Below, in pieces: positions 1 to 38,035 of a stretch of 38,035 nt of DNA. The notes below the pieces were generated by a model, which did no database searches, was not told the DNA's origin, and saw only the letters and a list, made by a program, of their open reading frames with translations. How positions within the stretch are numbered: the first letter of the stretch is position 1; every line of letters starts with the position of its first letter. The position numbers were made by a program, and so were the translations under genes. Source of the stretch: an uncultured Alphaproteobacteria bacterium (GTDB lineage: Bacteria; Pseudomonadota; Alphaproteobacteria; Bin95); NCBI GenBank assembly GCA_937891825.1, contig CALAHN010000121.1, forward strand, positions 1 to 38,035, given 5' to 3'.

Positions 1-64
1 AACGAATCACATTCTCGAAGCCAGGGGAATCCGTTTTATGGGTCTGGAGCCTAGTAGGAAGTTC

Positions 65-1219
65 TTAGACGAACCCTGGCCCCTCGATCACCGGATGGAA
101 GCGGAGGAAAGCTTCGTCGACGTCCAGGCCGAGGCCTGGCGCTTCCAGCGGGCGGACGCAGCCGTCCTTGTCCAGTTCATAGGGCTTTGAGGCGAAGGGC
201 AGTTCGCGGAGCGGGTTCAGGCCTTCGCTGGATTCGAAATAGCCCGCATTGTCGATCGCCGCGAGCACGTGGATGCCGGCGGCCAGATCGAGGCCGGTGA
301 CGCCGCCATGGGGGTGGATCGGCACGCGCCAGCCCGACGCCATCGCCGCTATGCGCATGATCTCCGTGAAGCCGCCGGTCTTGCCGACGTCCGGCTGCAA
401 GACCGCGATATCGCCGCGCTCCAGATATTCACGGAACTCATACCGGGTATAGGCGTTCTCGCCGAGCGCGAGCGGCGTGCGGCCGAAGCGGGCGGCGGCG
501 GCGTAGCTGCGCTGGTCGGAGCCTGGAAACGGCTCCTCCAGCCAGCGCACGTTCAGGGCGTCGAGGCCCGGCATCAACTGGCGCACGTCCTCGAGCGAAC
601 AGGCGGCGTTGGCGTCGGTCATCAGCATCACATCGTCGCCGAAGGTCTTGCGGACGGCTTCGATGCGCGCAAGGTCGATGGCGGGCGCCTGGCCGATCCT
701 CAGCTTCAGCGCCTTGAAGCCCATGGCGATCAGGCCGCGGCATTCGTCGAGCAGGGCCTCGGTCTTGCCGAAACCCAGGGAGCCGCCGCCGCCCGCGTAG
801 GCCAGAATCGGCTTCGAGGCGCCGCCGAGCAGCTTGTATATCGGCCAGCCCGTGGCCTTGCCCCGGATATCCCATAGCGCCATGTCGATGCCGCTGATGG
901 CGATGACGGAGCCGGCGCCCATGCCATGGCTCGCGACCTGGGCCTGGTAGAGGCGGCTCCAGATGCCGGCGACATTGCTGGCGTCCTGGCCGACGACCAT
1001 GCCTTTCAGGCTATTGTTGATGATGCTGGCGACCGCCCCTGGATTGCGGCCGTGGTGGGCCTCGCCCCAGCCGATCAGGCCGCCCGCTGTCGTGACCTTC
1101 ACGAAAACCGCGTCCCGCTTGGTCAGCTTGCCGATGCCGAGAGCGTTCTGCCGCTCCTTCGGGATCGGCACGGAGACCGGGATGGCTTCGACATCGGTGA
1201 TCTTCATGGACTTGGACAT
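65..1219 (-). CDS. Mandelate racemase/muconate lactonizing enzyme-like protein (enolase superfamily)
   Basis: 384 aa, full length for the family. Members abstract a proton alpha to a carboxylate, with Mg2+ stabilising the enolate, and act as racemases, dehydratases or cycloisomerases on sugar acids and similar compounds in the cytoplasm. Visible motifs: KLR in LKLRIG at the KxK general-base position (the second residue is Arg instead of Lys), metal-ligand sites in MTDANAA, WLEEPF and LGENAY, then QPDVGKTGG and IHPHGG, which supply the Asp-His dyad of the mandelate racemase subgroup. The start MSKSMKITDV is followed at once by the expected beta strand; MKITDV four codons later is an alternative. 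It ends 65 nt from the window edge and lies 6 nt downstream of the MaoC-type hydratase gene, so the two are probably cotranscribed. The fold is certain; the substrate cannot be told from sequence. Confidence 0.88.
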   Translation of the reverse strand: MSKSMKITDVEAIPVSVPIPKERQNALGIGKLTKRDAVFVKVTTAGGLIGWGEAHHGRNPGAVASIINNSLKGMVVGQDASNVAGIWSRLYQAQVASHGMGAGSVIAISGIDMALWDIRGKATGWPIYKLLGGASKPILAYAGGGGSLGFGKTEALLDECRGLIAMGFKALKLRIGQAPAIDLARIEAVRKTFGDDVMLMTDANAACSLEDVRQLMPGLDALNVRWLEEPFPGSDQRSYAAAARFGRTPLALGENAYTRYEFREYLERGDIAVLQPDVGKTGGFTEIMRIAAMASGWRVPIHPHGGVTGLDLAAGIHVLAAIDNAGYFESSEGLNPLRELPFASKPYELDKDGCVRPLEAPGLGLDVDEAFLRFHPVIEGPGFV

Positions 1220-1225
1220 CCTGGT

Positions 1226-2086
1226 TCAGGCGAGCGCGGCGCGCCCATTGTTGACGACGACGATATCGCGCTCGGCCGCTTTCGCGCGGAAGGCGGCGCG
1301 ATCGGGGCCTTCGCGCCAGATCTCCGTGACGATAGTCTCGCCGGGAAAGACCGGCGCCGAAAAGCGCACATCCAGGCTGGCGAGGCGGCCGGGCGCGTAG
1401 TCGCAACAAGCCGCCAGCACCGCATGGCCGACAATGCCATATGTCGCGAGACCGTGCAGGATCGGCCGGGGCAGGCCGGCGGCCGCTGCGGCTTTGGGGT
1501 CGGCGTTATGCGGGTTCGGGTCGCCGTTCAGGCGGTACAGCAACGCCTGCTGCGGCAAGGTCGGGATCGTGACCGTTTGGTCCGCCGGGCGGTCCGGGAT
1601 CGGGTGCGGCTGCCGGACGGGGCCATCGGGGCCGCCGAAGCCGCCGTCCTTGCGGGCGAAGGTTGTGTGGGTCACGCGAAACAGCGCCTCGCCGGTCGCG
1701 ACGTCGACGCCCTCCCGTTCGGTATAGATCAGGGCGCCGCGGCCGGGGCCCTTGTCGACAATGCCAGTCACCCGGGTCTGCGCGCGGACCGCGCCCTGGA
1801 CCGGCAGCGGCTTCAGGAACTGGACGCCCTGCTCCGAGTGCAGGGCATGCTCCCAATCGAGGCCGGTATCCGGCTCCCGGATCCAGAGGCCGGGATAGGC
1901 GAGGATCGCGGCCATCGTCGGCAAGGCCTGGAGCTCGGCTTCGTAGACGAAGCGCAATTGCCGTTCGTCCAGCGGGTCCGCGCCGAGGCCGAGCGTCAGG
2001 GCGTAGAGCATGACATCGCGCGCCGTGTAGCTGTGGGTCTCAACCGGAAATTCGCGCGCCATCAGGCGGTCGTAATCGATTGCCAT
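1226..2086 (-). CDS. MaoC-type (R)-specific enoyl-CoA hydratase, double hotdog
   Basis: About 286 aa from ATG 2086, the usual size of a two-hotdog hydratase 2. These enzymes hydrate 2-enoyl-CoA to (R)-3-hydroxyacyl-CoA. The hydratase-2 motif is in the C-terminal half: GDPNPHNADP, then GLPRPILHGLATYG, carrying the catalytic Asp and His. The N-terminal half has the degenerate hotdog, with FVYE and LPTMAAILAYPG. The frame stays open to an ATG at 2149, but I chose ATG 2086 because MAIDYDRLMAREFP matches family N termini and AAGGA sits about 10 nt upstream; the longer start would run into the divergent promoter. It precedes the enolase-superfamily gene by 6 nt and is divergent from an acyl-CoA synthetase, which fits CoA-thioester catabolism. 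The fatty or aromatic acyl substrate is unknown. Confidence 0.85.
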   Translation of the reverse strand: MAIDYDRLMAREFPVETHSYTARDVMLYALTLGLGADPLDERQLRFVYEAELQALPTMAAILAYPGLWIREPDTGLDWEHALHSEQGVQFLKPLPVQGAVRAQTRVTGIVDKGPGRGALIYTEREGVDVATGEALFRVTHTTFARKDGGFGGPDGPVRQPHPIPDRPADQTVTIPTLPQQALLYRLNGDPNPHNADPKAAAAAGLPRPILHGLATYGIVGHAVLAACCDYAPGRLASLDVRFSAPVFPGETIVTEIWREGPDRAAFRAKAAERDIVVVNNGRAALA

Positions 2087-2106
2087 TCTGTTGGCGTCCT
2101 TATCAG

Positions 2107-2135
2107 CGGGTCGGATAGTATGAGACACCGACCCG
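2107..2135. promoter_or_regulatory. Perfect inverted repeat in divergent promoter gap, candidate operator
   Basis: CGGGTCGG (2107-2114), a 13-nt spacer, and CCGACCCG (2128-2135) form an exact 8-bp inverted repeat in the 68-nt gap between the divergent hydratase and acyl-CoA synthetase genes. The spacer has ATAGTAT, which could also serve as a -10 element. Arm length and spacing suit a dimeric repressor such as a TetR or GntR family protein (inference). No regulator gene is next to it. Confidence 0.45.
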
Positions 2136-2154
2136 TCCAGATGAGGCAATCCCC

Positions 2155-3654
<1,500 letters not shown>

Positions 3655-3925
3655 CCGGCCCGTCGGCGGACCTGCTTCCAGGACAAAGAAACCTCGGCGG
3701 CGCTGCGCTCACAAGATCGCGACTGCAGCGCGACGCGCTTCGCTGAACGCGGTCAGTTCATAAAAAATTGGTACTAATCCAAATTATTACTTTGTAACAA
3801 TTTCCGGTAACGAGTTAGTCGCTATTTGTGGAAGAATTAATGGAGGATTTTCGTATTATTCGCCTATCGATTTCGATGGTTTGTCCATTGAAATTATTTC
3901 CTTAATCATCGATAGGGGCGGGGTA
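3655..3925. other. AT-rich intergenic region upstream of the RTX peroxidase
   Basis: 271 nt without a credible gene. The first about 100 nt are as GC-rich as the surroundings; from about 3758 to 3900 the sequence turns markedly AT-rich (runs such as AAAAAATT and AATTATTACTTTG), in sharp contrast with the window. This probably holds the promoter of the peroxidase gene. TTGTAA followed 17 nt later by TTAGTC is a weak -35/-10 candidate. A 21-codon ORF starting at the ATG in AATTAATGGAGG (3840) has no support. Confidence 0.5.
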
Positions 3926-4894
3926 ATGACGATTCTTGGGAAACTGCTGGGCGCCAAAGACGATTTCAACCTTTTTGATCTGATCTTCAAGACGGTTGGC
4001 GCGGACGACAAAGGCAAGCCGAAGCCGGACGACCACGATGCGGACCACGGCGGCGATGGCGACGGGCAACATCAGGCTGGCGACAACCTGATCGTCAATG
4101 GCGATTTTGAGAATTACCCTGCCCTGCAGAATGGCGACTGGGGTTACCTGAATTCGGTCAGCGGATGGCACGCGACGAAGGGCGAAGTTGAAATTCAATC
4201 CGGCGACTTCGGCACGGGCAATTCGGCCGGGAACGCCGTCGCCGAGCTGGATTCGTCGCGCAATTCGACGATCCAGCAAGTCGTTACGGTCGAGGAAGCA
4301 GGCGTCTATGAGTTCTCGCTCGACTACGCCATGCGGGATAACGATCCAGGCACAAACGGATTCGCCGTCTATATCAACGGCGTCGAGCATGCGTCGGTTT
4401 ATCCTGACGAGCCGGGTTTCAAGACCCTGGCGTTCGAGGTGGCCCTTGAAGCAGGTCCGGCCGCCATCGCGCTGACGGCGCTTGGAAAATCCGACAGCTA
4501 CGGCACGGTGATCGACAATGTCTCCCTGCGTCTGGCGGACGAGGCCAAGGACGACGACCCCGAATTCGCCGCGACGCATGCGGACGCTATCGTGCATCGC
4601 TATGACGGCCAAGACGACGGCGCGTATCACGCGGCGCGGCTGGAAGACGGCGAGCAGTTCGCAAGCGCGGTTCTGCTGCACGGCGCCGACGGCGCCGTCG
4701 TCCTGACCGACGGCGAGATTTCCCATAACGGCGAGATGGTGGCGAAATTCTCCGACGCGAGCGCCGGCCTGCACTTCATCGGCCGCGCCGAGAACGGCGA
4801 TTTTCTCTATGCGTCCCAGGGGCTGACGCAGAGCGATGAGCCGGCCTTCGAATTGAAGGATTCGGACATCGATTTCCTGTTGAAGCAGTCCTAG
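3926..4894 (+). CDS. N-terminal part of RTX haem peroxidase, ends at in-frame TAG
   Basis: 322 aa up to an amber codon at 4892-4894. The downstream peroxidase frame is the same frame, and the sequence translates without a break on both sides of the TAG, so this is most likely the N-terminal fifth of one 1645-residue protein. Layout: residues 1-30 hydrophobic/amphipathic (MTILGKLLG), 31-54 an Asp/His/Gly-rich linker, about 55-205 a beta-sandwich module of the DUF642/carbohydrate-binding look (LIVNGDFEN, SGWH, AELDSS, TIQQVV, AVYINGV, TVIDNVSL), and about 206-322 an unrecognised domain leading into the peroxidase. I chose ATG 3926, preceded by AGGGGCGGGG; the frame can also be opened at TTG 3881 without a ribosome site. 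TAG could derive from CAG by one transition. No classical signal peptide is seen, as expected for type I secretion. Confidence 0.7.
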   Translation: MTILGKLLGAKDDFNLFDLIFKTVGADDKGKPKPDDHDADHGGDGDGQHQAGDNLIVNGDFENYPALQNGDWGYLNSVSGWHATKGEVEIQSGDFGTGNSAGNAVAELDSSRNSTIQQVVTVEEAGVYEFSLDYAMRDNDPGTNGFAVYINGVEHASVYPDEPGFKTLAFEVALEAGPAAIALTALGKSDSYGTVIDNVSLRLADEAKDDDPEFAATHADAIVHRYDGQDDGAYHAARLEDGEQFASAVLLHGADGAVVLTDGEISHNGEMVAKFSDASAGLHFIGRAENGDFLYASQGLTQSDEPAFELKDSDIDFLLKQS

Positions 4895-4951
4895 CTCGGC
4901 GTCGTCGATCCGAGCCAGCTTGCGGACATCACCGACCCAAGCGGCATTCGG

Positions 4952-7900
4952 TTGCTCGACGGCTTCGGCAACAACGTCAACAACCCGACCTGGGGCAAGG
5001 CCGACGAACCGTTCCTGCGCTGGGGCGGAGTGAACTATGAGGATGGCGTCGGCGAGCCGCGGCAGGGGCCGAACCCCCGCGATATCTCCAATGCCGTGCA
5101 CAATCAGAACACGCAGACCGTGGACGCCACCGGGCCAGGCGTTTCCGCGACCGACAAGGACATTCCGAACAATTTTCTCGGCAACGAGCTGGTTTCGGCA
5201 TTCGGTCAGTATTTCGACCACGGGCTGGATTTCGTGCCGAAAGGGCAGGAGGTCATGCCGGTTGGGAACGATAGCTTCCCGCTGTCGATCAATCGCGGGC
5301 TTGTCAATGAAGGCACGGGCGAGAACGGCGCGCCACGCCAGCACAACAACCTGACGTCGCCATTTGCTGATCAGAACCAGGCATATGGCTCCAATGAAGC
5401 AATCCTTGAGTTCCTGTTGGAACGCAACGATGCCGGCGAACTGACCGCTCGCCTCCTCACCGGGTATACGGCCGACGGCGTGTCGCGTCCGGCCACGCTC
5501 GGCGAGTTGAAGGCGAATTGGCAGAAGGGCGTCGACGCCGGCGTGGTTCCGCAGTTCGAGGACGGTTGGATTTCCGACTTCCGCGGCTCTGGCGATCCGC
5601 TGTTGCTCGACATCAATCCCGGCGTCGCGCTCGACGACCATCTGGTCGCCGGCGATGGACGGATCAACGAGAACATCGGCCTCACGTCGGTGCATACCAT
5701 CTTTGCGAACAATCATAACTTCTGGGTCGATGCGATCGCCAAGAAGCTGGAGGAACTGGCGGACGCGGGAACGCCGCGCAATTACGACCAGGAAGATCTG
5801 TTCAACATGGCGAAGATCGTCAATGAGGGCGAGTATCAACGGATCGTCTTCGACGAATTCGTCGAGCTTCTGGTCGGTTCTGACGTGCATGCGTTCCGGG
5901 ATTACAATCCTCAGATCGACGCCTCTATTTCGCACGAATTCGCTGCGGCGGCGTTCCGGCTTGGCCACTCGATGCTGAACAACTACATCACTGTGCAGAA
6001 CGAAGATGGCTCGACGTCGGAATTCCCCTTGTTCAATGCGTTCCTGAACCCAGGCGCGTTCCAGAACCTGGGCGCGTCCTCCATCATTGGCGGCAGCCTG
6101 ACGAGCTTGCATCAGGAAATCGATCCGTCGATCGTTTCCGATCTTCGCAACAATCTGCTGGGGCAACCGCTCGATCTGGCCTCGTTCAATATCGGCCGCG
6201 GCCGCGACCTCGGCATCGAAACCCTGAATGGGATGCGCGAAGCTGTCGGCCTCTCCAAGTACAGCGACTGGGAGAGCTTCGCCGGCAATATGCGCAACCC
6301 GTCCGACGTCGAGAAGTTCAAGCAGGTCTACGACTCCGTCGACGATGTCGATCTCTGGAGCGGCGGGCTTGCGGAAAAGGCGAGCTCGGCCAACGGTCTT
6401 GGCGTCAACACGGTCCTTGGCGAAACCTTCACCTGGGTTTTCTCGATCCAGATGATCGCCATTCAGGACGGCGACCGGTTCTACTACAAGCATCGGCTGT
6501 TCGAGACCAATCTGCGGCAGGAAATCCAGAATCAGGACTTCGCCGACGTAATCGAACGGACGCTCGATCTCGATCATCTCGGCGCGGAAGTTCTGACCCG
6601 ATATGACGAACGGATCGACCTGCGGGAGAGCCTCGGCGCGGAAACCTTGAAGTTCGAGGGCGACGGCGACCGGGAAATCATCATCGGCCGCAACTTCGGC
6701 GAAACGATCGACGGCGGCGCCGGCGACGATACGATCTTCGGCGAGGCGGGCAGCGATCTGTTGCTCGGCAAGGATGGCGACGACGCACTGCATGGCGGCG
6801 ACGGCGACGATATCCTCATCGGCCACGACGGCGACGACCGGTTCGACGGCGGCAAAGGCAATGACCGTGCGGAAGGCGGCCTTGGCGACGACGACATGGC
6901 CGGCAACGCCGGCGACGATATCCTGAATGCCGGCGAAGGCGACGACGAAGCATTCGGCGGCGACGGCGACGACCGGATCGATGGCGGCTCTGGCTGGGAC
7001 AATCTTTGGGGCGGCTATGGCGACGACATCGTCAAGGGCGGTTCCGGGCGCGATCAGCTCAGCGGCGGCCATGGCAATGACCGGCTCGACGGCGGTTCCG
7101 GCGATGACCGGATCATCGGCAGCGAAGGCGACGACGATCTGACCGGCGGCGAAGGCTACGATGTCTTTCAGTTCCTTCCCGGCTCCGGCTCCGACATCAT
7201 TCGCGATTTCAGCGTGAGCGAAGATCGGATCGACTTGCATCGCTATGTCTGGGAATACGGTTCGGACGCGGTCAACGCCGACAGCTTGCGGGATAGCCTT
7301 GTCGATGCCGCTGAAGGCGCGCGGCTGACCTTGCCGGGCGCGGCTTCGATCCTCTTCGAAGGCGTGTCCGCGGACAGCTTGCGCAGCGCCGGCGACGGCA
7401 TCTTCATTCTTGAGGCTGTCGTCGATCAACGCTCGCACCTGCAGCGGCAGGAACTTGCGCGGGTGATGGAAATCGACGTGCCTTCGATCGTTTCCGTCAG
7501 CGGCAAGGACGGCAGACTGAACGACAATCGCTATGACGAAACGATCGACGAACTGGTGACGACCCATCAGGGCTTTGACGATGGCAGCTTCGATACAGAT
7601 CTCGCGCTCGACAAGAAAAGCGACTTCGGTCAGGCGGTCTATGCTGACGGCAAACCGGACAAAGAAGGTCTGTTCATCCAGGGCGTCGACAGCGACGACC
7701 GGCTGGCGCTCAGGCTGCATAGCCAGGAGAACCCCGGCGTCGATGGTCCCGAAGCCCCGGTTTCGACCTACTTCGCCGTAGCAGCGCGCGGCGACGGCGC
7801 CGACGCGCTTGCGATGCGCCACCTCCTGGCGACGCCCAGAGCCTTTGATGACGGCGCGTCGGACCTCAATCCCAACGGGGTGACGGTTGCAATCGTTCGC

Positions 7901-8863
7901 GACGCATCGGTCTTCACCGGCACGAAGTACGACGACGTCTTCGTCGGCTCCCAGCGGGCGGATGTCTTCTATGCCGGCAAGGGCGACGACGAGGCGGGCG
8001 GCGGCGACGGCGACGACATGCTGGTCGGCGGCGACGGCGACGATCGGCTCGACGGCGGCGCTGGCGACGATGGCGTCTACGGCGGCGACGGCGCGGACGT
8101 GCTGTACGGCGGCGCTGGCGATGACGACATCGCAGGCGACGAAGGCGACGATGCGCTCGATCGCGGCGAGGGCGACGACGGCGTCTTTGGCGGGGCCGGC
8201 GATGACATCCTCAAGGGCGGCGACGGCGACGACCTGATGGCTGGCGACGCTGGCAAGGATGTCATATCCGGCGATGAGGGCGACGATGCGCTGTTCGGCG
8301 GCGATCATGACGATCGGCTGTACGGCGGCGCCGGCGATGACGAACTCGTCGGCGAACGCGGGGACGACCGTCTTGAAGGCGGCGAGGGCAAGGACGCGCT
8401 GTATGGCGGGGCTGACGATGACAGTCTCAACGGCGGCGCTGGCGACGATGTTCTCGCCGGGGAAAGCGGCAAGGATCGTCTTGCAGGCGGCGAAGGCGCG
8501 GACACGCTCTATGGCGACGGCGACAACGACGTGCTTCTGGGCGAAGCCGGCGACGACAGGCTCTATGCCGGCGACGGCAATGACGTGCTCGATGGCGGCG
8601 CCGGCGACGATCTGATGAATGGCGGCGCAGGCAAGGACGTGTTCCAGTTCACGTTTGGCGGCGGCCACGATGTCATCAGCGACTTTGAGCAAGGCATCGA
8701 CATCATTCAACTGTTGGGCTTCGCCGGCGACTTCGACGATCTCTCCATCCACGCGGTCGGCCACGATCTCCGCGTCGATCTTTCCGGCGGGGCGGAATCG
8801 TTGACGCTTTCGGGCTACGCCTATGAGACCCTTGGCGAGAAGGACTTTGCATTCGGATACTAA
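4952..8863 (+). CDS. Animal-type haem peroxidase with two RTX blocks (C-terminal part of the interrupted gene)
   Basis: 1303 codons in the same frame as the preceding ORF. 4952 is only a TTG inside conserved peroxidase sequence (LDGFGNNVNNPTWG) with no ribosome site, so it is not a convincing start; the fragment probably begins right after the TAG. The peroxidase-cyclooxygenase superfamily haem site is complete: distal His in QYFDHGLDF (5219-5221), Arg and Glu of GDGRINEN (Arg 5660-5662), proximal His in FRLGHSM (5966-5968), and the Ca-loop-like SFPLSINRG. Then come RTX block 1 (about 16-18 nonapeptides), a DVFQF beta cap, an unrecognised stretch (about 7430-7910), RTX block 2 (about 25-27 nonapeptides) and a C-terminal cap DVFQFTFGGGHDVISDF with a hydrophobic end, typical of type I secretion signals. 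Predicted to be a secreted, Ca-folded enzyme oxidising halides or organics with H2O2. No HlyB/HlyD genes are nearby. Confidence 0.82.
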   Translation: MLDGFGNNVNNPTWGKADEPFLRWGGVNYEDGVGEPRQGPNPRDISNAVHNQNTQTVDATGPGVSATDKDIPNNFLGNELVSAFGQYFDHGLDFVPKGQEVMPVGNDSFPLSINRGLVNEGTGENGAPRQHNNLTSPFADQNQAYGSNEAILEFLLERNDAGELTARLLTGYTADGVSRPATLGELKANWQKGVDAGVVPQFEDGWISDFRGSGDPLLLDINPGVALDDHLVAGDGRINENIGLTSVHTIFANNHNFWVDAIAKKLEELADAGTPRNYDQEDLFNMAKIVNEGEYQRIVFDEFVELLVGSDVHAFRDYNPQIDASISHEFAAAAFRLGHSMLNNYITVQNEDGSTSEFPLFNAFLNPGAFQNLGASSIIGGSLTSLHQEIDPSIVSDLRNNLLGQPLDLASFNIGRGRDLGIETLNGMREAVGLSKYSDWESFAGNMRNPSDVEKFKQVYDSVDDVDLWSGGLAEKASSANGLGVNTVLGETFTWVFSIQMIAIQDGDRFYYKHRLFETNLRQEIQNQDFADVIERTLDLDHLGAEVLTRYDERIDLRESLGAETLKFEGDGDREIIIGRNFGETIDGGAGDDTIFGEAGSDLLLGKDGDDALHGGDGDDILIGHDGDDRFDGGKGNDRAEGGLGDDDMAGNAGDDILNAGEGDDEAFGGDGDDRIDGGSGWDNLWGGYGDDIVKGGSGRDQLSGGHGNDRLDGGSGDDRIIGSEGDDDLTGGEGYDVFQFLPGSGSDIIRDFSVSEDRIDLHRYVWEYGSDAVNADSLRDSLVDAAEGARLTLPGAASILFEGVSADSLRSAGDGIFILEAVVDQRSHLQRQELARVMEIDVPSIVSVSGKDGRLNDNRYDETIDELVTTHQGFDDGSFDTDLALDKKSDFGQAVYADGKPDKEGLFIQGVDSDDRLALRLHSQENPGVDGPEAPVSTYFAVAARGDGADALAMRHLLATPRAFDDGASDLNPNGVTVAIVRDASVFTGTKYDDVFVGSQRADVFYAGKGDDEAGGGDGDDMLVGGDGDDRLDGGAGDDGVYGGDGADVLYGGAGDDDIAGDEGDDALDRGEGDDGVFGGAGDDILKGGDGDDLMAGDAGKDVISGDEGDDALFGGDHDDRLYGGAGDDELVGERGDDRLEGGEGKDALYGGADDDSLNGGAGDDVLAGESGKDRLAGGEGADTLYGDGDNDVLLGEAGDDRLYAGDGNDVLDGGAGDDLMNGGAGKDVFQFTFGGGHDVISDFEQGIDIIQLLGFAGDFDDLSIHAVGHDLRVDLSGGAESLTLSGYAYETLGEKDFAFGY
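6686..7165 (+). repeat. RTX nonapeptide-coding repeat block 1
   Basis: About 16-18 tandem 27-nt units encoding GGxGxDxUx, e.g. [27 protein letters not shown]. They form a Ca2+-binding beta roll. The block ends at GYDVFQF, the start of a serralysin-like C-terminal cap. Confidence 0.9.
7918..8640 (+). repeat. RTX nonapeptide-coding repeat block 2
   Basis: About 25-27 tandem 27-nt units (GGDGDDMLV, GGAGDDGVY, GDEGDDALF and so on), denser and more regular than block 1, ending at GKDVFQF. A few units deviate (GGDHDDRLY, GGADDDSLN, GDGDNDVLL), losing one consensus Gly each. Confidence 0.9.
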
Positions 8864-8949
8864 GTCAAAGGTCCGCCTTGGATGACGCCGCTGGCGGTCG
8901 GGTGAGCTTCCCGGTCGCCGGCGGTGTCTTCGGGGTGTTGTTCGCGCTA

Positions 8950-8987
8950 CCGACCCTCAGGGCAATCGAGCTTGCCCTGAGGGTCGG
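8950..8987 (+). terminator. Hairpin terminator after the RTX peroxidase
   Basis: A perfect 16-bp stem, CCGACCCTCAGGGCAA (8950-8965) with TTGCCCTGAGGGTCGG (8972-8987), and a 6-nt loop TCGAGC, 87 nt after the peroxidase stop. It is followed by CCGTTTCG, so there is only a short T run. The strength of the stem makes a terminator the best reading. The rest of 8864-9088 shows nothing else. Confidence 0.78.
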
Positions 8988-9088
8988 CCGTTTCGGGGCC
9001 GAAATTCCGGCGCATCGATCGGATCTGCCCCCGTTGAATTGGGCCGCCGCGGCTGGACGCGCGCGCGGCCCTCGGGCAAACTTGAGGC

Positions 9089-9736
9089 ATGATGCAGAGA
9101 CCGCAACCGCTCGCTGACTTCCTCGCCTGTCTTGCGGCGTCGCTGAAGGCGGCGGCCGAGCCTGGCTCCCCGACGGCGCTTGCCGTCGATCGTGCGTTCG
9201 ATCGCCTGGCAACGCCGGGAACGGCGGCGACGCCGCGGCCGGACCGGGCGCCCGCGACCCAATGGCTGGCGCCGGCGTTTGCGGCGGCGAAACGCGGCGC
9301 TGTGGCGCCGGATCGCGGCGCTGCGGCGAACCTCGCCAGCGCATTTGCGGCCATCGCGCCCGGGCTTGCCTGGCAAGCCCGGACCGACCGTCGCTCCTCC
9401 GATCCAAACTTTCCGAACGCCCATGCGAACGCCGTGATCGTCGGCGCGGGCGGGCTGGAGGAGCGGAGCGATGTTCGCATCGGCGCGTCGCTGCTGGCGC
9501 CCCACACCGAATATCCCGATCACAGCCACCCGCCGGAGGAAGTCTATATCGCGCTTTCCAGCGGCATGTGGCGGCAGAACGACGGGCCGTGGCGGGCGCC
9601 GGGGCCGGGCGGGCTGATCTATAATCCGCCGAACATCGTCCATGCCATGCTGTCCGACGCGGCGCCTTTGCTCGCGATCTGGACGCTGCCCATGAGCGCG
9701 CCCTCAACTAGGCCCACGGGGCAGGCGCATGGCTGA
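9089..9736 (+). CDS. DMSP-lyase-family cupin (cupin-DLL)
   Basis: 215 aa. The C-terminal cupin carries the metal-site signature of the DMSP lyase/cupin-DLL family: H..YPDHSHPPEEVY (about residues 146-160), then SGMWRQNDGPW, GGLIYNPPNIVHAM and APLLAIW. In DddL/Q/W-type enzymes these His, Glu and Tyr residues bind Fe/Zn and cleave dimethylsulfoniopropionate to dimethyl sulfide and acrylate. The N-terminal about 130 residues are the helical Ala-rich half seen in this family. ATG 9089 and 9092 are both possible; GAGG at 9084 fits the second better. It overlaps the next gene by 8 nt, so the two are translationally coupled. Family assignment is good, but DMSP as substrate is not shown: no acrylate-handling gene (AcuI, AcuNK) lies beside it, and the neighbours suggest an amide- or lactam-containing substrate instead. 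Confidence 0.75.
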   Translation: MMQRPQPLADFLACLAASLKAAAEPGSPTALAVDRAFDRLATPGTAATPRPDRAPATQWLAPAFAAAKRGAVAPDRGAAANLASAFAAIAPGLAWQARTDRRSSDPNFPNAHANAVIVGAGGLEERSDVRIGASLLAPHTEYPDHSHPPEEVYIALSSGMWRQNDGPWRAPGPGGLIYNPPNIVHAMLSDAAPLLAIWTLPMSAPSTRPTGQAHG

Positions 9737-10625
9737 GGCGGGCGGCGGCCTGCGCGGTCATGGCCGCTATGCCTATGCGCCCCTGCCGGAGCGGCCGGAT
9801 TTTGACTGGCCGGGCGGACGGCGCCTCGCGGTTTATATCGGCCTGAACCTGGAGCATTTCGCCTTCGGGGAGGGGCTTGGCGGCGAACTGGCGCCGGGCG
9901 GGCCGCAGCCGGACGTGCTGAACTACGCCTGGCGCGATTATGGCAACCGGATCGGCGCATGGCGCTTGCTCGACCTCTTTAAGGCGCTCGACCTGCCGGT
10001 CGGCGTCCTGGCGAACACGGCGATGTACGATTACGCGCCGGAACTGATGGCCGCGTTCAGGGCCTATGGCGCGGAGATCATCGGGCACGGCCTGACCAAT
10101 GCCGAACGGCAGGGCGCCATGACCGAGGCGACGGAGCGGGAGCTCATCGAAAGTTGCGCGCAAAGGATCGCCGAGGAGGAAGGGCGCGCCCCCGGCGGTT
10201 GGCTCGGCCCCTGGATTTCCGAAAGCGCGGTCACGCCCGATCTCCTGCAGGAAGCCGGCTACCGCTATCTGCTGGACTGGGCGCACGACGATCAGCCGAC
10301 CTGGTTCCGCACCCGGAATGGCCAGCGCATTCTGTCCGTGCCCTATCCCCAGGAACTCAACGACATACCGGCGATCATGGCGCGGAAGACCGGCGCCGCC
10401 GAGTTCGCCGACATGATTATCGATAATTTCGACGAGATGCTGGCGCAGTCGGAAGCCCAGTCGCTGGTCATGGGCATCGCGCTGCATGGCTATATCGTCG
10501 GCCAGCCCTTCCGCCTGAAACACCTCCGCCGGGCGCTTCGCCATATCGTCGACGCCAGCAGCGACCGGGTCTGGCTGACGACGCCGGGCGCCATCGCCGC
10601 GCATTTCGCGACGCTGAACGAATAG
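9729..10625 (+). CDS. Polysaccharide deacetylase family protein (NodB/PuuE-like)
   Basis: 298 aa, no signal peptide, so cytoplasmic; this argues against cell-wall polysaccharide as substrate and for the PuuE-like branch, which hydrolyses cyclic ureides, formamides or related C-N bonds. Visible: WPGGRRLAVYIGLNLEHF at the first strand (the usual catalytic Asp position is altered to NLE), GVLANTAMYDYAPEL, EIIGHGLTNA (His of the metal site), GWLGPWISES, YLLDWAHDDQP and GIALHGYIVGQP (C-terminal His). The layout matches the COG0726 proteins found in small-molecule catabolic operons. It overlaps the DMSP-lyase-family cupin by 8 nt and lies 9 nt from the racemase-like gene. The substrate is unknown. 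Confidence 0.8.
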   Translation: MAEAGGGLRGHGRYAYAPLPERPDFDWPGGRRLAVYIGLNLEHFAFGEGLGGELAPGGPQPDVLNYAWRDYGNRIGAWRLLDLFKALDLPVGVLANTAMYDYAPELMAAFRAYGAEIIGHGLTNAERQGAMTEATERELIESCAQRIAEEEGRAPGGWLGPWISESAVTPDLLQEAGYRYLLDWAHDDQPTWFRTRNGQRILSVPYPQELNDIPAIMARKTGAAEFADMIIDNFDEMLAQSEAQSLVMGIALHGYIVGQPFRLKHLRRALRHIVDASSDRVWLTTPGAIAAHFATLNE

Positions 10626-10634
10626 GGGGCCGCC

Positions 10635-11384
10635 ATGGTCGACGCGCTGGGTTACCGGATGAAATTCGGCGTGATCGCGCCGTCGACCAACACCATCGTG
10701 CAGCCCGAATTCGGCTGGATGGCGCCCCAGGGCGTCACCAATCATTTCAGCCGCATCCATATCCCCGACGATCCCCTCGGCTCGGACGCGGATTTCGAGG
10801 CATTGATGGTCCGCATCCGGGGCGAGTTGATGCAGGCCATCGACCGGGTGATGACCGCCCGGCCGGGGGCGATGGTCATGGGCATGTCGTCGGAGACATT
10901 CTGGGGCGGGCTCGCTGGCTCGATCGACCTGAAGGCCAAGCTGACGGAGCGCGCCGGCGGCTTGCCCGTCGCCATGGGTTCGGACGCGGCGCAGGCGGCG
11001 CTCGGTTGCTATGGCGCCATCAAGCGGATCGCCGTCGTGACGCCTTATATGCCGGTCGGCGACGGCGAAGTCCGCAAGTTCTTCACGGATTGCGGGTTCG
11101 AGGTGCTGGCGGTCATGGGCCTCAAGTGCAACAGCCCGACGGCGATCGCGCATGTGGACGCGAAGACGCTGCGGGACTGCGTCAACGCGGTCAACGATCC
11201 CCAGGTCGAGGCGATCCTGCAGGTCGGCACCAACCTCGCCTTTGCGAAGATCGCGCCCATGGCGGAATTCTGGTTGGACAAGCCGGTGCTGGCGATCAAC
11301 ACGGCCACATACTGGCACGCGCTCCGCATGAACGGCATCCAGGACCGCATCGCCGGCTTCGGGTCGCTCCTGGCAGACTACTGA
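10635..11384 (+). CDS. Maleate cis-trans isomerase / Asp-Glu racemase superfamily protein, catalytic cysteines absent
   Basis: 249 aa, full length for the arylmalonate decarboxylase/maleate isomerase group. FGVIAPSTNT at residues 11-20 is the conserved carboxylate-binding start of that group. The positions that normally hold the two catalytic cysteines read MGMSSETFWGG (Ser85) and LQVGTNLAF (Gly198), so neither is present; remaining cysteines (125, 153, 165, 182) are not in these motifs. It may therefore be a lyase or isomerase with changed chemistry, or a binding protein. The stop of the deacetylase is 9 nt upstream, and a GGGGG sequence precedes the ATG. Context suggests it handles a short dicarboxylate or amide product of the first two enzymes (inference). 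Confidence 0.8.
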   Translation: MVDALGYRMKFGVIAPSTNTIVQPEFGWMAPQGVTNHFSRIHIPDDPLGSDADFEALMVRIRGELMQAIDRVMTARPGAMVMGMSSETFWGGLAGSIDLKAKLTERAGGLPVAMGSDAAQAALGCYGAIKRIAVVTPYMPVGDGEVRKFFTDCGFEVLAVMGLKCNSPTAIAHVDAKTLRDCVNAVNDPQVEAILQVGTNLAFAKIAPMAEFWLDKPVLAINTATYWHALRMNGIQDRIAGFGSLLADY

Positions 11385-11397
11385 CCGGGGGGAGGAA

Positions 11398-12060
11398 ATG
11401 GCGACGGCGGCTTTGCGGCTCATTGGGCGCTGCTTGCTCATCCTGTCGGCGCTGCTCTTCGCTTACGGCCTCGCGGCGGCGGCGCTGAGCCACGTCAGCA
11501 TCAACCGGGACTTCCGGCCAGCGGCCGAGGGGATCGTCATCGCCGTCATCGACAACGGCGTGCATGTCGACATCGTGACGCCGGTCAGCGCCGACGACCG
11601 CGATTGGCGGTCGATCCTGCCAGAAGGGAGCATCCCCGAGGGCGCCAACTGGATTGGGTTCGGCTGGGGGGCGAAGGCGTTCTATCTGAACACGCCGACC
11701 TGGGCGGATTTCGACCCGTGGTTCGGCATGCAGGCGCTGTTCGGGATCGGGGGCGCGACGGTTCGCACGCATTTCCGCGATGCGCTCTATGAAACGCCGG
11801 CCACGACGGTGATTGTGCTGACGCCCCGGCAATATGCGGCCTTGACGGCTGCCATCGCCGACGCGATGACGCTCGGCGCCGATGGCCGCGCCATGGCGCT
11901 GGCGCATCCCGGCTACGGCCGCGATCTCTTCCTTGAAGCCCATGGCCGCTATAGCCCGATCCTGACCTGCAACGAATGGGCGTCCAGGACGCTGGCGACG
12001 GCTGGCGTCAAAACCGCTTTCTGGTCGCCCTTCCCGAACGGCGTCGCGCCCCGACTGTAA
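11398..12060 (+). CDS. DUF2459 (TIGR02117) family protein
   Basis: 220 aa. One N-terminal membrane segment (residues 8-30, LIGRCLLILSALLFAYGLA) anchors a soluble domain, probably periplasmic. Family motifs: NGVHVDIVTPV, FGWGAKAFYLNTPTWADF and ILTCNEWASRTLATAG with an invariant-looking Cys followed by Asn. The family was noted next to urease-type operons and has no established activity; the conserved Cys, His and Asn suggest a papain-like/NlpC-type fold (inference). GGGGGGAGGAA directly precedes the ATG, and the gap to the upstream gene is only 13 nt. Confidence 0.82.
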   Translation: MATAALRLIGRCLLILSALLFAYGLAAAALSHVSINRDFRPAAEGIVIAVIDNGVHVDIVTPVSADDRDWRSILPEGSIPEGANWIGFGWGAKAFYLNTPTWADFDPWFGMQALFGIGGATVRTHFRDALYETPATTVIVLTPRQYAALTAAIADAMTLGADGRAMALAHPGYGRDLFLEAHGRYSPILTCNEWASRTLATAGVKTAFWSPFPNGVAPRL

Positions 12061-12140
12061 GGCGCGCCGATAGCGACGCCAGCGCTGGCGTCGTCCGGTC
12101 GGCGGCGATAGAGTCCGGCCGAATTGCTGGGGCTCTTGTG

Positions 12141-13334
12141 ATGCCGGACCATCCTATTCTGATCGCGGGCGGCGGCATTGGCGGCTTTGCGGCCGCTTTG
12201 GCGCTCGGCGCCAAGGGCTTCGCGGTCAAGCTGATCGAGCAGGCGCCGAGTTTCAGCGAAGTCGGCGCCGGCATCCAGCTTGGGCCGAACATCATGCGCA
12301 TGTTCGATACGCTCGGCGTGACCGATGCGATCAACGCCGCCGCCGTCTATCCTGACATGCTGGTCATGCGCGATGGCTTGACGGCGGACCCTATCGTCGA
12401 AATCCCGCTGGGCGCCGCCTTTGAGCGGCATTTCGGCCGGCCTTACGGCGTGATCTACCGCCCGGACCTCCACAACACGCTGATCGACGCCGCGAAAGCC
12501 TTGCCCTCGGTCGAGACGGTCGCCGGCCTCAAGGTCCTGCGCTACGTCCAGGACGGCGATCTGGTGCGTCTACACACAGCTGACGGCCAGGAACATCTGG
12601 GTTCGGGGCTGATCGGCGCGGATGGGCTCTGGTCGGCCGTTCGGTGGCAGTTGATCGGCGACGGCGAGCCCAGGGTCGCGGGCCATATCGCCTATCGGGC
12701 GGTGCTGCCGATCGACAAGATCCCCTCTCATATCGCAGAGCGTCGCGTCACCCTCTGGGCCGGGCCGAAGACGCATCTCGTCACATATCCGCTGCGGCGC
12801 GGCGAGATCTTCAACATCGTCGCCGTGTTTCATTCCGACCAGTTCGAGAAGGGCTGGGACGTCTACGGTGATCCGGCGGAGTTGCATGAGCGGTTCGCCA
12901 GGCAGCACGGCGACGTCCGGGCCATGATCGACCGCATCGAAAGCTGGCGGATGTGGGTGCTCTGCGACCGCGACCCGATCTCCAACTGGAGCGACGGGCG
13001 CGTGACCTTACTCGGCGATGCGGCGCATCCGACGCTGCAATACATGGCCCAGGGCGCCAACATGGCGGTCGAGGATGCGGTCTGCCTCGCCAATCTGGTC
13101 GAGGCCAATGGCGACGACATCGCCGCCGCCTTCGCCGAATATCCGAAGCGCCGCGCGCTCCGGACGGCGCGGGTGCAATTGACGTCCCGGTTCTACGGCG
13201 ACGTCTTTCATGCCGAAGGCGCAGCGCGGGACTTGCGCAATGTCCTGCTGCCGCGCAAAACGCCGGAGCAGTCCTATCAGGGCATGGCGTGGCTCTATGG
13301 CGGCGTCGCTGACGACGGCTCGCAGATCATCTGA
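12141..13334 (+). CDS. FAD-dependent monooxygenase, salicylate/3-hydroxybenzoate hydroxylase type
   Basis: 397 aa from ATG 12141, the normal size of a class A flavoprotein aromatic hydroxylase. It uses NAD(P)H, FAD and O2 to hydroxylate a phenolic or hydroxypyridine ring. Motifs: Rossmann GGGIGGFAAALAL at residues 6-18, the DG motif GADGLWSAVR, and the GD motif LLGDAAHPTLQYMAQGANMAVEDA. The frame continues upstream to 11976, but that part overlaps the DUF2459 gene and lacks homology, so the MPDHPILIAGGG start is preferred. It is followed 15 nt later by a cupin. It could be a 3-hydroxybenzoate 6-, salicylate or 6-hydroxynicotinate monooxygenase; sequence alone does not decide. Confidence 0.88.
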   Translation: MPDHPILIAGGGIGGFAAALALGAKGFAVKLIEQAPSFSEVGAGIQLGPNIMRMFDTLGVTDAINAAAVYPDMLVMRDGLTADPIVEIPLGAAFERHFGRPYGVIYRPDLHNTLIDAAKALPSVETVAGLKVLRYVQDGDLVRLHTADGQEHLGSGLIGADGLWSAVRWQLIGDGEPRVAGHIAYRAVLPIDKIPSHIAERRVTLWAGPKTHLVTYPLRRGEIFNIVAVFHSDQFEKGWDVYGDPAELHERFARQHGDVRAMIDRIESWRMWVLCDRDPISNWSDGRVTLLGDAAHPTLQYMAQGANMAVEDAVCLANLVEANGDDIAAAFAEYPKRRALRTARVQLTSRFYGDVFHAEGAARDLRNVLLPRKTPEQSYQGMAWLYGGVADDGSQII

Positions 13335-13349
13335 GGAAAGGGCAAAGCC

Positions 13350-13823
13350 ATGGCGAAATCCCGCGTCGTCCATCCGGACGAAGGCCGCAGCTTCTGGCAG
13401 CCCGTGCCGGCCAACGGCCATGTCGAGGTCAAGGTCGAGGGCGGCAGGGACGGCATGTCGAATTTCGATTGCGGCATGCAGGAAGTCGCGCCCGGATCGT
13501 TCGTCCGCGAACATGCCCATGACCGGAATGAGGAGCTGATCTTCGTCTTTGCGGGCGAAGGGGAGGCGGTCGTCGACGGCGAAACCCATCCGATGCGCCC
13601 GGGCACGACGTTCTATCTGGCGCCCGACAGCCGGCACCTGTTCCGGAATACCGGCGATCAGCCGATGCGGTTCTTCTGGACGCTGCTCCCCGGCGGCCTC
13701 GCGCCGTTCTTCCAGGCGATTGGGCGCGACCGGCAAGCGGGCGACCCGGCGCCGGCACCGTTCCCCCGGCCGGCCGATGTCTCCGCCATCGAACAGAACA
13801 CCGTTTTCAGAAAGCTGGATTGA
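13350..13823 (+). CDS. Cupin domain protein
   Basis: 157 aa single cupin. Motif 1 reads GSFVREHAHDRNEELIFVFAGEG, with two His and a Glu as metal ligands; motif 2 reads PGTTFYLAPDSRHLFRNTG with the last His. The site is complete, so a metal-dependent enzyme or a small-molecule sensor is possible. GAGGAAAGGG lies upstream, 15 nt after the monooxygenase stop, and its own stop directly abuts the next ATG (TGAATG). That tight coupling suggests a role with the monooxygenase, for example on its ring product, but this is inference. Confidence 0.82.
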   Translation: MAKSRVVHPDEGRSFWQPVPANGHVEVKVEGGRDGMSNFDCGMQEVAPGSFVREHAHDRNEELIFVFAGEGEAVVDGETHPMRPGTTFYLAPDSRHLFRNTGDQPMRFFWTLLPGGLAPFFQAIGRDRQAGDPAPAPFPRPADVSAIEQNTVFRKLD

Positions 13824-14423
13824 ATGACCGACCCCTGGCTCGCCCCCGTCACGCTGCAAAGCGCGGCCGTCAAGCTCGTGCTCTCGGATCCGTCCCACGC
13901 CGGCGATCTTGCCGAGGCGTCGAGGGACGGGGCTCTTGACGGGCTTTGGTACACGACCGTCCCGGCGCCGGAGGCCGTGCCGGCTGAAATCGACCGACGG
14001 CTCGGCCTGTTCGCGAAAGGCGCGATGCTGCCCTTCACGGTGGTGGACCCTGCGACGGGCAAGGCCATCGGCATGACGACCTACATGAACGTCGATGCGG
14101 TCAACAAGCGCGTTGAAATCGGCTCGACCTGGTATCGGAAATCCGCCCAGCGGACCGGCGTCAACACCGCCGCGAAGCTGCTGCTCCTGACCCATGCCTT
14201 CGAACGCATGGACTGTATCGCGGTCGAGTTTCGCACCCACTTCATGAACCGCCAGAGCCGCCAGGCGATCGAGCGGTTGGGCGCCAAGCTAGACGGCGTG
14301 CTGCGCGCCCACATGGTGATGGCGAACGGCACATTGCGCGATACCTGCGTATACTCGATCATCCGCGCCGAATGGCCTGCGGTTAAGGCGAACCTCGAAT
14401 GGAAGCTGGCGCAGTCGCGCTGA
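13824..14423 (+). CDS. GNAT family N-acetyltransferase (RimJ/RimL type)
   Basis: 199 aa. The GNAT core is visible: MLPFTVVDPATGKAIGMTTYMNV, EIGSTWYRKSAQRTGVNTAAKLLLLTHAF (acetyl-CoA-binding loop with the Q/R-x-G segment), VEFRTHFMNRQSRQAIERLGAKLDGVLR. It closely fits the COG1670 proteins that acetylate protein N termini or small amines. The start codon directly follows the stop of the cupin gene, so translation is coupled. Substrate unknown. Confidence 0.87.
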   Translation: MTDPWLAPVTLQSAAVKLVLSDPSHAGDLAEASRDGALDGLWYTTVPAPEAVPAEIDRRLGLFAKGAMLPFTVVDPATGKAIGMTTYMNVDAVNKRVEIGSTWYRKSAQRTGVNTAAKLLLLTHAFERMDCIAVEFRTHFMNRQSRQAIERLGAKLDGVLRAHMVMANGTLRDTCVYSIIRAEWPAVKANLEWKLAQSR

Positions 14424-14447
14424 GCTTGAAGGAAGGACGTTTGCGCG

Positions 14448-15248
14448 ATGCGCGTTGACACCACCGACGACAGAATACTGGGCGAAACCGAAGGCGCGAT
14501 CGGCTGGGTCACGATTAACAACCCGGCGCGCCGCAATGCGATGTCGCTGGAGATGTGGGAGGCCATGGCCGACCTGATCGACCGCTTCGCCAAGGATGAC
14601 GCGATCCGCGTCGTCGTCATGAAAGGCGCGGGCGACAAGGCGTTCATGTCCGGCGCGGATATCTCGCAGTTCGAGAAGGTCCGGCATGACGCGAACAGCG
14701 CCGCCCACTACAAGGCGGTCTCCGAAGGCGCCCGCTCGCGGCTGGCGCATCTGGAGAAGCCCTTGATCGCCATGATCCGGGGTTTCTGCCTGGGCGGCGG
14801 CCTTGGCGTCGCGCTGACCGCCGACTTCCGCGTCGCCTCGACGGATTCCCAGTTCGGCATTCCGGCCGCAAAGATGAACATCGTCTATGCCTTCGAAGGC
14901 GTGAAGACGCTGACGGCGCTGGTCGGTCCCGGCATGGCGAAGCAAATCCTGTTCACGGCGAAGCGCTACACGGCCGAGGAGGCCCACAAGATGGGCCTGA
15001 TCGAGGATGTCACGACGCCGGAAGCGCTGGAAGCGACCGTGCGGGCCTACGCGACGACCATCGCCGAAAACGCGCCGATGTCGATCCGCGCGACCAAACT
15101 GACCGTCAGGCAGATATTCACCGATGAGACCGAGCGCGATCTTGAGGCGCTGGTCCGCCTTGGCCAGCAAGCCAGCGACAGCGCCGACTTCGCCGAAGGC
15201 CGCCGCGCCTTCATGGAAAAGCGGAAGCCCGTCTTCAAGGGACGCTGA
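14448..15248 (+). CDS. Enoyl-CoA hydratase/isomerase (crotonase) family protein lacking both canonical Glu
   Basis: 266 aa, complete crotonase fold: ARRNAMSLEM, AFMSGADISQF (CoA/oxyanion site), GFCLGGGLGVALTADFRVA, FGIPAAKMN. In rat enoyl-CoA hydratase the catalytic pair is Glu144 in GGGCELA and Glu164 in PEILLG; here those positions are Gly120 and Ala140, so straightforward hydratase chemistry is unlikely. It may be an isomerase, decarboxylase, thioesterase or racemase using other residues. GAAGGAAGGA lies upstream. It is the last gene of the plus-strand run from 9089, and its final 14 nt overlap the convergent DUF4345 gene. Confidence 0.86.
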   Translation: MRVDTTDDRILGETEGAIGWVTINNPARRNAMSLEMWEAMADLIDRFAKDDAIRVVVMKGAGDKAFMSGADISQFEKVRHDANSAAHYKAVSEGARSRLAHLEKPLIAMIRGFCLGGGLGVALTADFRVASTDSQFGIPAAKMNIVYAFEGVKTLTALVGPGMAKQILFTAKRYTAEEAHKMGLIEDVTTPEALEATVRAYATTIAENAPMSIRATKLTVRQIFTDETERDLEALVRLGQQASDSADFAEGRRAFMEKRKPVFKGR

Positions 15249-15630
15249 TCCGCCACTGCCAAAGGGCGACGAGCGGCGTCACGACAAGCTCAAGGCCAAG
15301 CCCTGCCAGGTGCGGGGCCGACGGCGCGCCAACCAGCAGGACCGACAGGAGCCGCGCCAGGCCGCCGAGAACGACGAACGCGGTCAGCAGGCGAAAGCGC
15401 GCGCCCTTCTGTTCGATGTTCGGGATGCAGCTCAGGAAGCCGATGCCGACGCCCAGGAAGATGCCGGAGAGGTAACGGAAATGGCTGTCGAGATCGATGC
15501 TCGCCTGGCCCCCCGCGCCGCCCAGCGCCTCCGGGCCATACAGCATGCCTGAGAGGCTGGCGCCGAGCGGGACCAGCGCCAGCACGCCGACGGTGATCTG
15601 CAACAGCCGCTTCGACGTAAGCTTGGTCAT
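15235..15630 (-). CDS. DUF4345 family membrane protein
   Basis: 131 aa with four predicted membrane segments (about residues 9-30, 50-68, 80-100 and 108-126). Length, the FRYLSGIFLGVGIGF segment and the RLLSVLLVG motif match DUF4345, small inner-membrane proteins of unknown function common in proteobacteria. The 3' end overlaps the crotonase gene by 14 nt on the opposite strand. It is divergent from the lipoprotein hydrolase. Confidence 0.8.
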   Translation of the reverse strand: MTKLTSKRLLQITVGVLALVPLGASLSGMLYGPEALGGAGGQASIDLDSHFRYLSGIFLGVGIGFLSCIPNIEQKGARFRLLTAFVVLGGLARLLSVLLVGAPSAPHLAGLGLELVVTPLVALWQWRISVP

Positions 15631-15701
15631 GACAAATTCCGCTTTAGATGTTCATCCTTGGGCGATTTCGCTCAAGGGCGCTTCGATCTGGGGGTGACGG
15701 C

Positions 15702-16556
15702 TTGCGGTTCACATTGATGCCCCTGGTTTGCGGCGCGCTGGCGCTGACGGGATGCTCGGGCACGGGCTTCCTGAACGCCTTGACGCCCCGCGACGGCTAC
15801 AGCCTCGACGCAGGCGTCCGGTATGGCGACGGTCCGCGTCGGCTGCTGGACGTCTATACGCCGGCCGCCGCCAATGGGACGACGCCGACGCTGATATTCT
15901 TTTACGGCGGCAGTTGGCAGACCGGCGAGCGGCAGGAATACCGCTTTGTCGGCCAGGCGTTCGCCGCCAAGGGCTACCGCGTCGTGATCCCCGATTACCG
16001 GCTCTATCCGGAAGTGCGCTACCCGACGTTTCTGGAGGATGCGGCCGCCGCCGTCGCCTGGGCTGCACGGACGGCGGACGAGGGCGCGCCGATCTTCCTC
16101 GTCGGCCATTCGGCCGGCGCCTACAACGCGGCGATGCTGGCGCTCGATCCGCGCTGGCTCGCGAGCGTCGGCCTTTCGCGCCGGGCGATCGAGGGCGTCG
16201 CGACGCTCGCCGGTCCGTTCGACTTTCTGCCGCTCGAGGATCCGGACCTGATGGCGATCTTCGGGCCGATGGACGAGCGGCCGAAGACGCAGCCGATCGC
16301 CTATGTCGATGGCGCGGCCCCGCCGATGCTGCTGCTGACAGGGGATGCGGACGACACGGTTTATCCCCGCAACTCCATCCGGCTCGCCGCGGCGATCGAG
16401 GCGGCCGGCGGCCAGGTCGCGTTCAAGCAATATCCCGGCCTCGGCCACCTCAGGATCGTCGGCGCCCTGGCCAAGCCGACGCGCTTCCTTGGCCCGGTCC
16501 GCGACGATATCGTGAATTATTTCCGGTCTATTTCTTCCCCCGAAGCATCTCGATGA
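15702..16556 (+). CDS. Lipoprotein alpha/beta hydrolase (esterase/lipase-like)
   Basis: Alpha/beta hydrolase of the BD-FAE/kynurenine-formamidase-like group. The nucleophile elbow is GHSAG, the oxyanion segment FYGGSW (variant of HGG), the acid probably Asp in LTGDADDTVYP, and the base His in PGLGHLRI. The N terminus is a short signal ending in a lipobox, ALALTGCSG, so it should be exported and lipidated. I prefer the TTG at 15702 (MRFTLMPLVC...), with GGGGGTGA about 5 nt upstream, over ATG 15717, which would leave no positive charge; an ATG at 15648 is also open but poorly supported. The last 29 nt overlap the convergent 3-hydroxyisobutyrate dehydrogenase gene. Natural ester or amide substrate unknown. 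Confidence 0.83.
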   Translation: MRFTLMPLVCGALALTGCSGTGFLNALTPRDGYSLDAGVRYGDGPRRLLDVYTPAAANGTTPTLIFFYGGSWQTGERQEYRFVGQAFAAKGYRVVIPDYRLYPEVRYPTFLEDAAAAVAWAARTADEGAPIFLVGHSAGAYNAAMLALDPRWLASVGLSRRAIEGVATLAGPFDFLPLEDPDLMAIFGPMDERPKTQPIAYVDGAAPPMLLLTGDADDTVYPRNSIRLAAAIEAAGGQVAFKQYPGLGHLRIVGALAKPTRFLGPVRDDIVNYFRSISSPEASR

Positions 16557-17418
16557 TGCCCGAGAAGTCCTTGCCGCCTTCGCCCATGTTCGAATAGAGC
16601 GCGAACAGCGCCTGGGCCTCGGAGCCAAGCGGGGTCGAGACGCCATTCTGCTGGGCGGCGTCCTGGGCGAGGCGCAGGTCCTTCAGCATCATGTCCGCCG
16701 TGAAGCCTGCCTTGTAGTCCCGGTTGGCCGGCGAGTTAGGGGCAGGGCCAGGGACGGGGCAGTAGGTATTCAGGGCCCAGGACTGGGCCGTCGCGGTCGA
16801 GCAGACATTGTAGACGATCTGACGGTCGATCCCGAGCGCGTCCGCCAGATTGAAGCCCTCCGCGACGCCGATCATCGTGATCGCCAGCATCATGTTGTTG
16901 CAGGCCTTGACCGCCTGACCGGCTCCCGCCTGGCCGCAATGCACGATGGTCTTGCCCATGGCGTTGAAGGCGGCCTTGCCGCGTTCGAAGGCGTCCGCAT
17001 CGCCGCCGACCATGAAGGTCAGCGTGCCTGCCGCCGCGCCGCCGGTGCCGCCGGAAACCGGCGCGTCCAGCATGGCGAAACCGGCCGCCTTGGCGGCTTC
17101 GGAGACGGCGCGCGACGTTGCGACGTCGATCGTCGAGCAGTCGATGAAAAGCGCGCCCTTGACGGCGTTCGCGAATATCCCGTCCTCGCCCATGTAGACG
17201 CCGCGGACATGTCCGCCGGCGGGCAGCATGCTGATGACGATCTCGGCGTCCTTGACGGCGTCCGCGACGGTCGGCGCGACGGTCGCGCCAGCCGCCTCGG
17301 CGGCCTTGAGCGCATCCGGCGACAGGTCGAAGGCGCGGACCTGATGTTGCGCTTTCGCCAGGTTGGCGGCCATCGGCCCGCCCATATTGCCGACGCCGAT
17401 GAATCCGATGCGAGCCAT
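16528..17418 (-). CDS. mmsB: 3-hydroxyisobutyrate dehydrogenase
   Basis: 296 aa. Oxidises 3-hydroxyisobutyrate to methylmalonate semialdehyde with NAD+ in valine catabolism. Beta-hydroxyacid dehydrogenase signature GFIGVGNMGGPMAANL at residues 5-20 (NAD binding), substrate loop DAPVSGGTGGAAAGTL, and catalytic Lys in GQAVKACNNMMLAI. The C-terminal KDLRLAQDAA matches the HIBADH subgroup. Third gene of a minus-strand operon after the acyl-CoA dehydrogenase and HIBYL-CoA hydrolase (27-nt gap), which strongly supports this function over other members of the family. Its end overlaps the convergent hydrolase gene. Confidence 0.95.
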   Translation of the reverse strand: MARIGFIGVGNMGGPMAANLAKAQHQVRAFDLSPDALKAAEAAGATVAPTVADAVKDAEIVISMLPAGGHVRGVYMGEDGIFANAVKGALFIDCSTIDVATSRAVSEAAKAAGFAMLDAPVSGGTGGAAAGTLTFMVGGDADAFERGKAAFNAMGKTIVHCGQAGAGQAVKACNNMMLAITMIGVAEGFNLADALGIDRQIVYNVCSTATAQSWALNTYCPVPGPAPNSPANRDYKAGFTADMMLKDLRLAQDAAQQNGVSTPLGSEAQALFALYSNMGEGGKDFSGIIEMLRGKK

Positions 17419-17445
17419 TCTAGTTCTCCCTGAGGGTCGTCTGTC

Positions 17446-18486
17446 TTAGGTGGTGAAGGTGAGGTCGCCCGTGGCCGGCGGCTGGAAGTGGGCCTGCACG
17501 GCCGCTTCCGAAACCGCTTCGATGCTGGCGTCGGCCCAGGCGGGCTTGTTGTCCTTGTCGACGATCAGGGCGCGAACGCCCTCGCGGAATTCCGTGCCGG
17601 CCGAGGCCTGCAGCGCGATCCGGTATTCCAGCTTCAGGCAGGCGTCGAAGTCCAGCGCAGCGCCGCGCCGGAGTTGTTCCCAGGCGACCGCGACCGATAG
17701 CGGGCACTTCGAGCGGATCGCCTTGAGCTGCTTCTCGGCGAAATCGGTTCCCGCCACCTGGAGCGCCGCGAGCACATCGTTCAGCGTCGCCTGCTCGAAC
17801 AGCACGGCGACGGCGCTGCGGTCGGGCTTGAGGCGGCCCGCCGGCGCCGGTTCGGCGACATGCGCGATCGCGGCCGGGATATCCTCGGCCGACGCGAGCG
17901 TCGCGATCAGGTCGTCCAGGCGGGCGACGGGCATATAGCTCTCGGCCAAGCCTTCGGCCACGCAATCGCCGCCATCCAGACGGCCGCCGGTCAGCGCCAG
18001 ATAGCGGCCGAGGCCGGCTTTCAGGCGCGGCAGGAAATAGGCGCCGCCGACATCGGGGAAGAAGCCAATCCCGGTTTCCGGCATGGCGAACAAGGTGGCG
18101 TCGGTCGCGATCCTGTGGGCGCCGTGCACGGAAACCCCGACGCCGCCGCCCATGACGATGCCGTTGTAAACTGCGATATAGGGCTTCGGATAGGTCTTGA
18201 TGCGCCGGTTCAGGCGGTATTCGTCCCGAAAGAAATGCACGGGATAGTCGTCGGCTGGGTCGCCCATCGCGTCATAGAGCCGGCGGATATCTCCGCCGGC
18301 GGCGAAGGCCTTGCCGCCAGCCCCCCGGATCAGCACGGCGCGGATGCCGGCGTCGGCCGCCCAGTCTGCCAACTGCCGGTCGATCTGGCCGACCATGGCA
18401 TGGCTGATGGCGTTCAGAACCTCCGGCCGGTTCAAGGTGATCAGCCCCAGGCCGCCCCGTTGCTCGAAAAGCACAGCGTCGCTCAT
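17446..18486 (-). CDS. 3-hydroxyisobutyryl-CoA hydrolase
   Basis: 346 aa, the longer size typical of HIBCH rather than hydratases (about 260). Releases CoA from (S)-3-hydroxyisobutyryl-CoA in valine breakdown. Crotonase core: [46 protein letters not shown], then [21 protein letters not shown], which holds the Glu and Asp expected in this hydrolase. The C-terminal extension with [15 protein letters not shown] and [19 protein letters not shown] is diagnostic. Its ATG overlaps the stop of the upstream acyl-CoA dehydrogenase (ATGA), so translation is coupled. Confidence 0.95.
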
Positions 18487-19637
18487 GAAGCCGCCGCCAG
18501 GTCGCCGAGGAGTTTGCGGGCGATGATGACGCGCATGATCTCGTTCGTTCCTTCCAGGATTTGATGCACGCGCACGTCACGGACATGCCGCTCCAGCGGG
18601 AAGTCGTTCAGGTAGCCGTAGCCGCCATGGATCTGCAGCGCGTCGTTGCAGATGTCGAACCCGGCGTCGGTCGCGAAGCGCTTGGCCATGGCGCAGTGCA
18701 GCGTCGCGTCGGGCGATCTGGCGTCGAGGGAGCGGGCGGCCCTGTAGGTCATCAGGCGCGCCGCCTCCAGTTGGGTCGCCATGTCGGCCGCCTTGAATTG
18801 CAGGGCCTGGAACTGGCCGAGCTTCTGGCCAAAGGCCTTGCGCTCGCCCATATAGGCCAGCGCCGCCTTCAGGGCCGATGTCGCCGTGCCGAGGGAGCAG
18901 GCGGCGATGTTGATCCGGCCGCCGTCAAGGCCGGCCATGGCGATCTTGAAGCCTTCGCCTTCCGCGCCGACGCGGTTCGCCACGGGAACCCGCGCGTTTT
19001 CTAAGATCACCTGGGCGGTGGGCTGGCTGTTCCAGCCCATCTTGCGCTCCGGCGGGCCGAACGACAGGCCAAGCGTGTCCTTCGGGACGATCAGGCAGGA
19101 GACGCCCTTCGGCCCCGCACCGCCGGTCCGGACCATGGTCACGTAGACATCGGAAACGCCGGCGCCGGAAATGAACGCCTTGGCGCCGTTCAGCACATAA
19201 TCGTCGCCGTCCCGAACGGCCTTGGTCGTGAGCGCGGCTGCGTCGGAGCCGGATCCGGGCTCCGTCAGGCAATAGCTTGCAATCTTGGCCATGGACGTCA
19301 GGTCGGGCAGCCAGGTCTGGCGCTGGTCCGTGTCGCCGAAGCGGTCGATCATCCAGGCGGCCATGTTGTGGATCGAGAGAAAGGCTGCGGTCGACGTGCA
19401 GCCTTCCGCCAGCGCCTCGAAGATCAGGGCGGCGTCCGTGCGGGTCAGGGCCGATCCGCCGACATCCTCCGCGACATAGATCCCGGCGAAGCCCAACTCT
19501 GCGGCTTTGCGCATTTCGGCGACCGGGAAGTGCGCGGACCTGTCCCATTCGGCCGCGTGCGGGGCGAGTTCAGCAGCGGCGAAGCGCTGTGCGGCGTCCT
19601 GAAATGCTGCTTGATCTTCGGACAGGGTGAAATCCAT
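18483..19637 (-). CDS. Acyl-CoA dehydrogenase, probably isobutyryl-CoA dehydrogenase
   Basis: 384 aa from ATG 19637 ([17 protein letters not shown]). FAD enzyme that introduces the alpha-beta double bond; the position directly before HIBYL-CoA hydrolase and 3-hydroxyisobutyrate dehydrogenase indicates isobutyryl-CoA in valine degradation. Signatures: [18 protein letters not shown] and [16 protein letters not shown]; the catalytic Glu is in [10 protein letters not shown]. The frame is open upstream to 20222, but this 195-residue extension is antisense to hemB and has no family similarity. First gene of the operon; the gap to divergent hemB (19638-19779) must hold both promoters. Short/branched-chain specificity is inferred from context. 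Confidence 0.92.
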
Positions 19638-19779
19638 GAACTGCGGCGCGCCTCTGCATGCTGAACGTGACGGTGGTCGCTTATCCTTGATGTAGCCCCA
19701 TGGCGCGCCTCGAATCAATTGCCGCGCGGGGGCGGTTCGTTGCAGTATGCCGGAAATGTTCAAAGCGATGGAGGTCAGC

Positions 19780-20841
19780 ATGGCGGACGGTTCGCGCATG
19801 CCCTGGAACGGGGACGACACGGCGGCCCAGGCCCGAATGACCGGCGCATACCCGCGCATTCGCATGCGCCGGAACCGTCGCGACGCCTGGACGCGCCGCC
19901 TGGTCGCGGAAAACGCGGTCTCGGTCAACGATCTGATCTGGCCGATCTTCGTCGCGGAGGGCAAGGGCAAGCGCGAGGCGATCAACGCCATGCCCGGCCA
20001 GTTCCGCTGGAGTCCCGACCGGATCGCGGAAGCGGCGGCGGAAGCGGCCGGCCTTGGTATCAACGCGGTCGCGATCTTTCCGGAGATCGACAAGGCGAAG
20101 AAGGACGAGGACGGCACGGAAGCCCTCAACCCGGACAACATCGTCATCCAGGCAATCAAAGCCGTGAAGTCTGAGGTTCCGGGCATCGGCGTCATCTGCG
20201 ACGCGGCGCTCGACCCCTTCACCAGTCACGGCCAGGACGGGCTGGTGCGCGATAATTATGTCGTGAACGATCCGACGGTCGATGTGCTCTGCCGGCAATC
20301 GGTTCTGCAGGCGGACGCGGGCTGCGACGTGATTTCGCCCTCCGACATGATGGACGGGCGCGTCGCCGCGATCCGGGACGCCCTGGATGCGGCCGGGCAT
20401 GGCCATGTCCGCATCCTCTCCTATGCCGCGAAGTATGCGAGCGCCTATTACATGCCGTTCCGCGACGCCATCGGCTCCGGCTCGGCGCTCGGAATGGGCG
20501 ACAAGAAGACCTATCAGATGGACCCGGCGAACCTGGACGAGGCGATGCGCGAAGTCGCCCTCGACATCCAGGAAGGCGCGGACATGGTGATGGTCAAGCC
20601 GGGCCTGCCCTATCTGGACGTCATCCGCCGGGTAAAGGACACGTTCCATATGCCGACAGTCGCCTACAACGTCTCCGGCGAGTATTCGATGCTGAAAGCC
20701 GCCGGCGAACGGGGCTGGCTCGACTATGACCGGGCGATGATGGAGGCCCTGCTGTCGTTCAAGCGCGCCGGCGCCGACGCCATTCTGACCTACTCCGCCT
20801 GCGAAGCGGCGCGGTTGATCAAGGCCGGATACCAGGGCTGA
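19780..20841 (+). CDS. hemB: Delta-aminolevulinic acid dehydratase (porphobilinogen synthase)
   Basis: 353 aa. Condenses two 5-aminolevulinate molecules to porphobilinogen in haem and corrin synthesis. Active-site lysines are in [17 protein letters not shown] and [10 protein letters not shown]. The usual zinc segment is here [14 protein letters not shown] with no cysteines: the Mg-dependent type found in alphaproteobacteria. Start: GGAGGT at 19770-19775 sits 4 nt before ATG 19780 ([10 protein letters not shown]); ATG 19747 is open in frame but has no such site. A haem enzyme (the RTX peroxidase) and bacterioferritin lie elsewhere in the window, but hemB location is probably not linked to them. 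Confidence 0.96.
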
Positions 20842-20848
20842 TCGGCCG

Positions 20849-20862
20849 GCCGACCTTTCGGC
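20849..20862 (+). terminator. Weak hairpin after hemB
   Basis: GCCGA, loop CCTT, TCGGC: a 5-bp stem 7 nt after the hemB stop, overlapping a 10-nt palindrome CGGCCGGCCG (20843-20852). ATTTTTG occurs 18 nt further on. Short stem, so only a possible terminator. Confidence 0.28.
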
Positions 20863-20973
20863 AGGGATCCTGACGAAGATATTTTTGCCGTCCTTATGGC
20901 CTCCAAGGGCTTAAGGTTTCCGCAGCCGTTCCCATATGGCGTCCTTGCGCGTCGATTTGCAGAGGCGATTGAT

Positions 20974-21954
20974 ATGACGACATGGCTGCCGCTGATCGCG
21001 GGACTGGCGCTTCTGGTCGTGGGCGGCGAACTTCTGGTGCGCGGCGCTGTTCAGGCGGCGACGCGGCTTGGCGTGTCGCCGCTCGTCATCGGGCTGACCC
21101 TGGTCGGATTTGGAACCTCGACGCCGGAGCTTGTGACCTCCGTTCAGGCATCGCTCGCAGGCTCGCCCGGCATCGCCTACGGCAATATCGTCGGATCGAA
21201 CATCGCCAACCTGCTGCTGATCATCGGCATCTCGGCGCTGTTTACGCCGCTTTTGATCGCGTCATCGGCTCTGCGCCGCGATGCAGTCATCATGCTTGGC
21301 GTCACTATCGGGTTTGCGGCGCTTGCGGCGCTGACGCCGATGACGCGCGCCATTGGCGCGGCGTTCGTCTTGGGTCTTGCGGCCTACATTTTCTTCGTTT
21401 TCCGCCAGGAGCGCTCTGGCGCAAGCCATGGCGCTGTCTACCAAAAAAGCGAGGCGACGCAACAGGCGGATCCAGGGCTGACGCCGGTCGCCGCGACGCC
21501 TGACGGACCGTCCTTCGCCCTGGCCTTGCTGACAGTGGCGGCGGGCCTCGCAATCGTCATCGCCGGCGGGCATTTTCTGGTCCAGGGCGCCGTCGCCGTC
21601 GCGCGCGGCTTCGGAATTTCCGAAACCGTGATCGGCCTCACCATTGTCGCTGTCGGCACGTCGATGCCGGAACTGATCACGTCGATCGTCGCCGCCTACC
21701 GCAAGCAAGCCGATGTCGCCTTCGGCAATATCATCGGGTCCAACATCTACAACATCCTTGGCATCGGCGGCGCCACGGCATTGATCGCGCCGATCGGCGT
21801 GCCGGCCGAGATTATCCGGTTCGACAATCCGGTCATGATCGGCGCGTCGCTGCTGTTGATCCTGTTCGCTTTCACGGGCTTGCGCATCGCTCGCTGGGAA
21901 GGGGCGCTGCTGCTCGCCGGATATTGCGGCTATGTCTTCTGGATCTGGCCGTGA
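20974..21954 (+). CDS. Calcium/sodium antiporter (CaCA family, YrbG-like)
   Basis: 326 aa from ATG 20974, preceded by AGAGG. Inner-membrane cation/Ca2+ exchanger with about ten membrane segments in two inverted halves. Both alpha-repeats are plain: GFGTSTPELVTSVQASL followed by GNIVGSNIANLLLI, and AVGTSMPELITSIVAAY followed by GNIIGSNIYNILGI; the Glu and Asn residues of these repeats coordinate the transported ion. A hydrophilic loop (about residues 149-175) joins the halves. The frame runs open to 20896, but the MTTWLPLIAGLALL start places the first helix correctly. Stands alone 132 nt after hemB. Confidence 0.92.
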   Translation: MTTWLPLIAGLALLVVGGELLVRGAVQAATRLGVSPLVIGLTLVGFGTSTPELVTSVQASLAGSPGIAYGNIVGSNIANLLLIIGISALFTPLLIASSALRRDAVIMLGVTIGFAALAALTPMTRAIGAAFVLGLAAYIFFVFRQERSGASHGAVYQKSEATQQADPGLTPVAATPDGPSFALALLTVAAGLAIVIAGGHFLVQGAVAVARGFGISETVIGLTIVAVGTSMPELITSIVAAYRKQADVAFGNIIGSNIYNILGIGGATALIAPIGVPAEIIRFDNPVMIGASLLLILFAFTGLRIARWEGALLLAGYCGYVFWIWP

Positions 21955-22010
21955 CGGCCCGACGCTGACAGAATAGTGTCTGATCCGGCCAGAGGGGGAG
22001 GGCGGCGGAC

Positions 22011-22397
22011 ATGATTTCGCATATCACGCTCGGCGTCGCCGATATTGGGCGCGCCGTCGCATTTTATGGGCCGCTGATGGCGCTGCTGGGCGCCAGTTTG
22101 AAATTCCATGACGCGAGCGCCGGGTGGGCCGGGTGGCAGCCGTCTGACGCGGACAGGCCCTTGTTCATCGTGATGCGGCCGTTCGACGGCGGCCCGGCAA
22201 GCGCCGGCAATGGCGCCATGACCGCGTTCCTCGCCGCCGACCGGGCGACGGTCGATGCGGTTCATGCGGCCGCAATGCAGGCGGGCGCCCAGTCCGAGGG
22301 CGCGCCAGGACTGCGGCCCCGGTATCACGACCGCTATTACGGCGCGTATTTTCGCGATCCTGAAGGCAACAAGCTCGCCGTGTGCTGCCATGACTGA
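22011..22397 (+). CDS. VOC (glyoxalase/bleomycin resistance) family protein
   Basis: 128 aa, one vicinal-oxygen-chelate unit of two beta-alpha-beta-beta-beta modules: ISHITLGVADIGRAVAFYGPL at the N terminus and YYGAYFRDPEGNKLAVCCH at the C terminus, where His4 and the Glu in DPEGNK would be metal ligands. Members are isomerases, lyases or dioxygenases; many orphan VOC proteins of this short type have no known substrate. AGAGGGGGAGGG lies upstream. The stop overlaps the amidase start by 8 nt, so it probably acts in the same pathway as the amidase. Confidence 0.85.
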   Translation: MISHITLGVADIGRAVAFYGPLMALLGASLKFHDASAGWAGWQPSDADRPLFIVMRPFDGGPASAGNGAMTAFLAADRATVDAVHAAAMQAGAQSEGAPGLRPRYHDRYYGAYFRDPEGNKLAVCCHD

Positions 22398-23577
22398 AGC
22401 TGGCGACAGGATCGGCGCGTTCCTGCCGGGCGCGGCGGTCAAGGTCGCCGGCGCCGGCTCGGGGCCGCTCCACGGGCTGACCTTCGCCGCCAAGGATCTG
22501 TTCGATGTCGCCGGCCATCCGACCGGCGCCGGCAGCCCCGACTGGCCCAGGAGCCGCGCGCTGCCCGAGCGCCACGCCTGGGCTGTGCAGCAATTGCTGG
22601 ATGCGGGCTGCGACCTTGCCGGCAAGACGGTCACGGACGAAATCTCGCTCGGCATCCTCGGCGAAAGCGCCTTCCACGGCGTGCCGGTCAATGTGCGTGC
22701 GCCGGGACGGGTCCCGGGCGGCTCTTCCTCCGGCTCGGCCGCGGCGGTGGCGACGGGCCTGGTCGATACGGCGCTTGGCACCGACACCGGCGGTTCGGTG
22801 CGCGTGCCGGCCAGCTTCTGCGGCCTCTTCGGCATCCGGCCGACCCATGGCCGCCTGCCGCTCGACGGCATGGCGCCGCAAGCGCCGTCGTCGGACACGA
22901 CCGGATGGTTCGCCCGCGATCCGGCGACCTTCAAGCGCGTCTCTGCCGTGCTGCTGGGCGAGGCGATCCCGCTGGCCCCGAAGCCGCGCCTGACCGTCGC
23001 CTGGGATGCGTTCGGCATCGCGGATACGGCGGTCGCCGCCGCGCTGCAGCCGCTGGTCGAACGCCTCGCGGCGCTGGCCGGCGCGGCCGAGGACGGGCAA
23101 TTGGCGCCCCAGGGTCTGTCGGAATGGGCGCGGGCGCAGCGGTCGCTGCAGCCCTATGAAGCCTGGAAAACCTTCGAAGGCTGGGTCGAGCGGTTCAATC
23201 CGCGCATGACCTTCACCGTGGCGCGCGGCCTGATCGGGGGCGCAAACATTCCGGCCGAGGATCGGAAGTGGGCTGCGTTGCTGCGCGCCGATGTCCGCGC
23301 CCGGATGGCGTGGCTGACCCGCGACGGCGGCATGGTTTGCCTGCCGACGACGCCGTTTCCAGCGCCGCCGATCGGCCTGTCGGTCTCGGCGATGGACGTA
23401 TACAAGGACCGGATCACCTGTCTTGCCGCCGTCGGCGGACTTGCCGGCCATCCTCAGGTCAATCTGCCTGGGGCCACGGTCGACGGCTTGCCGGTCGGCC
23501 TTTCAATCATCGGCGCGCGCGGCCAGGACGCCCAGGTCGTCGCGTTCGCCGCCGCCATGGCGCAGGAGCAAGCATGA
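22390..23577 (+). CDS. Amidase (amidase signature family)
   Basis: 395 aa from ATG 22390, which overlaps the VOC stop. Ser-cisSer-Lys amide hydrolase: Lys in LTFAAKDLFDV, cis-Ser in PGGSSSGSAAAVATG, and the nucleophile Ser in GTDTGGSVRVPASFCGLFGIRPTHG. The C terminus VNLPGATVDGLPVGLSIIGARGQD is typical. Compared with GatA (about 480 aa) it is short, as in AtzF/AtzE-like and catabolic amidases. The next gene encodes an AtzH/HpxZ-type protein with an ATGA overlap; this pair is known from cyanuric acid and oxalurate pathways, pointing to a urea- or oxamate-derived substrate (inference). The open frame upstream to 22255 lies inside the VOC gene and is disregarded. Confidence 0.9.
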   Translation: MTEAGDRIGAFLPGAAVKVAGAGSGPLHGLTFAAKDLFDVAGHPTGAGSPDWPRSRALPERHAWAVQQLLDAGCDLAGKTVTDEISLGILGESAFHGVPVNVRAPGRVPGGSSSGSAAAVATGLVDTALGTDTGGSVRVPASFCGLFGIRPTHGRLPLDGMAPQAPSSDTTGWFARDPATFKRVSAVLLGEAIPLAPKPRLTVAWDAFGIADTAVAAALQPLVERLAALAGAAEDGQLAPQGLSEWARAQRSLQPYEAWKTFEGWVERFNPRMTFTVARGLIGGANIPAEDRKWAALLRADVRARMAWLTRDGGMVCLPTTPFPAPPIGLSVSAMDVYKDRITCLAAVGGLAGHPQVNLPGATVDGLPVGLSIIGARGQDAQVVAFAAAMAQEQA

Positions 23578-23978
23578 CTGACATGACCCCCAATATCCCA
23601 GAGATCGTCGCCGAGGTGCGGGCCTGCTTCGAACGTTATGAGCAGGCCTTGATCGACAAAGCGGTCGACGTGCTCGACGATACCTTCTGGAACAGTCCGC
23701 TGACGATCCGGCTCGCCATGCATGAGCATGGCTACGGGTTTGATCAGATCCATGCCCACAGGGTCGCGCGGCCGCCTGGACCGGGCATCAAGGAAGAGCG
23801 TCTGCGGCTCGATATTCTGACGCTTGGACGGGATTTCGCCAGCGTCAGCCTGGAGTTCAAGGTGCGCGGCAAGGACCTGGTCGGACGCCAGTCGCAGACC
23901 TGGGCGCGGCTGCCGGGCGAAGGCTGGAAGGTCGTCTTCGCCCATGTCTCGACGGTCGGCAAAGAGGCGCTTTGGTGA
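23574..23978 (+). CDS. AtzH/HpxZ-like protein (DUF3225, SnoaL/NTF2 fold)
   Basis: 134 aa from ATG 23574. NTF2-like fold: IVAEVRACFERYEQALIDKAVDVLDDTFW, then HEHGYGFDQIHAHRVARP, EERLRLDILTLG, GRQSQTWARLPGEGWKVVFAHVS. This matches the DUF3225 family that includes HpxZ of oxalurate catabolism and AtzH, which accompanies the AtzE/AtzG amidase of cyanuric acid breakdown. The partnership with an amidase is preserved here (4-nt overlap). The frame continues upstream inside the amidase to 23268 but without homology. Whether it is an enzyme or an accessory subunit in this host cannot be told. Confidence 0.82.
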   Translation: MTDMTPNIPEIVAEVRACFERYEQALIDKAVDVLDDTFWNSPLTIRLAMHEHGYGFDQIHAHRVARPPGPGIKEERLRLDILTLGRDFASVSLEFKVRGKDLVGRQSQTWARLPGEGWKVVFAHVSTVGKEALW

Positions 23979-23992
23979 GCAGCAGGGCGCCG

Positions 23993-24013
23993 GGCGCCTA
24001 ATCGCTAGGCGCC
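23993..24013 (+). terminator. Hairpin after the amidase operon
   Basis: GGCGCCTA (23993-24000), loop ATCGC, TAGGCGCC (24006-24013): a perfect 8-bp stem 14 nt after the AtzH-like stop, without a T run. Candidate terminator separating the amidase genes from the ABC importer. The rest of 23979-24176 holds no gene I can support. Confidence 0.45.
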
Positions 24014-24176
24014 ATGGCCAGCGCCGCCGAGTGCGCCGCCGCAGCGATTACATTGCGCTGCAGCATGGAAAGACTGGCTTCTGCGCATGATCGCCCGGTC
24101 TGACGGGTTCTGGCATGCGGCTTGCTCTGATCGGGATGAACGATGCGTTGATATCGTCCCAACAGGAGCAAGCTTT

Positions 24177-25034
24177 ATGAAGAGACTTTCCGCAGTCGCC
24201 GGCGCTGTAGCGCTCGCAACTCTCATGACCGCCGGCGCCGCCATGGCGGCCGAACATGCGAAGAAGACCGAATATAACGTCGCGCTCGACGGCACCTTCG
24301 CGCCCCATGCCATGCCGACGCTGAGCGGCGGCGTCGAAGGCTTCAACGTCGATCTCGCGAACGAGATCGGCAAGCGCCTTGGCGCGAAGGTCAACATCAC
24401 GGCCGCCCAATGGTCCGGTCTGCTGCCCGCCATGCAGGCCGGCAAGTACGACTTCATCGTCGCGCCGACGACGATCACCGAAGAGCGGGCGCAGACCATG
24501 CTCTTCACCGAAGGTTATCTGAATACGGATTTCCTGTTCACGGTGAAGAAGGGCTCGCCGGAGGTCACGGCCCTGGAAGGCTTTAAGGGCAAGGTGATCT
24601 CGGTCAACAAGGGCTCGGTCTACGATAGTTGGGCGCGGGAGCTCGAACCCACGATCGGCTGGTCGGTGCAGTCCTACGGCACCCAGACCGACGCCTTGCA
24701 GGCCGTGATTAGCGGCCGGGCGTTCGCCAATGTGGCGGGCAACACGTCCGCTGCGTGGGCAGTCAAGAAGAACCCGGCGCTTGCGCTGTCGTTCAATTTC
24801 TCCACGGGCAAGAAATTCGGCATGCCCTTCCGCAAGGACGACGTGGCGACGCGGAACCTGGTCGAAGCAGCGATCGAGTGCATGAAGACCGACGGCACGT
24901 TCGTCGCCATGAGCGAGAAATGGTTCGGCGTCGTCCCGAAGCCGGGCGACGCGATCGTCACGGTCGAGAAAGGCTTCGGCGAGCCTGGCCTCGACGGCTA
25001 TGACGACACGCCCCACGAAGCGAAGTGCGGCTGA
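24177..25034 (+). CDS. Polar amino acid ABC transporter substrate-binding protein
   Basis: 285 aa from ATG 24177, with AGGAG 10 nt upstream. Periplasmic binding protein of the family-3 type. Signal peptide residues 1-24 (MKRLSAVAG...AGAAMA, then AEH). Ligand-site regions: GTFAPHAMP, GFNVDLANEIGKRLGAKVN, YDFIVAPTTITEERAQ (the Arg that usually grips the amino acid carboxylate is replaced by Thr-Ile around the canonical R.) and SVNKGSVYDSW. It begins a four-gene importer. Being downstream of an amidase/AtzH pair, it may bring in the amide or ureide they degrade, but it could equally be a general amino acid system. Confidence 0.92.
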   Translation: MKRLSAVAGAVALATLMTAGAAMAAEHAKKTEYNVALDGTFAPHAMPTLSGGVEGFNVDLANEIGKRLGAKVNITAAQWSGLLPAMQAGKYDFIVAPTTITEERAQTMLFTEGYLNTDFLFTVKKGSPEVTALEGFKGKVISVNKGSVYDSWARELEPTIGWSVQSYGTQTDALQAVISGRAFANVAGNTSAAWAVKKNPALALSFNFSTGKKFGMPFRKDDVATRNLVEAAIECMKTDGTFVAMSEKWFGVVPKPGDAIVTVEKGFGEPGLDGYDDTPHEAKCG

Positions 25035-25058
25035 TCTAGGTCTAGGTTTAGGTCTAGG
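25035..25058 (+). repeat. TCTAGG hexamer, four tandem copies
   Basis: TCTAGG TCTAGG TTTAGG TCTAGG begins at the base after the binding-protein stop codon. Three copies are identical and the third has one change. CTAG is usually rare in such genomes, so this array stands out. Confidence 0.85.
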
Positions 25059-25066
25059 TACAAGGC

Positions 25067-25095
25067 GCGGCCGGGAAAAGGGGGCGCCCGGCCGC
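25067..25095 (+). promoter_or_regulatory. Hairpin between binding protein and ATPase genes, candidate attenuator
   Basis: GCGGCCGGG (25067-25075), 11-nt loop, CCCGGCCGC (25087-25095): a perfect 9-bp stem without a T run. Such structures commonly protect the binding-protein mRNA and reduce expression of the membrane components. It sits 33-61 nt after the binding-protein stop. Confidence 0.5.
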
Positions 25096-25159
25096 ATCTT
25101 GCCGCCCCCCGTACAACGCGCCAATGCCTTTTCCGTCCCGGAATGGAGACACCTTAGTC

Positions 25160-25896
<737 letters not shown>

Positions 25897-25900
<4 letters not shown>

Positions 25901-26592
25901 ACCCCGAAATCACCCAATGGGACCGCTTCCTCGACAGCTTCTTCAAGCTCGAGGTCATGGCGAAGTACCTGCCGTCGATCATCGACGGGTTTCTTCTGAC
26001 CTGCCATCTGGCGCTGCTGGTGGTCGTGACGGGCCTGACGCTCGGCCTCTTCCTGGCGATCGTCCGGGCTTACGAGTTCTGGCTGACGAGCTGGCTGATC
26101 GCGGTGTTCGCCGACGTGATGCGCGCCCTGCCGCCGCTGGTCTTCATCCTGCTGCTGTATTTCGGGCTGCCGGCGGTCGGGATCAGCATGAGCGGGTATG
26201 TCGTCACCTGGCTGACGCTCGCCCTGGTGCTCGCAGCCTTCTCCGAGGAAATCTTTCGGGCCGGCATACTGGCGACGCCGAAAGGCCAGTGGGAGGCCGC
26301 ACGGTCGACCGGGCTGAATTTCGGGCGCACGCTGGCTTACGTGATCATGCCTCAGGCGATCCGGATGACAGTGCCGCCGCTGACGAACCGGACCATCGCC
26401 ATCACCAAGAACACCGCGCTCGGCACTGTCGTCGGCGTCGGGGAAATCTTGAACGCGGCGACGACGGCGCAATCTTTTTCCGGCAATGCCTCGCCATTGG
26501 TGATGGGAGCGCTGGGCTATCTCATCCTGTTCGTGCCGGTCGTGATTTTCGGGCGCTGGGTCGAAACCCGTTTCGCCTGGCAGAAGCAGTAG
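25897..26592 (+). CDS. Amino acid ABC transporter permease (HisM/GlnP type) 1
   Basis: 231 aa, five or so membrane segments. The EAA coupling loop is EEIFRAGILATPKGQWEAARSTG followed by VIMPQAIRMTVPPLTN, which contacts the ATPase. Typical polar amino acid permease of the His/Glu/Gln/Arg family. Start overlaps the ATPase stop by 4 nt. It is paired with a second, different permease 12 nt downstream, so the channel is a heterodimer. Confidence 0.95.
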
Positions 26593-26604
26593 GAGGCCAG
26601 GCCG

Positions 26605-27276
26605 ATGGAATTCATCATCCAGAACTTCTTCAACCTCGGTATCATGCAGCAGGCGTTTCCGTTCCTGCTGCGCGGCTTCGGCATGACGCTTCTGCTGGTC
26701 GTGCTGGTGATCCCGATCGGCTGCATGGGCGGGCTGACGGTCGCGCTTGCCGGGCAGGCGAAGTCGCCGGTCATCCGCTGGGCGACAGTAGTCTACGTCG
26801 ATTTCTTTCGGGCCTTCCCACCGCTCGTGCTGTTGATCTTTCTGTTCGCGGGCTTGCCCTTCGCCGGCATCGATCTGCCGAATATCGCTTCCGTCGCGAT
26901 CGCTTTCCTGCTGAACACCTCGGCCTATTACGGCGAAGTCTTCCGCGCCGGGCTGGAGAGCGTCGGCAAAGGGCAGACGGAGGCGGCGCGTTCGACCGGC
27001 CTCTCCAGCTTGCAGACGACCGCCTATGTGATCCTGCCCCAGGCCGTGCGCAATGTGCTGCCGGACCTGGTGAGCAATACGCTCGAAGTCGCGAAGCTGA
27101 CGTCGCTCGCCAGCGTCGTCGCGCTGCCGGAATTGCTGTACTCGGCCGATATGGCGCGTTCGGTCACCTTCAACGCGACGCCCATCGTGATGGCGGCGGG
27201 CTTCTATCTGGTGTTGCTCTGGCCGATGGTCAGGCTGCTGTCCCGCCTCGAGCATCGGGCGATGGCGAGCCGCTGA
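26605..27276 (+). CDS. Amino acid ABC transporter permease 2
   Basis: 223 aa, second half of the heterodimeric channel. EAA loop GEVFRAGLESVGKGQTEAARSTG then VILPQAVRNVLPDLVSN. Preceded by AGGAGG. The first residues, MEFIIQNFFNLGIMQQAFPF, lead straight into the first membrane helix. Last gene of the importer operon; a candidate promoter for the next gene begins 18 nt after its stop. Confidence 0.95.
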   Translation: MEFIIQNFFNLGIMQQAFPFLLRGFGMTLLLVVLVIPIGCMGGLTVALAGQAKSPVIRWATVVYVDFFRAFPPLVLLIFLFAGLPFAGIDLPNIASVAIAFLLNTSAYYGEVFRAGLESVGKGQTEAARSTGLSSLQTTAYVILPQAVRNVLPDLVSNTLEVAKLTSLASVVALPELLYSADMARSVTFNATPIVMAAGFYLVLLWPMVRLLSRLEHRAMASR

Positions 27277-27293
27277 CGACTGCCGGCGGCCGA

Positions 27294-27321
27294 TTGACGG
27301 GTCCGCCAGCACTGCTAGCCT
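27294..27321 (+). promoter_or_regulatory. Candidate sigma-70-type promoter before the epimerase gene
   Basis: TTGACG (27294-27299), 16-nt spacer, TAGCCT (27316-27321), 36 nt before the ATG at 27358. The -35 is close to consensus, the -10 is weak. It would separate this gene from the ABC operon. Confidence 0.33.
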
Positions 27322-27357
27322 TGGCGCTGTTCAATTTGCGCAAGGGGAGCGGGGGCA

Positions 27358-28293
27358 ATGTCCATTCTGGCGATCGGGGGCGCGGGGTTCATCGGCCGGC
27401 GGCTCATTCCAATTCTGGCGGCGGCGGGCGAAACCGTCACCTGCATGGATATCGACGCGGCCGGCGCCGCGGCCGCCTTCGCGCCGCTTGGCGACAAGGT
27501 GAAGGTCGTGCGCGGCGACGTCACCCAGTTCGACGACGTGATCGGCGCGATGCTCGAGGCGCAGGCGGAGCGTGTGATCAACCTCTCCTACTTCATCGGC
27601 GACCTGGCGCCCCATGTCGCCTTCAAGCTCGATATTCAGGGCATGGACAATTGCTTCGAGGCGGCGCGGCGTACGGGCGTGAAGCATACGGTGTTCGCAA
27701 GCTCGCTCGCGGTCAGCGGCGGCCAGGGGAAGTTCGGCGAGCGGCTGGTGAACGAGGATGACGCGCGCCACGGCGAAACCCAGTATGCGGTCAACAAGAT
27801 CACGAACGAATGGCAGGCCCACGATTACCGCCGCGCCTATGGCATGCGGATCACCTGCGTGCGCCCGGCCAACGTCAATGGCCCGGACAAGAAGTTCGGC
27901 TCCATCGACCACGTGAACATCATGTGCCAGCCGGCGCGCGGCCAGACGGTGACCTTTCCCCATGCCGACGCCATGCGCTGCGTCATTCACGTGGAGGACA
28001 TGGCGGAAGCTTTCGCCCGCGTGCTGATGGCGGACGCGCCGAAGCATGAGACCTACAATTCGGGCGGCGCGATGGTCAGCCTCGCCGAACTGGCGGCGAT
28101 GGTCCGGGAATATCTGCCCAACGCGGACATCCGTTTCGGGGCGGAATCCGGCGGCCGCGCGACCTCCGGCAACTACCTGATCGACAACAGCCGACTCGTT
28201 GAGGAATTCGGCGTCCAGTACGCGCCGCTGCGTCAGCGCGTCCGGGAAGTCATCAACGATATCCGCCGCGGCGAAGGCCTGCCCCTGGTCTGA
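27358..28293 (+). CDS. NAD-dependent epimerase/dehydratase family protein
   Basis: 311 aa extended short-chain dehydrogenase. NAD-binding GGAGFIGRRLIP at residues 7-18, DVTQFDDV, the active-site QYAVNKITNEW (YxxxK) with FASSLAVSGGQG providing the Ser, and a C-terminal substrate domain (RPANVNGPDKKFG, CVIHVEDMAEAFARVL, YNSGGAMVSLAELAAMV). Substrates of this branch are often nucleotide sugars, but catabolic uronate or lactone dehydrogenases share the fold. AAGGGGAGCGGGGG lies before the ATG. Convergent with an SDR gene, 25 nt apart. Function beyond NAD-linked oxidoreduction/epimerisation is unknown. Confidence 0.85.
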   Translation: MSILAIGGAGFIGRRLIPILAAAGETVTCMDIDAAGAAAAFAPLGDKVKVVRGDVTQFDDVIGAMLEAQAERVINLSYFIGDLAPHVAFKLDIQGMDNCFEAARRTGVKHTVFASSLAVSGGQGKFGERLVNEDDARHGETQYAVNKITNEWQAHDYRRAYGMRITCVRPANVNGPDKKFGSIDHVNIMCQPARGQTVTFPHADAMRCVIHVEDMAEAFARVLMADAPKHETYNSGGAMVSLAELAAMVREYLPNADIRFGAESGGRATSGNYLIDNSRLVEEFGVQYAPLRQRVREVINDIRRGEGLPLV

Positions 28294-28318
28294 GAGAGAG
28301 GCCCGGGCGCGCCGGCCG

Positions 28319-29077
28319 CTACAAGGTCGCGCGGCCGCCGTCGATCGGGAGCAGAACGCCGGAGAGGAAACTCGCTTCGTCGGACGCCAGATAGACGGCG
28401 GCGCCGGCCACGTCGGCGGGCGTCGCGAGCCGGCCGAGCGGGATGCCCGCAAGAAATCGGTTCCGGGTTTCTTCGGTGATCTCGCCGACCACGTCCCTGA
28501 AGAGCGGCGTCTCCGCCGCGACCGGGCAAAGCGCGTTGACGCGAATGTTCTTGGCGCCAAGCTCCGAGGCCATCGACAGCGTCAGGCTGCATGCCGCCGC
28601 CTTCGAGGCGTTGTACCAGGCAGCGCCGGGGCGCGGCCTGAGGCCTGCGATCGAGGCTGTGTTGATGATCGACCCGCCGCCGCGCGCTTCCAGATGCGGC
28701 AGGGCGGCACGCGTCGTCAGCAGCCAGCTTTTCACGTTCACGTCGAAAATCTTGTCGACCACATCCTCGGCGACATTCTGAAAGAGGCCGATGCGTTGGG
28801 GCACGCCCGCATTGTTGACCAGCACGTCGAGCCCGCCGAAGCCGCTGACGGCAGCCTGGATCATGGCCTTGCATTGCTCGGAATTCGTGACGTCGACCGT
28901 GAAGGCCGCCGCCTTGCCGCCGTCGGCGAGGATCGCTTCCGCCACCTTGGCGGCGCCGTCCGCGTTCATGTCCGCGACCAGGACGGACGCGCCCTCCGCC
29001 GCAAAGCGTTTCGAGATGGCCTCGCCGAATCCCGAGGCCGCGCCCGTGACCACCGCAATCTTGTTCTGTAACCGCAT
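28319..29077 (-). CDS. Short-chain dehydrogenase/reductase (3-oxoacyl-ACP reductase-like)
   Basis: 252 aa from ATG 29077 (MRLQNKIAVVTGAASGFGEAI), AAGGA about 10 nt upstream; ATG 29116 is open but would overlap the nudC end. Classical SDR: TGAASGFG cofactor loop, acidic residue after strand 2 (VADMNADG) favouring NAD(H), DVTNSEQ, NNAGVPQ, catalytic Ser-Tyr-Lys in NTASIAG and AAWYNASKAA, C-terminal LSGVLLPIDGG. Lies 17 nt downstream of nudC and is convergent with the epimerase gene. Annotated homologues are called FabG or glucose dehydrogenase without firm evidence; substrate unknown. Confidence 0.9.
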   Translation of the reverse strand: MRLQNKIAVVTGAASGFGEAISKRFAAEGASVLVADMNADGAAKVAEAILADGGKAAAFTVDVTNSEQCKAMIQAAVSGFGGLDVLVNNAGVPQRIGLFQNVAEDVVDKIFDVNVKSWLLTTRAALPHLEARGGGSIINTASIAGLRPRPGAAWYNASKAAACSLTLSMASELGAKNIRVNALCPVAAETPLFRDVVGEITEETRNRFLAGIPLGRLATPADVAGAAVYLASDEASFLSGVLLPIDGGRATL

Positions 29078-29094
29078 GGAAAGCGTCCTTCCGC

Positions 29095-30039
29095 TCAAGC
29101 TTCGCCGTTCATCCAACTGACGATGAGGCGATAGGCGATGCTGTCGCGGCGCGGCAGCTTCATGCCGAAATCCTCAAGATGGTCGAGCTGGCTTTTGTGG
29201 ACCCAGCGCGCGTCTTCCATCTCTTCCGTATCGACGATGATCTCGTCCGTCTCGGCTTCCGCATGGAAGCCCAGCATCAGGGAAGCAGGGAACGGCCAGG
29301 GTTGCGAGGCCCAATAGCGCACCTTCGCCGGATCGACGACGACGGCGGTTTCTTCCAGCACCTCACGCGCGACGGCTTCCTCCAGCGTCTCGCCGGATTC
29401 GACGAAACCCGCGAGCGTCGAATACATCTGCGGCATGAAGTTCCGGGTGCGGCCCAGCAGGCAGTTATCGCCTTTGTAGACCAGCATGATGACGGCCGGG
29501 TCAGTCCGCGGGAAATGCTCGGTCTTGCAGTCTGGGTTCTGGCAGCGGCGCTGGCTGCCGGCCTTCTCGGGCTTCGTCTCGCTGCCGCAGACGCCGCAGA
29601 ACCCATTGCGGCGATGCCAGAACATCAGGCCGCGCGCGTGCGCCAGGATCGAGCCCTCGGCCTGGGCCAGGGCCGGGCCGACCTTGCGCAAGTCCTCGAA
29701 CGCGCCATTGGCGTCGATCTGCGGGTGCGCCTGATAGGGATCCTCGTGATGGGAGAGATCGACCCCGAAATAGGCCGTCCCGTCCCGCATGCCGAGGAAC
29801 GAGTGGTAGCGCCCTGCGTCCAGGAGTTCGCGCGCCTCGCCGACGGTCGGCAGCAGCGCCGACTCGTCCTCGTTGTGGACCAGGCTCTTGTCGCGCCATA
29901 CGGCGACGATCCGGCTTTCGGGATCGTAGAGCTTCTTGGTCATCCAGCCATCGTCGGCGCGGCGGTGGGAGAGGCGGTCGAGCGGCGCGCCGGTGTACCA
30001 GAGCGCCTTCGAAGCGCTGGGAGCGGGAGTGTCGGTCAT
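29095..30039 (-). CDS. nudC: NADH pyrophosphatase (Nudix)
   Basis: 314 aa. Hydrolyses NADH to NMNH and AMP and, in E. coli, removes NAD caps from RNA. Domains: N-terminal beta domain, a zinc ribbon with two CxxC-like pairs (FCGVCGSETKPEK and RCQNPDCKTEHFPR, residues about 146-178), Nudix box GFVESGETLEEAVAREVLEET (the final conserved Gly is Ala), and the NudC-diagnostic SQPWPFPASLMLGF. The distinctive SQPWPFP element makes the assignment safe. Starts MTDTPAPSASKALWYTG. Flanked by two SDR genes on the same strand; it lies 56 nt after the upstream SDR. Confidence 0.95.
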   Translation of the reverse strand: MTDTPAPSASKALWYTGAPLDRLSHRRADDGWMTKKLYDPESRIVAVWRDKSLVHNEDESALLPTVGEARELLDAGRYHSFLGMRDGTAYFGVDLSHHEDPYQAHPQIDANGAFEDLRKVGPALAQAEGSILAHARGLMFWHRRNGFCGVCGSETKPEKAGSQRRCQNPDCKTEHFPRTDPAVIMLVYKGDNCLLGRTRNFMPQMYSTLAGFVESGETLEEAVAREVLEETAVVVDPAKVRYWASQPWPFPASLMLGFHAEAETDEIIVDTEEMEDARWVHKSQLDHLEDFGMKLPRRDSIAYRLIVSWMNGEA

Positions 30040-30095
30040 GGGAATTCAGCCTGTATTGGGGCGCCTGGAGGGCATGGAGCGCGTGGAGGGATCGA

Positions 30096-30854
30096 TCAGC
30101 CGCGGCCGATGAACGGCATCTTGGTCGCCATGACGGTGATGGTCTGCACATTGGCGGAGAGCGGCAGGCCCGCCATGTAGACGATGGCGTCGGCGACCGC
30201 CTGCACGTCCATCGTCGGTTCGACCCGGGTCGAGCCGTCGGGCTGCAACACGCCGGTCTGCATGCGCTGGGTCATCGGCGTCGCGGCATTGCCGATATCG
30301 ATCTGGCCGACGGCGATATCATAGGCGCGGCCGTCGAGCGCGGTCGCTTTGGTCAAACCGGTGATGGCGTGCTTGGTCGAGGTATAGGGCGCGGAGAACG
30401 GGCGCGGCACATGGGCCGAAATCGACCCGTTGTTGACGATCCGCCCGCCGCGCGGGTTCTGGTCCTTCATGATCCGGAACGCTTCCTGGCTGCACAGGAA
30501 GGGGCCGGTCAGATTGACGTTGAGCACGCGGGTCCAGGTCTCGAGCGATATCGTCTCGAACGGATCGGGCGGGGAGCCGCCGCCAGCGTTGTTGAACAGA
30601 AAGTCCAGGCGCTTGAACCGGTCGACCGTCGCCTTGAACAGCGCGCTGACCGATTGTGCGTCGGTGACGTCAGTCGGCACGGCGAGGGCGCGGGCGCCGT
30701 CGGCGCCGGCCAGGGCGATTGTTTCATCCAGCGCATCCTGCCGCCGCCCGGCGAGCGCGACCGACCATCCGGCCGCCAGAAGCGATACTGCAGACGCCCG
30801 CCCGATGCCCGAGCCCGCGCCCGTCACAATCGCAATTTTCGTATCGCTGGCCAT
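30096..30854 (-). CDS. Short-chain dehydrogenase/reductase
   Basis: 252 codons from ATG 30854 ([21 protein letters not shown]); GGGGGAG lies about 10 nt upstream. The frame is open to 30917 but the extra N terminus has no SDR features. Cofactor loop [16 protein letters not shown] after strand 2 (Arg-Arg favouring NADP(H)), NNAGGGSPP, active site NNGSISAH and [13 protein letters not shown]. The C terminus [21 protein letters not shown] and [10 protein letters not shown] matches the YciK/COG1028 group with an unusual TKMPFIGRG tail. First gene of the minus-strand trio with nudC and the second SDR; divergent from bacterioferritin. Substrate unknown. Confidence 0.9.
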
Positions 30855-30919
30855 GCTGGAATGCTCCCCCAAAGTATTTGATTGTGGGAGGGCGCCCGAT
30901 TTCCGCGGATATGTCAAAC

Positions 30920-30938
30920 CGCCCGCTTGGCGCGGGCG
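30920..30938. promoter_or_regulatory. Inverted repeat upstream of bacterioferritin
   Basis: CGCCCGC (30920-30926), loop TTGGC, GCGGGCG (30932-30938) in the 137-nt gap between a divergent SDR gene and bfr. It could be an operator or a 5'-UTR hairpin; it does not look like the Irr (ICE) or Fur box sequences I know. Confidence 0.35.
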
Positions 30939-30991
30939 CGAATAAACGGCATGGTCTGGGTATCCGACCCGTCGGCAAAAGGAGCGACCTC

Positions 30992-31474
30992 ATGCAGGGC
31001 GACGCCAAGATCATCGGCTTTCTGAACCTGGTCCTCAAGAACGAGTTGACCGCGATCAACCAGTATTTTCTGCATTCCCGCATGCTGCACGACTGGGGCG
31101 TCAAGAAGCTTGGCGACAAGGCCTATCAGGAAAGCATCGAGGAGATGCAGCACGCGGACGCGCTGATCGAACGCATCCTGTTCCTGGAGGGCCTGCCGGG
31201 CATGCAGGAATTGGGGCGGCTTAGGATCGGCGAGACCGTCAAGGAAACGCTGGAATGCGACCTGGCGCTGGAGATGATCGCGCTGCCCGACCTGCGCGAC
31301 GCGATCGAATATGCCGATTCGAAGCGCGACTATGTCAGCCGCGACCTCTTCAACAAGATACTTTCGGACGAGGAGGAGCATGTCGACTGGCTGGAGACCC
31401 AACTCCACCAGATCGAAATCATGGGCCTGGAAAACTATATCCAGTCCCAGAGCGCTGGGAACGAGGGTTCCTGA
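30992..31474 (+). CDS. bfr: Bacterioferritin
   Basis: 160 aa from ATG 30992 ([18 protein letters not shown]), with AAAGGAG 9 nt upstream. Forms a 24-subunit shell that oxidises Fe2+ and stores iron. All dinuclear ferroxidase ligands are in register: Glu18, Glu51, His54, Glu94, Glu127, His130; Met52 is present for haem binding between subunits. The open frame upstream to 30719 crosses the divergent promoter and is not used. The stop is followed by the M19-like gene after one base (TGAGATG), so the two may be cotranscribed. No bacterioferritin-associated ferredoxin gene is adjacent. Confidence 0.96.
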
Positions 31475-31475
31475 G

Positions 31476-32453
31476 ATGCGCCAGGAGCTGACCATTTTCG
31501 ATGGCCTGATTATCTCCAACTGGGGACGGCCGGTGTTCGAGGAAATGGCGGCCGGCGGCCTCGCCGGCGCCAATTGCACCTGCGCCGTCTGGGAAGGCTT
31601 TACGGCGACCATGGGCAATATCGCCCGCTGGAAGCGGCAGTTTAACCAAAACGGCGACCTGATCGTGCAGGCGCGCTCCGCCCAGGACGTGCGCGACGCC
31701 AAGGCCGCCGGCAAGACCGGAATCGCCCTCGGGTTTCAGAATAGCTGGCCGATCGAGGACGATCTCGACCGGGTCTGGCTGTTCCAGGACCTAGGCGTCC
31801 GCACCATCCAATTGACCTACAATACCCAGAACCTCGTCGGGGCCGGGTGCTGGGAAGCGGTCGATCCGGGCCTGTCAGGCTATGGCAAGCGGCTGCTCGC
31901 GGAAATGAACGAGGCAGGCATCCTGGCGGACCTGTCCCATGTCGGCGAGCAAACGTCGAAGGATGCGGTCGAGGCCTCGAAACGGCCGGTGGCCTATACC
32001 CATGTGGCGCCGGCGGGCATGAAGGCGCATGCGCGCAACAAGTCCGACGACATGCTGAAGCGCGTCAGCGGCAGCGGCGGCTTCGTCGGCGTGGCGCTCT
32101 ACGCGCCCTTCCTGCCGAAGGGCGACGCCTCCGATCTCGACGATTGCGTCGATGTGCTGAGCTATGTCGTCGACCTTCTGGGGCCGGACCGGGTGGGCCT
32201 CGGCACCGATTTCACTCAAGGCTATGGGCCGGCGTTTTTCGAATGGCTCCGGCGCGACAAGGGCGTCGGCGCAGGCGTCGCCGGGCCGATTGCGAACACG
32301 CGGCCCGCCAATCCCAAGGGCCTGGACGGCATGGCCGAATATCCCAATCTGGCGAGCGCTCTGAAACGCCGCGGCTGGGACGACGGCCTGATCGCCGGCG
32401 TGATGGGCGAGAACTGGCTGACTTTCCTCGATGACGCCTGGAGGCCGCTCTGA
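31476..32453 (+). CDS. Membrane-dipeptidase (M19) family protein with incomplete metal site
   Basis: 325 aa from ATG 31476. Fold of renal dipeptidase/amidohydrolase. In active M19 enzymes zinc is held by an N-terminal HxD, a bridging Glu and two His. Here the HxD position reads DGLIISNW (no His or Asp pair), the bridging Glu is Gln88 in LGFQNSW, while His155 (DLSHVG), His176 (AYTHVAP) and the catalytic Asp in GLGTDF remain. This suggests a subfamily with one or no metal and altered chemistry. LGVRTIQLTYNTQNLVGAGCWE is well conserved with family members. Begins one base after the bfr stop and overlaps the MetE-like gene by 1 nt, so it is likely a functional partner of the latter. Confidence 0.86.
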   Translation: MRQELTIFDGLIISNWGRPVFEEMAAGGLAGANCTCAVWEGFTATMGNIARWKRQFNQNGDLIVQARSAQDVRDAKAAGKTGIALGFQNSWPIEDDLDRVWLFQDLGVRTIQLTYNTQNLVGAGCWEAVDPGLSGYGKRLLAEMNEAGILADLSHVGEQTSKDAVEASKRPVAYTHVAPAGMKAHARNKSDDMLKRVSGSGGFVGVALYAPFLPKGDASDLDDCVDVLSYVVDLLGPDRVGLGTDFTQGYGPAFFEWLRRDKGVGAGVAGPIANTRPANPKGLDGMAEYPNLASALKRRGWDDGLIAGVMGENWLTFLDDAWRPL

Positions 32454-33604
32454 TGGCTGACCGTATCCTGACGACCCATGCCGGCAGCTTGCCGCGTCCC
32501 CTCGCCCTGACGGGCCTCTATGCCCGCCGCGCCGCGGGCGGCGCCGTCGATGAGGCCGAGTTGGCGCGGGCAGGCAAGGCGGCGCTGATCGATATCCTGG
32601 CGCGGCAGGCGGAATCCGGCGTCGATATCGCCAATAACGGCGAGCAGCAGCGGGAAGCCTTCTTCCTGTATCTTCGCCATCGCCTGTCCGGCCTTGGCGG
32701 CCAGTGGCAGCGGCCGCCGAGGGCCGATGTCGCCGATCATCCGGATTTCCAGGAAGCCATGGCGAACGCGCTCGACGGCAAGATCGCGGTTTCGAACATG
32801 GAGCCGCCGAAAGCCATTGGCGCCGTCGCCCATGTCAAGCCGGAAGCCTGCGAGGAGGAATGCGCGGACTTCGACAAGGCCTTGCAGGCGGGCGGCTACG
32901 GTTTCGCCGGAACCTTCCTGACCGCGCCGTCGCCGGGCATTGTCGCGGCGGCCATGAAGAATGAGCATTATGACAGCGAGGAAGCGTATCTGGACGCGCT
33001 CGCGGCGGCGCTCCGGGTCGAGTATGAGACGATCCTGCGCCATGGCCATCAGTTGCAGCTCGATTGCCCGGAACTCGGCCTTGAAGGCCATCTCACATAT
33101 GCCGGGCGGCCGAAGGAGTTCCAGAAATTCGTCGAGCGCGCCATCGCCGCCATCGCCCGCGCCGTCGACGGGCTGCCGCGTGAGCGCATCCGCCTTCACA
33201 TGTGCTGGGGCAACACGGAATCCCCCCATGACCGGGATACGCCGCTAGCGGATATTTGGGAGATAGTCAAGCAGGCGCCGGTCGGCGGCTTCGTGCTGCC
33301 CTTCGCCAATCCCCGCCATGCCCATGAGTGGCGTAGCCTCAGGGACTCGCCGCCCGCCAGCGACCAGACCATCGCCGCTGGCGTCATCGATACCCTGACG
33401 AATTTCGTCGAGCATGAAGTCGTTGTGGCCGACCGGCTTGAAACCGTCGCCCGCGCGCTTGGCGATCCCTCCCGGGTGCTGGCCTGCACCGATTGCGGGT
33501 TCGATACCTCCGCCGGGTGGGGCAGGGTCGCGCCAAGCGTCGTCTGGTCGAAACTCCAGAGCATGGCTCAAGGCGCCCGGATCGCGACGGAAAGGCTGTT
33601 CTGA
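32453..33604 (+). CDS. MetE-like (cobalamin-independent methionine synthase C-terminal domain) zinc protein
   Basis: 383 aa, only the catalytic barrel of MetE (whose full form is about 750 aa). Zinc ligands fit: HMCWGN gives His249 and Cys251, and CTDCGFDT gives Cys348. N-terminal TTHAGSLPRP is the common start of COG0620 proteins. Members transfer a methyl or alkyl group to a thiol: core methionine synthases (MesD) and epoxyalkane:coenzyme M transferase belong here. The TGATG overlap with the M19-like gene shows translational coupling and an MFS permease follows 42 nt later, suggesting a small transport-plus-catabolism unit. Whether the thiol acceptor is homocysteine is unknown. Confidence 0.88.
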   Translation: MADRILTTHAGSLPRPLALTGLYARRAAGGAVDEAELARAGKAALIDILARQAESGVDIANNGEQQREAFFLYLRHRLSGLGGQWQRPPRADVADHPDFQEAMANALDGKIAVSNMEPPKAIGAVAHVKPEACEEECADFDKALQAGGYGFAGTFLTAPSPGIVAAAMKNEHYDSEEAYLDALAAALRVEYETILRHGHQLQLDCPELGLEGHLTYAGRPKEFQKFVERAIAAIARAVDGLPRERIRLHMCWGNTESPHDRDTPLADIWEIVKQAPVGGFVLPFANPRHAHEWRSLRDSPPASDQTIAAGVIDTLTNFVEHEVVVADRLETVARALGDPSRVLACTDCGFDTSAGWGRVAPSVVWSKLQSMAQGARIATERLF

Positions 33605-33646
33605 AGCGTGACCGGCTTTTCTTCGCGCGCATTGTAGGACCGTCGC

Positions 33647-34855
33647 ATGGCGTTCCGGCCGCTGCTGATATTGATGTGTGTGTATCTGGGCCTGACCTTG
33701 TCGGGCCTGCATGCCATGGCGGCTCTGCTCAAAGACTTCATCGTGCTGTGGGACTTGAGCAATACGGAAGCTGGATGGCTCAACAGCTCCCAGTATCTGG
33801 CCTATGTGGCGGCCGTGCCGATCATCGCGTTCTCGGAGCGGATTGACGCAAAGCGGCTGCTGCTCGCCGGAACGGTTTTTAATGTCGTGGGATATCTGGG
33901 CTTCGCGCTTCTGGCGGACGGCCTCTGGAGCGCGGTCGCCTTTCGGATTCTGCAGGGCATCGGGTTCGCCTTCACTTATATGCCCGGCGTCAAGGCGATC
34001 ACCGACCGGGTGACGGCCGAACAGCGCGGGCGCGCCGCATCGATCTATGTCTCCAGTTTCGCGACGACGACCAGCTTTTCGATCCTGATCGCCGGGGCCA
34101 TCGCCGATGTCTTTTCCTGGCGGGAGGCGTTTCTGCTGCCGGCGCTGACCAATGCGCTCGCCTTCGTCCTGATCCTGTTCGCGCTGCCGCCCGCTTTGCC
34201 CGAACAGGGCGAGGGACCGAGGCGCGCGCTCTTCGACTTCAGCGTGGAGTTGAAAGACCCGCGGATGCGCGGCTTTGTGATCGCGGCCGCCATGCATACG
34301 GTCGAACTGCTGGCGGTGCGCGGTTGGACCGTAGTCCTGCTGGTCGTCGCCAGCGCTCATTGGGCTTGGCTCGACCAATATACGATCCTTGTGATCGCGA
34401 CCGGCCTCGTGCTGCTCGGGGTGCCGTGCAGCATGATCGGCGGCGAGTTGGGCCATCGCTATGGCTTCGCCCGCGCCTCCGGGTTGGCGATGGCGTGCTC
34501 GGCGATCGCCTGTGGCGCGGTGGGCTTTTCGCTTGGCGGGCCGCTCTGGCTGTTCGCGGGCCTGGTGCTAATCCACAACATCTTCGTGCTGGCGGATTCC
34601 GGCGCGCTCAATGGCGGCGCGGCCCAGGCGGCTTTTCCGGGAAGGCGGGGCGCCGCGATCACGCTGATGGCATTCGCGAATGCGATCGGCAGCTTGATCG
34701 GCCCGGTGCTGTTCGGCTTCATGCTGGACCTGGGCGGCGGGCGGCAGGCGACATGGGCCTGGGGCCTCGCCTTCTTGACGATCAGCCTTTGTGTCATTAT
34801 CGGCGTCGCCGCATTGAACCACGGCATGCGGGCACGGCCGATGCCCAAGGCGTAA
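33647..34855 (+). CDS. Major facilitator superfamily transporter
   Basis: 402 aa with about twelve membrane segments. N-terminal half: MCVYLGLTLSGLHAMAALL, GWLNSSQYLAYVAAVPIIAFSERIDAKRLLL (the A-like loop motif D-x-x-x-R between helices 2 and 3), FRILQGIGFAFTYMPGVKAI, and TAEQRGRAASIY. Central loop at about residues 185-205. C-terminal half contains GGELGHRYGFARA and LADSGALNGGAAQAAFPGRRGAAIT. TAGGACC precedes ATG 33647. Probably exports or imports the compound handled by the two upstream enzymes (inference). Confidence 0.92.
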   Translation: MAFRPLLILMCVYLGLTLSGLHAMAALLKDFIVLWDLSNTEAGWLNSSQYLAYVAAVPIIAFSERIDAKRLLLAGTVFNVVGYLGFALLADGLWSAVAFRILQGIGFAFTYMPGVKAITDRVTAEQRGRAASIYVSSFATTTSFSILIAGAIADVFSWREAFLLPALTNALAFVLILFALPPALPEQGEGPRRALFDFSVELKDPRMRGFVIAAAMHTVELLAVRGWTVVLLVVASAHWAWLDQYTILVIATGLVLLGVPCSMIGGELGHRYGFARASGLAMACSAIACGAVGFSLGGPLWLFAGLVLIHNIFVLADSGALNGGAAQAAFPGRRGAAITLMAFANAIGSLIGPVLFGFMLDLGGGRQATWAWGLAFLTISLCVIIGVAALNHGMRARPMPKA

Positions 34856-34906
34856 GCCTTTTGCGCTCTCGGAGGATGCTCCCCTGTTCGCCATGCTTAA
34901 TGCCAA

Positions 34907-34934
34907 TGGCGGCGTATAAGCGGCATAACCGCCA
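34907..34934. promoter_or_regulatory. Imperfect-function inverted repeat before the RTX gene
   Basis: TGGCGG (34907-34912) and CCGCCA (34929-34934) separated by 16 nt containing TATAAG, then GTTTTAGGGAG. It may be a weak terminator of the MFS gene or a site controlling the RTX gene at 34954. Confidence 0.28.
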
Positions 34935-34953
34935 GTTTTAGGGAGATGGTCGG

Positions 34954-35949
34954 ATGGCTAATCTTGTTGGAACTGGACTGGGCGACACGTTGATCGGCGG
35001 CGCGGGCGCCGATCAGATTGCGGGACTGGGCGGCGACGATCTGTTGCATGGCCTTGCCGGCGACGATCTCATCATAGGCGGCGACGGGAACGACACGATC
35101 TTCGGCGGCGACGGCGCGGATACGCTCCGCGGCGACGCGGGCGACGATTTCGTGGCCGGCGGCGCGGGCGACGATCACATTCTTGGCCTCGCGGGCGCCG
35201 ATCACCTGGAAGGCGAGGCTGGCGACGACCTGCTGCGCGGCGGCGACGGCGACGATTTCCTGGGCGGCGGCGACGGCGCCGATCGCCTTTTCGGCGACGC
35301 GGGCGCGGACAAGCTGGTCGGCGGCGCGGGGGCCGACATCCTCCGCGGCGGCGACGGCGACGACCTCCTGATCGGCGAGGACGGCGCCGATCTGCTCTTC
35401 GGCGACGGCGGCAACGACCGCCTGTTCGGCCATGACGGCAATGACGTCATTCAAGGCGGCGACGGCGACGATCAGTTGGACGGCAATGACGGCGACGACC
35501 GGATCGCGGGCGACGGCGGCGACGATTTCATTTCCGGCGACCAGGGCGCGGATCGGTTGAACGGCGCTGGCGGCAATGACGCCATCCACGGCGGCGACGG
35601 CGACGATTTCATCGTCGGCGGGGCCGGGAACGATACGCTGTTCGGCGACGAGGGCGCGGATATCTTGAACGGCGGCGCCGGCGCCGACAGCATCTATGGC
35701 GGCGGCGGTGCGGACCGGTTCCGCTTCGACGCGCCGACCAGCGAGGCGGATCGGGTCGAGGATTTCGCTATCGGCCTCGATCTGATCCAGGTCACGAACA
35801 GCGGCCTCGCGGACTTTGCCGCGATCCAGGCGCTGACGACGCAGGTCGGCTTCGACACGGTGATCGACTTCGGCGGCGGCGCTGTTCTGACGCTCGCCTT
35901 CGTCGATGCAAGCAGCTTGACCGGCGGCGACTTCAATATTCTGTCGTAA
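34954..35949 (+). CDS. RTX calcium-binding protein, almost wholly nonapeptide repeats
   Basis: 331 aa. After MANLV, 28 consecutive nonapeptides GGxGxDxUx run without interruption to about residue 257 (GTGLGDTLI through GGGGADRFR). A C-terminal cap follows: [25 protein letters not shown], then [25 protein letters not shown] and a hydrophobic end, the usual uncleaved type I secretion signal. No enzymatic domain is present, so it would fold with Ca2+ outside the cell into a long beta roll, acting as a structural, matrix or adhesive protein, or as a calcium-loaded scaffold (inference). AGGGAGATGG precedes the ATG. Neighbouring genes give no clue; secretion genes are absent. Confidence 0.9.
34969..35724 (+). 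repeat. 28 tandem 27-nt RTX units
   Basis: Uninterrupted at the protein level. At the DNA level, segments such as GGCGGCGACGGCGACGA recur many times and could undergo slippage or recombination with blocks 1 and 2 in the peroxidase gene. Confidence 0.9.
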
Positions 35950-36209
35950 AGGCGCTGTCGGCAGAATCCCGGCCGCTAACGACCTGGGTCATCCAAGTCT
36001 AATCGGCTGAAATTGCTAAGATAAGAGACAGTACTTGATCGGTTTGTCTGCGTTTCAGAGCCATTCAGGTTGCGTGATCCCTTTAACGAGAATACCGTAT
36101 TATCCGCCCGCCTGAACCAACCGGCTTTCTGGCCAGGCGCGTCGGATACTTGCGACAGGGCGTGGGTTTAACTGCGTCCTGCATAAAAAAATAAATGGGA
36201 GCGCTCAAA
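35950..36209. other. Intergenic region before the TAXI gene
   Basis: 260 nt without a credible ORF. Moderately AT-rich stretches (about 35990-36060 and 36180-36210, including AAAAAAATAAAT) mark a probable promoter and 5'UTR for the TAXI protein. I cannot assign -35/-10 boxes with confidence. Confidence 0.45.
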
Positions 36210-37361
36210 ATGCGAAAATTCTTAGTCGCCGCCTTCGCGGCGGCGCTGCCTGTGCTGCCGGCCGGCGCGATCGCCGCCGAAGTTAAATTGCCGTCTGCCT
36301 TGTCCTGGACGGCCTATGGGACCACGTCTTCGGGCTACGCCCAGTCCATTGGATTGGGAAACATGCTGAAGGGAAAATACCGGACCGAGGTCCGGGTCAT
36401 CCCCGGCAAGAATGACGTCTCGCGCATGCTGCCGCTGAAAGCGGGGCAGGCGGAAATCTGCGCCTGCGGCATTGCATCGTACTTCAGCCAGGAAGGCGTG
36501 CTGATGTTCGCTTCCGAAAGCTGGGGGCCGCAGCGGGTGCGGAACCTGTTCAACAATATCGGCCGCAATGGCACGGCGGGCGTCGCGGTCGCGGCGGATG
36601 CAGGCGTCAAGACGATCCAGGATCTCAAGGGCAAGCGCGTGTCCTGGGTGAAGGGTTCGCCGGCCTTGCAGACCAACATGGCGGCGGCGCTCGCGTTCGG
36701 CGGGCTGACCTGGGACGATGTCGTGAAGATCGAGGTGCCCGGCTGGGGCCAGTCGATGCAGGCCATTCTGGACGGCCAGTCCGATGCGGCCGTCGGCAGC
36801 ACGATTTCCAGCGTCTATGCCCAGATCGCCGCCAGCCCGCGCGGCCTGTTCCATCCGACATTCCCCCATAGCGACGAGGAGGGATGGGCGCGCGCCAAAG
36901 CGGTGGCGCCTTACTGGACGAAGCAAGTCGTCTCGAATGCGGTCAGCGGCGAGAGCAACACCAGCGGCAAGATGCCCTTTGACGGCGCAACATACCCCTA
37001 TCCGATCTTCGTCAGCCTGACGGGGCTGAGCGACGAGACGGCCTATGGGCTGACCAAAGCCGTGATGGAAAATTATGAGGTCTACAAGGAATCCGGCCCC
37101 GGCATGGACGGCTACAAGCTTGAGAACCAGAACCTGATCTGGGTGTTCCCGTATCACAAGGGCGCGATCCAGTATTACAAGGAAAAGAACGTCTGGACGG
37201 CAGAGGCGCAGGCGAACACGGATGCGCTGCTGCAACGGGAAGACATCCTGGCCAACGCATGGAAAGCCGCGACCGCGGGCGCTTTCGACGAGGCGGCCTG
37301 GCTCGCCGCCCGGGCGAAAGCGCTCGATGCGGCCGGCATGCCGGTGCCGTTCAGAGACTGA
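36210..37361 (+). CDS. TAXI family TRAP transporter solute-binding protein
   Basis: 383 aa from ATG 36210 (MRKFLVAAFAAALPVLPAGAIAAEV), chosen over ATG 36195 because GGGAG lies 8-9 nt upstream and the signal peptide then starts properly. Periplasmic receptor of TRAP-TAXI importers for C4-dicarboxylates, glutamate and similar acids. Features: TAYGTTSSGYAQSIGLGNML (TAXI N-lobe), DLKGKRVSWVKGSPALQTNMAAAL, IEVPGWGQSMQAILDGQSDAAVGSTISSVYAQI, then PYPIFVSLTGLSDETAYGLTKAVMENYEVYK. No TRAP membrane subunit follows; downstream is a terminator. It belongs to the longer about 380-residue TAXI type often found alone. Ligand unknown. Confidence 0.9.
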   Translation: MRKFLVAAFAAALPVLPAGAIAAEVKLPSALSWTAYGTTSSGYAQSIGLGNMLKGKYRTEVRVIPGKNDVSRMLPLKAGQAEICACGIASYFSQEGVLMFASESWGPQRVRNLFNNIGRNGTAGVAVAADAGVKTIQDLKGKRVSWVKGSPALQTNMAAALAFGGLTWDDVVKIEVPGWGQSMQAILDGQSDAAVGSTISSVYAQIAASPRGLFHPTFPHSDEEGWARAKAVAPYWTKQVVSNAVSGESNTSGKMPFDGATYPYPIFVSLTGLSDETAYGLTKAVMENYEVYKESGPGMDGYKLENQNLIWVFPYHKGAIQYYKEKNVWTAEAQANTDALLQREDILANAWKAATAGAFDEAAWLAARAKALDAAGMPVPFRD

Positions 37362-37372
37362 CCGTCGCGCAA

Positions 37373-37404
37373 CCCAGGCTTTGGCGGCGGCGCCAAAGCC
37401 TGGG
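37373..37404. terminator. Bidirectional hairpin terminator between convergent genes
   Basis: A perfect 13-bp stem CCCAGGCTTTGGC (37373-37385) and GCCAAAGCCTGGG (37392-37404), loop GGCGGC. It starts 11 nt after the TAXI stop, and the convergent SRPBCC gene ends at 37507, so it can serve both strands. The remaining 37405-37506 holds nothing else obvious apart from a CGTATCACGG duplication near 37480-37500. Confidence 0.82.
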
Positions 37405-37506
37405 ATGCCATTTCAATACCTGACCCGCCTCGCACCGCCTCAGACGGCGGCGATGTGGTTGTCCCAGGCGGCGTGCCGTATCACGGCCGTATCACGGCGC
37501 GCTCGG

Positions 37507-37998
37507 TCAGCCGGGCAGGCGTTCTGCATATTCCAGCTTCAACCGGCGCCAACTTTCCCAGAACGGCTCCGGCGTTTCGCCTGTAAGCCGCGTCGCCAGA
37601 AGGTCGAGATGGCTGTGCCAGCCTGGGCCGACCATCAACTGCATGTCGTGGTCGCCCAAGCGGCGATGGGTGACCGTGAGCAGCACCTGATCGCCGACAG
37701 GCTTCAGGTCGAACGTCACGTTGCCGTCGTCGTGCCAGACGAAGGTCAATGTGTGCGGCGGGTCGAGTTCGACGATCGTGCTCGTCATACGGTGTTCGTC
37801 GCCGAAATCGTCTGGCCGGGCGCCGGAAGGCGTCGTCAGCTCATTGTTGCGCCAGGTCCACTCAAACGGCGCGCCGACCTCAAGGCTCATCTCGCCCGCT
37901 GCGAGCCAGGTTTTGCGGAGGTCGCTCTCGGTCAGGTAGGCCCAGACCCGTTCGATCGGCCCAGGCAACAGCCGTTGGATCGTTATACCAATTTGCAT
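37507..37998 (-). CDS. SRPBCC / AHSA1 (START-like) domain protein
   Basis: 163 aa. Helix-grip fold for hydrophobic ligands: ITIQRLLPGPIERVWAYLTESDLRKTWLAAGEM at the N terminus, FEWTWRN, STIVELDPPHTLTFVWHDDGNVTFDLKPVGDQVLLTVTHRRLGD, and C-terminal helix GWHSHLDLLATRLTG then FWESWRRLKLEYAERL. These match the Aha1 C-terminal-domain-like bacterial proteins (COG3832), often partners of ArsR-type regulators, but no regulator is visible here as the window ends 37 nt upstream. Start ATG 37998. Biological role unknown. Confidence 0.9.
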   Translation of the reverse strand: MQIGITIQRLLPGPIERVWAYLTESDLRKTWLAAGEMSLEVGAPFEWTWRNNELTTPSGARPDDFGDEHRMTSTIVELDPPHTLTFVWHDDGNVTFDLKPVGDQVLLTVTHRRLGDHDMQLMVGPGWHSHLDLLATRLTGETPEPFWESWRRLKLEYAERLPG

Positions 37999-38035
37999 TG
38001 ATCAGAACCCGTGAGCCCATTGCCGACATCCGATG

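What the first reader, a model, noticed from the sequence alone, without database searches (positions are those of the whole stretch)
4880..4960. A single in-frame amber codon interrupts a giant RTX haem peroxidase
The ORF starting at 3926 and the frame containing the peroxidase are the same frame. The only stop between 3926 and 8863 is TAG at 4892-4894; sequence on both sides is coherent, and the first start available downstream is a TTG lying inside the conserved peroxidase N terminus without a ribosome site. So this is one 1645-residue gene broken once. Options: a sequencing error, a recent nonsense mutation (CAG to TAG is one transition), or amber readthrough by a suppressor tRNA. All haem-site residues and both repeat blocks beyond the stop are intact, which argues against old decay.
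Basis: seen in the sequence. Interest (0 to 1): 0.72.

Follow-up and report, generated by a model that had tools for sequence, protein, structure and literature searches.

The report
Peroxidase gene cut by one stop
A large gene for a probably secreted, calcium-binding haem peroxidase, distantly related to bacterial manganese oxidases, is interrupted by a single stop codon; it is most likely a recent inactivating mutation or a base error, which is an ordinary event in bacteria.

Summary
TAG 4892-4894 is the only in-frame stop between ATG 3926 and TAA 8861-8863. Codon usage matches on both sides, and the first start after it, TTG 4952, has no ribosome site. The TAG lies inside the peroxidase unit: an Asp kept in all 31 aligned sequences and a predicted helix precede it. 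Of 87 related loci, 83 have one open frame across this place; only a distant homologue, about 28% identical, is annotated as starting just after it. So it is one gene, related to MopA-type long peroxicins, interrupted once. Amber suppression is unlikely: RF1 is present, TAG ends 3 of 27 other window ORFs taken as genes, and none of 38 tRNAs reads UAG, though that list is incomplete. No second lesion in 1645 codons means the stop is young. Best reading: a recent nonsense mutation giving an inactive 322-residue stub. A base error is the main rival and cannot be excluded without reads. Programmed readthrough is possible but unsupported. Low interest.

The parts
3926..4891 (+). 5' part of the interrupted gene, 322 codons: N-terminal stretch, a domain at residues about 54-207 and a second domain (about 215-305) that precedes the second peroxidase unit in MopA-like homologues
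   Evidence: (TIGR04362 31.6 bits and NF012221 45.6 bits, both far below their cut-offs of 120 and 700)
4844..4891 (+). first residues of the peroxidase unit, before the stop; predicted helix at residues 312-321, with the invariant Asp at codon 4865-4867
4892..4894 (+). in-frame TAG
   Evidence: reported as '1 TAG' inside the match by the genome searches
4952..4954 (+). first possible start codon (ATG/GTG/TTG) after the stop, TTG, without a Shine-Dalgarno site
4949..6574 (+). animal haem peroxidase domain (PF03098), haem-site residues present
6713..8647 (+). RTX region: two blocks of GGxGxD motifs (residues 930-1074 and 1359-1566, 24 motifs), separated by about 280 residues without that motif
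8861..8863 (+). terminal stop TAA
8950..8987 (+). strong hairpin (16-pair stem) after the gene, a possible transcription end; no clear T run follows
   Evidence: the terminator scan did not list it

Best explanation
Window 3926-8863 is one gene for a calcium-binding haem peroxidase related to the MopA-type long peroxicins (relatedness shown; secretion and enzyme activity inferred). A recent nonsense mutation has put a TAG at codon 323. RF1 should end translation there and give a 322-residue stub with no haem domain, no calcium-binding repeats and no C-terminal export region, so the gene is inactive in this strain, apart from traces of full-length protein through ordinary mis-reading (inferred). 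The event is young: no other stop or frameshift is seen in the gene (shown).
For: Only one stop in 1645 codons and the frame is otherwise whole. If the gene had drifted freely since the stop arose, the absence of a second lesion bounds its divergence to under about 0.35-0.88% (model assumptions). Same codon usage on both sides. The TAG lies within the peroxidase unit: an Asp 9 codons before it is invariant in the window row and 30 homologues (31 of 31) and sits in a predicted helix in a stretch of mean pLDDT 90; Microvirga single-unit genes start MALQL..D..DLL or similar, upstream of the TAG position. 83 of 87 related loci have one frame across the position; 73 of 87 also hold the upstream domain in that frame. 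RF1 is present and whole. TAG ends 3 of 27 other window ORFs taken as genes; at two of them the frame stays open through the next gene, which has its own ATG and a strong Shine-Dalgarno site, so TAG works there as a true boundary. No UAG-reading anticodon among 38 tRNAs. [quoted passage not shown]
Against: No reads and no second strain: none of the other four genomes of the genus has the N-terminal part at E 1e-5, so a base error cannot be told from a mutation. The unit is the most divergent of the 30 compared: it departs at 9 of 84 columns that are invariant in the 29 others, against 0-3 for any other row treated the same way, and it has the longest branch. This may be relaxed constraint older than the stop, or only the lack of close relatives. 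Distant short peroxidases start near the TAG position. The tRNA list is incomplete.
Confidence: 0.61

Rival explanations
1. The TAG is a base error in the draft assembly and the real gene is intact.
For: Draft of 163 contigs; one isolated substitution-type lesion in an otherwise clean 4.9-kb gene. Five usual isoacceptor tRNAs were not found (my reading), which suggests that the assembly, or the tRNA search, is not complete.
Against: No frameshift or other stop in this gene. The own-genome matches to the peroxidase family (2 of 2) and to the release-factor family (3 of 3) show no internal stop, a very small sample. Single-base errors are rare in well-covered short-read assemblies (recalled, not tested).
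Confidence: 0.22
2. The TAG is read through at a useful rate, so that a short product and a small amount of full-length peroxidase are both made.
For: Everything after the stop is intact. PMC7918605 (abstract and part of Results) argues that many bacterial in-frame stops are not pseudogenes. PMC11126739 (passages) measured TAG reporters in E. coli: mean 0.49% and 0.80% of control fluorescence at 18 and 25 degrees, 0.03% at 37.
Against: RF1 present; no UAG-reading tRNA found; no pyrrolysyl-tRNA synthetase over cut-off (32.9 bits, cut-off 178.15; weak hits in 13 of 14 control genomes too). No unusual structure after the stop (z -0.95, 38 of 200 shuffles fold as well). No in-frame stop seen at this place in the related loci. 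The same passages of PMC11126739 report no readthrough detected in the proteome for genes ending in TAG.
Confidence: 0.09
3. It is a gene fission: a 322-residue protein and a separate peroxidase starting at TTG 4952 are both made.
For: MopA-like proteins are divided between two genes in some relatives (L070, L075, L109, L129), the second gene starting at the peroxidase unit in L070 and L075. The PF03098 match begins one codon before TTG 4952, so the catalytic core would be almost whole. Distant short peroxidases start near here: L063 is annotated as starting about 10 codons after the TAG position, and the second peroxidase of this genome starts at about that position.
Against: TTG 4952 has no Shine-Dalgarno site (-1.7 kcal/mol) and 57 bases lie between it and the stop. 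The first ATG, 5255, has a good site but lies after the distal His. The closer homologues that start at the unit do so upstream of the TAG position and keep the N-terminal helix sequence.
Confidence: 0.06
4. An old, decaying pseudogene.
For: The most divergent unit in the set.
Against: A single lesion in 1645 codons, unchanged codon bias, haem site and repeats intact.
Confidence: 0.02

Closest known systems
MopA-type Mn(II)-oxidising haem peroxidases / long bacterial peroxicins (Erythrobacter SD-21, Aurantimonas manganoxydans SI85-9A1; PMC6247904, abstract and passages read; PMC4420034, passages read)
   Same: Animal-type haem peroxidase unit together with hemolysin-type (RTX) calcium-binding repeats, known from Alphaproteobacteria. 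The scan found a 3332-codon frame with two units in A. manganoxydans SI85-9A1 (L139), presumably MopA by strain and layout; accession not checked.
   Different: One unit only, 39-44% identical to the 29 homologues aligned; no G-x-D-G-x5-D-D (PERCAL) motif after the stop; no match to the N-terminal 210 residues was followed up in these homologues; no exporter genes beside it among the window proteins scanned; interrupted by TAG. Mn oxidation untested.
Single-unit RTX haem peroxidases of Microvirga (L067, L068, L070, L075)
   Same: In the group next to the window unit if midpoint rooting is right; one unit per gene; no gene boundary at the TAG position.
   Different: They begin at the peroxidase unit with a start codon upstream of the TAG position; the window gene has about 306 codons before the unit.
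[quoted passage not shown]
   Same: Single in-frame stop in an otherwise intact, conserved frame; that paper's worked example is also a TAG.
   Different: That study relies on stops shared by two or more species and on dN/dS; here only one genome examined has the gene, so neither test is possible.

Membership tests
Animal haem peroxidase (PF03098; peroxidase-cyclooxygenase superfamily) | Profile match over the catalytic domain | tested here: met
   296.6 bits, profile 2-522 of 530; PDB relatives lactoperoxidase, peroxinectin A and myeloperoxidase by profile; Foldseek E 8.8e-24 to 6erc_A (model mean pLDDT 69)
Animal haem peroxidase (PF03098; peroxidase-cyclooxygenase superfamily) | Distal Asp-His, catalytic R-x-x-E, proximal His (R-x-x-E from PMC4420034 passages; the rest recalled) | tested here: met
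   Asp431-His432, Arg579-Ile-Asn-Glu582, His681; D133, H134, R281, E284 and H383 of alignment A3 are invariant
MopA-type long peroxicin | Peroxidase unit plus hemolysin-type calcium-binding repeats in one large frame | tested here: met
   Both lie in the frame after the stop, 1322 codons; with the part before it only if the TAG is read through
MopA-type long peroxicin | PERCAL calcium-binding motif (named for MopA-type proteins in PMC6247904 passages) | tested here: not met
   No match to G-x-D-G-x(5)-D-D after the stop
MopA-type long peroxicin | Mn(II) oxidation | not testable with these tools
   -
RTX protein exported by a type I system | RTX nonapeptide repeats towards the C-terminus | tested here: met
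   PF00353 228.3 bits, 14 stretches
RTX protein exported by a type I system | Type I exporter available | tested here: met
   PrtD-type exporter on contig C55, 706.9 bits, over cut-off; none recognised among the window proteins scanned; in 5 of the 6 annotated plasmid regions an exporter gene follows the peroxidase gene (not L063)
Amber-recoded or suppressed gene | UAG-decoding tRNA in the genome | tested here: inconclusive
   None among 38 tRNAs nor among 3 weak candidates, but five usual isoacceptors were also not found
Amber-recoded or suppressed gene | RF1 lost or TAG not used as a stop | tested here: not met
   prfA 481.7 bits, over cut-off; TAG ends 3 of 27 other window ORFs taken as genes
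Amber-recoded or suppressed gene | Stop conserved in homologues | tested here: not met
   83 of 87 loci open across the position by profile alignment; in all 87 the nearest upstream stop, or the end of the record, is at least 18 codons before the best match
Recent pseudogene / nonsense allele | Single disabling lesion, intact elsewhere, intact homologues | tested here: met
Recent pseudogene / nonsense allele | Lesion confirmed in reads | not testable with these tools
   no reads held

The most novel reading that the evidence does not exclude
The TAG is kept as a throttle. Low-level, growth- or temperature-dependent readthrough yields a little full-length secreted peroxidase and much of a 322-residue N-terminal product with its own role, so that a costly, oxidant-making 1645-codon exoenzyme is set by translation termination rather than by transcription.
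Probability: 0.06. Interest if true: 0.6.

Novelty: new member of a known kind. Interest (0 to 1): 0.2.

Why it matters
Mostly for annotation: the gene should be recorded as one interrupted peroxidase gene, not as two unrelated genes, and the strain should not be assumed to make the enzyme. If the stop were read through, it would be a regulated amber codon in a secreted bacterial oxidase. The comparison also shows that MopA-like proteins occur as one or as two genes, which bears on how the peroxidase units are used.

Tried and rejected
Amber suppression: RF1 is present; 38 tRNAs were read and none has a CUA anticodon. A pattern search for a CUA loop plus T arm gave 4 matches, fewer than its reversed control (13 and 18): two are Glu tRNAs (anticodons TTC and CTC) and two hold no tRNA by ARAGORN. 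Three weak Rfam candidates hold no tRNA by ARAGORN. Limit: Ile-GAU, Ala-UGC, Ser-GGA, Leu-UAA and Arg-UCU were not found either (my reading; that they should be there is recalled), so absence is not proof. Pyrrolysine: no synthetase over cut-off.

Readthrough signals: the RNA after the stop is not unusually folded; no repeats of 10 bases or more around it.

Close relatives carrying the same codon: none found. The other four genomes of the genus have no match to the N-terminal part at E 1e-5. P0002 gave matches at E 1e-40 in 3 of 14 genomes of the family, full length only in the own one. Searches of 385 genomes of the class at E 1e-80 and 1e-100 found only the own genome (strict limits that would miss homologues of about 40% identity). 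Scans with P0002 confirmed no relative in genome contigs or viral contigs; a profile did find relatives.

A toxin reading was considered because of the RTX repeats. The NCBIfam toxin models hit with their best stretches in the repeats or in the N-terminal domain, far below their cut-offs (266 against 1000; 170 against 2000; 45.6 against 700), so the gene is treated as an enzyme. The paper search 'heme peroxidase, RTX, calcium-binding, animal' returned one irrelevant paper. One value printed ('rest 6601-8860') was out of frame and is replaced. The structure model is modest (mean pLDDT 69), and only its helix before the stop and its overall fold are used.

The unit-plus-repeats membership row was changed from inconclusive to met, because both lie in the frame after the stop.

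Full report
Observation. In the frame that begins at ATG 3926 the only stop codons up to 8863 are TAG 4892-4894 and the terminal TAA 8861-8863. The pieces encode 322 and 1322 residues. Codon adaptation to the other window genes is 0.678 before the stop, 0.675 in the peroxidase part and 0.693 in the repeat part, while the other two frames score 0.22-0.48. A frame of 1322 codons after the stop with strong Pfam matches (296.6 bits to the animal haem peroxidase, 228.3 bits to RTX repeats) is not chance. ATG 3926 has a good Shine-Dalgarno site. The first possible start after the stop, TTG 4952, has none: -1.7 kcal/mol, weaker than the median of 1000 random positions, -3.9.

One gene or two. I compared 87 related loci: the best 80 of 131 relatives from a scan of species genomes with a profile, and 7 regions chosen from 32 plasmid records. 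In 83 of 87 a single open frame spans the TAG position with at least 8 model positions before and 10 after it; in 73 of 87 the same frame also holds the upstream domain. The four misses are L068, L087, L062 and L063. By eye L068 and L087 also span it, since their genes start MAMQLRDSD and MALILSQQD; L062 starts about 20 residues before the TAG position. L063, about 28% identical, is the exception: its annotated start falls about 10 codons after the TAG position, although its frame is open for 73 codons before the match. The second peroxidase of this genome, also distant, starts at about the same place. Across all 87, the nearest in-frame stop, or the end of the record, lies at least 18 codons before the best match (for L062 the best match starts far downstream, so this says little). 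The TAG sits in a short insertion of the window protein (its column is a gap in the five homologues), just after the first helix of the unit. The Asp at codon 4865-4867 is invariant in the window row and 30 homologues, and the model puts it in a helix in a stretch of mean pLDDT 90. Microvirga single-unit genes begin with MALQL..D..DLL or similar, which corresponds to the window sequence before the TAG. So the stop is inside a conserved unit, not at the gene boundary used by the closer homologues.

In L070 and L075 (Microvirga) the first unit lies on the opposite strand from the second; in L109 (Methylobacterium oxalidis) and L129 (Microvirga massiliensis) two frames follow each other. This makes a fission reading worth considering, but these breaks fall upstream of the window's TAG: the second gene starts at the unit in L070 and L075 and further upstream in L109 and L129.

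How it most likely works. If complete, the protein would be a probably secreted peroxidase. The haem-site residues (Asp431-His432, Arg579-x-x-Glu582, His681) are present (roles partly from PMC4420034 passages, partly recalled). Its profile finds lactoperoxidase, peroxinectin A and myeloperoxidase, and the model matches 6erc_A with E 8.8e-24. The repeats and the genome's PrtD-type exporter, which lies on another contig, suggest type I secretion, inferred only; in 5 of the 6 annotated plasmid regions an exporter gene follows the peroxidase gene. With the TAG obeyed, the product is a 322-residue stub without any of these parts. RF1 is present. TAG ends 3 of 27 other window ORFs taken as genes. 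At two of those the frame stays open through the next gene, 252 and 227 codons, and that gene has its own ATG and a strong Shine-Dalgarno site (-9.3 and -10.2 kcal/mol). That is how a real TAG boundary looks here, and the peroxidase TAG lacks it. None of 38 tRNAs reads UAG, with the limit that five usual isoacceptors were not found either.

Age. If the gene had been free to drift since the stop appeared, other stops and frameshifts would have accumulated. Finding none in 4935 bases bounds the divergence since then to about 0.35-0.88%, depending on assumed mutation bias and indel rate. This fits a recent nonsense mutation, a base error, or a stop that does not abolish function. Against a gene in perfect health before the stop: the unit departs from 9 of 84 columns invariant in the 29 homologues, against 0-3 for any other row, and has the longest branch. 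With no close relatives this cannot be interpreted further.

Ranking. Recent nonsense mutation 0.61, base error 0.22, useful readthrough 0.09, fission with a start at 4952 0.06, old decay 0.02. These are judgements. The decisive data are reads and a second strain; none of the other four genomes of the genus carries the gene's N-terminal part.

What is known. The nearest characterised relatives are MopA-type Mn(II) oxidases, classed as long peroxicins (PMC6247904, abstract and passages; PMC4420034, passages; PMC3396595, abstract). The window protein shares the unit and the repeats but has one unit, no PERCAL motif after the stop and 39-44% identity to the homologues aligned, so its substrate is open. 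In-frame stops in otherwise intact bacterial genes are described as widespread and short-lived (PMC7918605, abstract and first part of the Results section). The finding is therefore real but ordinary, unless readthrough is shown.

Noticed in passing
window 3902-8764 (-): An antisense frame of 1620 codons runs opposite almost the whole gene. It is explained by the complete absence of TTA, CTA and TCA codons in the 1645-codon sense frame, so it is no evidence of a second gene.
   Followed up: yes
L070, L075, L109, L129: The two-unit MopA-like protein is divided between two genes in Microvirga and Methylobacterium oxalidis, in two cases on opposite strands.
   Followed up: partly
L146, frame from 1599, 3916 codons: A Hyphomicrobiales MAG has three peroxidase units in one frame.
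   Followed up: no
G000:C46:860-2305 (-), L001: The same genome has a second animal haem peroxidase gene with RTX repeats, frame 765 codons, 432 bits to PF03098, without an internal stop; it is distant from the window unit (about 29% identity).
   Followed up: partly
window 10623-10625 and 26590-26592: Two other TAG stops lie at the Shine-Dalgarno site of the next gene (ATAGGGGG, GTAGGAGG), and the next gene happens to be in the same frame.
   Followed up: yes
window 9089-9736 (+): A DMSP-lyase-like cupin gene (PF16867, 154.5 bits) follows the peroxidase gene.
   Followed up: no
window 34954-35949 (+): A 331-residue protein rich in RTX repeats (PF00353, 12 stretches).
   Followed up: no
window 8950-8987: A very stable hairpin (16-pair stem) lies between the peroxidase gene and the DMSP-lyase-like gene.
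   Followed up: partly
L076 (Brevundimonas bullata) and L077 (Alphaproteobacteria MAG): The long protein is divided between two frames: in L076 inside the first peroxidase unit (model positions up to 552 and from 554), in L077 after it. This looks like a frameshift in those drafts, or more interrupted genes.
   Followed up: no

Follow-up and report, generated by a model that had tools for sequence, protein, structure and literature searches.

The three genes at positions 9089-11384 of the window (the whole stretch of DNA analysed, 38,035 nucleotides) represent an arrangement of known enzyme families seen in a single genome. The chances are about even that they head a catabolic operon peculiar to this lineage and acting on a cyclic amide, an N-heterocycle or a betaine-like substrate. 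The greatest interest lies not in the trio itself but in the widespread clade of the racemase superfamily, devoid of catalytic cysteines, to which the third gene belongs.

The coupling of the three genes described in the initial annotation is confirmed. The ORFs of the cupin and the hydrolase, as positioned directly on the sequence, share ATGGCTGA, an overlap of 8 nt, and 9 nt separate the stop codon of the hydrolase from the start of the racemase homologue. All three ORFs display coding-type GC3, the measure used for gene calling (replaced by ORF length at low-GC loci), and their family matches clear chance expectation by a wide margin. They stand at the front of a run of eight plus-strand genes covering 9089-15248 with gaps of at most 80 nt, and this tight same-strand packing favors a catabolic operon. 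The features of the run and of the region preceding it are the following.

8883-8927, plus strand: strong hairpin of ~19 bp, possible terminator, following the peroxidase/RTX gene and preceding the cupin
8950-8987, plus strand: perfect 16-bp inverted repeat with a 6-nt loop, unique in the window (sequence and fold)
9089-9736, plus strand: DLL-family cupin (PF16867), with metal motif YPDHSHPPEEVY at residues 142-153, plus His185
9729-10625, plus strand: PuuE-like hydrolase of polysaccharide-deacetylase fold, cytoplasmic, with Glu42, His120, Asn124, Asp187-Asp188 and His253 invariant among orthologues
10635-11384, plus strand: Cys-less member of the arylmalonate decarboxylase (AMDase)/maleate isomerase superfamily (racemase homologue)
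11398-12060, plus strand: DUF2459/TIGR02117 protein, starting 13 nt past the racemase homologue
12141-13334, plus strand: class A flavin monooxygenase of the 3-hydroxybenzoate 6-monooxygenase type (NF006021 and best PDB match)
13350-13823, plus strand: small single-domain cupin, which accompanies the racemase homologue within the genus
13824-14423, plus strand: GNAT acetyltransferase, second-last gene of the run
14448-15248, plus strand: enoyl-CoA hydratase/isomerase family protein, final gene of the run

Two strong hairpins thus stand between the run and the gene upstream, and the RNA fold of 8864-9092 has a z-score of -5.2, with equal stability in none of the shuffles. The repeat at 8950-8987 may act as a terminator that sets the operon apart from the gene before it. 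Consensus scans for promoters and terminators returned no matches, and the hairpin at 8883-8927 was missed by the terminator scan because it has no T-run. Further upstream, 3881-8863 contains two adjacent ORFs, the first of 337 aa and the second, initiated at TTG, of 1303 aa. They include a haem-peroxidase-like region as well as RTX-type repeats, and may be a peroxidase/RTX gene split in two.

Conservation of gene order was the refuting test named for a conserved and dedicated trio, and that idea fails, the order being absent in all relatives examined. Within the best 80 hydrolase orthologues by closeness from about 85,000 genomes (64-72% identity), none (0/80) has a racemase homologue or a DLL cupin within 10 kb. 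The three-gene order is likewise absent from the 14 genomes sampled at the order level: the cupin (44-56%) is on one contig there, and hydrolase (49-53%) and racemase homologue are each on another. Across 289-385 genomes of the class, among the match positions listed, no confident cupin match is co-located with the hydrolase or the racemase homologue outside the window. Within the genus, the racemase homologue is 81-90% identical and occurs without cupin and hydrolase. Two same-genus genomes (G080 and G298) combine it with an adjoining DUF2459 gene and the small cupin, and another genome (G297) with an adjacent monooxygenase and the small cupin, the upstream genes being unrelated in all three. 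The absence of the trio in relatives that retain its downstream partners makes the trio specific to the lineage and places the older core downstream.

These data also feed a rather unlikely alternative, in which a rearrangement brought the hydrolase and the cupin beside the racemase core, so that the three are co-transcribed while serving unrelated pathways. Such fortuitous vicinity would account for a trio found in no other genome examined, for the low identity (just 49-53%) of the best hydrolase homologues elsewhere in the order, and for the grouping of the cupin (tree support 95/91) with genus cupins that are located on other contigs in relatives, among different neighbours. However, the 8-nt overlap and the 9-nt gap would imply coupled expression, and PuuE-like genes occur beside the Cys-less racemase subfamily more often than chance predicts, as detailed below.

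Another, still less probable route is of the gentisate type, in which the monooxygenase would produce gentisate and the racemase homologue would isomerise the ring-cleavage product, with hydrolase and cupin as accessories. The monooxygenase reaches 511 bits with NF006021, above the cut-off of 459, and its best PDB match is the 4bjy group of 3-hydroxybenzoate 6-monooxygenase structures; it adjoins the racemase homologue in G297, and a gene of the gentisate dioxygenase family is present in the source genome. Yet the latter lies on contig C85, away from the window, and this gentisate 1,2-dioxygenase homologue seems interrupted by an in-frame TAG (L325 6457-7506). Moreover, in G080 and G298 (loci L052 and L295) the slot that separates DUF2459 from the small cupin is occupied by a DapA-family gene instead of the monooxygenase. 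Taken together, this route is very unlikely.

The hydrolase was correctly described by the initial annotation as a PuuE-like protein of deacetylase fold without signal peptide. PuuE 3cl6 is its best PDB match by sequence (E 1e-26) and again the top fold match (TM 0.76) of a predicted model with pLDDT 83, the modelled fold appearing closest to PuuE and HpPgdA; its N-terminus, read directly, has no hydrophobic signal segment. Identity to PuuE-group structures is only 27-30%, and the protein belongs to a separate, supported clade apart from PuuE. In the alignment with HpPgdA, Asn124 replaces the second His in H-x3-H and Glu42 apparently stands at the Asp position, both residues being invariant in orthologues. 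PuuE works without metal on a small cyclic substrate (PMC3084791). In nicotinate catabolism, a monooxygenase step is followed by the opening of a heterocycle by HxnM, a cyclic imidase with kinship to HpPgdA (PMC9304392). Judged by analogy with these enzymes, the hydrolase falls among the cytoplasmic enzymes of the PuuE/cyclic-imidase type, which act on small C-N substrates, and PuuE and HxnM together suggest that its substrate would be a cyclic amide, imide or ureide.

More specific routes were considered for this enzyme. The allantoin/urate route is ruled out by a TIGR03212 (PuuE) score of 128 bits, far below the cut-off of 424.6, and by the different clade. A hydantoin route has one good example and is the exception rather than the rule: one relative is found in a hydantoin cluster, another beside amidase and hydantoinase A/B genes. 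Most often, the orthologues are flanked by NTF2-like proteins, M81 peptidases or transporters of various kinds. Since these orthologues have varied neighbours and are unlinked to racemase homologues, the role of the hydrolase in the window may differ from the pathway of its partners. It shares 70-72% identity with orthologues from other families and only 51% with a paralogue in its own genome (contig C108). The operon of this paralogue, also present in G080, comprises a DAO-type FAD oxidase, an aldo-keto reductase and the PuuE-like hydrolase, and is conserved in the genus (L143 4652-7840 and L144 4713-8906).

Assignment of the first gene to the DLL cupins is upheld by a PF16867 DMSP_lyase match of 154.5 bits (E 2.6e-45, cut-off 27) and by the metal-ligand motif HxHxxxExY with its distal His (H145, H147, E151, Y153 and H185); as also claimed, none of the usual acrylate genes is adjacent. 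Neither the sequence search nor the tree reveals close kinship with a proven DMSP lyase: the match to DddQ amounts to 30 bits (E 3e-6) and a very long branch separates the two proteins. A DMSP route is therefore weak, the cupin being distant from DddQ. The cupin dioxygenase SbzM, compared by its authors with DMSP-lyase cupins (PMC6331615), is a reminder, by analogy, that cupins of broadly this kind can be oxygenases.

The best annotated relatives of the cupin sit in betaine-transport or demethylation-type loci. In Rhizobium and Sinorhizobium, relatives with 45-47% identity have the same StcD-like NADH:flavin oxidoreductase as a neighbour, accompanied in Rhizobium by glycine/proline betaine ABC transporters, ETF and formaldehyde-detoxification genes, and the Burkholderia relative adjoins a glycine-betaine transporter. 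Such arrangements resemble the loci for stachydrine (proline betaine) demethylation. A plasmid operon of Rhizobium anhuiense (L333 4668-13470) contains two DMSP-lyase-family cupins together with NADH:flavin oxidoreductase, ETF and formaldehyde-detoxification genes. The relatives in these three genera speak for a betaine route. There, a quaternary-ammonium or sulfonium betaine would be the substrate of the cupin, acting as lyase, oxygenase or partner of a demethylase, and its product would pass to the hydrolase and the racemase homologue. This route is nevertheless improbable, since the window has no nearby betaine transporter or demethylase, the source genome has no StcD-like demethylase at E 1e-60, and the cupin clusters with genus cupins instead of rhizobial ones.

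The third gene matches PF17645 (Amdase) with 59 bits. The alignment places M84 and G198 at the positions of the two catalytic cysteines, so that the label 'cysteine-less' is valid for the active site and not for the protein, which contains four Cys elsewhere. AMDase requires C188 and ILLSCGGL (PMC4996985); the homologue has G198 within ILQVGTNL. Similarly, maleate isomerases and Asp/Glu racemases are defined by two cysteines, at which it has M84 and G198. Across the subfamily, the first catalytic position is Met, Ile or Leu, and the motifs MG[MI]SAETFWxG and QxGTNL are retained. Distant paralogues at three loci shared with the Cys-less gene (L054, L055 and L049) keep both cysteines. The subfamily-wide loss, next to paralogues that keep them, therefore indicates a subfamily trait and no decay of the copy in the window. 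An AlphaFold single-sequence model of the protein (pLDDT 36) was set aside. Orthologues (41-90% identity) are common in Alphaproteobacteria and also plasmid-borne; databases label the clade arylmalonate decarboxylase, as seen for the plasmid copies, despite the missing catalytic cysteine.

A second paralogue of the racemase superfamily (29-33% identity) is found close to the Cys-less gene at L054 6307-7023, L055 2474-3190 and L049 6951-7664, with catalytic cysteines in YGCTAGS and SCTD/TCTD. Further such paralogues occur at L032 7758-8468, L048 11050-11766 and L327 10342-11226, the last locus, from Thioclava, having a gene order similar to that of other paralogue-bearing loci, with its Cys-less homologue at 9001-9744. 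On a Leisingera plasmid (L331 883-5703), the Cys-less homologue lies directly 5′ of an NRPS-type adenylation protein and a tautomerase.

PuuE-like genes are recurrent neighbours of the subfamily. Of 23 genera, six have one at a distance of no more than 10 kb from a Cys-less racemase gene, against an expectation of 1.35 (P about 3e-4), and three have one no more than 1 kb away, against 0.26 (P about 1e-3), where expectations follow from the density of PuuE-like genes per genome and include no phylogenetic model. The partners belong to different PuuE subfamilies, which argues that the pairing has recurred. A flavin monooxygenase lies within about 10 kb at 13 of the 40 Cys-less loci, and an isochorismatase-type amidase is near seven of the 40; Thioclava plasmid p2 gathers a monooxygenase, the Cys-less protein, a GntR regulator, a racemase-family paralogue, an MBL hydrolase and an isochorismatase. 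A literature search found no described link between maleate isomerase, deacetylase and allantoinase. The families of the trio had been presented as not normally described together; this is true of the trio order, seen nowhere else, whereas PuuE-like hydrolases and the racemase-like family do meet elsewhere. That enzymes for ring hydroxylation and C-N hydrolysis turn up again and again near the clade suggests a heterocycle pathway. Tentatively, the subfamily could be a cysteine-independent enzyme of the Asp/Glu-racemase superfamily and a recurrent partner of flavin monooxygenases and PuuE-like cyclic-amide hydrolases. Their pathway, a so far undescribed degradation of N-heterocycles, would extend across Alphaproteobacteria, and the window would contain a rewired version of it.

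The lineage-specific catabolic operon, the preferred explanation, would have been assembled in two stages. The older core would consist of the Cys-less racemase homologue, DUF2459 and the small cupin, together with either a monooxygenase or a DapA-like enzyme; the PuuE-like hydrolase and the DLL cupin, located elsewhere in relatives, would have joined it in the source genome. Like PuuE and cyclic imidases, the hydrolase would work in the cytoplasm and open a C-N bond in a small cyclic compound (amide, imide or ureide), using Glu42, His120 and Asn124 instead of the normal Asp-His-His metal site. The acid thus formed would then be converted by the racemase homologue independently of cysteine, for instance by decarboxylation, by hydration or by an isomerisation aided by Ser85, Thr199 and Asn200, and ring hydroxylation by the flavin monooxygenase would precede this step. 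The cupin may be a metal-dependent lyase or oxygenase for a related, perhaps N-methylated, compound. The 'betaine or cyclic amide' of the initial annotation stays a reasonable substrate class because of the type of the hydrolase, the PuuE pairing above chance and the betaine-linked relatives of the cupin, but the three-step lyase-hydrolase-isomerase route remains a proposal. Catabolism of a cyclic amide, heterocycle or betaine is plausible, with the balance close to even.

Compared with known systems, each member of the trio combines family traits with its own deviations. The cupin shares with DddQ, DddK and DddW of the DLL family the PF16867 domain, the YPxHxHPxEExY motif and a later His; unlike them, it has no adjacent acrylate genes, and it is remote from DddQ. 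The hydrolase resembles PuuE, the cyclic imidases (HxnM and the Pseudomonas putida imidase) and the HpPgdA group in fold, length, absence of signal peptide, Glu/His pattern and small-molecule type of active site, but differs from HpPgdA by the replacement of the second metal His by Asn124. The racemase homologue belongs to the superfamily of AMDase and maleate cis-trans isomerase, with conserved Tyr138 and P16 and a similar layout of the C-terminal motif, whereas the LMGTSLSF and ILLSCGGL of AMDase are replaced by VMGMSSETF and ILQVGTNL.
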